This document shows positions 1-64,000 of a DNA stretch of 64,000 nt, piece by piece; the first letter of the stretch is position 1, and the number at the start of each line of letters is the position of its first letter. The notes below the pieces were generated by a model. That model saw only the letters and a program-made list of their open reading frames with translations. It did not search any database and was not told where the DNA came from. The DNA is from Ganoderma boninense. Lineage: Eukaryota > Basidiomycota > Agaricomycetes > Polyporales > Polyporaceae. The stretch covers positions 2,872,814 through 2,936,813 of the forward strand of contig CM035315.1 of the NCBI GenBank assembly GCA_002900995.3. Direction: 5' to 3'. The translations under genes were made by a program, and so were the position numbers.

Positions 1-1232
1 CCGTTTAATTCTCTTGTCTCCGGACCACTATTTCCCCTCTCCTCCTCCCCCCTGTGCTTTTTCGGTCCGTCCTTTTTGCCGTTTTCCTGGACACTTCGCT
101 CTTCTGTGAATAGACAATTGTGTTTGATTACTCTGAATGCATGGCTGCCTTCTCTGCAGTGGGGCACGATGAGCGTGGACGAGTCCGACGGAGGATAGCC
201 AACCCGAGTGGGGTCGAGCCGAGCGCTTGAGATAGCGGATTGTTCCGGACCGACCGTAGCCGAAGCGGGTCGGCGGGATCGACGTGTCCTCCTGCCTTGG
301 CTGGCACCGTCAAGCATGACGACCCCGCCTTGGCTCCCGATGCGCTCTCACTCGCCCCCATCATCTCGGTCGACCTGCAAGGGCACTCTGTGCACCCTTG
401 CGGTGACGGTCCGGCTCGATTGGCTCACCTCCCTGGAGGCGTCGGCGGGCGAGACCTGAGCAGGGGTGGGAGGAGCACGACCGTTGCGCTGGCCGACCCC
501 CGACACACTTCGGCCACACTCTCGGACTCCGTACTCCCCATCGCCGCGATCTCAACATCTCCACCCTGAAGATAAGGCAAGACTCGCTCACTGCTCTTGA
601 AGGCGTCACCTGGTGGAGCCCGAGCAGGGTGTCCCCACACATCGAACGTATGTACGTGTTTTCTCTGTTGGAACATGGTCCGCTGGGGGTACTGACTTTT
701 TTCTCTTGGCCAGAGTCGGATAGCTGGGCCTGAGGGTTAGAGCTCCAACTTCCGGGGCCCTCGCGGTCGGCGACATCACCACGTCCACACTGTCCTCTGT
801 TTCGAGTCTCATTCCGTTCAGTTTGCTTCCCTCTGCTCTCCTTCGCTTTCAGCTGCTCTCCTCCCTCGATCCACTTTCTGCCGCTCTCTGTCGCTCACCG
901 CCGCTCTCCATCACTCGCCGTCGCTCTCTACCTCTCGCCTTCCCTTTCCTCGCTCTCTTCTGCTGTCCTTTACTCCCCTCCACCATTCTTATCCCTTGTT
1001 GTCTTCCTCTCCACACTCGTCACTTCTCACCTTTGATTTCTCATTACTACATTGCACGCTCCTGCGCCACATTCGCCTTCGCTCCGTGCCGCTAGTGCTG
1101 CTTTCGCTTTGGTAAGTGCCTTCAAGTTCCACGGCATCTCTTTACAGCCCTGGTATCTAATGGTGGGCACGCCAATCCCTATCTCGCCCAGGTTGGTGGA
1201 GCATATCGAGTCGCGGTGCCAGTGCGCTCATC
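1..1232. other. Non-coding or unrecognised sequence
   Basis: No reading frame here resembles a known protein. The stretch from about 820 to 1090 is strongly pyrimidine-biased on the plus strand (repeated CGCTCTC-like words), as in fungal 5' leaders. It may be the leader of the damaged gene that follows. Confidence 0.4.
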
Positions 1233-1740
1233 ATGTTCAAGGCCCCGACGCCACCGCAGAAGACTCCCCCACATTCCCCGGACAAAGACCCCTTCAGCGC
1301 GCAGCCTGCTACGCCTCTGGCTCTGGGGTGGCCCCGACCCCACCACAGATTGTGACAACGCAGAGCTGGACCGCATCCCGCGAGGAAGACCTCATCCGCT
1401 CATTACGCACCCAGCTCGCACTGCAGATGGTACTCTGTGCGCAATTCGAGGAAGACCTGCGCAGCAAGGATGACGTGATGCGGATGACGCAGGGCCGGGT
1501 GGAGGAGGGCGAGCGGGAGGTCGAGAGGCGGTGGAACTTCAACCGGGGCAACCACAGGCAGATCACGTAGTAAGCAGTACTCACGGTTGCTGGAGGAGCA
1601 GGTGGACTGGAGTAAGAGCATGGAGCGCAGCGCGACGGACGAGGTGTCGAACATGGCGCTGCGCTCACTGTACCGGCGAATCGAGGAGCTGGAGCGGCAG
1701 CGGCCCAATCCCCATCCTACCTCGGGTCCTCGCATCCCGT
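1233..1740 (+). pseudogene. Fragment of a coiled-coil protein gene, frame-disrupted
   Basis: A start at 1233 opens a proline-rich N-terminus (MFKAPTPPQKTPP...). The reading then moves to another frame from about 1325, giving a helical, heptad-like stretch rich in E, R, Q and L (SREEDLIRSLRTQL...). A third frame from about 1572 to 1700 (KQYSRLLEEQV... to ...YRRIEELERQ) completes a plausible coiled coil. No GT-AG intron of reasonable length explains the first switch near 1320-1340. After about 1710 the helix breaks into proline-rich sequence and no further coding is seen. The family is not recognised. It may be a truncated relic or a gene with assembly indels; the continuity of helical character across frames is the only evidence that the pieces belong together. 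Confidence 0.4.
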
Positions 1741-2949
1741 GGCATCTGCATCCACTCTTTCCCTTCACGTCTGCGCCATCTCAGCCTCTGTATGCAATCC
1801 TGCACTGCACATGCCTCACTCTCAAATCTCGCTTGCTCCGTCCATCCATGATCTGTCCTCGTCGTCGCTTTTGTCTGTTGTTGCTTAACGCCCCCACGCT
1901 CCGGACGTCGAGGTAAGGAAACACCTCATGCTTAGAGCAGTCAAGACTTCGAAAAGCCTTACTAGCTCCAATTCTAGATCTTGCCTCCCATTCTTTACCT
2001 TAGCGTCACCGTACCCTCAAGAGGTGTGACGCGCTTGGCCTCTTCGCCCTCATGTCGTCCAGTCTACCGTAATAGTCTTGCTTCCGAATTTCTCGCTAGA
2101 AGGACATCCATTGTGACGTTGCCTCCAGTTTATTGTATCCGAGCATAGATGATAGAGAAGTTTTATTTTCACAAGTCCTCATACATCGCAGAAATGACTG
2201 TCTTTTCTACCACTGAACGGCCAGAGAAACGGCGCAGAGAAAAGTTAACGTTTTCTCTGTTCTGATTTTGTTCTCCAGAAAAGGCTAAGGCACGTGATTT
2301 TATTCGCCCCTTCGCAAGACATTGTTCGGACAAAAACGTTTGACCTCTTATGGACTGTTCTGTGAACAAACATCGACAAAAAAGTTATCGTTTTTGTCGG
2401 GCTAAAATTGGCCCAAAAGTGCCAAAGAAAAGTCATCCACGCGTCATCCCTTTTGGGACGATTCTCTGCCGAAGAAAAATCGGGAATCCCCGTCGTGCTT
2501 CCTTTATCCCTCCCATTTCCCGCCCATGGACACGGGTTCCAGAACGATCTATCATTTCATACTCCGGGAAATCATCGACACAGCTCATCTGTCCAGTCCC
2601 GCGAAATATCACGGACATCCCCGGGAAAGAATACTTTTCCCTCCGATTTCCTGCCCATTTCCCGGGGGAGGACAACGCCGAATGCCCGCCGTGTGGCATG
2701 CCCGACCCACCGGGGGGCAACTCGTGGCACGTGATTTTAAGTACGCGTTGAGAGAAAGGGATGGGCGCTTTGAGTTTTGTCACGGGGTGGACGCGTTGAC
2801 GCGCTTTGGAGAGAGAGTGGTTGTGCTGCTCGACCGCTGCTCGTCACCGTCTCGCGCGTTCTGCGGGCTGGATCTGGGCTGTCTGCTGTTCCCCGCCGCC
2901 GCTGTTCTCCGTCGTGCATCTTGCTGAGCTGTGAACACGCGTAGGCACG
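1741..2949. other. Upstream region of the Spt21/Ams2-like gene
   Basis: No coding sequence is recognised. The last 220 bases are the promoter and leader of the downstream gene and contain several ACGCGT boxes (listed separately). Two CACGTG palindromes lie at about 2292-2297 and 2728-2733. The last part, from about 2719, is duplicated in inverted orientation beyond the assembly gap. Confidence 0.6.
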
Positions 2950-2961
2950 ATGGAGACGCGT
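2439..2961. promoter_or_regulatory. Cluster of MluI cell-cycle (ACGCGT) boxes
   Basis: The palindrome ACGCGT occurs at 2439-2444, 2743-2748, 2791-2796, 2937-2942 and 2956-2961, the last inside codons 3-4 of the downstream gene. ACGCGT is the established binding site of the fungal MBF (Mbp1/Swi6-type) G1/S transcription factor. Four boxes in about 220 bp next to a histone-gene regulator suggests G1/S expression. This is inference from motif density and was not tested statistically. Confidence 0.55.
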
Positions 2962-5900
2962 TCCCTGTCGAGTGAGTGCCATCGAGCCATGTTTCCCTCG
3001 CCGTGCCCTGCTCACCCGTCCAGTTCGCGCCTTGTACATCATCAACGGTGCCGAGCCGTACATCCTAGCCCGCTCCCACACCAAAGTCGACGTCCACATA
3101 GTCCCCACCCACCCCCATCACGACCAAGCCGTCTACGGCAGGGTTCCTCTCCGTCCCTGTCTCGAAGCCATCTGCCAATCCAGGTTCGTCTCCCTTGTCA
3201 TCCTCTCCATCACCGTCTTCACCCCCATTTCTCTCAAGTCCTGAACTCGCGCCTTCTGGCCCTCGCGACTTCTCCGTCTACGTCTTCGACCCTATCGAGT
3301 CTCGTATGTTCTCCTCTCCTCCCTTCCACCTCCCCGTGCTCACTCCCGCCCCTACCTCTCGAAGAACAACGAGCCCCCTCCGCCTCTGCATCAGCCCCAT
3401 CACCTGTCGCACTTGGTCAGGGTTGGATGTCCGACGCTCTCGCCATCCATAATTCCCCACTGATCGTTGGCACCCTATGCTTCGATGGCGTACATGACGA
3501 TGCCATCGAGGTCATCTTTTCCCTCAAAGAGGTATTTTCGTTTCGTCTCCTCTTTCATCCACCGTCTTCTTCAACTTTCTTTAGGTCAATCGCCTTCCCA
3601 TTCCCCGTGCAAACTCCTGGGCCGGCCAGAAGAAACCCTCAAAGCGTTCAAACGCACCTCTCTTCACCACCAACCCCCTTAGGTGGCCCACCCAGACTCA
3701 ACCAAAGCACACAGAACGCCGCCTTTCTCCCACTTTACCTCCTCACCCACCGCCGGCTTCTCAGTGTCCCGTACCTCCCCATTCTGACGCGATCTCGCCG
3801 CCGGACTCACAACCAGAACCTTCTTCAATCACTTCCCAACCTACAATTGACTCTGCCCGAGCTGCTGCTCTCCAAGCTGTGTTCGCCGCCTTTGCTAGCC
3901 CTGAGCAAAGTCAACGGCTCCTCTCTGTCCTCTCCTCTATTGACTCTTCCGCTTCTTCCACTCCCAATCCTGACTTGGTTCAAGTGCTCGGCATGATGAT
4001 CACGTCAGCAGCCTCTTCAGGCATGGCGACCCCCTCCGCTTCTGTGACCTCTCCTATGCTCGTTGTTCCAACGCCCATGGCTCATTCCGATCCGAGCCCA
4101 CCTCTGTCCACTCCTTTTGCTTCCACTCCTCCGTCCAACATTGTATCCGCCCCCACCCCACCAACTACTGACTACTCGCACGACGATGACGAAGTTGTGG
4201 TCCTCGACAAGGAGAACGTCAATCCCATCGCCTTCAATTGCAAAGGTCGCGACAAGTCTGACCTTCAAGAGAACCCCTCTCTACAGGACGTCAACCGCCA
4301 TCTTTGCAAGAAGTGTACTAATCCCACACTCTGTGCTTGCTTTCACCCTCGAGCGAAGATGGACCATGGTTCTTCAGTCGAGTCATCCGGCCCAAACTCC
4401 CGCAAGCGCACGCTCAGCGAAATTATGGACCAACGAGAGCGAGATCGGGAAGCTTCACGGAAACGGGTGGCTAGTTCCACACGCCGGCCCACGACATCTA
4501 GTTTTGGCTCTGTGCTGTCATCTCGATATGCTGTAACAAACTGTGCGCCCTCGATAGCGAGCCGAGTTTGATGCCATTCACCGTTTCCGATCCTTCTGGA
4601 GACAACATGCCACCGTTTTACGCTACATGCGCATCGGCACCCGCTACTTCGCCCCGACGCCGTGGAATCTCAGGCACCCGCACGTCCGCCCGACGTCATC
4701 CGTATGTTGTCCCCGACTGGGCACGAACCACTACAGCAACCCTGCCTCGTGCCGCAGACGGTTCCTTCCTCAGTGGGGAAGCCACGCTCATGGAAGTCTC
4801 GACGCGGAAACGTCCTGCAAAGAAAGGCAAGGAAAAAGAGAAGACAATGGGTCCGAAGATTCGCAAACCGCGTCCGACCACATACAAAGATCCTTCCGAG
4901 AGTATCGAGGACCGTACTTTCCATGGACCTGTAACGCTTAGCACGCCACTCAGTGCTACGAGTGATAACACTGCAAGTGCCGTCGCTGAGCCTCCGAGGC
5001 CCGTCATCGCGTCCTCCCCACAAACACACGCGTTCCCGATACCCTTCGCACCATCATCGTCTCTCAACGTGCTTACAACTTGGCAGAACGTGGCACCACC
5101 CTCAACTCCACCTCGACGACAAACGACAAATAGTAACCCGACTACACCTGACGACGATGGTTCCCTTTTCACCCCAGAGGCTGCTCGCAACACTCGCACA
5201 CCTCGCAAGCTTCCTAGTCTGTACAGCGGTCTGGTCATGTCGCCTTCTCATCCTACACGCAGGCACAACCGTCCAACACCATCAAAGCGTGGTCAACCTA
5301 CCAGCTCACGAAGCGGGAGCTCATTGCCTGACATTCCTCTGGCAGATCAGGACAGCGGCGAACCTGCAGAACCACTGTCTGACGACCTTGACATCCCTTT
5401 AGATTCAATACCTATTGCGAGTAGTGACGGGGAGTTCGACATTGACTCGCGGGCTAGCCCATCCGAGGGTCGTGACTTCACCGCATCGAAATGGCGCTCG
5501 GTGGGCTTGCCCCCGTCGTCCCCTCTTCCCCCTTCTAGTCCCATCCTCACTCCTTCGGATGGGGGTGATTGGGACTTGACAGAAGAACAGGATGAACAAG
5601 AGCCGACTGCTGGGGACACAACAATATGCCTTCCACCGCTGGAAGTCGATCCCTCTGCCATCGAGAGCCTGCGCACAAGTCAATCGTTAGAAGAAGAGCT
5701 TGCCGCGCTCTTCTCAGAGGAGCAGCCGGCCTTGCCCCCAGAGGATGCAGTGAATGGGAATATCTTCGGTGCCGACTTCCTCACCTCGTTCGCCTCTACG
5801 CCTTCGTGCGGCTTCGCCAACCCATCCCCTGATAGTCAAGAATTCGACTCCTTCAGCGACGACGGACCTGTGTCTATGTCCATGTTTCCTGACCGCCTCG

Positions 5901-6169
5901 TGACCGAGATGGACTTCGAGCTGGGGCAGTTCGGGGAGCCTAGGCTAGGCAGCAATGAGCCAGCCGGTGAGCTAGACGTTGGAGAGATGCTGGAGCTTCT
6001 GAATTCCCTCATAGACAACCATGTCGTCGCGCTACCTGCCTGTGGACAAGGTACCCCGTCGCCTGAGCTTGCCGTACCTCTTCAAGCAGAAGGGCATGTG
6101 AAGTTGGCGATCGATGCGCAGAAGGTGGCCGAGAGCGCTCAGGAACTTTTGTCTGGCTGTGCTTTGTAA
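2950..6169 (+). CDS. Spt21/Ams2-type transcriptional regulator
   Basis: This is probably the basidiomycete homologue of yeast Spt21 / fission yeast Ams2, nuclear factors needed for histone-gene expression. The first exons splice into the family's N-terminal domain. Exon 1 is 2950-2971, with a 52-nt GTGAGT..CAG intron. Exon 2 (3024-3183) encodes ALYIINGAEPYI... and YGRVPLRPCLEAIC. Exon 3 (3239-3303) encodes SPELAPSGPRDFSVYVFDP. Exon 4 (about 3365-3531) encodes GTLCFDGVHDDAIEVIFSL. Exon 5 begins at 3585 and continues in one frame past 4500, with an acidic DKENVNP segment and a Cys cluster near 4300-4340. A further intron or indel near 4510-4560 leads into a 530-codon frame, low-complexity and Ser/Pro/acidic, ending at 6169. 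That last junction is unresolved. The C-terminal half is typical disordered activator sequence. Family assignment rests on the N-terminal motifs only. Confidence 0.7.
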
Positions 6170-6963
6170 ACTTGAGAGCGTTCGCTGTACTTGAAATGTA
6201 CCAAGACTGTTTCTTATGGACCTAGTCATCATGTGGAACTCATCAATATCTCCCTTGTCGTTTACTGCATGGTACATACATGTTCAAGTTATCACATAGC
6301 CGTCATTGTCGTCATTGTCATGTGCAACCAAACCGAATAGTTGTTTACTGCGCGCATCGCTTGCATTTTAGACAGGTGGATGGAGAAGACTTGGGCTTAA
6401 TTTATCGTTCTTACGACGTCAGCAACTGTATGATCGTGATGCAAGTACTTATTGCAAGTTCAAGGGTTGAAGTTGGAGCTGCTGCCCCATTTGTAGCATT
6501 CGTTTGGCGGTTTCAAGTGGGTGCAACGGACCCGACTTGCACATATGATGAGACAGAAGTTGAGACTCACGCTTGTGAGCGGCAACGTGTGAAAAGTGCA
6601 CTTAGACCTACTTACGTACTTGGAATATGCTTCCGGGCTCTCGCGCGTAGGGGTTCGTTGTCGACGGTGGCCCATCTTGATAATTTGGTAAGCTCCACCC
6701 CGCAGGAGTTGTACCGCATGGTGTTGCAACACACACCATTTGGAGAGACATAGCTTTGTTGGGTATATTGCAATTGGAGTTTCCACGACGCACATCCTGC
6801 TGCCGGCGCTGCCTATACGAGACTACAGATAAGCCCAAATGAGGGGAAAAGGGTGAGCTCGGGAGGAGGTAAATAACATCATAAGACAAAGGACGTCGTC
6901 CAAGTGGACGCGAAGGGGTTTGTTTTGGGCGTTGGATGTGTGGGTCAGCAGCAACACTGGGGG
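6170..6963. other. Intergenic region, convergent 3' flanks
   Basis: This lies between the stops of the Spt21/Ams2-like gene (+) and the small minus-strand gene. No coding, RNA gene or repeat is recognised. Confidence 0.5.
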
Positions 6964-7382
6964 CTAATGGAGAAATGAGTTGATTGAGGAGATAGTGGAA
7001 GGAAGCAGAGAGGCTGACCCGCAACACTGGTCGCAACACCTGTCACAGCATATGTCGCTACAGCAGGGTCTATGGTGATATGGGTGTAGAAGACGGTTGT
7101 ATTGGATGGGAGGATTGCGATAGATCATGGGAGGATGGGGCATTGGCTGTGCGACATGATATTGTGGACCGTAGAGAGGGACGACGGGCATGTCGGGAGC
7201 TATGGGTGATGAGGAAGATGGAAATCAGTGGGGGGATACGGATGGAGAGAAGGGAGGAGGTGCACACAGTGGTCGTAGTAGCTGGCGGAATAGGTGGGGG
7301 GACTGTATAGGGGGGAGATGAGGGGGGAAAGGGGGCGAGGATAATAAACGTTGAGGGGACGCTGAAGAGCGTCGTAATACAT
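6964..7382 (-). CDS. Small Tyr/Pro-rich protein with Cys-cluster tail
   Basis: This is an unrecognised 116-residue protein. The start codon at 7382 opens a Tyr- and Pro-rich N-terminus (MYYDALQRPLNVYYPRP...). A 68-nt intron (7200-7267, GTGTGC..CATAG) joins it in frame to a second exon that reads SPDMPVVPLYGPQYH and then a His/Tyr/Pro stretch. It ends in a compact cluster of vicinal cysteines, CCSDICCDRCCDQCC, around residues 84-98. The exons total 351 nt, an exact multiple of three. There is no signal peptide or membrane segment. Paired cysteines could bind metal or be palmitoylated, but this is only inference. An upstream in-frame extension through pyrimidine-rich sequence is also open; the start at 7382 was chosen because coding character begins there. 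Confidence 0.5.
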
Positions 7383-8423
7383 GGAGAGAGGATTTTGAGA
7401 TGTGGAGAGTGGGAAGGAGAGCGGGGAGGAGAATAGAGGGAAGGAGGGGAGGAGAGAAGGAGAGATTGGAGTGAGGGAGACGGAGGGGTGGGACGAGGGG
7501 ATGATGGGAGGGATATGCAGGGAGGGGTGGGTGAGAAGACGGCGTTGGCGGAGGTAAATGAAGGGGTTTATGAAAGACACGGGGAAGCGTGGCAGGGAGG
7601 AAGGAGCAGAAAGAGGAGAGATGGAGCCTTGGGCGTGGAGAAATGAAGGCACGTGGGCCGGGGCGTGGACCGAGTCGGGTGCGGGGGCGTAATTGAAAGC
7701 ACATTGCGAACAAGGTTGGCTGCGGCGGAGAAAGATGAAAGCGCGGGCGACTCGAAGACGGGAAGAGCGTGGTACAAGTTGGCGAGGGCGAATTTGTGGT
7801 AGCGCAGCTGTTGGACATTTACTTGTTGTGGACGGCCGAAGAGGAGACAAAGACGGCTACGCGGCGAATGGGATCTGTTCGAGAAGGTAGCATTGTGCCG
7901 TAGCAGAGAGTCACTGGCAGCGGTGGTGGTTGTGAGCAATCGCAGAAGATGGAACAAGTTAGCGCACCCAGTCGACCCGCAGACAGGCCTCGTCATCGAG
8001 CAACACGTCCCATCCCAACACGTCGCATGCACCACAGACGCACCCACCAGAGACTCAGACTCAGACTCGGACTGCCATTCCCAACGAGCACCAGCAGACG
8101 CCCGGCAGACGCCGCTCCCATTTCGGGAGAAACAGACGCTGGCCCACATAGACGCCGTGGTTACTCATCCACGAGGGTTTGTCATCTGCCGACCGCCGCC
8201 CACAGCCAGCTCAAAAGGACCGTCCTCACTGCGTCCGTCGCCGTCCAGCCCTCCCCGTACCCCATCCACCCGTGAGTGTCCCGTTCTGCTGCCCTTCCCT
8301 TCTCCTCGCCTCTCTCCAGCCTCTTGGCCGCCCCAAATTCCGTTCCCAACAAGATGGATGCCCTCCACCTCCTTTGGATGACGCTCACCCCCCCGCTCTT
8401 GCCCTAGACCACCACCACTCACC
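7383..8423. other. Divergent intergenic region upstream of RPL10
   Basis: This separates the small minus-strand gene from RPL10. The minus-strand half is strongly pyrimidine-rich, typical of leaders. A short tandem GACTCA-like run lies at about 8050-8070. No further gene is supported. Confidence 0.5.
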
Positions 8424-9264
8424 ATGGGTCGCCGTCCCGCTCGCTGCTACCGCTACTGCAAGAACAAGCCCTACCCCAAGTCTCGCTACAACCGTGGTGT
8501 CCCCGATCCAAAGGTACCCATCTCTCCTTGACTTGTCCCCTTTTCTTGCCATCTCCAACCCCCACTTCCTTCCCCCAAGATTCGCATCTTCGACCTCGGC
8601 CGCAAGCGCGCCTCCGTCGACGAGTTCCCCTTCTGCTGCCACCTCGTCTCCGATGAGTACGAGCAGCTCTCCAGCGAAGCCCTCGAAGCCGCACGTATCT
8701 GTGCCAACAAGTATGTCACAAAGACCTCCGGCAAAGATTCCTTCCACTTGAGGGTCCGTGTCCACCCCTTCCACGTCCTTCGCATCAACAAGATGTTGTC
8801 CTGCGCCGGTGCAGATCGGTTCGTATTTCCTTTTCCTCCCATCCTCGTCCCTCACCTAGTTCCCACCCTCGCCTCCCTTCTATCAGTCTCCAGACAGGCA
8901 TGCGTGGCGCTTGGGGCAAGCCTTACGGCACCGTCGCTCGTGTTGACATTGGCCAGATCATCCTCTCCATCCGCACAAAGGACCAGAACGCACCTGTCGT
9001 CCAGGAAGCTCTCCGCCGCGCCCGCTACAAATTCCCCGGTCGCCAGAAGATCATCATCTCCCGCAAGTGGGGCTTCACAAACGTTAACCGCGAGGACTAC
9101 CTCAAGCTCAAGGAGGAGAAGCGTGTCCTCCAGTACGTTGCTTCCCACCCCCTTCCCCTTCACTCTTCCCCTTCTCACCTCCTTCCAGGGACGGTGCTTA
9201 TGTCCAGTACATTCGCCCTCGTGGCAACCTCGAGAACAACCTCCGTGCCCAGCTCCGTGCTTGA
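8424..9264 (+). CDS. RPL10: 60S ribosomal protein uL16 (RPL10)
   Basis: This is a component of the cytoplasmic large ribosomal subunit, added late in 60S maturation and contacting the tRNA acceptor region. It has four exons: 8424-8513, 8580-8818, 8887-9132 and 9189-9264. The joined exons give 651 nt, a 216-residue product of normal length for the family. The sequence matches the near-invariant RPL10 motifs in order: [68 protein letters not shown], and a C-terminal [10 protein letters not shown]. All introns are GT-AG and 54-68 nt. It is convergent with dynactin 6, with about 515 bp between stops. Confidence 0.97.
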
Positions 9265-9780
9265 TCCCGACATCATGTATACTACCCATCGCATCGCCAT
9301 CACTCGCAGTGTTGGTTTTGTATCCATGATCTGTACACAGTTTCCGTGGGAAAGAGACCGGTCGTCGGTGGCTGTCTGCCCTATATTCACTACACCATTC
9401 TTTCTCTGTGGATGGTGGTTAGGGGAAACGGGGCACATATGAACTCTGCTTTGGTCTATCCTCCTTTTCTTCACTCTTGTCTTGTGAGAGGGAGCGCTAT
9501 GCTCTCAACATGAGATAGCGACTGATGCATACATTATAATTGGAACACATGTACCTTGCTTGCAGTACTCTTTCAATCTACGTCTCCGTTGCCGCATGGC
9601 AGGGGATACTATTTACTGCCTGACGTTCCCAGCGATGTTGTCGCCGACCACCGTCATCAGAGAATCACCAGGATGGGAACTCGTTGCTGCGAACTGTCGG
9701 CGATGGCCTTCATTGAATATGTCTTTCGCAATCGTAAGGTAGTACGTACGGTACAAATTGCACCTACCATGGGCCAAGAC
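9265..9780. other. Convergent intergenic region, RPL10 / dynactin 6
   Basis: 3' flanks of two convergent genes. Apart from open frames antisense to dynactin 6, nothing coding is seen. Confidence 0.5.
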
Positions 9781-10638
9781 CTAAGCACCGTCACCTCGCC
9801 TGAGCCGATTGAACTTTGGAAGCATCTCCCTCAGGTATTCGGCATGTTTCCTGCGCAAATCCATTTCCTGGACCTTGCCGCGACCGCTCCAAATGCGTCG
9901 CTCAGCAGACGGGCCGTATATAGTGGTGTAGTCGTCGAGCATTTCATCTTCGGTTGGGACGACGAGGACACCTGCGCCGATGACGCAGTAGGACGAGATG
10001 CGGAGAGTGTGGTGGACACGGGCTCGGGTACAGATGGTGTTGGAGTTGCCGACGGTGGGGGACTCTACGCCTGTGAACACAAGCAGAACATGGACGGTCA
10101 GATGTGTGGGCAGACAGAGGTGGGTGAGTGGGAGAGCCGGGGAGACGGAGTGAGGCCGAGGATGTGGGTGGCCGAGTTTACCGGTTGCCAGAGGTCAGAG
10201 AGGAGAAAGGGTGAAGAGAGACGTACGGCAACCGATCTCAAGAGGTTGTCGTCGCCAATGCGCATCACTTCCTTGCGACTGGCGATAGTGAGCTCGAGGG
10301 AGAGGACGGCGGGAGGATGGAAGGGACGGACCGGTTGACGATGATGGCGCCCTCCTCGACGATGCAGCCAGAGCCAATGACGATAGGACCTGCTATGGCA
10401 AAGATGGTCGCCTTGGGATGGACAATGGTGCCTGGAGAGAGATGAGCGAGGAGAAGAGGAGAGGAGGGAAGGCGGGGAAAGGACTGGCCGGCACCGATGG
10501 TGATGTCGCCCTTGAGCTCGACGTCCTGGCACACGACTGCCCTGGAGTGAATGGTAAACTTGTCCCGACTATTGGAGACGTGGCGGTGAGCGAGCGAATC
10601 GGGGACGAGGGAGAGAGGGCAAAGCACATTGCAGGCAT
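9781..10638 (-). CDS. Dynactin subunit 6 (p27), one-base frame break
   Basis: This is a pointed-end subunit of dynactin, the dynein activator; p27 is a left-handed beta-helix built of hexapeptide repeats. Five exons are read on the minus strand. Exon 1 (10628-10638) is an 11-nt exon encoding MPA plus two bases. The others are 10489-10568, 10332-10431, 10227-10278 and 9781-10070. The product reads IRDKFTIHSRAVVCQDVELK, then ITIGAGTIVHPKATI, GPIVIGSGCIVEEGAII and MRIGDDNL, and after the break EIGCRVESPTVGNSNTI, ending in PTEDEMLDDYTTIYGP and a basic helical tail (LREMLPKFNRLRRGDGA). The exons total 533 nt, one base short. The missing base lies near 10243, between DDNL and EIGC. Intron 2 (10432-10488) appears to use a GC donor. 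The start was chosen because it splices exactly into the conserved RDKFTIHS. Confidence 0.88.
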
Positions 10639-10998
10639 AGCAGCGGGAGACGAGGGGGCTGAATGAACGGGGACACGTGGGAGACGAGGGGGAGGGACGC
10701 AGGCCGGAGAGGAGGAGGGGATGAGGGAAACAGGCGAGAGCCTCGTGGCGGACGAGGGCGAGTGGGAAACGGCGGCGAGCGTCGGGCGCGTTGCTGCCCT
10801 CGTCGCAGCAGGCGCTGTCCTCTTCACCCGATACCCCCTTCTGCCCCCTCGTCCTCGTCCTCGACCCCTTCCTCTTCTCGTCGTTGCCGCCCTTCTCTTC
10901 GTCCCGTCCTTGGCTGCTTCCATCGCTCCCGCTGCTCCCGGGTGGAGGCCCCGCTCGGCGTCCCTCTTTTCCCTCTCTCTCCACTGCCATCCGTCCCC
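10639..10998. promoter_or_regulatory. Bidirectional promoter, dynactin 6 / BTB-CAP-Gly
   Basis: These 360 bp separate the start codons of two head-to-head genes. The right half is pyrimidine-rich on the plus strand. No individual factor site is assigned. Confidence 0.5.
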
Positions 10999-13900
10999 AT
11001 GGCCCCGACGTCCAACACTCCCCCTGGCCTCTCAGAGGCAACGCGAAACTCCACCTCCCACTGGCAAGACGACCTCCAGGCCCTCTTCGACCACTCAAAG
11101 GACCGCTTCGCAGATGTCGTGTGGGAGCTCCAGTCAGAGTCCGAAAAAGCGGCGGAAGAGGTCTGGGGTCACAAAGGTCCGTCTCCTCCTCCCCCTCCCC
11201 CCAATCCTCACTGCATCCCCCATCCTGCCCCCTTCTACTCTCTCCGGAGCACGTCCTCGTCGCTTCCCCGCCTCCACGTCAAACATGCCTCAGCCATGCC
11301 CGATGACGCTGTCGTCCTCCTCCTTCCCCGATCGATCCCAGCGATCTCTGTTCTGACCTCCCGACCGTCCCCCAGCCGTCGTCTACGCCCGAGCCCCGCC
11401 GTCGTTTCAAGCCCGCTACTTTTCCTTCAAGCCCCCTCCCCCGGCGTCCCCCATCCCATATTCCGCCTCTCCCACTGGCACCCTCCCTGCCCAGTCTGCA
11501 CTCTCCTTGAATCTTGGCCCCGACTACGCCTCTCCCTCCCGCTCCCCTTCCCCCTCTCCCTTCCGTGCCACCTCGCCCTCCCCCTCAACCAACGCCCCTG
11601 GCGCCCTCCTCCGTCTCCCCACAAACATCAACCCCGCCCTCTTCTCCAAGGAGCTCGAATACCTATACACCGGCAAGGGCCTCGGCGAGTATTTTGAATT
11701 CCTCTTCGACGCCGCAGAGAACTCCGAACAGGGCGATGGCGACGAGGCCAGGTTAGACAAGCTCCGCAAAGACCTCGTCTTCATGTGGAGATCCCGTCTC
11801 TACTCTGACGTTCGCATCTCTCTCACCGGCACCTTCTCCTCCACCAACCACGAATCCTCCACCGCCATCTTCTCCTCTCATCGCTTCATTCTCGTCTCCC
11901 GCTCCCCCTACTTCAACACCCAGCTCCTCCAGTGGAACGCAAAGCCTACGCTCACCGAGCCCTTGACTCTCAATCTCCCGTCTCCTCCCTTTACTCCTGC
12001 CTCCCTTCATTTCACCCTCGGCTTCATCTACACCGGAACCCTTATCTTTTCTCATCGCACCTACGACCTTGACACCGCATTCCACATCATGCGCTCCGCC
12101 ACCTACCTCGGTCTCGATACCCTCTACGATGAAATCCAAGCCCGCATCGTCCAGGAGATGATGCACGGTCTCTTCCATGCCTTCCTCGAGTTCTCCGAAT
12201 ATGAGGCCATCACCGGTGGCAAGTGGGGCACTGGCGGATGTCGTTGCCGACAGTGCGCCCGTCGTGCTCCTCGCGTGCTCGAATTCTCCGTCCTGGACGA
12301 CGTCAAGAACTCTCACCTTGAACGCGGTGCCCGACGTGCCCTTGTCGGTCTTTTTGGCGAAGGTTGGTGCACGTCTGAATTCGCTGCTTTACCCCAGAAG
12401 ACCCGCGATGCGCTCCTCAAGGGCCTCGGAAAGCGTACGACTCCAATGAACGTCTTCTCGCTCCTCGCTGCCGCTCATGCCGCCCTCAAGAAGCTCGATA
12501 CCGTCATCGATACATGGGGCGACTCTGTGCGTGAGATGGTTAATTCCGCCCGTAAAACCATCGACGACGTCGTATGCTCGCAAACTGTGGAATGCTTCGA
12601 GCAACCCGAGTGGATCGAGATCATGGAGGCAGATGGCACCAGATTCGACGATTGCGAGAAGATTGAAATGCTGCTCGATTCTCTGCGCAGGGGTTTGAAC
12701 GAGAAGAATGCCCCTATGGCATACCAGGTTCTGTCCTCACATGTGCACCCTCTTGATTTGGTCTTCGCTGATCATTTCTTTCCTCTAGATCCTCGTGGAC
12801 TCTGTGTTGCTTCGGCCCCACCCGTCAGATCCAGAAGCGGCGCTGTTGTCGTCGACATCTCGTGTTCGTGCCCAAGCGGAGCAGGCACGCATGGATATCG
12901 TTCGGTACATTCGACGACGCTGGCTCACTATTAAGCAAGACGACGGCTTTGCGGGCTTGCAGGGCTGGGCGGCCAAAGAGATTGCTTCGGGTAAAGTCTT
13001 ATTGCATTTGTATCTTGCGGACCACAACTAATCCCTTCGCATTTAGAATTGGACCTCAAAAACGAAGACGAGCTCCTCATGCCACCAACTCCCTCTTCCA
13101 CTGCAAGAGGTGGGAGACTCACCGTCAGGAATGGGCCTATTCCCAAAGGCGATGATTCAGAGACTATCAGTCTGCATTCGACTCGTAGTCTGGCCAAGTC
13201 TATAATCGGACGGGAGGCGATCAAATCCTCCGCCGCTTCAGCTCGCTCTGTTGCGCGTAGCACGCATTCCACGGTCTCGCGTGTCACCACAACCACTGTC
13301 TCCCGTCGCATACCACGTTCGCCGGGTAGCTTGCGCCCAGATTCGAAGCTCACACCCGCCAACTCCGCTGCCTCGCTGTCGCGTGCAAGCCTCGCAGGGT
13401 CGGAACGTGCAAAATCGCCGTTATCTCCTAGTCCAAGCCCGATACCTCGGAACAGTGTCACGACAGCGAGCGTGCGGAAGAGCACTGCGTCATCCATTCA
13501 TTCCACCACAACTCCCGACCGCGTCCCACGACCTAAGTCCGTGGCTGCGTCAGTCCGGTCCGCGCGCTCAACGACGTCGACCATTCGCAAGGGAGCCTCC
13601 GGCCCGTCTACCCCGAGAGCCGTGTCTGGCTCCTCCCGAGTCTCCTCTGCCACGACGGCGAGCGAGAACTCGACAGCTTTCGAAACTGCTCGCTCCGAGC
13701 TCACGCCCAGTAATGTGAGTCGGACGCGGAAAGACATCGGCCTCTTCCGCGGTGTCGACTTCCAGCGTGCATACCACTGGTGCAAGTACCCCGCGCTTAC
13801 CCACCAAACGTCCTCCGTCGGTCGCCTCAAGAACAACGCCGTCGATCAGAGCAAAGCCAACGGATTCGCCCAAAGTCGGTCCAATTGCAAAACGAACGGC

Positions 13901-14702
13901 ATCCACCGCGTCAGTGCGCTCAACAACATCAGCAAGATCTACCGCCACACGCAAGTCCACTGTACGATCCATGTCCGGGGCGTCGGCGCCGCTCCCGTTT
14001 TCCAAACCTACTTCCCCTGCGTCGAAAGCCAATGGAAGACCGCCGCCTCCGCATGAAGATGAGAAGGAAGCCGTCGGGACGATTAAAGCGAACGCTCCCT
14101 CCCCTCTTGTCGCACACGAGAAGCAGTCGAGCGTCGTGTCTGCAAGCAGTGCGTCGACCGTTCGAGAGTCCCTGAAGCGCAAAGGATCTGCCGATACCAT
14201 TCGGGAGGCGATTCCCGCCGCGAAGCAACCACGAGGTGCGACGCTGGAGATCGGCATCCCTTGCATCATCTCTTCCAAGAAGGCACGCTTCCGTGCGTAT
14301 GCGCGATATATCGGAGAGATTGAAGGCGAGCTAGGACCCTGGGTCGGCGTCGAGGTTCCCATGAACGACGCTTGGCCGGGAGAGAAACTCGACGGACGCC
14401 AGTGGCACGATGGGACGTGGGGCGGCGTGCGCTACTTCGACATTGGGGCTGCGTCGGAGTGGGATTTTGGGCAAGATACGACGGCGCGGAGACGGAGGAA
14501 CGACTGGTTGAATAGCCTGGGGAAGGATGGGATGAGAGGCAGCCTGAAGCGCGAAGGCGACCAACTCAGCATCGATCGCGCGAAGAGGCTTCGAAGCGTG
14601 TCGCCAGCCGTCTCCGATATGTCCAGTTCCGAGTCAAGAGGGCTGTTTGTCAGGCCTCAACAGGTGCTTTACGTCGTAGATGCGGTCGGCTCTGACCTGT
14701 AA
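10999..14702 (+). CDS. BTB/POZ domain protein with C-terminal CAP-Gly domain
   Basis: The exons are 10999-11176, 11376-12727, 12789-12990 and 13047-14702; each intron has clean GT-AG borders. The first 170 residues are Ser/Pro-rich linker after an acidic helix. A BTB fold is seen in the order DVRISL...SSHRFILVSRSPYFNTQL...FTLGFIYTGTL...AFHIMRSATYLGLDTL, about residues 260-380, followed by a conserved alpha-helical region with a CRCRQC cysteine motif. A long Ser/Arg/Thr-rich basic region, probably microtubule-binding, precedes the CAP-Gly-like module near the end (GELGPWVGVEVP, GTWGGVRYFD, LFVRPQQV). The exon total is 3388 nt, one base over a multiple of three. The frame changes at about 13715-13735 inside the Ser-rich region, where no intron of reasonable length fits. 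The role is probably at microtubule plus ends or as a Cullin-3 adaptor; that is inference from the domains. Confidence 0.85.
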
Positions 14703-15302
14703 TTGCTGTTTTGTAGTATTCCGGCGTGTGGCGGTCACACAGATGCTCGTCTTGACCAGGGGTACGCTGGTCAGCTACTGATCACGCTATCCAGGGTTCG
14801 TATACCATGGTTGGGAGTTGGGAGTTATTTTCTGCTGTATCATTCTCGTTCTCCTATGGAAGTTGAACAATCGGATACCATCATAGCCTACCGGCCACTC
14901 AGGCATAGTCGGATGCTTCCCTGCATCCTCTCCCGTTGTAGCCACTTACCGGCCATATGCAACACACTCATTATAGCATGAATATATTTGTGACTTTTGA
15001 GCCCAGCGGGGCGTGCTTGGCGTGGCGGAGGCCGCAGGACACAGCAGTACGTGCCAGGCGTAATTCGCCGACCATTCGGACCCGGGCTCTGTTGCCTGTA
15101 AGCATCTGTGCTCACGCTCAAAGTCATATGGCTGATCCAATCCCTAGGCTTGCGGCTTATCTCGAGAAGAAGGCCCAACCCTGCACGGTAGCCCGAACAC
15201 TGTTATAAATGTTATCGCCCCGCGAGCTCGCACTATCTCTCATGCCTGGACGCCTCTTAAGGCTGGAGGGTTCGCCGGAGATCGTGTGGTACTTGAACCT
15301 GC
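14703..15302. other. Intergenic region
   Basis: This lies between the BTB/CAP-Gly stop and the permease start. No coding sequence, RNA gene or repeat is recognised. Confidence 0.5.
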
Positions 15303-17281
15303 ATGCCGTCCGCTATGTTCTATCCTCTGCTTGTCGCCATCCAAAAATCGATCGTTCTATGGGCGCATCGTATACGGCTCGCTTCCCAATCCAAGAACGC
15401 ATTTCTTCAGTATATCCACACCGAAGGGAACGCAGAGGGAGGCCATTCCTGGACGAACGAGGACCTGAAGCCGTCTCCTCCTCACATGCGAAACTGGCGA
15501 TGGTACAACTTCTGCCTGTTCTGGTTCGGAGTCGGGTTCGGAAATTGGTGAGTGCTTGCTCTAGATATCCAGTCATTTGCCGAGATTCATGTGGGCTTCA
15601 ATCTCTTAAGGACTCTAGGTTCCAGCATCGTCGGCGCCGGACTATCTTGGTGGCAAGCAACCATCGTCGTCTGGGTCGCCGCAGGCGTCTCTGGAGTGTG
15701 CATGGCCTTTAACTCCCGTGCCGCCGCAACCTATCACGTCGGATACCCTGTCATCCTTAGGACATGTTTCGGCATGTATGGCCATTACTGGCCCGTCGTT
15801 GCTCGCGGAGCCTGTGCAATGCTTTGGGTGTCTGTCTTGAGTAAGAGTGCTTTTTCCAATGCGTTCTGCCGAAATTCACGTTCTCCATGGGAAGACTTCC
15901 AGGGTGGTGCATTCGTCGCAACGATGATTCGCTGCATTTTCGGGCATCGATGGGGTGATCTTGGCGTACGGCTGCCTTCTTCGACAGGCACCACACTACA
16001 ACGCCTTCTCGGATTCCTGATATTTTGGGCCATCGAGCTGCCCTTCTGTTCCCTACGTCCAAACAAGCTCCGGTGGCTCTACACTGCCAAGGCATGGCTG
16101 CTACCGCCCTCGGTGTTCGGGCTCTTGATATTCTGTGTGGTCCAGAGCCGCGGACACCTTGCATCAACCGCAGATTTATCAGACACGTCAGAGACTCTCA
16201 GTGGTTCGAGGTTGGTTTGGGCGATCGTGGGTTCTGTCAACTCCGCGATGGGCAATTGGGTACGCTTTGTCCTGCTGTCTGCAATCACGGCTCGCGTCGA
16301 CTGACCCTCAAAATACAGTCCACGTTCATTGCTAATATGCCTGACTTTGCTCGCTATTCAACCGATCCAGCCGCTACGATGTGGACACACATAATCTTCG
16401 TGCCGTTCCCTGCAGCCATAGTAAGTCGGACAATGCATCATCCTAGCTTATGCAATCATCTCATTTCGTTCAATAAGGGAGGAATGATTGGTATACTGGG
16501 GACATCCTGCTTGCAGAAGGCATGGGGCACTACCCTATGGAATCAGTGGGACGTGTACGACGCCATTCTGGACCGCTCATGGTCAGGACCCGCCCGCTTC
16601 GGTGTATTTCTCCTCGCCTTCTCCTCTGCCCTCTTCAACTTCGGAGTTATACTGGGCGCGAACCTCCTCCCCTTCGCCAGCGATGCCACAGCACTCCTCC
16701 CGGCGTATTTTAATCTCACACGCGGAATGTGGTTCTGCTGTATCGTCTCGCTCGCCTTGATGCCATGGAAAATACTTGCCTCAGCTTCTGGGTTTCTGGC
16801 ATTCCTCGAAGGTTACGGGATCTTCATGGGGCCAACAGCTGCTATCATGATCACCGACTACTGGCTCGTGCACAAGGGAAATATTTACATTGATGACGCC
16901 TACACATCCGAGCCAGGATCGCGATACATGTACTTCCGCGGTGTCAACCTCAACGCTGCGGTCGCGTATATTTCGGGGATGATGATCCCATTTGTTGGTT
17001 TTCTCGGAACATTTGGAGTACCAGTGCCTCTAGCGGCATCGAGGTGCGACGACATTGGATGGTACGTCAGTGCGGTGGTGGCTGGGGTGATCTACGTGGT
17101 GCTCTGCCGCCTTCACCCTCTAGAGAATGTCGATAGGTCCATCAGGTGGGAGGAGTTAGCCTCGGGCACCTTTTCAGGTCGACTGGAGAAAGGAGAGGAA
17201 TTGGCGGCCAGGGTTCTCCCCGATGACGACAAGGAAATGGTAGAAGATGTAGTACTTACTTCGGAAGTGACAGTCGGCTAG
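15303..17281 (+). CDS. NCS1-family nucleobase/allantoin/thiamine-type permease
   Basis: This is a membrane transporter of the nucleobase:cation symporter-1 family (Fur4/Dal4/Thi7 relatives). Recognisable segments in order are WTNEDLKPSPPHMRNWRWYN, GAGLSWWQATIVVWVA, YHVGYPVILRTCFGMYGHYW, FIANMPDFARYSTDP, GFLAFLEGYGIFMGP and ITDYWLVHKGNIYIDD. Many hydrophobic segments lie between them, consistent with about 12 helices. Introns are clear at about 15840-15904 (GTAAGA..CAG), about 16260-16318 (GTACGC..ACAG) and about 16420-16480 (GTAAGT..AAG). The first junction, around 15545-15625, is not resolved: the frame shifts and two acceptors compete. Substrate cannot be assigned; uracil, allantoin, thiamine and nicotinamide riboside carriers share these motifs. 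The start at 15303 is tentative, with 15315 also possible. It is convergent with the downstream dehydrogenase, 114 bp between stops. Confidence 0.85.
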
Positions 17282-17395
17282 GACGATATTATCCGACTTG
17301 ACATGGAGACGATACTACTAATTCTCCACCTACGCAGATGTAGAGACAGACGTTCTGTGAATTGTGCTCTATAGTTTCTAGATTATGTGCATTCA

Positions 17396-19117
17396 TCATA
17401 ACCATGGATTGAAGAGTACCTTGCCACATTTTCCCTTGTCAAACTGCTCGTAGATATCCGGCGCATCGTTCAGTGAGACAACCCGGTCAATCAAGCTCGC
17501 CTCCTCTCCGATGCCTCCGAACACATCCTGGCGTTCGAACAGTATCTCCAAGGCAAGGGGGAACATGGCTCGTACGGGGCATCGGCCGAAGTCAAACGAC
17601 ACGTTCTTGTCATAAACGCTCCGGCCGTTGAAGGGCAATGGGGGCTCCAGATGAACCCCGACGGAGCTTATCACTCCGAACGGCTGCACAATGTCATATG
17701 CAAGCGTGAGCGCACTGTTGTTTCCCACAACCTGTGATAGCAACCTGCTCAGCGAATGGAGGAACATGCATGTGAACCGAGGTACTTCGAGGACTGCGTT
17801 GCATCCAGCATTACCGGTCCAGTCGCTTGAAACCGTCTTGGCAGCATCGACTGATACCACAAGGAAACGTTGGGGGCCCGACCCTAGAGTATGGATTGCC
17901 TTATAGACCGCCTCCATCTTTACGCGACGTGCCTCAAGCGGGTCAACTGCGATGACCTGATAGGCCAACTTCAGGCCTGTGCTGTCTTCCAAACCGGCAA
18001 GAATGTGCAGGAGGCTGACGACAGCGCACTGAATATCAGACAAAAAGAACCGTTAAGTTTGAGTTCACTTTCGTCGTCTGAAACGGAGCCTGAGAAACGT
18101 ACAACACCGACAGGTCCCAATCCCACCACAGCGATAGTGAGAGTTCGATCCTCTGATTGGAGCTGAGCTGAAGTTTGGTTATCCGTGAAGGGCCTGGGAA
18201 CGATGTTGCCGAAAGGATAGGCCCTTCCCCCCAGAATGGTTGCAATCTTGGGATGTTGAAGTGCTTGGATAGCCGCGAACGCTCCTGTCGGCAGAATGTC
18301 TGCCAGCAACAACATGGAACTATCTGAAATCTTGGAGGAGAGATTTTCTGCTGGAGCGTCCGGGGAGGGTGGATACATAGAGGTGATGTTGAAAAGAGTG
18401 CCGCCTGCCTTGGGAATGCGAACATACTGGGCCTGACCTCCAGAGAGAGCGGGGCTGCCAAATAGGCGGGAATGGACGCAACGACATGTGAAGCCAATAC
18501 GACAGAAGCTATTCCGTGGATGTTCTGAGTTCAAAACCGCTCAAGGAAGGCACGGAGCTCGAGAGACGCACTGGCACTCGCCACAGGAGACGGTGAATGG
18601 GGACACGACCTTGTCGCCTATCTTGAGGGTAGAGTATAGTTCCGGTCGTCCAGCGCTCGCCGCGCTGGGGTCGAAACCCGTGCCGAGGGCAACAACCTCT
18701 CCAATAATTTCATGTCCGCAGATGATACTTGAATACAAAGATATTGAGTTCGGATTGCACAATAGTTGGAGAAACAGAGGATAGGACAGACGTACTCGCA
18801 ATCGACATCTTCGTGTCCTCGGTAGATATGCAGGTCACTCCCACATAGCCCTGCCAACTACGGTAGCGATGCAGATGCATGAACAGGATGAGCATTCACC
18901 ATCAGGTGACTCAAATTCTCTAATACATACATTAACTTTGACAATGGCGTCGTCTGGATCGATAATCCTTTGAGCATCTGCATCAGTCATCCGAGTCGCG
19001 CACCGATCCGAGAAGATTTGAGAGAGAAGTTGCTCACGACGGGATGGGGACATCCTCGACACGGATGTCATAGGCCGGGGGATACCATCGCACTGCTCGC
19101 TGCATACCCGCTAACAT
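17396..19117 (-). CDS. Zinc-type medium-chain alcohol dehydrogenase-like protein
   Basis: This is an MDR-superfamily NAD(P)-dependent oxidoreductase. On the minus strand short exons give MLAGMQRAVRWYPPAYDIR (from 19117), IIDPDDAIVKV (about 18950) and GLCGSDLHIYRGHED (about 18840). The latter carries the Cys-x2-Asp-x-His signature in which the Cys is the catalytic zinc ligand. Then come CGHEIIGEVVALG and GDKVVSPFTVSCGECQCV (about 18730-18541, GHE motif and cysteine lobe), SGGQAQYVRIPKA, the Rossmann glycine motif AVVGLGPVG (about 18120), and a C-terminal domain ending ...KCGKVLFNPWL at 17399. Five introns interrupt it. The cysteine lobe looks shorter than in classical ADH. Substrate is unknown; the closest well-known groups are glutathione-independent formaldehyde and sorbitol/threonine dehydrogenase-like enzymes. 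Confidence 0.85.
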
Positions 19118-19535
19118 GGAGTGGGCGGTAGGAGGCTGAGGGTGCTGCAGGCTTGGTCCGACATTCGGTCGCAGGGGTGTGGGTACTCGACGAAGGAGTC
19201 GGCCGGAAGCAGCCGGGGGTGGAACGGTCACTGGACGGCTCTTCAGACTCAGGAGTCCACGCTTTATCAAGCGCAGACCGACGCGTCAACGCAGATCTGT
19301 CTCTGTCCGAGGTTAATATTAGTGGCATTTTGGGTTCGCCCATCGCGAAGCGTGGACGTGTATACAAATAGACTACAGAAGAGACATTTGGTATCTCACA
19401 AAGCAGATGATTAACCTACGGCTGTCCGTGCAAAGTCAGTACCGAAGAAACCAATCTACACCATCGAATGTTATGTTTCTACAGTACTTGCTAATATTCC
19501 TCGACTCGTAGGGTAGCTTGCTGCTCAAATGGTGC
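19118..19535. other. Intergenic region between two minus-strand genes
   Basis: This is the promoter side of the dehydrogenase and the 3' flank of the CCCH gene. Nothing else is recognised. Confidence 0.5.
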
Positions 19536-21932
19536 TTACTCCATCGAGAACAAGTCGTCGTCTTCTCCCGTCAGCACTGGCCCACTCAGCGGGCTCAGAG
19601 ACCCTTGCGGATGACCACCCCGCCCGCTGGGGTTCCGTGTGCCCATCCCAGAGGGCGCAACAGTGCCTGAAGGTCAACCCGTCAATACATGCCGACGCAA
19701 CGCAATGAAAGCAGACAACACGCACGAGAGGCAGCGGCCGAGTACGACAAACGAGAGAACATCGTCTCCAATCCCCCCAACGACGTGCCCGGGGCGCCGG
19801 GTCCCGCTGGGGTAACCGGCTGAGACGGCAGCCCGTTCGTGATCTGGTCCAGCAGGCTGCTCGCCGTCGGCGACATGCTTGCCCAGTCCCCAGACGTGCT
19901 GTGCCCATGACCAAGCCCTTTGGTGCCTGGAGAGAACCCTCCGCCGACCGGAGTTCGGCTAAGGAAGCTCGAAGACGAGGGAGATGAGATGACGGGAGGC
20001 GGTAACGCGTGGATGCGGGAGTAGCCGGCCGCAAGGCCCTGCGGCAGGCTTTGGCCAGGGGCGTGGGCCTGCAAGGCACGCGATGAAGGTGAAAGAGCGC
20101 TCCGCTGGTCATCCATACCCGGAACAAAACCGTCGCCACCCGCACCAGGCCTTGCTCCAGCACGGCGACCGGCCTGCTGCAGGTAGGCATCGTTCAGAGG
20201 CGGCATTCCATAGGTGCTGGTATGAGGTGGAGACATGGGAACGCCATTGAACTCCATGCCGTAGGGGCTAGATGATAGGTTATGAGTGCCTGGGCCGCCA
20301 GTTGAATACATGGACGATAAACCCGAAGCCAAAGTCGGTCGCTGCGAAGCCTTTGCGTTGATGAAGTGGTGCAAACCGGGAAGGAACGCGGCGGAGGCAT
20401 TCGACGGCGATAGCATTTCCTCAACACGAGGAGCGAGGCCGGAATTGGACGTGAAGGAGCTAGGAGTGCCGTTACCCAGACCTCCGCCAAGATGGCTAGT
20501 TCCAAGCGTGGCAGCATCGGGAGATCCTATGGGAGGCCCGCCAGCATCAGCCCAAATGGACTTGATATCCTGGAGGAGAGAGGGAGCTGGGACGGAACGG
20601 GAGTAACGATGATGAGCGTCCGCGGCAGAGTGCTGGGTGCTGGAATCACGCTCCAAGCCGACATTGGGACGAGTAGCGACGGTACGGGACATCCTGCGAG
20701 AGCGCTCCTCGGGAGTGAGGAGATCGGTAAGAGAACTGGGCAAGAACTCCTCTAGATCCTCGTCCTCGACGACGACATCCTCGAGACCGATTCTGCGACT
20801 TACGATCCTGTCGGAACCCCAGTTCATGGCACCGAGAGAAGCGGAAAGGCCAGAGCGGGCCTTGAAATCGGCAGCGGCGTCGTCATGTCTGGGGACGTTG
20901 AAGACGGACTGAGCGCCAGGTGCAGAGAAGGGGGAAGTAGACAAGCCGTGGGGCTGAGGTGACGTGCCGGGAGAGAAACCGTTGATACGAGCGGGTCTGC
21001 TGGAGGAGGATGAAGCGCGAGGGGGAGAACCGATGGGCCCGAAGTCAACTGGGGGAGAAGCGTTGGTAATGCCGCGGGGGGCGGAGGGGGTATGGGTAGG
21101 AAGCGGGGCGGGAGAGGTGCTGTCTGGGGTGTGGTTGAAAAGTTGACTGTCAGGATCCTGGCTGGAGGATTGGTCTTGGTCTGGAGCGGGAGCATCGGCG
21201 TCTGGGGGGGAGGTGGATGGGAGTTTGCCTTGCGCAGGGGCGGAGGGAAGTTTATTACTCTCGTCTGGGAGGCCAAAAGAGACGAAATCGGTGTCCTTGA
21301 CGGGAGGAGCGGGAGCGGAAGGGATAGAGTGGCTTTGAGAGGCATGGGGATGGGTGCGCGGGCGTTGGAGGGCATGGCGCGGGTGGGTGCGGTGGAACCC
21401 GAGAGGAGGGGGTTGCGGGAGTGGGAGGGTTGGGAGGCGGGATGATGAGAGGCCCTGTGAGGCTTTGAATGTTTTTGAGCATCCTTGGAGGGAGTGCCGG
21501 CGGCGGCGTTTGCGGCGAGCTGAGCAGCCTTCTTGTTCTTGCGGTCCATGGACATGGACTGGCCGGGAAGGACGTGGGCAAGGGCGCACTTGTGACCGAA
21601 TTTGCAGTTTCCCTTTACGAACCATGCGCAGACCTCCTTCTGCTGGCCTGGCTCGAGGACATGGTGGGAGAAGGGGCAGGAGGAGCCTGCGGTGCAGGAG
21701 CCGACCTTGAAAAATTTGCAGGGGACATGGGAGAGGTCCTTGGCTGGGGGAAAGGGAGAGGAAGGTGGGGATGAGGGAGACGAGGAGGGAGAGGAGGCAT
21801 GGACGCACTCTTAGCGGACTGCTTGTGCTTTGGGCCTTTTTCGCGGTCGCGATCCCTGTCTCTGTCGGCGGGGTCGCGGACAGAGTCGGAGAGGGAGTCG
21901 TGGTCCTTGCGCTTGGGGTCTGCGGCGGGCAT
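19536..21932 (-). CDS. CCCH-type zinc-finger protein (Lee1-like), frame break
   Basis: Exon 1 (21809-21932) encodes a charged MPAADPKRKDHD N-terminus. A 65-nt intron leads to exon 2 (19726-21743), which begins with two tandem CCCH fingers, each C-x7-C-x5-C-x3-H. The first runs from CKFFKVGSC to CPFSH and the second from CAWFVKGNC to CALAH; the basic helix DRKNKKAAQLAANAA follows. Exon 3 (19536-19666) ends in an acidic GEDDDLFSME. The long middle region is Ser/Pro-rich and disordered, with short conserved islands such as DTDFVSFGLPDES, LEEFLPSSLTDLLTPEE and LLQDIKSIW. Tandem fingers of this spacing bind RNA in several families, so a post-transcriptional role is likely but not shown. The three exons total 2273 nt, not a multiple of three; the frame switches at about 21340-21400 with no usable intron. 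Confidence 0.82.
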
Positions 21933-23850
<1,918 letters not shown>

Positions 23851-26121
23851 CGACTCGCAATAGTGAGCCACGGGGGGGGACTATAATATACCCAGCGGAG
23901 CAGTCGAATATCATCAAGTGTGCTATAATATGCTGTATATACTGTGGCGGCAGTGGCAACGATGACTGTATCATAAATGTATCAAGTATAATAGCAACGG
24001 CTGAGATATGAAGACGCGACTGTCGATTTTGCGAGGGGCCCATGTATGACCCCCCTCGACGTTCCAGCAAAAAGTGAGCGACAGCTGCGATGAATGACTT
24101 GACTGACTGCTTCGCTCGGAGTCGCAGGAGTTGGATAGACGACGTCCTGCACGTGCGCGGAGATCTTGTTCGCGCCAGGTTCGCATACACAACGCAGAAG
24201 GTCCAGAGGCTTGCCTAGACTTGCGCACCTCGGATCCCAGTCCGCGGTGCCATCGGGGCTGACCACGAGATGATGATATAAATGCCGTGAGGAACATAGG
24301 CCATCCTCACACAGGATGGATCTCGTCGCCGCTCTGGCCTCGCCTGTAGGCGTCCGCCACGGTTGAATTGCAGACCTAGGGCTCGAAGGCTTCGGAGGCC
24401 TGTCGGAGGCGTCACCTCGAGCGCACGAAAACAGCGTGGCCTGGATGCATGGTCCAAGGAGGCCGTGCGACGGGGGACGCTGTGCGTGTCTGAATGGGGA
24501 GTCTGTTGGTGGTTATTCTTGCGAGCGCCGACAAGACCGTCTATGACCGCGAAGCTGGTGTGGCGGGGACAAAGCGGCTCTGGACCGGGTCTTGGCTCTG
24601 CTCGAGAATCGGACGGCGACAGATCGCTGGCGAGGTCAGTATGCGCAGCGACGGGCATAACAACAAGCTAAGATGAAGCACGCGTACGGCGGCTGGGGAG
24701 TCAAGGAAAAGATGTGCAGCAGGGCCCGCGACGTGCACTGAGTGCTGAGACAGGGATATCCGGCGATAGCGGGACGAGATGGAAGGTGCTAGAGTACGGC
24801 TGATGGGTTGGAGAGCAAGGAGCTGACAGCGCCTCGCCACAATACGATAGAGAACAGGAATGAGCGATGGAGTGCGTTTTGGGCGTAGATCTAGGCCAAC
24901 GTCCAGGGCGGGACGAGAATGGAGAGGCGCTGTGAACGGTTGAGACAGGGCAGAGATGATGGGAAGAGAAGAGGTAAAACTTGTTGCGAGCAGGCGTGGC
25001 AAGTACTAGACATTGGCGAGACTGTGGGGGTGAGTAGAGAGTACGGAAAGATGAATGATGGTCGCTGAGAACAAGGGGCTTACTGCAACTGAGGTGATTG
25101 AGGGAAAAAGTCGGATTTGGAACGGGTCGATGGTCTGGAGGAAGGAAGGAAGTTTGTTTAGGTGTGTGCCAGTGAGGAGAACGAGGGGGACGAGGATGAT
25201 GATGGAGCGGGAGAACAGGGATTTGGGATGTGGCATTGGACAGAGCGCGTAGCTGAATGGGCGAGGAGGGATCGGACTGGAATAGATGGGGATGGTTAGG
25301 ACGAGAGGATGTCTGTTTACGGGTCTGGCTACACGGGAGATAGATATAGAGTATGACAGTTGGCGCTTGAGAGCACGCGAGCGGATGAGCGAGATACATA
25401 GAGAAAAGATAGGAAGACGTTGGGTATTAGAGTCGAGGCTTGGAATGAATGGAGAGCATGTGTGAGGCTGGGAGAGTAACGTCAAGCAGTAAGTAAGGTG
25501 GAGGAGGAAGTAGGAATAGGCGTGCTATTTGGAGAAATGGGAAGAGTGTACCTGGAGAGGCGTTGCTAGGAGTACGCGAGAGGGAAGAGACGGAAAAGGG
25601 GAGGAGAAGGACGAGAAAGGGCTGACGGAGGAGGAAGAGGGTAGGGCGTAGGCGTGCGTAGAGGGGGCTAGAGCGGACGGGACAGCGGCGGGTCGCGGAG
25701 GCGAGGCAGGAAGCAGAGGCAGAGGCTGGAGACTGTTGGACGCGCGGACACAGCTCTCTCTCTCTCCCTCGCCCTGGCTGAGGCTGGGGTGCAGACGTGC
25801 GCTGCGGGAGGGAGGGAGAGAGGGCTGAGAGAGGCAAGGGCTCGGAGGGACCGGGATCGGGATCGGGACTCGGATTCGGAGCGGAGGCGCACGTGAAAAG
25901 TCTGGGGCAGGGACGGTGGCGCCGGCGATGCGGGGTGACAGGCGCTTGACTGATGGAGCAGAAAAGGCAACAGACTCGACTCACGGAATCCTCCCGGACA
26001 AGCCTCGCATTCGTACTTGATCCCCTCCCGCTCTCTCCTCGTCCCTTCATGCTCCCCGTCTCCCCCCCGCGACGACCACGACGCCCTGCTTTGCTGTCCT
26101 AGCTGGCCCCACCACGCCGCC
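23851..26121. other. Long intergenic region, no gene recognised
   Basis: These 2.3 kb lie between the MAP kinase stop and the PDK start. The minus strand is pyrimidine-rich and low-complexity from about 24,700 to 25,900, giving several long open frames with Ser/Pro/Leu bias and no family motifs. A GGGATC-like microsatellite lies near 25,850-25,880. A minus-strand gene cannot be excluded but nothing supports one. Confidence 0.4.
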
Positions 26122-28005
26122 ATGTTCCGCATCTCCCCCAGTCTCTGGGAGAGAATACACCACTATGCGTCCTTTCCCCAGACCGGTGGTGCGCTTCCCC
26201 CCCCCCCTTCCCCGCATTCTCCCGCTCACCCCCACCCAGTCTCCTTGCAGCAGATGGTCCTCTTCGGCCAGAACCCCAGCCAGGGCACCCTCCTCAGAGG
26301 CAGCCAGTTCCTCCTCGGTCCGTCCCACCCCTTCTCTCCCGTCCCGAGCCCCCTCCTCTAACCCCGCTCCAGAGGAGCTTCCCGTCCGTCTCGCCCACAG
26401 AGTCAAGGAGCTCGACCAGCTCCCCCATCATCTCGGAGAAATGCCCTCCATCAACAAGGTCAAGAACTGGTATGCCCAGTCCTTCGACGTCCGTCTCTCT
26501 CCACCCCTCTCTCCTCTCCATTCTTCTCACCAATCTCCAATCTCCAGGAGCTCATTTCCTTTCCCCCCATTCGCCTCCCTCCACACATCCGAGCTGCCCT
26601 CATGACCCAAGCAGCAGAGGCCCTCTCCCTTCCCGAGTCCCATCCAAATCCTTCTCTCCAATACCAGTACTATCAAGACGACTACCCCGCAGCCCCTCCC
26701 TCCGGCCTCGGCATCGTCTCCACTCCCAAGAACGGAAACGCTCGCTCCAACGGCAACGCTCAGAAGATGCGCATCCCCATGGAAAGGAGGTTCGTTGCCC
26801 CCCTCTATTCCGTCCTAAACCCTCTCTCATCCCTCACCTCGTCTTCTCCCACCTTCCGGCCCGACCTTCCTCACCCCAGATACTACGCCAATACCTCCAC
26901 CGTCAAGGAATGGCCCCCCGAGGTTCGCGAGTACAACCGCGCCTTCACAAAAACCCTCGAGACCATCAAGAAGCGCCACGACCCCACCGTCACCACCGTC
27001 GCACAGGGCGTCCTCGAATGGAAACGCTCCCAGAACGCCCGCAACATAAACCTCGACGTCCAGCATTGGCTCGACCGTTTCTACATGTCCCGGATCGGCA
27101 TCCGCTTCCTGATCGGCCAGCGTACGTCTCTCTTCCCATCCCCACGCTCCTTTACTCGCCCCCCTCACACACATCCTTTACCGGCACAGACATTGCCTTG
27201 AATACCCTCCAGCCCCATCCGGACTATGTCGGCATCATCTGTACCAGCGCCGTACGTCTAATTCAGTCTATTCTCGTCTCAATCTAACCCTTCTCTCCGC
27301 CTGTCACCCCAGAATGTCCACGACATCGTCCACGAGGCCATCGAGAACGCTCGGTTCGTCCCTCTTGGCCCGCCCCCCGCCTCACGCGACTGACCTCGTG
27401 ACCGCGTTTCCTACTAGATTCGTCTGCGAAGAGCACTACTCCATGTTCAAGGGTCCTCCCGTACAGCTCATCTGCCCCAAGGACCTCCACTTCAACTACG
27501 TCCCCGGCCACTTGTCTCACATCTGCTTCGAGCTCCTGAAGAACTCCCTCCGCGCCGTCGTCGAGCGCTTCGGCCACGAGAACGAGGACGCCTTCCCCCC
27601 CATCAAGGTCATCGTCATCGAGGGCAAGGAGGACATCACCATCAAGATCTCCGACGAGGGCGGCGGCATTCCCCGCTCCGCCTTCCCCCTCATCTGGACC
27701 TACATGTACACCACCATGGAGGGCCAGAACATCGACCAGGACTTTGACGCCTCCGACTTCAAGGCCCCCATGGCTGGCTTCGGCTACGGTCTTCCATTGT
27801 CGCGACTCGTAAGTCTTCTTTTCCTTCACACGCGCCGCCGGCGCATGCCACAGTACCAGTGATTGACAGATTGGCCCCCCGGGGGTTCATCCAGTACGCC
27901 CGCTACTTTGGAGGTGACCTCCGCCTGATCTCCATGGATGGCTTTGGAACCGACGTCTATATCCACCTCAACCGCCTTTCGAGCAACCGGGAGCCGCTCC
28001 CATAA
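26122..28005 (+). CDS. Mitochondrial pyruvate dehydrogenase (or branched-chain) kinase
   Basis: This is a mitochondrial protein kinase of the GHKL fold that phosphorylates the E1-alpha subunit and switches off the dehydrogenase complex. Nine exons: 26122-26188, 26240-26317, 26373-26488, 26548-26789, 26880-27121, 27190-27251, 27313-27353, 27418-27808 and 27895-28005. They sum to 1350 nt, 449 residues. The N-terminal helical domain shows FPQTGVSLQQM, FLLEELPVRLAHRVKEL and the FIGQ-like FLIGQ segment. The ATP-binding domain has an N-box ELLKNSLRAV (about residue 320), G1 box DEGGGI (about 361) and G2 box GFGYGLPLSRLYARYFGG (about 403). An Asn/Gly-rich insertion of about 60 residues (near 26630-26780) separates helices, as in other fungal PDKs. 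The start Met leads straight into the conserved helix with no obvious separate presequence. PDK versus BCKDK cannot be decided here. Confidence 0.93.
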
Positions 28006-28459
28006 TAGTCTCCCAATTCCACTAGACTGAACATACCACGCTTGGCCTGGGCCATGGACGCAGTCTGGAGATTCTCATATACTGTACTATCTGCAACCGG
28101 GCAATGATGCTTTATGCTATTCACCCACACTGTACAATCTCAGCATCTGTATGAATATATACTCACGAACAGTTGGTTCGCGATGCCAAGTAGCTATTCT
28201 TACAAACTGAATGACCGAACCATGCGAGGGGACTGGAACAGGGCGAGACAAACAATATCATATCTACAGAAGACTGACTATAAGTAGGCGAGGACACTAG
28301 AAACGTACAACGAAGGCGACATGATAAATGCGAAATAACCTGGAGCGAAGAACAGCACGACTATGCGAGAGGACAGCGAAAACATGTGACGGGAAAGATA
28401 CACGACAAGACCCACTTGAGAGGCTCTAGGCGACTGCGAGCCGCAGGTTGTTTCCTCCC
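28006..28459. other. Convergent intergenic region, PDK / WC-1
   Basis: 3' flanks only; AT-richer than the surrounding genes. No gene recognised. Confidence 0.5.
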
Positions 28460-31400
28460 TCACGCCCCGCCGCCACCGCCGCCGCCACCACCACCACCGC
28501 CGCCGCCGGGGTCGCGAAGCGAATTGTCCCACGAGCGCTTCATAGGCATCGTGGTGAAGTTGAGCGACGGTATACCACTCGGATCCATTCCTCCTGCCAC
28601 GAATCCTCGATCGGGTACGCTGGGGTGATATGAGCTCCATCCTTGCAGCGACGACTCGGTTGACTGTCGCATGCTCGGCGGCATGTACATCCCAGACCCT
28701 TGGTGCTCGTAACCTTGTGGAGGAGCCGTTGGATGAGGTATAGGCGGGGGAACAATCTGCTGCTGCAGCAAGTGAGACGACGATGATGGGTGCGACGTAT
28801 GGCGAGGATGCAAAGGGGGATCGCTCGGCTGCGACGTCGAAGGCGGCACTTGATGTGCACGTGGGAGTTGCGGCGGACTGGTCCGCGGCACGCCCTGAAT
28901 GCCATTGCCAGAAACAAAACGGACATTCATGGGCCCCGACAAGTGAGCCGGGTGCATGCCAGAGGGCGATTGTGGATGCGGCGCGTAGGCGAAGCTCAGC
29001 CTCGGTCCCGCCGACGCTGTCCCACTCACGGCCAGACCGGACGAGGTGCCAAGCGGAGCCGTCGTGGACGTCTGCTTCCTCCGCATTTTCTTGGTGATGC
29101 CCGCCTCGAGAGAGGCCACTTCGTCCGCGAGCCGTTGATTTTTGAACTTGAGCTGCTGAAGCTCGTACTGCCAACTGCTCGAGCGGTCAAGATCCATCTC
29201 GTCAAAGACGCTCCCTTCCAGAGCATGGATGACGGCGTTTGCAGGCGGAGGTGTGGTGCCATCGCATCGCTTGACCTGACACACAACGGGCGATCGGGAA
29301 ACTAGATCAGCACCCCTGCCCATTGCGGTGGTATCGACGACGCCGGCAGGTGCACCGGAGGCGCCTCCCTGCAACCTTGAGCGGTAGAGGACGATGTGAA
29401 CGGGGATGGGATTGCCCTCCTTGGTGGCAATGACACATGCGAGCCCGGAACTCTCATTTCCGACATCGGCCAGAACCCTAGCCATCTCAACCTGAATGGC
29501 ACCATGGATCTCCTGCACCGAACTGCCACTGACAAAATCTGCGAGTGGTTTCCCAATGACCTCGCCAGCACCCCAACCGAGCACGTCACGAACGGCAGCA
29601 CCGACGTACAGGAAGGTGGCAGTATCGCTGAGCAGACCCCAGAATTCGCGCTCCGGGGGTCGTTCCTCAGATTCGTCGTCGACATCTGTCAAGGAGAGTG
29701 ATGACTGGGGGGAGACCGTTTGGCGCGAAAGAGTGGGTGGAACAAGGCCACCCGCGCGGGAGATGGGGCCCCAGCTGAGACAAGGCATGCTTCTCAGCCT
29801 GCCACTGAGAATGATGGCCTTGCGACCCTTTCCGGGCTCGACGTGAAGCCTGCCGCGACATTCTACCCAGAGGTAGCCGCGGCCCTTGGCCTGTATGCGG
29901 AACAGCAGGTCGACAGGGCGGGGAACGGCCCCGGCGGGAGCCTGGAGAGTGGTGTCGTTGCCGCCAGCGGTCGATGAGGCAGACGTAGAGGCGGCGCCCG
30001 TCGACAGAAGCGAGGGCCCAGGGGTGGAGGATGCCTCTTTAAGCTCGCGCATAAGAGGAACGCGGTCAGCGGGATGGCAAAACTCTGTAAGAGAGCGACC
30101 GACGAGTTCGTCGGGATCGTAGCCGAGGACATGGCGGACGGCCGGAGCGACGTAGAGGAAAGCACCCTTGAGGGAGACCACATGTAGAAAATCGGGAGAG
30201 CGGTCGAGGACGAACATGTGGAGAGGTTTGTTGCCGTCATAAGGATCGAGGGCAATGGGCTCAGAAGGGCTGTTGGAGAGGGCGATAGCAGTTGAGGCAT
30301 GGGTGGAGGTAGAGAGGTCAAAAGAAGCGGTGAAGGCCGAGTCGGCGAGAAGAGCTCGGAGGTCTTTGGACAAGCCTCGCATTGTCATGGAAGAGGTGCG
30401 CCAGTCGCGTGTGGAGAGGTGGGTGGACGGGACGAGCTTATCAGAATAGTTGACGACGTAAGTGCCATCCTTGAGCTTGCTGAGGATAGACTTTGGCTGT
30501 TCGGTGAGATCGACTTGGAAGCCGATGTGATAGACGATGTCATCTGCCTCATCGGGAGAGTTATGGACGCCGCCGCGTAGAGGGATGACGGAGACCATGT
30601 TGATGAAGGCTGAGCCGTCCTTGCGGTAGTTGATGATACTGACCTGACACTCCTTGTCGGCAACGATGTTTTTGCGCATGTGGGCGACGGCGTCGGGGGA
30701 AGTATGCATGCGCTGCTGACCGCGGTGGAGGTGGCCTCCTGGAGCCTGGAGGAAGCGGCAGTTGCGACCGATGACCTCATGCTCGTCGTAGCCGGTGAGT
30801 TTGAGGAAGGAAGGGGAAGCGTAAACTGGGCGAGGTGAATGAGGTGGAGGCATAGAGGAAGTAGAGAAACGTACCGATGGGGGAATCGAAGCGACGGGTG
30901 TCAGTTACGACGAAGGAGCAGGAAAGGTCGACTGGACCGAGGTAGATCTTGGGGTAGGGTCTGTTTGCGACGCGTACGAGGAGGGAAAGGAGGTCGAAGC
31001 CGGAGGAAGAGTAGATGGGGAGACCGAGAGCGGAGGGGACTGGAAGGGTAGGAGGAAATGGAGGGATGGGGTGAGGCTGATGGTGGTCGGGAGGAGGGTT
31101 GTTGAGGTAAGGAGGAGGAGGGACGGAGAGGGGGAAGGGAGCGGAGGAGGAGGAGGAGTGAGGGGAGGAAGAGGTAGAAGGACTGGGAGTGGAGGGGTGG
31201 AAGGGATTTGAGGGAGGGCTGAGGGAAGAAGATGGAGGTGAGTTGAACGGAAACGGAGGAGAGGAGGGATGGAGAAGGACTGACAAGGGGGAGTTGTAGC
31301 TGTCGGAAGCGGAGAACCAGGAGAGGGAGGAGGAGGAGGGATAGAGACCTGCGGGGAGGGCCTCTGCACCACCGCCTGGAGGAACGGTGGGGGCATTGAA

Positions 31401-31508
31401 TATCTGGCTGGGGAGCTGGAAGTTGACGACGGAGGAGAAGGCATGGTGGTCGGTCTCGTCCTCATGGCCGTCGCGTTCGTTGGACTGGAGATAGCGGGAG
31501 AAAGGCAT
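28460..31508 (-). CDS. wc-1: White Collar-1 blue-light photoreceptor
   Basis: This is the blue-light receptor and transcriptional regulator of fungi, acting in the nucleus with WC-2. It has two exons on the minus strand, 30875-31508 and 28460-30825, split by a 49-nt GTACGT..CAG intron. The total is exactly 3000 nt, 999 residues. The N-terminal 165 residues are Ser/Pro-rich. The pre-LOV conserved block (SSSGFDLLSLLVRVANRP, then LGPVDLSCSFVVTD) leads into the LOV domain, whose GRNCRFLQAP motif (Cys near residue 234) carries the cysteine that forms the flavin adduct. Two further PAS domains follow (FLYVAPAVRHVLGYDPDELVG and FLYVGAAVRDVLGWGAGEVIG), then a predicted coiled coil with a basic KKMRRKQ stretch. 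There is no C-terminal GATA zinc finger, as expected for basidiomycete WC-1. The protein ends in a run of glycines encoded by GGN repeats. Confidence 0.95.
28463..28510. repeat. Trinucleotide (GGN) repeat coding a polyglycine tail
   Basis: The plus strand shows CCGCCGCCACC-type repeats at about 28468-28508, read on the minus strand as about 14 glycines ending the WC-1 protein. It is an uninterrupted triplet repeat at the very 3' end of the coding sequence and likely length-polymorphic. Confidence 0.8.
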
Positions 31509-32311
31509 GGGGCGGGGGTGGGCCGCGGAGCACCGACGAATGGGGCGCGGCGGAGGTCGGTGGGCGGAGGCCGGGAGACAGTGAGGGGAGCTTGAGCGAG
31601 GAGATGGAGCAAGTCAAGGAGGAGAGAGAGCGCAAGACACGCGGCGGACGAGCGCAGACGTCGCCTGTCTCTCTCCATTTCTGTCGTTCCTCATGCCCAT
31701 ATCCGGCACTCCCCCCCTTCTCCCCGCACAGCGCCTTTCCCTCCACCCCCGCTCCTTTCGCACTTGTTGGCGGCACTTCACCCTCCCTCCTCCCTTCTCC
31801 CCGCGCGTCTCCAGTCGCCCATTTCTCCTTGGCAGCGGCTCTTCCATCGCCCCGCACCACTCTCCATGTGCTTCCAAGGCGAGCCGACCCGAGGCTGCAG
31901 AAGGCTGCAGGCCTGCCGGGGATCCAGCGCAACGGCGTCCAAGTCCGAGAGTCGTCGTGGGAATCATGGCAACCGCCGGGGCGAGGAAATCTTAATCTAT
32001 GACGCCATGCGGAAGGCATACCTCCCATATCGAGCGATCGTCGCCGGGCCGCGAGGAGGAGTGGCCGGGACGAGCAGGCGGGTGCACGGAGGAGCGAGCG
32101 GATGATAACCCATAATCGCGGGTGGCGGACGACGGAGAGGGACGGAGGAGCGAGGACAGTCGCCCGGAGATCGTTTGGAGATGTAATCGATTCGCCCTTC
32201 TTGGCCTGTTCCTCTCTCGCTCACCGCGCATACACTCTCGCTCTCGCTCTCGCTCTCACTCTCACTCTCAACCGCCATCTTCCTACTCTCGCCCTGCTCT
32301 CTTCGCTTGCG
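31509..32311. promoter_or_regulatory. Bidirectional promoter, WC-1 / aldolase, with CT-rich leader
   Basis: These 803 bp separate the divergent WC-1 and aldolase start codons. The aldolase-proximal end carries a TCTCGC/TCTCAC tandem run at about 32225-32275, a CT block of the kind commonly found just upstream of start codons in highly expressed fungal genes. No WCC site was assigned with confidence. Confidence 0.55.
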
Positions 32312-33381
32312 ATGGGTGTCCTCGATGTCGTCCCCGTGCGTCCACTTCATTCCCTCACCCGCATCCATCTAACCCGCGTCTCTCCAGCCCGGTGTCTTGA
32401 CTGGCGACAACGTCCGCAAGCTCTTCGAGTACGCCAAGGAGAACCAGGCACGTCTCCTTCCTCCTCTCCAACCCCCCCACTCTCACCTAACGCTTTTCGT
32501 TCTAGTTTGCCATCCCCGTATGTCGTCCTCGCCCTCTCCACATCCCCCCGCTCTACTCACTCACTCTTCCCCATCGTACCATCTCTAGGCCATCGTGAGT
32601 GGCTCCTTGCTTTTCTTTCCGCTCTAGTTTCAAACTCTTTTGCCACAAGAATGTCACCTCCTCGTCCGTCGCCAACTCCGTCCTCGAGGCCGCCCGGTGC
32701 GCCCATCTTGCCATCTTTTCTTTTCTTTCCGGTCGTCCCACTCACCCCCTCGTCCAGCGACATCAAAGCCCCCATCATCCTCCAGGTTTCCCAGGGCGGC
32801 GCCGCTTTCTTTGCCGGAAAAGGCCTTCCCAACGACAAGCAGCAGGCCTCCATCGCAGGCGCAGTTGCCGCCGCTCTTCATGTCCGCACCGTGGCCAAGG
32901 AGTATGGCGTGTGCGTCTCTTCCCCTCCTTCCGTCCCGCCTCCGCTCATATCACATGCCTCTGTACCCCTGCTATCTCATCCCTGCCCACAATCTCCCTT
33001 CCCTACTCACACACCAGCCCCGTCGTCCTCCACTCGGATCACTGCGCCAAGAAGCTCCTCCCCTGGTTCGATGGCATGCTCAACGCAGACGAGGAGTACT
33101 ACAAGCAGCACAATGAGCCTCTCTTCTCCTCCCACATGCTCGACCTCTCCGAAGAGTCCAAGGAGGACAACATCGCCACCTGTGTCAAGTACTTCAAGCG
33201 CATGGCTCCTCTCGGTCTCTGGCTCGAGATGGAGATCGGCATCACCGGCGGCGAAGAGGACGGCGTAGACAACACCGGCGTCGACAACTCTCGCCTTTAC
33301 ACCCAACCAGAGGACATTTGGGACGTATACTCGGCCCTCTCTGCCGTCTCCCCCAACTTCTCCATCGCCGCCGCATTCGGC

Positions 33382-33413
<32 letters not shown>

Positions 33414-33982
33414 TCGTCTCCATCCCGAGCTCCTCAACAAACACCAGCTCTACGCCGAGGCAAAACTCAATGGAAAGAAAAAGCCCCTCTTCCTCGTCTT
33501 CCACGGCGGCTCCGGTTCTACCAAGGAAGAGATCAAGACTGCTGTCGAGAACGGCGTCGTCAAGATGAATGTCGACACCGACACACAATGGGCCTATCTT
33601 TGCGGTATTCGCGTGCGTATCCCTCTCGCATCCTCTTTCCCACTCTTCCTTCGCAGAGCGCTTATTGCCCTTATCGTCTCTGCAGGATTTCGTCCAGAAC
33701 AAGTCTGGTTACCTCCAAACTCAGGTCGGCAACCCGGACGGCGCTGACAAGCCCAACAAGAAGGTACGCAGCCTCATCGTCCGCGCTGCACAGACCGCAC
33801 GCTTTGACACAAAACCCTGCAGTACTACGATCCCCGTGTGTGGGTACGTGAGGGCGAGAAAACCCTTGTCGTCCGTGTCAAGGAAGCCAACGCCGATCTC
33901 GGCAACACTAGTCAGTCTTCTCCACTCGTTCTGTCTCCTTCCGCACCTGACAATCGCATTCTTCCCTCAAGACCGTCTGTAA
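32312..33982 (+). CDS. FBA1: Class II fructose-bisphosphate aldolase
   Basis: This is the zinc-dependent aldolase of glycolysis and gluconeogenesis, cleaving fructose-1,6-bisphosphate to DHAP and glyceraldehyde-3-phosphate. Ten exons: 32312-32335, 32388-32447, 32506-32517, 32589-32594, 32650-32696, 32758-32910, 33018-33612, 33686-33763, 33823-33910 and 33972-33982. They sum to 1074 nt, 357 residues, the expected size. Motifs: FAIPAINVTSSS, the zinc ligands in HSDHCAKKLLPWFDGML and HVHG-type AAFGNVHGVY, GITGGEEDGV, VFHGGSGST, and KMNVDTDTQWAY; C-terminal PRVWVREGEKT. Two exons are extremely small: 12 nt encoding FAIP and 6 nt encoding AI. Both are needed to rebuild the invariant ENQ-FAIP-AI-NVTSSS. 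Intron 2 starts with GC (CAG|GCACGT). Exon structure is based on conservation of the protein, not on transcript data. Confidence 0.95.
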
Positions 33983-34397
33983 TTCGGTGAGTGTGTCGAG
34001 GATGCTGTGCCGCCCCGGCGAAATGCTCGATCGCGGGTGTGCGAGGAGAGAAATGGCGCAAGAGGTGTAAAGCAGCATACAGTTTGTTGTACAATCTAAA
34101 GTTTCGCTCTTTCCCCGTCATGTCCGGCATTCAGGAAGGAAACCTCTGCGTCGACGGTGCGACAGCGGCGGACCACTCAGACATAGCTTCAAGTACGGCA
34201 TGCGAGCCACTCGTACATCGTTGTGCACGGTGCACACAGTGCACCCTATGACCGCAGTGTGCGATCACGAACTGGATAATTTGTAAGATTCAATGTGCTC
34301 CCCTCAGGCATATGTTTGCTGTTCTATGCCATGATACTAGCACTTACCGGTGGAGGAGATCAAAGGTGCGGAGAGGGAGACAAAACGAAGGTAGATA
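33983..34397. other. Transition region between gene block and transposon island
   Basis: Aldolase 3' flank and AT-richer sequence. No gene or repeat is recognised. Confidence 0.4.
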
Positions 34398-34537
34398 GAC
34401 CCGGGTGGGGTTTCGATCGAACCCTTCCCCCGGAGAACGAACGGCGCAATGTCCCCTCGTCCTCCGGTGCTTTCCGGTAGAAACGCGACCACACGGACGC
34501 AATGTGTTCCCGCTCTACCCAGCTGGGCCACCGGGCC
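34398..34537 (-). tRNA. tRNA-like sequence, probably a pseudogene
   Basis: On the minus strand a 7-bp acceptor stem can be drawn between GGCCCGG (34531-34537) and CCGGGTC (34398-34404), with one G-U pair. An A-box-like TGGCCCAGCTGG and a B-box-like GGTTCGATC are in the right order, and a TTTT run follows downstream. The anticodon region holds an extra segment of about 65 nt with an ACATTGCG repeat, position 33 is not U, and the T arm carries an apparent TCGA duplication. These defects argue for a pseudogene or SINE head rather than a working tRNA; no anticodon is assigned. Confidence 0.35.
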
Positions 34538-34720
34538 TGACATCCATCACCATGATAGATTCATGTGTTAAGGGCACTAGCCTGATTAGATAAGCTACCA
34601 TATTTTACCATGTACTAAGAGCACTCACTAGATAGATGCCGCAGAGCTGCAGCGGCAACCTTGGGTACGGGATGAGTTAAATGGTTGCTAACTACAGTAT
34701 GGGACCTGAGACCCAGTCAA

Positions 34721-34896
34721 TGTTGAAGTTCGCGAGGGAGCCTAGAACTAGAACAAGATGAATTGCATAAGTTGGCTGAGCTCTGCAAACGCATGAGGGA
34801 CAAGATACAAGCGAGACGAGCAGATATACTACGTGCTGACTAAGTGTATCCATAACGGGACTTGTACCGACAAGACTGCAATCCCAGATTCCAACA
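34721..34896 (-). repeat. 3' LTR of the small Copia-like element
   Basis: A 176-bp terminal repeat (TGTTGAAG...TTCCAACA on plus), about 95% identical by eye to the copy at 35653-35825. It is preceded on the minus strand by the purine tract. Confidence 0.75.
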
Positions 34897-35652
34897 CTCC
34901 CCCTCAGTTGAAGGAGGTACAAGACGGTGAACCGGAAGGTAACGAGCAATCTGTAACATAGTCCCTGTCATAGCCAACGTCCCTCAACCAAAAAAAGCTC
35001 CCCCTGAACCTTGATGTTGGGTGGAAAGTGTCCGCGCACCGATACCGGCGGACTCGAGTGTGGGCGTGCACGACAGCGACTGTCTATGCATCCCCGCGCG
35101 GCCGAGAACTGGCCTGCGCACCTGCCTCCGATGAGGACTTCATGCCCAGCGGGACTTCCGGTCTCCACGAGGACTTCGTGCCTCGAGCAGCGGCGCACTC
35201 ACTGGCGGAAAACATCCCCAGTACACCCGGTGCATCAGCCTGCCTGCTCCTACTGCCTCCTGCCCACATCCCACTCACGCTCCCCCTTGCGCTAATCTCC
35301 CGGTGCAGCGTTCCCTCCGGCAGAGTCCCAACTCTCCAGTTCACACGCTAGATCCTCCTGTGGGCATGTCACCCTCGGCTCTCTGGGCTCGGGGTCTCCT
35401 GCACTCCATCTAGGTCCATCTGCGCGCAGCTGTCGTAGATCGTGGCCATCAGGCGTGGCGAGTGGTGCCTCCAGACGGTGAGGACTTCGATCCATGCCTG
35501 CGAGCCTCCTGCAGGTCTTCGATACGGCGATCGTCGTAATCGGGGTGATTGAGTTCCGTCGCCTAGAACCGCAAAGCGACGAATAGCAGCACCCGATATG
35601 AAGGGTCTGAGGCTCGAGCTTTGGTGAGCAGTAGCTAGCCGCGATGTGTTTG

Positions 35653-35825
35653 TGTTGAAGTTCGCGAGGGAGCCTAGAACTAGAACAAGATGAATTGCAT
35701 TTGGCTGAGCTCTGCAAACGCATGAGGGACAAGATACAAGTGAGACGAGCAGATATACTACGTGCTGACTAAGCGTATCTATAACGGGACTTGTACCAAC
35801 AAGACTGCAATCCCAGATTCCAACA
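35653..35825 (-). repeat. 5' LTR of the small Copia-like element
   Basis: A 173-bp direct copy of 34721-34896, differing by a few transitions and a small deletion near the GCAT(AAG)TTGGC position. Confidence 0.75.
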
Positions 35826-36220
35826 ATTACAATAATAGAGCATGTGCACAAATCACAGGTGAGCATGCGGGTAACTGAGCTACTGCAATACTGTTGACGT
35901 CAGCTAATAATCACTTTGAGATGATAGGCGCATAGCATGCGGCACTTTTGGCTGGGTATATGCACATCATGTGTGCCATTGGGGAGGTAGAGGAATGGGC
36001 GTGAGGAGCGGTGGATGTGCAAGGTGGAGAGACATGTATCACAGCAAGTGTGAGGTCAGCACACATTGTACTTATCTATTTTTGTACACTCAAATGGAAT
36101 GCATTAAATAAACTGAGTAACTACCTGAACGAGTGTCAGGCTTCTTTTCTTGATAGCTAGTGTTTTCTGTACTTTTATGGTCAGAATATGAAAGAGAATA
36201 GACATCATTCTAATAAAAAG
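35826..36220. other. Unrecognised AT-rich sequence
   Basis: Between the Copia-like element and the hAT-type MITE. No coding or terminal repeats seen. Confidence 0.4.
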
Positions 36221-36228
36221 GATATGAA

Positions 36229-36804
36229 TAGTGACTTGCAAGTCCCCACCTCAGGCCCTCAAGCCTTCAGGCTGAGCCATGTGCAGGCTGAGCTGAGCTG
36301 GGCCCTCATACAGGGCTTCAGATGGCCTGGGGGCTTGACTTCTAAATTAGGTAGGCCGAGCCATAGGGCCCAAGCCCTGGCATTGTGGTGGGGGTGCCAA
36401 TAGGGTGCCAATGTGGCTGGTTCTTAGTATTTTTTATTAATGTCTATTGTGAAGCCTTCTGGAAGTGCATAAAAATGCTGCTCAACATAGGTTACATCTT
36501 GGTTAACTCCCGGTCACCAAATACTCACACTCAGTGAACACCAACACCCCCAAAACATGACTCTCCGGGTTGTCTCCTGCCTGTATCTTTAGCTAAAGCT
36601 TTGCTATGCGATTTTGCACTAGTAAGTGTATTTTTTATGTTCCTTTTGCTAAATGCCAGTGAGCCCAGGCCTGAGCTGAGCCTTCTCCAAGGCTCAGCTC
36701 AGGCTGTCAGTGAGGGCCCGGCCTGAGTTGTTGGTAGGCCCAAGCCCTCAGAAGCTGAGCCCAAGCCGCAGCTTTCAGGCTGAGCCAGGCCCTGCAAGTC
36801 ACTA
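36229..36804. mobile_element. hAT-type MITE with 8-bp target duplication
   Basis: This 576-bp element has inverted ends TAGTGACTTGCA...TGCAAGTCACTA and is flanked by perfect 8-bp direct repeats GATATGAA at 36221-36228 and 36805-36812. Subterminal regions on both sides are rich in CTGAGC/GGCTCAG words in inverted arrangement. An 8-bp duplication with short terminal inverted repeats is the hAT signature. It has no transposase coding capacity. Confidence 0.85.
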
Positions 36805-36812
36805 GATATGAA

Positions 36813-37412
36813 TATATACAAAAATATGAAGTCACCCATCTTGCTTTTTGTTTCAATACCTAACAATTGCCATTGATTGCTAGTAATTGCAGCCAAATCT
36901 GGCAATGATATTGGACATAAAAAGACCACAATTGTCCGAGTTGGACAGGTTTGACTAGGCCTGAGAATTTAAACATGTTGATGCCCAGTTTCAAACACAT
37001 GTACAACACGGTACATGGACTCAATCTGGGGCCTAAGTATGTATACAATATGAAAGACAGTTGTATGCTACATGTACAAGGGAGCAAGTAGAATAAAGTT
37101 CTATGTACTGTGTGTACATTACTTTGTCTAGAGGGATGCAGTTGCAGCAGACTCAGGACAGATGTGGGATGTAAGAGGCATAGACAGAGTATGGAGGACA
37201 TGCATGGGATCATGATAGAATGGTGTAAATGGGGCATAAAAGGCAGGAGTCTGGGGTTGGGGGGACAACAAGGAAGGAGAGCAGCACCACAGTGGGCTCT
37301 TTGAGCCTCACTTGCATCTGAGTGCCAGGGGTCATCAGAGTGTCATATTCCAGTTTGTTCACCTTGTCTAGTGTGCATACAATGGTTGATCATCATCCAG
37401 CATCACTATTAG
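36813..37412. other. Unrecognised AT-rich sequence
   Basis: Open frames here are short and without motifs. Nothing recognised. Confidence 0.4.
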
Positions 37413-37414
37413 TA

Positions 37415-37953
37415 CCACTCAGACCTGGCAGATTTTTGAAAACACCCAGATTTTTGTGCACTTGGATTTTGAGATGTGGATCGGCGCCATCGTCACAGCT
37501 GTCTCTGGCAGCCCATTCATGAATCCAGTGCTTGCGATATTTTGTAGTGACTGTGTCCTCATCAAGCCTCTCTCTCCATTGAAATCCAAACTTTGTAACC
37601 TACCACCACAATGATGACTCCTAGCACATACTTAGTGCTCCTTCTTCAAATTTGTGGACTTAAACCCCGAGTTCATTGGAGGAATACCTGTAAACTTGTG
37701 TAGATATAGAACTAATTACAATGTCCGAGACAAGGTAGGCTTAGGTAGCCTGAGGCATGGGTAAATGAGGTGGACATTAATATTGTCGACATTAATATAA
37801 GAGCCGTCATATAGTTTCAGCGCTGCATTTTGATGGGCCTGCCGGAGACAGCTGTGACGACGGCGCCGATCCACATCTCAAAATCCAAGTGCACAAAAAT
37901 CTGGGCACCTCCAAAAATCTGGGTGCCTCCAAAAATCTGCCAGGTCTGAGCGG
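37415..37953. mobile_element. TA-flanked inverted-repeat element (mariner-like MITE)
   Basis: A 539-bp segment with long imperfect inverted repeats: about 80-100 bp from CCACTCAGACCTGGCAG at the left is mirrored by CTGCCAGGTCTGAGCGG at the right. It is bordered on both sides by TA (37413-37414 and 37954-37955), the Tc1/mariner target. The right arm carries two tandem copies of an 18-bp AAAATCTGGG(C/T)(A/G)CCTCCA unit that the left arm has only partly. No transposase is encoded. Confidence 0.65.
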
Positions 37954-38050
37954 TACTGTTATTAAAAAAAGAGGTGTGCAGAGGTGGGAGTTGACAGAGA
38001 TAGATGGAGTTGCACAGCGCAGTGGCAAGACATTGTGTGAATAGTGTTGT

Positions 38051-38494
38051 TGTCACAGCCTATTGACTGCACCACCAAACAAACAAACAAAGGGGCTCAC
38101 TGATGGGGTACACAGGGGGTGGCAACAGGAGGGAAGAGGATAGATTGCCTAGACTAGAAGGTGCAGAGGGGCAGGGGCTGTTAGGCTGCCTACAGTGGAA
38201 GGGGGGGAAGAACAGAAGACAGAATCATTCAATCTGAGGTTCTTGATCCCACATCACAGCCCTTTATATATTACATGGGAACGGCACACAGACCATCAGT
38301 TCAGGGCAGGTCCTGGGACCTGTCGCAGGTGAGAAAATGATCTAAGAAGCAGACAAGGTAGGGAAAGAGATAAGATAAAAGGAAGAGATGAGATAAAGGA
38401 AAGGGAGATAAGATAAAGGAAAAGATAAAATGAACCAAGAGATAACTTGTCCTGATAAGATGCCAGACTAAGCGTGGTGTGAAAAACTGTGACA
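38051..38494 (-). repeat. 3' LTR of Gypsy A
   Basis: A 444-bp LTR, TGTCACAG...CTGTGACA. It differs from the 5' LTR by about nine transitions and one short indel as counted by eye. Confidence 0.9.
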
Positions 38495-40902
38495 CTACCC
38501 CTCTTCAAGACTTGAGCTCCAGCAAAACGTTCAAGCCAAACATGCCGGTTAAACTGCCTCTAGACTGGGCGTGGGTTTGTGAGTGAGATGGGCTGTGCGG
38601 CCTCTAGGTGTGCGACATGAAACTCATCCAACAGGTCCTTGCAATGTCTGACATTCCGTACTGGCTCCCAGGTGGCTTCGCTAACATCGTATCCCACCCA
38701 CTTCACCAAGTACTAGACATATCCATAGTAGGTCTTTGAGTCAAGTATCTTTTCAACTTCAAACTTGTCATGGCCTTCTACTTTGATGGGGTCAGGCTTG
38801 GTTGGATTTCGGTCACCGATCTTGTCTTCATGGTAAGGAATAAGCTTTGAGGCATGGAAAACTGGGTGGACCTTGTTCTGTGGAGGCAGCTGGAGTTTGA
38901 AGTCTGCAGGCCCTACTTGCTCGATGATCTCATAGGGGCCAAAGTTCTTGGCTGACAACTTGGTGGCTGACTGTTTGGTCTTGAGGTCCTTTCCTTTGAG
39001 CAGTACTTTGTCTCCAACCTTGAACGGCACCTAGCTCTTGTACTGATCATAGTACCACTTCATCTGCTCAGCGGCCAAAGTCAGAGAGGCTTGTGCCTGT
39101 TCTCGGGCTTCCGTGCAGTTTTAGAATATTTCTTCAAGAGTTGGGAAGCCCAGCTCTCCTTGTATGCCCGGAGCCATCTTGGGGTTGTAGCCATACTCGA
39201 CGAAGAAGGGGGACAGGCCGGTAGACTCATGTGCCATGTTGTGGTATGAAAACTCTGCTGAGGCGAAGAGGGTGGCCCAGTCGTTGGGTCGGTGTTCAGT
39301 GAATATCCGCAAGTATTGTTCCAATGACTGGTTGACCCATTCAGTCTGTCCATCCGTCTGAGAGTGGTATGCCATTGACATTGATGCCCGGATTCCCAGC
39401 TTCTTGCAAAACTCCTTGAAGAGTGTGCTCGCGAACTGTGTTCCCCTATCTGAGATGACTTGCCATGGGAGGCCATGTAGCTTCAGGATGTGTTCATATA
39501 TGAGCTCAGCAGCATCCGAGGCTGAGAAGTGGTCATCACATGCAAAGAAGTGAGATCGTTTCATTAGCCGATCTACTACCATGGCGATTGCTGTATATGT
39601 GTTGCCATTCTTGTCATAGGACTTGGGAAGTTGGGTGATGAGGTCTATGCTCCACACTTCCCATGAGCCTGCTGGGACTTCGTTTGGCTGTAAGAGACTG
39701 TATGGGGAAATCTGTGATGCTTTGTTTCATTGGCATGTGTCACAGCCTTTGACGTACTTCTTGACATCAATTGTGATTCCTGGCCACCAGTAGTTGTGAG
39801 TGATGAGTTTCTGAGTCTTCCATCGGCCTGGGTGTCCAGCGAGTAGTGTGTTGTGGTGGAGCTTTAGCAGGTCAAGCTGCAGTTGTCTATCCTTTGGCAC
39901 ATAAACTTTGCCTCTACGGAGGAGCAAGCTATTCTCGAAGTTCTATTCCTGTAGTGCCTTTCCAAACTCCCGGGGGCTGCTGTTGAGCAGTGACCTATAA
40001 TCCTTGGTCATCGTGTCGTCTTCTAGTGCCTTTTTGATCCTTTCCAATAGTTGTTCATCGTCAACCTCTGAGGTGTGCCCTGGCTGTATTGCTTTGATCG
40101 CAAAAAACTCCGGCTTCAAAAGGGTTTGTCCAGCATTGTCACTGCTTACCCCCTCTTCATGATCTGGCCTCCTGGACAGAGGGTCCGCACGAAGCATGGT
40201 TTTTCCGGGGCGGTGTTGCAGGTTGAAGTTGAATCGTGAAAGGAAAAGACTCCAGCGAGCTTGTCGTCAAGTGAGCTTCTGGGCCTATCAGAAGTAGGTA
40301 AGGTTGAGGTGATCGGACCAGATTTTCACAGGGATTGGATGTCCTTCCAAATAGTGACAGTATTCTTCTAACGCTCGTATGATTGCCAGTAGCTCCTTGT
40401 CATAGATCTCATAGTTGCATTCATGTTCATTTAATGACTTAGAGTAGAAAGCAGCAGGGTGCCAGAGGTTGTCTTCTCTGAGCTGTTCTAACACTACCCC
40501 AGTTGCGAAGTCAGATGAGTCGGTCTCTAGCCAGAATGGTGCAGTGTCGCTAGGGATTCTCAAGATTGGAGCTGTTGTAAACACAGTTTTGAGGGCCTGG
40601 AATGCTTGTTCTTGTGCTTCTTCCCACTGCTACGGAGAGTCTTTGCATGTTAGAACAGTTAAGGGACAGGCAATCTTAGAGAAGTCCTTGATGAACCGCC
40701 GGTAGAAGTTGGCCAGACCTAAAAATGCCTGGACATGCTTGACCTTGGTTGGAGTTGGCCAGTTCTTAATGTCTTCAACCTTTGTGGGATCCATCGTGAT
40801 CGAGTCTTTGGAGATGATCAGGCCTAGGAACTCGACTGATGGCTGCTCAAACCTGCACTTTTCTGGCTTGACAAAGAGGTCAGTACCTCGTAGCTTTACT
40901 AG

Positions 40903-41529
40903 CCAAGACTAGACAGCCTCAACAAAGTCTAAATAAAAATCCTAAGTATCAATGTAACAGCAACTTGAATAGATACTTGTAGTCTAGTCAATGTACATAA
41001 CTATATATGTCCCATACACTATATAAGCCTATAACATAGAATGAACACAAGATATATTGATGTTGAAGTTGACCTACATCTCTTGATTTTTCCCAAGTCC
41101 AGCAGCAGGGGGTACATATAGCTTATATTACCTTGTCTAGTATAAGCCTTTGTGGTGTAGTGGGCTAAGCTGTCTGCACAGCTCAGTGCTGTGCTGGAAT
41201 AGCAAGAGGCTGAGGGTTCAATCCTGGGTGGTGGCAGTAATAAATGTTTTATTAAAATTTGCAGCTTTTGCAGTATGCTTGTCTTTGAGTATGGCATGCT
41301 TATATTGTGTTTAAAGCTTTATAAAACCAGTCCAGACAATGTTCAGTCTTATTCATATGTCTACCGCATGCTACTATAGTGCTACTCTGCACTATTTAGT
41401 GCTATTGTGGAACTACTCTTTCTGGGAACCTCTCAAATATTACCTAACATGTTACTACTGTTCTAATAGTCTAATATTTTCTAATTATACCTTTTCATAT
41501 CTCATTGGCAAAGGCTGGTTTTCCAGATG
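40903..41529. mobile_element. 627-bp insertion with 5-bp target duplication in Gypsy A
   Basis: The pol reading of element A continues exactly across this segment if it is removed together with one ACTAG (40898-40902 and 41530-41534), giving VLQKLVKLRGTDLF. That defines a clean insertion with a 5-bp duplication. Clear terminal inverted repeats or LTRs are not visible. The interior carries a tRNA-like block. The class is undetermined: possibly a SINE or a MITE. Confidence 0.7.
41147..41240 (+). ncRNA. tRNA-like block, candidate SINE promoter
   Basis: TGGTGTAGTGGGCTAAGC resembles a pol III A box and GGGTTCAATCC a B box. They lie about 60 nt apart within GCC...GGC ends that pair partly. D, anticodon and T arms fold poorly, so this is tRNA-derived at most. 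It lies inside the 627-bp insertion. Confidence 0.4.
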
Positions 41530-42480
41530 ACTAGTTTTTGTAGTACTCATTCTGTGAGCTGCTGGTGTAGTGTGAGGTCATCTGTGAAGATGAAGATGTT
41601 GTCGATGTAGACTACAACGTGTCCTGTGGCGATTTCCTCCTTGAGTACTTTGTTCATCATAGCTTGGAAGGTGCTTGGTGCATTGCAGAGGCCGAAGGTC
41701 ATTACCGTTGGCTCGTACAGTCCACGGTGAGTGATAAATGCTGCCTTTTCTTCATCACCCTCCTGTATGCGGACATTGTTGTATCCCCATCTCAGGTCTA
41801 AGGAGGTGAAAATTGACAACTGAGAGAGTCGGTTGATCAAGTCCAGTATCCGTGGTATGGGAAACTTGTCCTTCTTGGTGTTAGGAACAGACCAGCCGCT
41901 GAACCAGCTACGCCAAAAGGACGCAATGTCAAGCTTGGCTTGACACTTGGCTGGTACTATATATGTAGCTCGTAATGCCTGTTCATGACACTTGGTAGTG
42001 GCATTGAGGGCGCAATAGTCCTGGACTAGCCGTAAACTCCCATCCTTCTTCTTGACAAAGAAAACTGGTGCTACAGCAGGGCTCTTGGAACGTCGGATAT
42101 ATCTCTTGCTTTCCTGCTCATTGATCCAACCATCCAGTGAGTTTCGTTCCTGGAGGTTTAACGGGTAAAGCTTGGCTGGCTTAGGCAATGTTGCACCTTC
42201 TGCTAACTCGATTGGATGGTCGTAGGGCTTGCGTGTTGGCATCTGTTCTGATGCTGTCTTGGAGAAGACATCACCATACTGGTGGTAATGTGTGGGAACA
42301 TGACTAGACCAGTATCCCTTGTCTTGTTGTCCCAGTGTTTCTTCCTTCTTCTCTTCGACACGTGCTCGCAGTATCCTAGCATCAGGGTCATCTGAAAACT
42401 TCATCCAGTGCACAAACTGTTCAGTATTGTCCCAGGGATCTGGTTCAAGCTGACCGTAGCTGTCTCGTGCAAACTCAATG

Positions 42481-42658
42481 CTATATTTGGTATTCAAATC
42501 AAATTAATGATTTGGCCTGTAACTTATAGGTTTGCCACCTGTGGGTTGTAGGTGAAAAGTTGATTGGATTTGTGTGGATCCCAATCAAGCCTCTGAAAGT
42601 GGCCAAACTCACAGGTTCAGATCCCAATCAACTATAGGTTGACCTATGTTCAGCCTTA
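42481..42658. mobile_element. Truncated copy of the 0.5-kb hAT MITE family
   Basis: These 178 bp match the right part of the complete element at 61025-61555 almost base for base (from CTATATTTGG to the GACCTATGTTCAGCCTTA end). The left end is missing. It interrupts the pol frame of Gypsy A. Confidence 0.8.
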
Positions 42659-43208
42659 AACTCCTCTAACCAGGGCTCGTCTATAGCTTGGACCTCTTCT
42701 TCCTGTGTCAGCAGTTCCTTGGGGTGGTATGCAGCTGGGCACCGTGTGAAGTTGACTTGTCCATTTTTCCAATCGATTTCAGGGTTGTGTTCCCTCAAGA
42801 AGGTCATCCCAATAATGAGGTCTCGATTCCCAATGTCAGTAACCAAAAATGACTGCCAACTGGTGTGTTTTCCAATGGTGACCATGCATCATGTGTAGTG
42901 GGTGATGAGGCCCTTCTTGTTCTCTGTTGCATCAGTGTTGAACACTCGTATGTCCCTAGAAAGCCGCCACAATTCTAAACCATGTTCCTGAACAAACTGA
43001 TAGTGTGCAAAACTAGAGTAGGCTCCACAGTCTACTAGGGCTTCTGTCTGGATTTCACATTTGCCTTGCTTGAAGGTGAGTCCTAGATCTAATGATTGCT
43101 TTTGCCTGCGAGATGAGGCAAGGTATATATAATGTGATCTAGGTACAAAAGACTCCTCTAAGTGGCTTACGCTACTACATATAGACCGGATGTTACGACC
43201 AGACTTCG

Positions 43209-43502
43209 TTACATCCGCTGGAGAAAATCCTGCTCGTCAGCCTCGACGATCCATGCAGTAGTCTCCTGCTCTAAGGCCTTGCTCTTCTTCTCAAACTCCT
43301 TGAGCGCATTGATGACAAACTCCATTCGGTCTTGATCTTGACTGTCTTCACCCATAGTGCATACCCGAGTGCCTTTTGCCTTTGTCGTGTCTGGGAGCTT
43401 GTAGTACCCTTTGTATACCGGGTTTCGACACTTGACACCAGTCTTGAAGGGATGCCGACCACAGCGGAAACAGAGCTTCTTGGCAAGCCATTCCTCCTGC
43501 TC
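43209..43502 (-). pseudogene. 3' part of Gypsy A gag (zinc-knuckle region)
   Basis: This piece of gag continues the frame from 48835-50800 after removal of chromovirus B. It holds a cysteine-rich CFRCGRHPFKTGVKC motif, a knuckle-like nucleic-acid-binding element, and an acidic C-terminus ending at a TAA at 43209-43211. Confidence 0.8.
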
Positions 43503-43507
43503 CTTGG

Positions 43508-43977
43508 TGTTACGAACACCCCGTTTAGCGCCTACCTTAGCACCTAGGTTTCCTTTCTCGATTAGTTTACGTCCAATGTCGTCCTTGTTGTCCTCCATAG
43601 CCTTGTAAACCCTCCGCATTGTTTCCAAGTACAATAGCTCCTGTCTCCCCATTGTTCCCCTGTTGTTTCCCGTCGCTATTGTTCCCTACACCATTGTTCT
43701 CCCTTTCCGTTCCCGCGACCGTAGTTACCATTGTACTCTGTTCCCATGGACCTGCACATGTATATAAGGACTGTAGCCTGCTACCTGGGGACCCTAGTTT
43801 CGACCTCTTGTCCCCAGGTGAGCCCCACTGTATTTCCCTTGTAGATACTTCACTCAATACACTCTTGTCCCCAGCCTGACTGTTGAGCCCTGCTCCGCTC
43901 TCGCTGCACAAGCGCTCGTCAACACCCTTGCTCATCTCGTAAGCCTCCCTGATCTTACTCGACAGCCAGTCATAACA
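43508..43977 (+). repeat. 5' LTR of chromovirus B, with TATA box and predicted RNA start
   Basis: A 470-bp LTR, TGTTACGAACACC...CATAACA. TATATAAGG at 43761-43769 is followed about 30 nt later by the AGTTTCGACCT (43796-43806) expected at the transcript 5' end. About a dozen differences, nearly all transitions, separate it from the 3' LTR. Confidence 0.95.
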
Positions 43978-43990
43978 TTAGGTCGAAACT
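43978..43990 (+). promoter_or_regulatory. Self-priming-type primer-binding site of chromovirus B
   Basis: AGGTCGAAACT (43980-43990), two bases after the 5' LTR, is the exact reverse complement of AGTTTCGACCT in the LTR. No match to a tRNA 3' end (TGG...) is seen. In Tf1 and related elements the RNA 5' end folds back to this position as the primer. Confidence 0.75.
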
Positions 43991-44404
43991 TCTACACGAG
44001 CACTGGTGTACTCTACCCACATTCCTTTTTCTCTTGTACGGTACGCACTTAGATCCTCTGTGTTGGCCTAGCGTAGTACGCACTCTAGTCACACCATCGG
44101 ACGTGGTCTCGGCACAACCTGAGGCTTGCCACTCTCAGTGGTACAGTACGCGGAAAGCTCCTAACACGAGACCCCGGTACTGACAGAAGTGGTCCGCCTC
44201 ACGGCGTGGGAGGCTAGAGAAAGGCGGTGAAACAAAGCCAAGGCAGAACACCCTTGGGCCCATGTCCCTTGGGCTAAGACACAGCAATAGGCCGAGGAGG
44301 CTGAGCAAACAGTGTTGGATCGTGCACCCGCCGTGTTCATTCCTGGGATAGGAAGCGAGGCATCCCACAACACCCACCTAGAAACCCTCGATCACCCCAC
44401 TGCT

Positions 44405-44554
44405 ATGTCCGCCATCCCGCCACCTCAGGCTGAACAACTCCAAACACTGAAAGCGCAGATTGAAGCGCTGCAAGTGCAGTTGTTGCAGGTAGAGATCAAG
44501 CGGCTTGGTGAAAGGCTCGCCGCAGCCACACTAGCCAAGGAGGAGGGTTTCTGA
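44405..44554 (+). pseudogene. Residual gag of chromovirus B (C-terminal 49 codons)
   Basis: An ATG at 44405 opens a short coiled-coil-like frame (QTLKAQIEALQVQLLQVEIKRL) ending KEEGF at a TGA (44552-44554). It corresponds to the C-terminal tail of gag in element C (...AALQAQVKAMEEK... to KKEGF, stop). The capsid-like domain and zinc knuckle present in element C are absent. An upstream in-frame start at 44312 is also possible. Confidence 0.7.
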
Positions 44555-44590
44555 TTCGAGCCACACTGGACGCTGCGCGTGCTGGCTCGA
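44545..44590 (+). promoter_or_regulatory. Predicted -1 ribosomal frameshift signal (gag-pol)
   Basis: The heptamer G GGT TTC (44545-44551) matches the X XXY YYZ rule in the gag frame and is followed at once by the gag TGA. Four bases later TCGAGCCA (44556-44563) can pair with TGGCTCGA (44583-44590), an 8-bp stem with a 19-nt loop. Pol is open in the -1 frame from here. The same arrangement with compensatory changes occurs in element C. Confidence 0.8.
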
Positions 44591-47500
44591 GCAGTAACAG
44601 TCGATTTGCAGTACTGCGTTTGTCCTTCATATACGAAGTCAACCATGATGGACAACACTTTCATATCCCAGTACGACTTATCGGCAAGCAGCGGCACAAG
44701 GACATTGTTGCCATGGTAGATAGTGGAGCTACTACCAAGTTTTTGAGTAGACAATTCGTAGAACGGAATCGGGTCACCATGAGGAGGTTGGCCAAACCCA
44801 TCCCGCTGTATAACATAGATGGGACAGAGAACCGTGATGGAACGATCACAGAGGTAGCCGTGTTGGACATGGCAATTGGAGACCACCGAGAGAAGGTGGT
44901 GTTTGTAGTCACAGACATCGGAGAGGAGGATGCTATCATTGGACTAGACTGGCTGCGCGAGCACAACCCGGAGATAGACTGGGAACGTGGCTCGCTATGC
45001 CTCTCGAGGTGTCCAGAGACGTGTTCGACTCACCAGAAGGCATCTGAACCTGTTGAGACCAAAGCGCATGATACGGAGGTACGGCTTACAGCGCGCAGCG
45101 GTCCTCGACGGGTAAGGAAGGCTAAGACGGTGGGAAGGATATGTACGGCTGTGATGGTCGAGGAGGAGGAAGAGGAGGAGGTCAGGCCTCCACCACCAGG
45201 TTTTCTACCGGAATGGGATGGTACCGAGGAATCTTTTCTCAAGGCACTCGCTACTGGATGGACCCTTCGCAATGCCCCCAAACTCTTTGTTTCAGCAACG
45301 CACACATATTCACAGCAGCTTGCAGAACAGGAGTATCAGAAGAAGGAGATCCGCCCGGTTGAGGAGATCGTACCCAAGCAGTACCACGAATATCTCAAGG
45401 TCTTTTCGAAAGAGGCATCTGAACGCTTACCCAAGCATGGCCCCTACGATCACGCAATCGAACTCGTACCTGACGCAAAGATGTTCCATTCCAGAGTGTA
45501 CCCCCTGTCGCCCAGTGAACAAACCGAGCTAGACAAGTTCCTTATCGAGAACTTGGCCAAAGGTTACATCCAGGAGTCGAAGTCACCGATGTCCTCACCC
45601 TTCTTCTTTGTCAAAAAGAAGGATGGCAGTCTACGTCCAGTACAGGACTATCGACGGCTGAACAACATCACCATTAAGAACCGTTACCCACTGCCATTGG
45701 TTTCGGACCTGATGGATCGACTCAAAAGGGCCAAGTACTTTACCAAGCTCGATATACGCTGGGGGTACAACAACGTACGGATAAAGACTGGTGATGAATG
45801 GAAGGCAGCTTTTGTGACCAATCGAGGACTGTTCGAACCGAACGTCATGTTCTTTGGGCTAGCCAACTCGCCTAGCACGTTCTCTGCACTCATGAACGAC
45901 ATCTTTAAGGACCTCATCGTACTCGGCAAGATAACCATCTACCTCGACGACATCCTCATCTTTACCAATGACCTCGAGGAGCATCGGACACTTGTACGCG
46001 AAGTCCTGAAGCGTCTAGCAGAGCATGACCTGTTTTGCAAACCGGAGAAGTGCGAGTTTGAACAGCCCAAGGTTGAATACCTCGGTGTTCTCGTCTCAGA
46101 GAACCAGGTGGAGATGGACCCGGTGAAGGTCAAGGGTATCGCTGAATGGCCTGTTCCCCAGAACGCCTCAGACGTACGAAAGTTCCGTGGATTTGTGAAC
46201 TTCTATCGGCGGTTCATAAAGGACTTCAGTGCAGTCTGCAAACCCCTCGACCATCTCACTGGCAAGGCACCCTGGAAATGGGAAGCTGAGGAGCAGGCTG
46301 CCTTCGATGAGCTCAAACGACGCTTCGTAGAAAGCCCTGTCCTGCGGATGTATGATCCTAACCGTAGAACTCGCATTGAAGTCGACGCCTCTGGCTATGC
46401 AACTGGCAGAGTCCTGTCTCAGGAAGCAGAGGACGGCAAATGGCACCTTGTAGCCTTCCACTCTGAGTCAATGAGTGATGCTGAACGGAACTATGAGATC
46501 TATGACAAGGAGATGTTGGCAATCATCCGAGCCCTGCAGGCCTGGCGTCACTACCTTGAAGGGCTGCCTAGTGTGTTCGAAATCCAGTCAGATCACAAGA
46601 ACCTCGAATACTGGCGTACGGCACAAAACCTCACGCGCAGACAGGCACGATGGGCCCTGTACTTGTCACGGTTCGACTTTGTCATCTCACACAAACCAGG
46701 AACCTCAAATGGTAGAGCGGATGCCCTGTCAAGACGGCCAGACCACCTGCACGGTGACACTGAAGACAACCTCGGACGTACCATGCTGCAGCCAAGCCAC
46801 TTCCAGGTCATGGCAGCAAAACGAGGTCACTTGTCAGTAATTCCAGAGAAGGCATTGCTTCGACATATTCGGGAGTGTGGAGAACACGAACAGGAGGTGG
46901 CGGATGCACTTGGCAAGCTCAACAGCCTAGGACCCGCTCGTCTACAGAATGACTTGGTGGACTGGAACACGGAGCAAGGCCTACTTCTTTACCGTGGCCG
47001 AGTCTATGTCCCCAAGGATGATGCACTACGAGCAGAGATTGTACGCATTCACCATGACCTCCCACCCGCTGGACACCCTGGACAGGCAAAGACACTGGAG
47101 CTCATCTCACGCAACTACTGGTGGCCGAGCATGGGCAAGTTTGTCAAGCAGTATGTGGAGACCTGTGACACCTGTCGCCGTGGCAAGAACTCGCATGCAA
47201 AGCCGTATGGTCCCCTACAACCCAACGAGATCCCGGACGGCCCTGGCCAGGTAGTAGCCTGCGACTTCATCACCGGATTACCAGTGGTAGATGGATTCAA
47301 CACACTACAGCTCATTGTTGATCGACATGGGAAGATGATCCATCTTATCCCCTGTACCGAGGAGATCGATGCTGAAGGAGCTGCAGACAACTTCATCCGA
47401 GAGTACTTCCGTCTTCATGGTCTGCCGCACAAGATAGTCTCCGACAGAGGACCACAGTTCTCGAGCAAGCTCTTCCGTGCGATCCTCAAGGGACTTGGCA

Positions 47501-48333
47501 TTGAGAGTGCAATGTCTACTGCCTATCATCCCCAGACAGACGGCCAATCCGAACGGTGGAACCAGGAGATTGAGGCGTACTTGCGCATGTACTGCACACA
47601 ACACCGCGATGATTGGGTCAAATGGATGCCAATAGCAGAGTTTGCCTTCAATTCACACTCGCACTCATCGACAGGATATTCACCCTTCTACCTCATGTAT
47701 GGCTTCGAACCCCAGTTCCACATCCCGATGTTGTCTACGGCAGTGCCCACAGCAGATGAACGACGTGAGGAGCTACGACGTGCACGAGAGGATGCGACTG
47801 CAGCACTGGCTCTAACAGCCGAGCGGATGAAGGAGTACTACGACCGTTACGTACGAGACGCTCCAGAGTTCAAGGAGGGCCAGAAGGTGTGGCTCGACAC
47901 GAGGAACTTCCACGTCCCTGGAGTATCAAGGAAGTTGGTTGACCGCTATGCAGGCCCTTACCCAGTCAAACGCAAAGTAGGCAACCTGGCATACGAACTC
48001 AAACTCCCGAAGGACCTCACGATGCACCCGGTATTCCATGTATCCTTGCTACTCCCACACAAAGAGAGCGAACTCCCTGGTCGACACCCACCTGAACTGG
48101 CTCCCATTGACGTAGAAGGAGAGGAGGAGTACGAAGTTGAAGCAGTACTAGAGTCCCGCCGCTATGGGCGGTGGAAGAAGCTGCAGTACCTCGTCCACTG
48201 GAAGGGATGGGGCCCCGAGCAAGACAGCTGGGAAGACGCAGCAGACCTGAGCAACGCACCGCTGGTAGTAAAGAAATTCCATTCGACACACCCAGAGGCC
48301 CCCGGTCCCCTCAACAAGAAGACTCGGTCGTGA
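44548..48333 (+). CDS. Pol polyprotein of chromovirus B (PR-RT-RH-IN-chromodomain)
   Basis: An intact frame of about 1260 codons. It is taken from the slippery site because the -1 frame is open from there and no convincing AUG precedes the protease. Domains in order, with approximate residues: aspartic protease with VDSGATT (58), reverse transcriptase with YLDDILIF (465), RNase H with EVDASGYATG and YEIYDKEMLAIIRAL, integrase zinc-binding HH-CC (835-870), integrase core with CDFITGLP (906), SDRGPQFSSKLF and YHPQTDGQSERWNQ, a GPY/F-like module DRYAGPYPVKRKVGNLAYEL, and a C-terminal chromodomain YEVEAVLESRR...YLVHWKGWGPEQDSWE (1194-1250). The chromodomain would direct integration to marked chromatin. 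No internal stop or frameshift is present. Confidence 0.96.
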   Translation, partial: FLIRATLDAARAGSSSNSRFAVLRLSFIYEVNHDGQHFHIPVRLIGKQRHKDIVAMVDSGATTKFLSRQFVERNRVTMRRLAKPIPLYNIDGTENRDGTITEVAVLDMAIGDHREKVVFVVTDIGEEDAIIGLDWLREHNPEIDWERGSLCLSRCPETCSTHQKASEPVETKAHDTEVRLTARSGPRRVRKAKTVGRICTAVMVEEEEEEEVRPPPPGFLPEWDGTEESFLKALATGWTLRNAPKLFVSATHTYSQQLAEQEYQKKEIRPVEEIVPKQYHEYLKVFSKEASERLPKHGPYDHAIELVPDAKMFHSRVYPLSPSEQTELDKFLIENLAKGYIQESKSPMSSPFFFVKKKDGSLRPVQDYRRLNNITIKNRYPLPLVSDLMDRLKRAKYFTKLDIRWGYNNVRIKTGDEWKAAFVTNRGLFEPNVMFFGLANSPSTFSALMNDIFKDLIVLGKITIYLDDILIFTNDLEEHRTLVREVLKRLAEHDLFCKPEKCEFEQPKVEYLGVLVSENQVEMDPVKVKGIAEWPVPQNASDVRKFRGFVNFYRRFIKDFSAVCKPLDHLTGKAPWKWEAEEQAAFDELKRRFVESPVLRMYDPNRRTRIEVDASGYATGRVLSQEAEDGKWHLVAFHSESMSDAERNYEIYDKEMLAIIRALQAWRHYLEGLPSVFEIQSDHKNLEYWRTAQNLTRRQARWALYLSRFDFVISHKPGTSNGRADALSRRPDHLHGDTEDNLGRTMLQPSHFQVMAAKRGHLSVIPEKALLRHIRECGEHEQEVADALGKLNSLGPARLQNDLVDWNTEQGLLLYRGRVYVPKDDALRAEIVRIHHDLPPAGHPGQAKTLELISRNYWWPSMGKFVKQYVETCDTCRRGKNSHAKPYGPLQPNEIPDGPGQVVACDFITGLPVVDGFNTLQLIVDRHGKMIHLIPCTEEIDAEGAADNFIREYFRLHGLPHKIVSDRGPQFSSKLFRAILKGLGIESAMSTAYHPQTDGQSERWNQEIEAYLRMYCTQHRDDWVKWMPIAEFAFNSHSHSSTGYSPFYLMYGFEPQFHIPMLSTAVPTADERREELRRAREDATAALALTAERMKEYYDRYVRDAPEFKEGQKVWLDTRNFHVPGVSRKLVDRYAGPYPVKRKVGNLAYELKLPKDLTMHPVFHVSLLLPHKESELPGRHPPELAPIDVEGEEEYEVEAVLESRRYGRWKKLQYLVHWKGWGPEQDSWEDAADLSNAPLVVKKFHSTHPEAPGPLNKKTRS

Positions 48334-48359
48334 GGGCACGACCCTTAGGAGGGGGGTAC

Positions 48360-48829
48360 TGTTACGAACACCCCGTTTAGCACCTACCTTAGCGCCCAGG
48401 TTTCCTTTCTCGATTAGTTTACGTCCAATGTCGTCCTCGTTGTCCTCCATAGCATTGTAAACCCTCTGCATTGTTTCCAAGTACAATAGCTCCTGTCTCC
48501 CCATTGTTCCTCTGTTGTTTCCCGTCGCTATTGTTCCCTACACCATTGTTCTCCCTTTCCGTTCCCGCGACCGTAGTTACCATTGTACTCCGTTCCCATG
48601 GACCTGCACATGTATATAAGGACTGTAGCCTGCTACCTGGGGACCCTAGTTTCGACCTCTTGTCCCCAGGTGAGCCCCACTGTATTTCTCTTGTAGATAC
48701 TTCACTCAATACACTCTTGTCCCCAGCCTGACTGTTGAGCCCTGCTCCGCTCTCGCTGCACAAGCGCTCGTCAACACCCTTGCTCGTCTCGTAAGCCTCC
48801 CTGATCTTACTCGACAGCCAGTTGTAACA
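48360..48829 (+). repeat. 3' LTR of chromovirus B
   Basis: 470 bp, same length as the 5' LTR, preceded by the purine tract and followed by the CTTGG duplication. Confidence 0.95.
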
Positions 48830-48834
48830 CTTGG

Positions 48835-50800
48835 AGAGCTTTTCCGGTTTGCATACAGTGTTGATGTCCATGGCATTTGGGTCTCAGGCAGGCCTTGACG
48901 ACGTTAGCTGACAGACTCCTCGGTAGTTCATCTCAATCCCTAGTGCCCAGTCTAAGAAATCTTCCCACCGGTCTGGAACCGTGAGCGGTGACAAGGAGCG
49001 ATGGGTGGTCATAGTTGTAAACAGGTCTCCCTTGCACTGAGACTCGATCCGTCGGATAAGTTCCACATCGGAGTAGCCAGACTTGATAGCAAAACGGCGG
49101 AAGTTTTCCGCAAACAGGGCCAGTGACGTGTGTGACTTCCTGCAATGTTCTTCTAGTGACTGTTGGGCTGACTTTTCGGGGGCCAGCTCTCAGTATCCAC
49201 TCCGGAGTTGGTTCGCAAAGTTGTTCCATGTACCAAGTGGTACTCCTTCAGCTGCTCTCTGGGTGTAGTCATCCATGTAGGACTGAGCTCCTCCTTCTAA
49301 GAACAGTAGAGCCGTGGTGATCTTGTCGTCCTCCGATGTGATGTTCTGGTACCTAAACCAAATACCGAGCTTTTGGAACCATTGTTCGACTGTCAGGTCC
49401 GGCATTTTGCCTTTAAACTTTGGTGGGTCTGTGATCTTGGGTTGACTGGGGGCGTGTATGGGTGTACCTTGAGAGCGTGTACCAGTAGGGCGAGAGGCCA
49501 GCGAGTTAACTTGTGCTTGGAGCTGCTTGATAGCATTGACGAGTCCGTGGTTTTGATTAAGAATGTCTCCATCTGCCTTGAGCACAACCAGTTCAGCCTT
49601 CAGTTTCTCGTTCTCGTCCTCTAGATCCTTGCATCGAGAGTGGAGGTCGTCCATGTCGTCCGTGTACGTCACACTGCTAACCTTCTTGTTCAGGAGGACC
49701 CTGAGCCTGTGGAGTTCAGCGGCTTCCTGGTTGCGGTGTTCGTACATTTTGTTGCCAAGCTGGTTGTATGCTTCCGAGACCATTTTCCGTGTCATGTCAT
49801 TAACGACTGCCATAATGTAGCTGATGTATTGATCCTGGATGCCGAAGTGTGCGCCTGCCGCTTGTGCAGCTTCCTCAAGTGTCGCATACTCCACACCCTG
49901 AAACTGCCATACTGCTGGGCTTTGTAAGGCCCCAAGAGTGGGGGTGGGTGAAGACGGACAGGTTGGCAACTGGGATGGCAGATGGGGGGTCTCTTCCTCC
50001 CCATCTGTGGATGCATTGGAGGGTGTGCTAGGCCTATCGCCTAAATTGTGTGGGTTTAACACCGAAAACCGGGAACCTGTTGCCATTGTTTCTAAACTAC
50101 TACCCAATCTAAGTACCCAAACGTGTCTAGCTTTCCAACAGCATTCACTACCCTTCTTCAACTCCTTAAAACTAATGTTCCCAACCTCCTTGCAGAACCA
50201 CTTAATCTGTTGTCGCTGAGGGTGGGTCCACTCCACGCCATGTGCGTCGAGGGTTGTGGCAATCCACTCTAGTTGGTCAGCAATGTGCTGGACGGCCAGA
50301 ACGTCAATGGCTGGGAGGTTGACGAGGAAGTCCTTGCGGTCGAAGATGGCTTGGAGGCGGGTAAGGACAGCGTTGACCTTGGATTCGATGATAGCGAGGC
50401 TGTCCTTTGGGTTGATGCGGCTGAAACCAGGTAGTGGAGGGGCTGAGATTTGGCACTGTAGGGGTAGGCGTAGGATGTGGGGAGTGGTGGTCTGGACAGG
50501 GGTGGTGGCCTGGGCACAAACCGGCCTAGGCAACGGCTGGGACAGGGGGACGGATGGGGGCAGGGCTTTACGCCGAGGGACAAGAGGTGCATGCTCCTTG
50601 TGATGGTAGCGAAGGCGATCCTCTGCACAATCCGCAAGTACACAGGAAATCTGTTCCTGGACTAGGAGGTGACCGTGCCTCTTGGTGTGGCGACGGGTAA
50701 ACTCCTGGAAGCCAAACTCCTCGGAGGGGAAGGGGATAGGGGATGATAAACATTTATAAAACTCCTGGGGAGAGGAAAGACGGCTGGCTAGTGGGGGCAC
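48835..50800 (-). pseudogene. gag of Gypsy A, 5' part, interrupted by chromovirus B
   Basis: A long minus-strand frame from about 50800. The likely gag start is the ATG near 50085 (MATGSRFSVLNPHN); upstream codons may be leader. A coiled coil (DMDDLHSRCKDLEDENEKLKAEL) is followed by the Ty3 gag domain (PKFKGKMPDLTVEQWFQKLGIWF and GTWNNFANQL). A TGA replaces an Arg codon at about 49190, after which the frame goes on (ELAPEKSAQQSL...) to the B insertion at 48835 and resumes at 43502. Confidence 0.85.
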
Positions 50801-50834
50801 TAAGCCAGGGGCCTGTGGGTTAGATTCTGTCTAA

Positions 50835-51270
50835 TGTCACAGCCTATTGACTGCACCACCAAACAAACAAACAAAGAGGCTCACTGATGGGGCACACAGG
50901 GGGTGGCAACAGGAGGGAAGAGGATAGATTGCCTAGACTAGAAGGTGCAGAGGGGCAGGGGCTGTTAGGCTGCCTACAGTGGAAGGGGGGGAAGAACAGA
51001 CAACAGAATCTGAGGTTCTTGATCCCACATCACAGCCCTTTATATATTACATGGGAACGGTGCACAGACCATCAGTTCAGGGCAGGTCCTGGGACCTGTC
51101 GCAGGTGAGAAAATGATCTAAGAAGCAGATAAGGTAGGGAAAGAGATAAGATAAAAGGAAGAGATGAGATAAAGGAAAGGGAGATAAGATAAAGGAAAAG
51201 ATAAAATGAACCAAGAGATAACTTGTCCTGATAAGATGCCAGACTAAGCGTGGCATGAAAAACCATGACA
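50835..51270 (-). repeat. 5' LTR of Gypsy A
   Basis: A 436-bp LTR. On the minus strand it contains TATATAAAGG and, about 35 nt later, AGATTCTGT, which is complementary to the sequence just inside the element (ACAGAATCT on the minus strand), suggesting self-priming. Confidence 0.9.
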
Positions 51271-52043
51271 GTTGTATATTGAGACTCTGAAGGTAATGTG
51301 CAAGACATCTTTTTCATCTCGGTCCTCAGATGGCCATCGTAATGGTGCTCGATGTTGGTGAGCTCAGACATGATTACATAAATGCATGAGTGGTGAGGAC
51401 CCAAAAAGCAGCAGGCTTATAAGTTATGACAGTGAGAAGGGTGCAAGATGGCTTGCCTGATGAGCAAGTGATGAGGGAGGAAATGACTTTAGATGTGAAG
51501 ATGCCAGGTGGCGCACATAGTGTGACTAAAAGGCAAAAAGGTGATGGAGAGCAGGGTGTTGAGGTAGACGGTGGCCCAGAAGAGATCACGGGGGCAATGT
51601 TGTACCATACGAATTTCCAGCTGGTAGTGAGTGTGGGAGAGAGCTTTCTGGCCCACATTAAAAGGTCAATAGTGCTACTTGGCAAGCCTGCTAAATCTTA
51701 TACAGACTATAGACAATATCAGCACAGTAAAAAAGGTGAGTGAAGAGACCCCTGGACCTAGATGCTACTACTATTGAATATTGAATATTGAGTCTGAAAG
51801 GAGAGACACACATACTGTGATTGGACAACATATAGAGCAGGTGAGGCATTCTAACATGTGGCAGCAACCAGGTCAAGTGGAGCTCAAATTATAGGAGTGC
51901 AATAACCTTGGTACCCAAGGTGATCTTTCCTCCAACTGCCCTACCTACAAACTTCTTGTCATCTAAATATACAAGCTTTGGATGAGTTACACTTGTGGTC
52001 CCTGAGAGGACAACACACTTAACCTCTTTTCTGACTCACCTCT
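51271..52043. other. Unrecognised sequence between retroelements
   Basis: This holds a 105-codon plus-strand frame (51426-51743) and, on the minus strand around 51910-52010, a short plausible coding stretch reading THPKLVYLDDKKFVGRAVGG. Neither belongs to a family I recognise; they may be remains of other elements. Confidence 0.35.
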
Positions 52044-52539
52044 TGTCATGAACGGCATGCTCAGCACCTACCCCAGCATCTCTCTTTCCCTTTTTGAACT
52101 GTTTGCCTCCCGCGTCGTCCTTATTGTCCTCCGTTGTTTAGCAAATCCGTCCCTTGTTCTTGAAGTACAATAACTCCTGTTACCCATTGTTCCCGTCGTC
52201 ATTGTACTACATACCATTGTTCTCCCACTGGTTCCCTTGTCCATAGTTACCTATTGTCCCTGGTTCCCATTGTCTGTGACATGTATATAAGGCCTGTACT
52301 TTGCTACCTGGAGACCTCAGTTTCGACCTCTTGTCTCCAGGTAAGCCTCGCTGTATTCTCGCTCGTTAGTTACTCGCTCAATACATCTTGTCTCCAGCCT
52401 GACTGTCGAGCCCTGCTCTGCTCTCGCTGCACAAGTGCTCGTCAATGCCCTTGCTCTTCTCATAAGCCTCCTCCCTAATCTTACTCGACAGCTAGTCGTA
52501 AGCCTCCTCCCTGATTTTACTCAACAGCTAGTCATAACA
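52044..52539 (+). repeat. Lone LTR related to chromovirus B, with internal duplication
   Basis: TGTCATGAAC...CATAACA, 496 bp in plus orientation. It shares with the B LTR the TATATAAGG box, CAGTTTCGACCTCTTG and the GCACAAG(C/T)GCTCGTCAA block. A segment of about 38 bp (TAAGCCTCCTCCCT...) is tandemly duplicated just before the 3' end. It abuts element C, which has the opposite orientation, and no target duplication is seen, so it is not C's own LTR in place. Confidence 0.8.
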
Positions 52540-55500
52540 GTAGCCGTACATAAAGTAAAACAGCGAGTACCCCGTGGATGAATGTATGCATAAGTTGAAG
52601 CAGTATTCTGCTGTTGGCAGCCACTTGACCCAATCGTTGCAGCACCTTGAGCAGTACATCCGTAGGTATGCCTCTATCTCCTAGTTCCATTGCTTTGACT
52701 GCCCATCCGTCTGAGGGTGGTAGGCTGTGGACAATGCACTTTCTATGTCGAGGCCTTTAAGGATTGTACAGAAGAGCTTGCTAGAGAACTGGGGCCCCCA
52801 ATCAGAGATGATCTTTTGCGGGAGTCTGTGTAGACGGAACCATTCTCTAATGAAGTTGTCTGCTGTCCCTTCCGTGTCGATCTCCTCAGTGCATGGAATA
52901 AGGTGAATCATCTTTCTATGCCGATCAGCAATAAGCTGGAGCACGTTGTATCCATCCACCTCTGGCAGTCCAGTGATGAAGTCACAGGTAACTACTTGGC
53001 CTGGGCCATCCAGGATCTCATTGGGTTGAAGGAGACCATGTGGCTTAGCATGTGAAGTCTTGCTACGGTGACAAGTGTCACAGGTCTCAACGTAATCCTT
53101 GATGAACTTTGCCATGCCCGGCCACCAGTAGTTCCGTGTGACCAACTCCACTGTTTTTGCCTGGCCAGGGTGTCCAGCAGGCGGGAGGTCGTGGTGAATG
53201 CGCACTATCTCTGCTCAAAGCACGTCGTCTTTGGGGACATAAACTCGGCCGTGGTAGAGCAGCAGGCCTTGTTCTGTGTTCCAGTCCACCAAATCATTCC
53301 GTAGACGTGCTGGCCCTAGCTTATCGAGCTTGCTGAGTGCCTCTGCGACCTCCTGCTCACGTTCTCCACATTCTCGAATGCGGCGGAGCAGTGCCTTCTC
53401 TGGTACCACTGACATGTGCCCTCTCTTGGCTGCCAGTACTCGGAAGCGATTGGGTTGCAACATGACTCAGTTCAGGTTGTCATCAGCATCGTCCTTCTGG
53501 TGGTCAGGCCTACGCGACAGCACGTCTGCCCTACCATTGGAGGTGCCCAGCTTGTGTGAAATGACAAAGTCAAACTGTGACAGGTAGAGAGCCCATCATG
53601 CCTGCCTGCGTGTGAGGTTTTGCGCGGCCTTCCAGTACTCGAGGTTCTTGTGGTCCGACTGGATCTCGAACACACTGGGAAGACCCTCGAGGTAGTGGCG
53701 CCAGGCCTGCAGGGCACGGATGATAGTGAGCATCTCCTTGTCGTAGATCTTGTAGTTGCGTTTTGCATCGCTCATTGACTCAGAGTGGAAAGCCACAGGG
53801 TGCCATTTGCCGTCCTCCCCCTCCTGAGACAGAACCGCACCGGTAGCATACCTGGATGCATCAACTTCAATGCGGGTTTTGCAGTCTGGGTCATACATGC
53901 TCAGGACAGGGCTTTCAGTGAAACGATGTTTGAGCTCGTTGAATGCTGATTGCTCTTCAGCACCCCATTGCCAGGGAGCATTACCCGTGAGACGGTCGAG
54001 GGGCTTGCATACTGCACTGAAGTCCTTAATGAACCACCTGTAGAAATTTGCGAGACCGTGGAACTTCTGTACATCTGAGGTGTTCTGAGGGACAGGCCAT
54101 TCTGCAATACCCCTGACCTTCACTGGGTCCATCTCTACACAGTTCTCCGAGACGAGCACACCTAGGTACTCAACCTTAGGCTGTTCAAATTCGCACTTCT
54201 CTGGCTTGCAGAACAGGTCATGCTCTGCCAGACGCTTCAAGACCTCATGCACCAATGTGCGGTGTTCCTCGATGTCATTGGTGAATATGAGGATGTCGTC
54301 GAGGTAGATAGTGATTTTGCCGAGTATGATGAGGTCCTTGAAGATGTCGTTCATGAGCGCAGAGAATGTACTGGCGAGTTAGCCAGTCCGAAGTACATCA
54401 CATTCGGTTTGAACAGTCCGCGATTGGTAATAAAGGCAGCCTTCCATTCATCACCAGTCTTAATCCGCACATTGTTGTACCCCCAACAGATGTCAAGCTT
54501 TGTAAAGTACTTGGCCTTCTTGAGTCGATCCATCAAATCCGACACCAACGGCAGTGGGTATCGGTTCTTAATAGTGATGTCGTTCAATTACCGGTAGTCC
54601 TGTACAGGACGTAGGCTGCCATCCTTCTTTTTAACGAAGAAGAATGGTGACAACATTGGTGACTTTAACTCTTGAATATAACCTTTGGCCAAGTTCTCAC
54701 TAAGGAACTTGTTAAGCTTGACCTGCTCGCTAGGAGACAGGGGGTACACCTTAGAATGGAACATCCTAGCATCTGGTACAAGTTCTATAGCATGGTCGTA
54801 GGGTCCATGTTCAGGTAGACGTTCAGACACCTCTTTTGAGAACACACGCAGATACTCATGGTACTGGGGGGTACAATCTCTTTGACAGGACGGACTTCCT
54901 TCTTCTAGTACTCTTGTTCAGCGAGCTGTTGAGAGTACATGTAGCTCGCCGACACAAAGATCTTAGGGGTACCTCGAAGACGTCGCCCATCTTCCAGTGC
55001 GTTGAGAAGAGACTCCTCAGTGCCATCCTATTCCGGCAGAAAACCTGGTGGTGGAGGCCTATCTTCCTCCTCCTCCTCGACCATTACAGCCGTGCATATC
55101 CTACCCATCATCTTTGCCTTCCGCACCCGCCGAGAACCATTGCGCGCCGTAAGCCGTACCTCCGTATCACGCGCTTTGGTCTCAACAGGTTTGGATGCCT
55201 TCCAATGAGCCAGACATGCCTCTGGACATCTCGATAGGCGCAGTGAGCCACGTTCCCAATCTACTTCAGGGTTGTGCTCGCGCAGCCAGTCCAGGCCAAT
55301 GATCACATCCTCTTTTCCTATGTCTGTCACCACAAACACCACCTTCTCTCGGTGGTCTCCAATCACCATATCCAACACGGCGACTTCCGTGATCGTCCCA
55401 TCACGGTTCTCAGTACTGTCTATGTTGTACAGAGGGATTGGCCTTGCCAACTTCCTTGTCATAACCTGGTTCTTCTCTACGAACCGTCTATGTAAAAACT

Positions 55501-55683
55501 TGGTAGTAGCTCCACTATCTACCATTGCTACTATGTCCTTATGTCGCTGCTTGCTGATCAACCGTACCGGTATATGAAAGTGCTGGCCACTATGATTTAC
55601 TTCATATACAAACACAGAACTCAGTACAGAAAATCGACTATTACTACAAGAGCCGGCATGCACAGCGTCCAGTGCAGCTCTAA
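52540..55683 (-). pseudogene. pol of chromovirus C, truncated and stop-bearing
   Basis: Protease (VDSGATTKF, about 55520), RT with YLDDILIF (about 54300), RNase H (IEVDASRYATG), integrase zinc-binding region (about 53080-53200) and core (ISDWGPQFSSKLF and AYHPQTDGQSK) follow the order of B. Stops interrupt it at about 53205, 53465, 53596, 54588 and elsewhere; for instance RRQARWAL of B reads RRQA-stop-WAL. It ends shortly after SSTGYSLFYFMYG, where the lone LTR begins, so the chromodomain is missing. Confidence 0.88.
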
Positions 55684-55693
55684 TCAGAAACCC
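55648..55693 (-). promoter_or_regulatory. Predicted -1 frameshift signal of chromovirus C
   Basis: On the minus strand GGGTTTC (55687-55693) precedes the gag TGA, and AGAGCTG pairs with CGGCTCT (stem arms within 55675-55682 and 55648-55655) around a 19-nt loop. Relative to B, one C-G pair has become A-T, one A-T has become G-C, one C-G has become U-G, and the outermost pair is lost. Confidence 0.75.
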
Positions 55694-57193
55694 TCCTTCT
55701 TCTCAGCAGCCGAAAAGGCTGCAGGTTTCTCCTCCATTGCCTTGACCTGGGCCTGAAGAGCCGCCACTTCTGTAGTCGTAGTGGACGAGGAAGCAGCTTG
55801 CTGACTCTTCAACCGAGGGCAGTCATACTTACGATGTCTGGGTTGGCCACAGATGTAGCAGTTTCCTGGAAATGGCTTCTTCCCAGTAGCGGCCGCCTTC
55901 TCCCCCTTCTTCTTCCATCCAAATGACTTCAGCCGTTCTTCCTCTCGGGTGACGAGGGCCTGGTCAAGCGACAGCAACACCTTCTGAATCTTCGTAAGGT
56001 CAGAGATGTTGTGAGCACTGGTGGCGAGGACATCCCGGAGTCTGGGAGGTAGGCTGGAGCGGTAGTGTTCACGTTTGTCCTCATCGCCGAAGTCGGTCCG
56101 TGCTGCAGTTGCATTGAACTGTGCTGTGTACTCCTGGACTAAGGCTGAACGTAGGTCAACCTATGGTTGATTGGGATCTGTACCTGCAGGTTTGGCCACT
56201 TTCAAAAGCTTGATTGGGATCTGTATAAATCAAATCAACTATTTACCTACAACCTACAGGTAACAAACCTATAAGTTATAGGTTAAATCATTGATTTGAT
56301 TTGAATACTAAATATAGTATTTTCTCAGCCACTGTTGAAGATTTTGGTCTATTATTGAGTGTTAGTAGTCTTTTCTATGCTAGAAATATGCTTATATATG
56401 CAGTATTAAGCTATACAAGGTCAATTTATTAACTAAAGCCTTCAATTTATCCTATTTTTAGCTGTTGAAGTGTGAATCAACCTACAAGTGACCCATACCC
56501 AAACCTACAGATCCAGGTTACTTTTTCCAAGATGCCTGATTTAGATTTGTGGCTGATTCATAACACAAGTACCTGTAACCTACAGATCACAACCTATAGG
56601 TAAATATCCAGGTTCAAGCCAGGTTGAACTGCATGAAACCTGGACCTATGTTCAGCCTTATCCTGGACAGTGCCAACCTTGCGATATGCCTTGCAAAGCT
56701 TGACAAGTTCAGCAATGGCAGCCTCCTTGTCATCAGCTGCACAGAAGTGATCTTTGAAGGCCATGCTAAACTCATTGTAGTCTGCCCAAGGGCTAGTTCA
56801 ACTAGCAAGTGTTACGATGTGGGGGCCAGCCCAGGCTGCCGCTCCTTCCGTGAGCTTACTGAGAATGGTCATCCATATGATGTCGCTAGGCGTGCCAACT
56901 GCTACCGCCGTAAGGGTGTTGTAGTAGATCTGAGCGGTGGACACAAAGCGGAGACCATCCTGTGCAGATTTTCCATCATATTTACGTGGGGCAATTTGGG
57001 AGAGGAGCTTGGAGGTGTCGAATGCCGGTGCAGGTGTAGGAGTGGTCATGGTGGGTGCGGGAGGTGGATTGGGTACAGGAGGAGGATTGTATGAGGACGA
57101 CAATTGCAGGGCATTGGAACTAGTAGCTTTTGATTTTGGTTCCTTCTTTACTTCAGGCTTCTCTTCTGCCTTTGGAAGTTTAGAAGTCGACAC
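55684..57193 (-). pseudogene. gag of chromovirus C, interrupted by a MITE
   Basis: The frame starts near 57193 (MSTSKLPKAEEKPEVKKEP) with a Pro-rich segment, then the capsid-like region (IAPRKYDGKSAQDGLRFVS...). After the MITE at 56140-56660 it continues with YTAQFNATAARTDFGDE..., a zinc knuckle CYICGQPRHRKYDC (about 55840) and a C-terminal tail ending KKEGF at the TGA. A stop lies at about 56798. It shows what element B has lost. Confidence 0.82.
56140..56660. mobile_element. hAT MITE, complete copy, in chromovirus C gag
   Basis: 521 bp from TAAGGCTGAACGTAGGTC to CCTATGTTCAGCCTTA, flanked by the perfect 8-bp duplication TCCTGGAC (56132-56139 and 56661-56668). It is in inverted orientation relative to the copy at 61025. 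Confidence 0.9.
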
Positions 57194-57564
57194 AATGGGC
57201 GATGAGAGGTTTGAGGCTTGTCATTGTCTGAGATGTTGAGTGACAAGTGCAAGAGTTTTGTCAAGAGCAGGAGAGCCTGTTGATTGACTGGGGGTGGTGT
57301 TCCTACTAGGTACATGATTGGAGGCACGGCTGGGGGGTCGGGTGCTGGGGCGACTCTGTGCGGCAGCAACAGCTGCCCGTGTGGGCCTTGTGGAGGGGGT
57401 TGGTGGTGGCTGGGTGAGTCAGTCTAAGATCACCTGTTGTTGGCGAGGGTGTCGCACTATATGTTGTAGTTCTGATATATCAAGTTCTAGTTACGACTCT
57501 AAGTTGTTTTATATCAGGTTACAGCAAGCAATCTAATGTTATCACGACCCCCCTGGGCTTCCAA

Positions 57565-57664
57565 NNNNNNNNNNNNNNNNNNNNNNNNNNNNNNNNNNNN
57601 NNNNNNNNNNNNNNNNNNNNNNNNNNNNNNNNNNNNNNNNNNNNNNNNNNNNNNNNNNNNNNNN
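57565..57664. other. Assembly gap (100 N)
   Basis: Exactly 100 unknown bases, a conventional placeholder for a gap of unknown size. Sequence on its two sides should not be assumed contiguous. Confidence 0.99.
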
Positions 57665-58100
57665 GAGACAGGGACGGAGAGGAACCCTGCCGTAGATGGC
57701 TTGGTCGTGATGAGGGTGGATGGGGACTATGTGGACGTCGACTTTGGAGTGGGAGCGGGCAAGGATGTACGGCTCGGCACCGTTGATGATGTACAAGGCG
57801 CGAACTGGACGGGTGAGCAGGGCACGGCGAGGCAACGTGGCTCGATGGGACTCACTCGACAGGGAACGCGTCTCCATCGCGCCTGCGCGTCTTCACAGCT
57901 CAGCGAGATGCACGACAGAGAACAGGGGCGGGCGCGACAGCACACAGCCAAGAGCCACGCTGCAGAACGCGACGGACGGTGGTGAGCAGCACATCCACAC
58001 ACTCTCTCCCCCCAGGCCAGAGCGCGTCAACGCGTCAATCCCGTGACAAAACTAAAAGCGCCCATCCTTTTCTCTCAACGCGTCAAATCACGTGTTCCGC
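57665..58100 (-). pseudogene. Inverted, diverged copy of the Spt21/Ams2 promoter and first exons
   Basis: Read on the minus strand this matches 2719-3170: promoter with ACGCGT boxes, start codon at 57877, exon 1, intron 1 with intact GTGAGT donor, and exon 2 up to YGRVPLRPCL, where the gap begins. Differences of roughly 5% by eye include a few amino-acid changes (for example HTK to HSK, PTHP to PIHP). It is either the start of a paralogue, a second haplotype or a misjoin; it is truncated by the gap. Confidence 0.85.
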
Positions 58101-58480
58101 GTTTCCCGCTGCCCGCCAAGCTGGTCATGCCAAGGGTGGGGCTCGGGCCGCGCAGCGGCCTAGAACTTGAAGTGCCCGAAAAAGTGCGCGCGCGCCGAAG
58201 GCGCGCTGCTCCTTCTGCCCGGGACCAACACCTCCCCTTCCCTCGAACTCCTTTGTTTCAGAACCACCTCTCGTGTGTTAAATTTATCATATTTTACCTT
58301 GCTTTTTGGATTTTTAGCGGCGGCGGGCGCGCCGCCGCATCATTCTCTGTCAGTCCGACCAGGCTAAGGATGCCAGCGGGCGCTTGGCACTATTTTACGT
58401 CAGTGTTCTCCTTGCAAATTTTGTTCTGCTCACCTTGTACTCAGGCCTACGTCAAAGGAGAGTAGGACATATTTATATAA
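58101..58480. other. GC-rich flank, no gene recognised
   Basis: Contains a GCGCGCGCGCCGAAGGCGCGC palindromic stretch near 58187-58207 and a GGCGGCGGGCGCGCCGCCGC palindrome near 58318-58338. Nothing coding is supported. Confidence 0.4.
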
Positions 58481-59100
58481 GGGCCTGTTCGGCAAACAGT
58501 TGTGAAAACAAGTTACCGCTATTTCACCCCATATATGGGCAAAATATCGTTGCACAAGGAAATCATGATTTTCTCGGGAGTTGTCGTGTTCGGATACCAG
58601 CAACTTCGGAGTTGCCGGTGACTCTGGGTGTTAATATCGCACTACTGCCTGAGACTTGAGTTGCTCATTTACATCCCCCTTTACAGAGAACACAGACTTC
58701 AACGACAGTAAATCTCTCATAAAGTAATCAACCATACTATCGCAAGCCTCGCGCACTGCACGCGCACATCCAGTGAGGCTTCTCACAACCCTATGTTATG
58801 CGCTGCACCACAAGCGGCTGGCAAGTCACTGCGATATTCCCTGTCGGTAATGTGAGGTCGCGAGTCATTCGCTCGGTTGCTGATACCCACGCACTTGCTT
58901 TATGCTTCACATATTGTCCATGTGTGACATTTGAAACCACTTCATCCATCGTAGGGCAGCTCTCAGAGAATATTCGGCACAGGCACTGATACCCCGAGAA
59001 AAACGGAAATTCCACCATCTGCAACTCTTTTCCATACGAGTTCACGCACGTGATGGATGTAGTGGTAACTCATTTTCGCAACTGTTTGCTAAACAGGCCC
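58481..59100. mobile_element. PIF/Harbinger-type MITE with TAA duplication
   Basis: 620 bp with inverted ends GGGCCTGTTCGGCAAACAG and CTGTTTGCTAAACAGGCCC, flanked by TAA on both sides (58478-58480 and 59101-59103). GGGCCTGTT ends plus a 3-bp TWA duplication are the PIF/Harbinger signature. No transposase frame is present. Confidence 0.85.
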
Positions 59101-59103
59101 TAA

Positions 59104-61016
59104 ACTATTTCTTAGTAGTTCATGTGGGCTTTCTGTTTTAAACTGTGGCTTCTGTTTTCTGGCTCTTGCACTGTTCTGTAATAGGTGGCCTGCTGCCACG
59201 AGGTCGAAACAAGACAAAACCAAGCTATATTTGAGATACGAAAGACAAGTACAGTGAGGGGGCTAGCAGACCAACCCAAGACCTGTGTTAGTTCGTTGAA
59301 GAGAGGCAAAATGTATTGTAGCAGCTAATCTAATGTGACCAGATCATAGAGTCATAGCAAGGGTAATGGGGGCTGTTACATGTTCTTGTGGATGCTTTTT
59401 GGCACTCTTTTCCCTTGGACTTGGACTTTTAGGGTCATGCAAAGGCATGTGTAGGAACATTTATCCATGCATTTTGGCTGCAATGTAATGTGGCATAATA
59501 GATGAATTTGGTACTTAGTACTGTGGTACTACCCTGTATTTATGTACATGACTTGAGAACAAAGCACCTTGCACTGTACAGCAAGGGTTCTCTGAAAACC
59601 TCCAACCACCTCTCTGCTTGATGACTTTTCAGGTGTGTTCCAACAATGTATTTACCAAATGCATGCATTTCTCATAGACAGCTCTTCAAGAAATGCTTAA
59701 GATGCCTTGAATTCAAAGGGTGCAGTGCAAGCTCACAGTTATCTTGTCAAAAAATTGTACCTGCTGGCATTTTGCAGTGACAGAAAAGGATGGGCCAGTA
59801 GATGCTGCTACAGGCCCCCTAGCATAGCTTTTATTGATTCAGAATAAAATATGAATAGTATGTAAGAATGCATAGGGCTGTACAGGGCTGGGTTTCTCTT
59901 AGGACCAAAATTAAGATAATTTAGGAGCAACACAGGGCCTGATCAGGTGGCTTCGCAAAATTAATGGGAGGCACGTCCTTTGCTGAGCTGAAGGTGAAGC
60001 ATAAGTACTGATGCTTCTAGTAGTAACATTATGGGTATTTTTACTTAATTCTCAAAAATAGGTGTCAACTTAATATTCAAATACATCTAGCACTTGCCAT
60101 GTTTTAGGGCTGAGCTGGAGGTGAAGCAAGACTTTTTTGACTTATTGTGGCAAAGCCACAGGTTGAAACAAAATGAGTGAAAAATTAAGCCCCTTGTGCA
60201 AGGAACCCTGGGGCTCACATGCTGCAAGATTGGTCAACCAAATTAAGCACCTCCACTCATTGCATGCACCAATTGGGTTCAATTATCAGGCACTCAGGAC
60301 CAATGTTGGTTCTGCCCATCTAGACATTTGTAAAACACTGTTATGCTGATAGCACTAACAGGCACAGCTATCAGTGTAGCAGCACCCACAGTGCTTTCAG
60401 CAACTAGCATAGTGAGCATCTAAACACCTTTTTTTCCTGCCTGTCTGCCTCTGTCTGTATTTTGCTCAGTTAGCCTCCTTTGTCACTCTATGCCAACAGT
60501 TCAATTTTAAGGCACCTTGTATTGGAAAACACCTTAGCATCATCAGGCAGAGGGGCAGTCTAGGGTGGAGCAGGAAACCCACATTGCAAACATGTGGGGT
60601 ACTTCATTCTCGAGCATAGACATAAATACAAAATACTATTAAGATAGGCACAATTTCAGTCTGAAATGCTGCAGTGTGCACGAGCGCATCAGCTTGTCTG
60701 CCTCTCACTACTTCCCAAAAATCTCAATTTCTAACACCTTGTGCAACCTTTGGGGTGTCTGAGATAGTGTTGCAAGGTAGAAAGACTCAGAGATAGTAAC
60801 TTATTGTAGAGACACAGCTGGCACACAGCTATAACTCAGAGATAGGTGGCACTGAGGGTAGATTGAGTGATTGGATGAATAGAAGAAATTTGAAGCAGGA
60901 GGGGAGAACAGATAAAGCAGGGAAGATGGGATAGACTTAGAGCAGGGAGGAGGACAAGGAACTTTGAAGGTATGTTGATGTCTTTTCTTCTCTCCATATT
61001 CTATTGTGTTGTGTCA
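59104..61016. other. AT-rich repeat-island sequence, nothing recognised
   Basis: About 1.9 kb with no long frames. Two diverged GCTGAG(C/T)TG(A/G)AGGTGAAGCA words at about 59982 and 60113 suggest an old internal duplication. Confidence 0.35.
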
Positions 61017-61024
61017 AGGACCTA

Positions 61025-61555
61025 TAAGGCTGAACATAGGTCTGCGTTTTGCGCAGTTCAACCTGGCTTGAACCTGGATATTTACCCATAGGTTGTGATC
61101 TATAGGTTTAACTAGGTTGTAAGTACTTGTACTATGAATCAGCCCCAAATCTGAATCAGGCATCTAGAAAGAGGTGACCTAGATTTGTAAGTTTGGGTAT
61201 GGGTCACTTGCAGGTTGACTCACACTTCAACAGCCAAAGATAGCATAAATTAAAGGTTTTAGATCATAAATTGCCCTTGTATAGCTTAATACTGCATATA
61301 TGAGCATATTTATAGCATGAAAAACACTAGTAACACTGAATACCAAGTCAAAATCTTCCATAGTAGCTGAAACAATACTATATTTGGTATTCAAATCAAA
61401 TTAATGATTTGGCCTGTAACTTATAGGTTTGCCACCTGTGGGTTGTAGGTGAAAAGTTGATTGGATTTGTGCAGATCCCAATCAAGCCTCTAAAAGTGGC
61501 AAAACTCACAGGTTCAGATCCCAATCAACCATAGGTTGACCTATGTTCAGCTTTA
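61025..61555. mobile_element. hAT MITE, complete copy
   Basis: 531 bp from TAAGGCTGAACATAGGTC to GACCTATGTTCAGCTTTA, flanked by the perfect 8-bp duplication AGGACCTA (61017-61024 and 61556-61563). Same family as 56140-56660 and the fragment at 42481-42658. Confidence 0.9.
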
Positions 61556-61563
61556 AGGACCTA

Positions 61564-62787
61564 TGATTCTCTGCATGCCCACATAGATTGCCCTTGTTGT
61601 ACACTAACTTGTGGCAGTTGTTTTGTGTGCTGAGTGTAGATTCACACTGTGTCCTCTTCTGCATCAGCAAATATGCAGGATTAAAGACCATGCGTGGACA
61701 GATTTTATATGCATGGCAATATTCATACGGGCTGGTAAAGGGATTACGATATACGGTGGGAATACAACTTCCGTGGTCAGCAATGACCATACCTGACGGA
61801 GAGTCCGGTCATATCCGGTCATGCCTGGTGTGATACCTGACCATTCCTTACCATTAGCATGAGGGCGTTCAGCAACAGCTTACCGTAGGTTGCATGTAGT
61901 CTGGTAGCAGCCTACGAGACCACAGCATGCACCCGACAACTCCTCACTGTTCCCGATAGTCACACATGCATTGTCTGACCTCAATCATCATATATATATA
62001 TATATATATATATTATTTACTACTACATATACAACAAGGTTAGGGCCTGGCTCAGCAACAGCACATCATGTCAGACATGGGACAGGAGATCGCAGGAGTG
62101 AGGACAAGGGAAATAGAAGATATACCCAAGTACACTGTTCAACCTAATAGTGAAGAGACTGACTAACAAAACATGATAGGTTCCGGTCACTGTGAGCGAC
62201 ACTTCGGCCTAATGGGTGCAACCCAGATGCCCAGCGGAAAGACGTGAAAACATCAAGAACATGCCCGGGAAAATGCTGTGAAAGAGGAATTTGGACGTAC
62301 TGTGGGTAGTGGTGCTGATGTATGGCATTAAGGATGCTTGTTAGTGAATGAAAGGGTCTGCAATACAGGTAAGGCTCTCACCATCTGCCCTCAAAATTTT
62401 ATCCCTGCCACAAAGCAAGCTGCATGCTGAATTGCATATGATCCATAAACAGAAGGAGCACATTAGATAAAGTCAGGGAAAACCATGGCCACCCAATGAC
62501 ACACCTATTATGCACCGCATGTGCATCAACAACGCGCATATATGCGGTCTCGGCAAAACCTAAAAACAACCTCGAATAAGCTGCTGCACAGTCAGTGGTC
62601 ACAGTCTGGAGAAGGTGATACCTCAGATCATGACACAACCCAAACAAGGCCTCGAAATGGTATATGGCAGAGTGCCTCGGAGATGGGAGGAGGAAAGAGA
62701 AGAGTGTCGACCTTTCCTCAGATGTGTGCAGCTTTTGAAGTCAACACAATGGCCAAAGGCACGTGCCTCACCAATTGGCAGGCACCC
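61564..62787. other. Unrecognised sequence with an AT microsatellite
   Basis: No gene recognised. An (AT)n run lies at about 61990-62013. Confidence 0.4.
61989..62014. repeat. AT dinucleotide microsatellite
   Basis: About 13 consecutive AT units. Simple repeat without further significance. Confidence 0.9.
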
Positions 62788-63260
62788 CTAGTAGGCACTC
62801 TGGTCGTCTACCTTGTTGTGCTCCGCCGAGTACGCCTCCTGCACGATCTGCATGCACGTCTCCTGCCACTCGGGGAATGCAGTTAACACGTAGATGCGCA
62901 CCACGGATGGTTGCTTGGGGTTGTATTTCGCCTGCCAGCCATGCTTACCCTTGTTCATCTTCTTCAGTAGCGACAGTTCGGCATCATGCATCATCTTGAT
63001 AGTGTCACGGATGTACACAGCGGAGTCGAGGACGGACTGGTTGACAGGCCGCGTCACCTCAGGTCATTGCGTGAACTAGACGGTCTTGGTCATCGTGAGA
63101 GGATCACGGTCCAGACGTGCATGGAGAAGTGCAGGGCGATGGGGAGGACAACTTGAGGGTGTGATGCAGATCCGCTACTCAACAAGGTCAGTGTGCAGGC
63201 AGACATCGGAAATGACCTCACGGAACCAGTCACGGCTTGAATAGAGCTTTGTAGAAGTGG
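62788..63260 (-). pseudogene. Cytosolic leucyl-tRNA synthetase C-terminal fragment
   Basis: On the minus strand SRDWFREVISDV (about 63240-63205), PIALHFSMHVWTVIL (about 63150-63105) and SVLDSAVYIRDTIKMMHDAELSLLKKM... to FPEWQETCMQIVQEAYSAEHNKVDD (63040-62800) match, in order, the anticodon-binding and C-terminal regions of eukaryotic LeuRS. They lie in different frames with stops between them (after HTDLVE, TKTV and FTQ), and the rest of the about 1100-residue gene is absent. A relic carried into the transposon island. Confidence 0.85.
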
Positions 63261-64000
63261 TACAAAGTTCACACCGGACGAGGTGCGACATGTTCACTTC
63301 GAGTCCACTGCCAGTGCAAAATTGTAGATACTTGCATATGAGGGCGAGCAATAATTATTTATCTCTGAGGGCTATATATTGTAAGTTTTCTACCGGTACT
63401 CGTCCAGCATTTATCTGCTTGACGGTGTATGGCCGCCAATTGCAGGACCTCATCTCAGCGCCTTCTGGTGTCCAAGGTTTAGTGGCGCAGATGAGCGCCG
63501 GTAGGAATTGGCTGGATTCCGCCAGCGTGGTAAGCTAAGTCCATTTGATCGCCCTTTTGCTGATGTGGATCTACTCAACAACCTAGCAGCATCACTTCTG
63601 TATCTTTGTGAATAGGCTCCTTATAATCCTGCAACCTGAGGCTTGCACTAGCCTGGATCTATGCTTGCCCCAAGGTTAGTTGTTTAGTTCACCCACACCA
63701 CCTCTCTATGCTTGCACTTTTGTGTAATGGAGTACTATAAGAAGCAAAATATAATGTCTTGAGTCTTCAAGATGCAGTCTACTGCTGATGTTGAGGTTGA
63801 GTGCTTAAGCAAGCTTTGCTGTGATGCTGACAGCCATTTGATAGCAACATGTTAGTGTGGATCATGCTGAGCATGCTGGGTCAGTGCCAACAGCATTTTA
63901 CAGGGGTCTAGATGCTCTTGGCTCTACAACTTACCTATTTGAGGTGCCCACATGTGAGAGCCCTGCTATTTAGAGAAGGGGACCAAATTGGTCCAATTTA
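63261..64000. other. Unrecognised AT-rich sequence
   Basis: No coding, RNA gene or terminal repeats recognised up to the window end. Confidence 0.4.

What the first reader, a model, noticed from the sequence alone, without database searches (positions are those of the whole stretch)
44545..44590. -1 frameshift signal with covarying stem at the chromovirus gag-pol junction
Element B has G GGT TTC directly before the gag TGA, pol open in the -1 frame, and 4 nt later an 8-bp stem (TCGAGCCA/TGGCTCGA, 19-nt loop). Element C (55648-55693) has the same heptamer, spacing and loop length. In its stem a C-G pair is replaced by A-T, an A-T by G-C and a C-G by U-G; the outermost pair is lost. Most of these changes are synonymous in pol, so pairing, not protein, seems to be conserved. 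X XXY YYZ plus a hairpin is the established form of -1 programmed frameshifting; its use here is inference from sequence.
Basis: partly seen in the sequence, partly recalled or inferred. Interest (0 to 1): 0.85.

Follow-up and report, generated by a model that had tools for sequence, protein, structure and literature searches.

The report
Frameshift cassette in a Gag-less retrotransposon
The spot looks like a real -1 ribosomal frameshift signal of the kind many fungal retrotransposons use, but this element has lost its particle-forming Gag gene, still keeps the signal and an intact Pol, and probably borrows Gag from a related family.

Summary
The sequence is as described: G GGT TTC just before TGA, pol open in the -1 frame, and an 8-bp stem 4 nt downstream. 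A -1 programmed frameshift is well supported. Heptamer plus TGA is intact in 33 of 33 examined copies with a long open pol. Three other gypsy families here (A, D, E) have their own X XXY YYZ-like site and hairpin at a -1 gag/pol junction (combined stem p 4e-6 against shuffles, 1e-4 to 4e-4 against other positions). Of 24 Gag homologues read, 19 end in E-[G/N/D]-F.

The claimed covariation mostly fails: the A-T (window B) and U-G (window C) variants are CpG transitions of decaying copies. One fixed compensatory pair remains (about 8% by chance).

Its family (22 copies examined) has a 49-codon ORF1 before the shift site, a nearly AUG-free leader, a constrained Pol (dN/dS 0.15) and some identical LTR pairs. 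Its U5-leader is about 96% identical to Gag-encoding family C, although the upstream LTR and pol diverged far more. Best reading: a Tf1/sushi-type element borrowing C-type Gag and making ORF1-Pol by -1 frameshifting. Translation and packaging were not measured.

The parts
43508..43977 (+). 5' LTR of element B (470 bp); with the 3' LTR it is flanked by a CTTGG target-site duplication (43503-43507 and 48830-48834)
   Evidence: 97.4% identical to the 3' LTR over 470 bp; 12 mismatches, 6 of them CpG transitions
43796..43806 (+). AGTTTCGACCT, presumed 5' end of R / self-primer
   Evidence: reverse complement of the presumed primer-binding site just after the LTR
43980..43990 (+). AGGTCGAAACT, presumed self-priming primer-binding site
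   Evidence: offset 2 in the leader of L013; read directly
43978..44358 (+). leader shared with Gag-encoding family C (about 96% identical); the similarity begins in U5, near LTR nt 359
44405..44554 (+). ORF1, 49 codons plus TGA, the frame upstream of pol (no Gag); ends ..LAKEEGF
   Evidence: open from ATG to heptamer in 18 of 22 family copies; only AUG between the R motif and the heptamer in 10 of 12 copies in which the motif was found, the window copy being one of the two exceptions; no Pfam match
44545..44551 (+). slippery heptamer G GGT TTC
   Evidence: exact in 20 of 22 B and 101 of 110 C junctions; 33 of 33 long-open pol copies
44556..44563 (+). 5' arm of the 8-bp stem
44583..44590 (+). 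3' arm of the 8-bp stem
44545..48333 (+). pol in the -1 frame: protease, RT, RNase H, integrase, chromodomain
   Evidence: 1262 open codons; Pfam PF13975, PF00078, PF17917, PF00665, PF24626, PF00385, searched in five pieces
48360..48829 (+). 3' LTR of element B
55648..55693 (-). element C frameshift signal: heptamer 55693-55687, TGA, stem arms 55682-55675 and 55655-55648
43187..43230 (-). element A (another gypsy family): heptamer GGATTTT 43230-43224, 6-nt spacer, stem CGGATGTAACG/CGTAACATCCG with one mismatch, 9-nt loop; pol in the -1 frame (open 113 codons in this copy)

Best explanation
The junction is a -1 programmed ribosomal frameshift site. A scanning ribosome starts at the first AUG after a long leader that is nearly free of AUGs. 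In C-type elements this begins the 278-aa Gag; in B-type elements it begins a 49-codon ORF1. The ribosome reads to G GGT TTC, pauses at the hairpin 4-5 nt downstream, slips one base back on some passages and continues into Pol; otherwise it stops at the adjacent TGA. Element B belongs to a young Gag-less family of Tf1/sushi-type chromoviruses. It keeps the site because its Pol has no AUG of its own before the protease motif, and its RNA is most likely packaged by Gag made by C-type elements through the shared U5-leader. Shown from sequence: the signal and its conservation, the absence of Gag, the Pol constraint, recent insertions and the shared leader. Inferred: that slippage occurs and how often, and that C Gag is the helper.
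For: Heptamer and TGA intact in 33 of 33 examined long-open pol copies (962 codons or more, my cut-off); stem pairs 2-8 unbroken, G-U allowed, in 32 of 33. Families A, D and E carry GGATTTT, GGGAAAT and GGATTTT with a hairpin 4-6 nt downstream and pol in the -1 frame. Combined stem probability over B, A, D, E: 4e-6 against shuffles (Watson-Crick), 1e-5 with G-U, and 1e-4 or 4e-4 against positions in the same sequences. Leaders: in 7 of 8 C copies the Gag AUG is the first AUG of the stretch read; in one C copy 1167 nt from the R motif to that AUG hold none where 12 are expected from base composition; in B, ORF1's AUG is the only one in 10 of 12 copies. Gag homologues end E-[GND]-F in 19 of 24 read. 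In the 15 of 22 B copies with a full-length 5' LTR match, 561-574 nt separate LTR end and heptamer, and no listed Retrotrans_gag hit lies within 3 kb upstream on the same strand of any of the 22 (read by eye; the list is a lower bound). B Pol pairwise dN/dS is 0.15, or 0.10 without CpG transitions, over 8 copies. Three of 9 LTR pairs sought are identical. U5-leader is about 96% identical between B and C, against LTRs about 78% and pS 0.52 in pol. Published: Tf1/sushi elements outside fission yeasts predominantly use -1 frameshifting (PMC10085805, passages).
Against: No translation or particle data. The stem is a plain hairpin with a short spacer, and its calculated stability is not exceptional beyond 40 nt. 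With G-U pairs allowed, the stems of C (428 of 2000 shuffles) and A (144 of 2000) are weak on their own; with Watson-Crick pairs only, that of D copy L151 is (369 of 2000). The AUG-free B leader is only mildly unusual against dinucleotide shuffles (68 of 2000 have none). Leader similarity could come from recent recombination rather than shared packaging. The dN/dS copies were chosen for open frames. Without Gag it is unclear how ORF1-Pol enters particles. In family E 6 of 18 copies, and in family D 2 of 4, have lost the exact heptamer. Five of the 24 Gag homologues read do not end in E-[GND]-F.
Confidence: 0.72

Rival explanations
1. Pol is not made by frameshifting in B. Ribosomes leak past ORF1 or reinitiate after its TGA and start at the first in-frame AUG of pol (44713).
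For: In the window copy only two other AUGs (44645, 44648) lie between ORF1's AUG and 44713. In the published BARE2 case Pol without Gag was suggested to come from scanning or internal entry (PMC3735527, passages).
Against: That start drops 56 codons and falls directly before the protease VDSGA motif, cutting into the protease domain. It leaves the conserved heptamer and stem unexplained.
Confidence: 0.12
2. B is a passive deletion derivative mobilised entirely by C's Gag and Pol; its own pol and shift site are relics.
For: No Gag found in the family; shared U5-leader with C.
Against: Pol dN/dS 0.15 among 8 B copies; ORF1 open in 18 of 22 with dN/dS 0.32; the 7 long-open B copies keep heptamer and full stem.
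Confidence: 0.2
3. The stem is not a functional RNA element but a by-product of shared descent and protein constraint in the first pol codons.
For: Within-family variation looks like CpG decay, with 5 two-sided against 43 one-sided changed cells. Reduced synonymous divergence in the first 20 codons (pS 0.24) is matched by other windows, as low as 0.19.
Against: Families A, D and E have different stem sequences at the same place.
Confidence: 0.12

Closest known systems
Tf1/sushi-group chromoviruses, which outside fission yeasts predominantly use -1 frameshifting (PMC10085805, passages seen)
   Same: Chromodomain integrase, self-priming sequence, CCHC Gag (in C), pol in the -1 frame after a slippery site
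   Different: B lacks Gag and places the shift site after a 49-codon ORF1
BARE2, the Gag-deficient parasite of BARE1 in barley (PMC3735527, passages seen)
   Same: Gag-less but Pol-bearing family coexisting with a Gag-making relative; conserved leader (packaging) region
   Different: BARE is Copia with a single ORF and no frameshift; B is a Ty3/gypsy chromovirus that retains a frameshift cassette before Pol. Packaging of B RNA is not shown
PEG10, a domesticated Ty3/gypsy-derived gene with a -1 frameshift (PMC5009743, passages seen)
   Same: Ty3/gypsy-derived -1 frameshift at a gag/pol junction
   Different: PEG10 uses a pseudoknot; here only a simple hairpin is seen, and a short loop-to-3' pairing I looked at by eye (ACTG/CAGT) is sterically implausible

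Membership tests
canonical -1 programmed frameshift signal | X XXY YYZ heptamer in the zero frame near the upstream stop | tested here: met
   G GGT TTC directly before TGA; 121 of 132 junctions exact, 33 of 33 long-open copies
canonical -1 programmed frameshift signal | downstream frame open in -1 and encoding the continuation | tested here: met
   1262 codons with protease to chromodomain
canonical -1 programmed frameshift signal | stimulatory RNA structure a few nt downstream | tested here: met
   8-bp stem in B, 7 bp in C; Watson-Crick shuffles 16/2000 and 10/2000; met as a predicted hairpin only, stability weaker in longer windows
canonical -1 programmed frameshift signal | compensatory changes that show pairing is selected | tested here: inconclusive
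   one fixed compensatory pair between families; within-family changes mostly CpG decay
canonical -1 programmed frameshift signal | measured -1 product | not testable with these tools
   needs a reporter or proteomics
Tf1/sushi group of chromoviruses | integrase with chromodomain | tested here: met
   PF00385 and PF24626 (SH3_Tf2-1) in B
Tf1/sushi group of chromoviruses | self-priming: primer-binding site complementary to the RNA 5' end | tested here: met
   11-nt AGGTCGAAACT after the LTR and AGTTTCGACCT in the LTR; the RNA start itself is inferred
Tf1/sushi group of chromoviruses | RT-integrase phylogeny within the group | not tested
   no tree built
Gag-deficient parasitic LTR retrotransposon (BARE2 type) | no family member encodes Gag | tested here: met
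   15 of 22 copies with a full-length 5' LTR match have 561-574 nt from LTR to heptamer; no listed PF03732 hit within 3 kb upstream, same strand, of any of the 22 (a lower-bound list, read by eye); copies not found are untested
Gag-deficient parasitic LTR retrotransposon (BARE2 type) | functional, constrained Pol and recent insertions | tested here: met
   dN/dS 0.15 over 8 open copies; of 9 LTR pairs sought 7 found, 3 identical
Gag-deficient parasitic LTR retrotransposon (BARE2 type) | RNA packaged into the helper's particles | not testable with these tools
   only the shared leader supports it

The most novel reading that the evidence does not exclude
B is a self-sustaining Gag-less chromovirus lineage that has turned the gag-pol frameshift into a minimal cassette. 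A 49-aa, coiled-coil-like ORF1 (ending in EGF like Gag's tail) tags a small amount of Pol, possibly tethering it to Gag particles made by C-type elements, while the shared U5-leader gets B RNA packaged. Frameshifting would then be kept to limit or tag Pol rather than to set a Gag to Gag-Pol ratio. The coiled-coil call is by eye; no BLASTP similarity to Gag was found.
Probability: 0.4. Interest if true: 0.75.

Novelty: new variant of a known kind. Interest (0 to 1): 0.58.

Why it matters
-1 frameshifting at gag/pol junctions is usually explained as setting the ratio of Gag to Gag-Pol. A family that has lost Gag yet keeps the whole cassette and an intact Pol separates the two: it lets one ask whether low or tagged Pol is itself selected. 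It also looks like a fungal Ty3/gypsy counterpart of the plant BARE1/BARE2 parasite pair, with the presumed packaging region visible as an island of high similarity.

Tried and rejected
Covariation as the main argument: rejected. After counting 132 junctions, only one pair differs in a compensatory way between families, and the rest is mostly CpG decay. Pseudoknot: a 4-bp loop-to-3' pairing (ACTG/CAGT) was noticed by eye and dropped as sterically implausible. Homology of B ORF1 to the Gag tail: BLASTP finds nothing meaningful, so only the shared final residues are stated. Relatives' DNA elsewhere: viral contigs gave none, so the cross-species test rests on proteins alone. Synonymous constraint at the junction: present but not unique. 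Direct repeats around element C: none of 100 bp or more found. Stop readthrough: excluded because pol is in another frame.

Rows dropped before counts: 13 duplicate loci before the 132 junctions. Of 150 rows, those starting beyond query residue 2 were not fetched, and 80 of the 83 regions listed were. For the 33 long-open copies (962 codons or more, no stop in the matched piece) I left out two rows with an internal TGA and two rows whose match did not reach the junction. Family A: window copy plus 20 of the 26 other places; family E: 18 of 19 places; family D: 4 of 4. L019 was left out of the dN/dS pairs because of an indel. Of 34 Gag homologues 24 were read, and 19 end in E-[GND]-F; the five that do not are P0003, P0018, P0026, P0029 and P0034. 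The 17-row alignment (query plus 16) was chosen after seeing the ends, so its 17 of 17 is not independent evidence. The family in L155 was left unresolved.

Full report
Observation. GGGTTTC occupies 44545-44551, TGA 44552-44554, and the stem arms 44556-44563 and 44583-44590 with a 19-nt loop. Pol is open in the -1 frame for 1262 codons to 48333 and carries protease, RT, RNase H, integrase, SH3_Tf2-1 and chromodomain. Element C repeats the layout on the minus strand. A Watson-Crick stem at least as long arises in 16 of 2000 shuffles for B copy L013 and 10 of 2000 for C copy L049; with G-U allowed the figures are 48 and 428 of 2000.

Copies. The window lies in a 55.6-Mb genome of 74 contigs. Gag homologues in Ganoderma sinense, G. 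leucocontextum and Dichomitus squalens suggest a polypore host. I examined 132 distinct junctions, 22 of type B and 110 of type C. None was chosen by its heptamer, though the 300-bp DNA queries span it; the rest came from the protease search. The heptamer is exact in 20 of 22 and 101 of 110. All 33 examined copies with pol open for 962 codons or more keep heptamer and TGA; the 11 with another heptamer are among the other 99. One of the 33 (L108) has a broken pair between positions 2 and 8; among all 132, 11 do; in C the outermost pair is not formed.

Covariation. The commonest B stem is TCGAGCCG/CGGCTCGA, and the commonest C stem TAGAGCCG/CGGCTCTT. The fixed differences are therefore one compensatory pair (C-G to A-T) and loss of the outermost pair. 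The A-T pair is seen in the window copy alone among the 22 B copies; the U-G of the window C copy recurs in a minority of copies. Of the arm changes, 18 of 18 in B and 33 of 55 in C are C>T or G>A at CpG; most of the rest in C are a T>C at the unpaired first position. Two-sided changes number 5 (two of them in L028 and L029, which share the same junction stem) against 32 one-sided G-U and 11 one-sided broken cells, not counting 20 cells at the unpaired first position and one gap. CpG decay of a stem whose CpG steps face each other can yield such pairs without selection. For the one fixed pair I estimate 2/8 x 1/3, about 0.08, by chance.

Stronger evidence for the shift. Three other gypsy families in this genome have pol in the -1 frame at the junction. 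A (window 43230-43187 minus; window copy plus 20 others) has GGATTTT, a 6-nt spacer and an 11-position stem with one mismatch; GGATTTT is intact in all 21, and both arms are unchanged in 11. D (4 copies) has GGGAAAT and an 8-bp stem, intact heptamer in 2 of 4. E (18 copies) has GGATTTT-TGAA and a perfect 8-bp stem, heptamer intact in 12 of 18, both arms unchanged in 15 of 18. Stem sequences differ between families while the placement is alike. Combined probability over B, A, D, E is 4e-6 (Watson-Crick) or 1e-5 (with G-U) against shuffles, and 1e-4 or 4e-4 against positions of the same sequences; singly, D copy L151 is not unusual with Watson-Crick pairs only (369 of 2000), nor A striking with G-U (144 of 2000). 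Another family in the same genome (L153, L154, L157) reads gag and pol in one frame. Of 24 Gag homologues read, 19 end in E-[G/N/D]-F, which fits G GGT TTY, A AAT TTY and G GAT TTY; the DNA of those homologues was not available. A review lists G_GGU_UUU among the most shift-prone heptamers (PMC5009743, passages), and Tf1/sushi elements outside fission yeasts are reported to use mainly -1 frameshifting (PMC10085805, passages). A full-text search for GGGUUUC with frameshift gave 5 papers, none on retrotransposons by title.

Element B has no Gag. In family C the frame before the shift contains a 278-aa Gag with a zinc knuckle and, in L042, a capsid match just under cut-off; homologues of like length exist. 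In family B only 561-574 nt separate the 5' LTR from the heptamer in the 15 of 22 copies whose 5' LTR matched at full length, and the frame from ORF1's AUG is 49 codons. It is open in 18 of 22 copies, with dN/dS 0.32. No Retrotrans_gag hit listed lies within 3 kb upstream on the same strand of any of the 22 (read by eye; the list is a lower bound). Pairwise Pol dN/dS among 8 B copies is 0.15, or 0.10 without CpG transitions. Of 9 LTR pairs sought, 7 were found and 3 of those are identical. So a Gag-less family has transposed recently with a constrained Pol.

Leader. From U5 (about LTR nt 359) through leader nt 381, one B and one C copy are about 96% identical, while the upstream LTR is 55-82% identical in 40-nt windows and synonymous sites in pol differ at 52%; leader matches to the other C loci with leader sequence are mostly 90-97%. 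The island ends near the start of C's long gag frame. It contains the self-priming sequence and the likely packaging region. In the C copy measured, 1167 nt from the R motif to Gag hold no AUG (12 expected from base composition). In 7 of 8 C copies the Gag AUG is the first in the stretch read; L042 has an earlier one, by my reading a CpG change. In B the ORF1 AUG is the only one in 10 of 12 copies with the R motif; the window copy and L019 have one more. Pol's first in-frame AUG (44713) lies directly before the protease active-site motif.

Mechanism. Ribosomes scan a long AUG-poor leader, translate ORF1 (Gag in C, 49 codons in B), slip at G GGT TTC under the influence of the hairpin, and make ORF1-Pol. 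B RNA and Pol then depend on Gag from C-type elements. The nearest parallel is BARE2, which cannot make Gag and is packaged into BARE1 particles (PMC3735527, passages); B differs in being a Ty3/gypsy element that keeps a frameshift. My searches for Gag-less elements with pol showed no fungal case in their listings; one paper says that Ty3 elements of Cryptococcus gattii lack gag domains (PMC5389150, passages), which may reflect poor profile sensitivity. Slippage, its efficiency and packaging remain unmeasured.

Noticed in passing
window 43187-43230 (minus): Element A, into whose gag B has inserted, has its own -1 frameshift signal: GGATTTT, 6-nt spacer, 11-position stem with one mismatch, 9-nt loop; heptamer intact in 21 of 21 copies seen.
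   Followed up: yes
L151:517-563 and L156 (minus): Two further families (D with GGGAAAT, E with GGATTTT) show the same layout; the family in L153, L154 and L157 reads gag and pol in one frame; L155 was not resolved.
   Followed up: partly
family C copies, e.g. L049:204-818: Upstream of the Gag AUG the same frame stays open for about 200 more codons, mostly without an AUG: 11 of 33 long C loci have 478 or more open codons before the stop. It may be coding through a non-AUG start or splicing, or simply lack AUG and stops.
   Followed up: no
family B pol: 501 of 794 pairwise differences among 8 B copies are CpG transitions, a RIP-like or methylation-decay signature.
   Followed up: partly
window 43796-43806 and 43980-43990: 11-nt complementarity between the LTR and the sequence just after it suggests Tf1-type self-priming.
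   Followed up: partly
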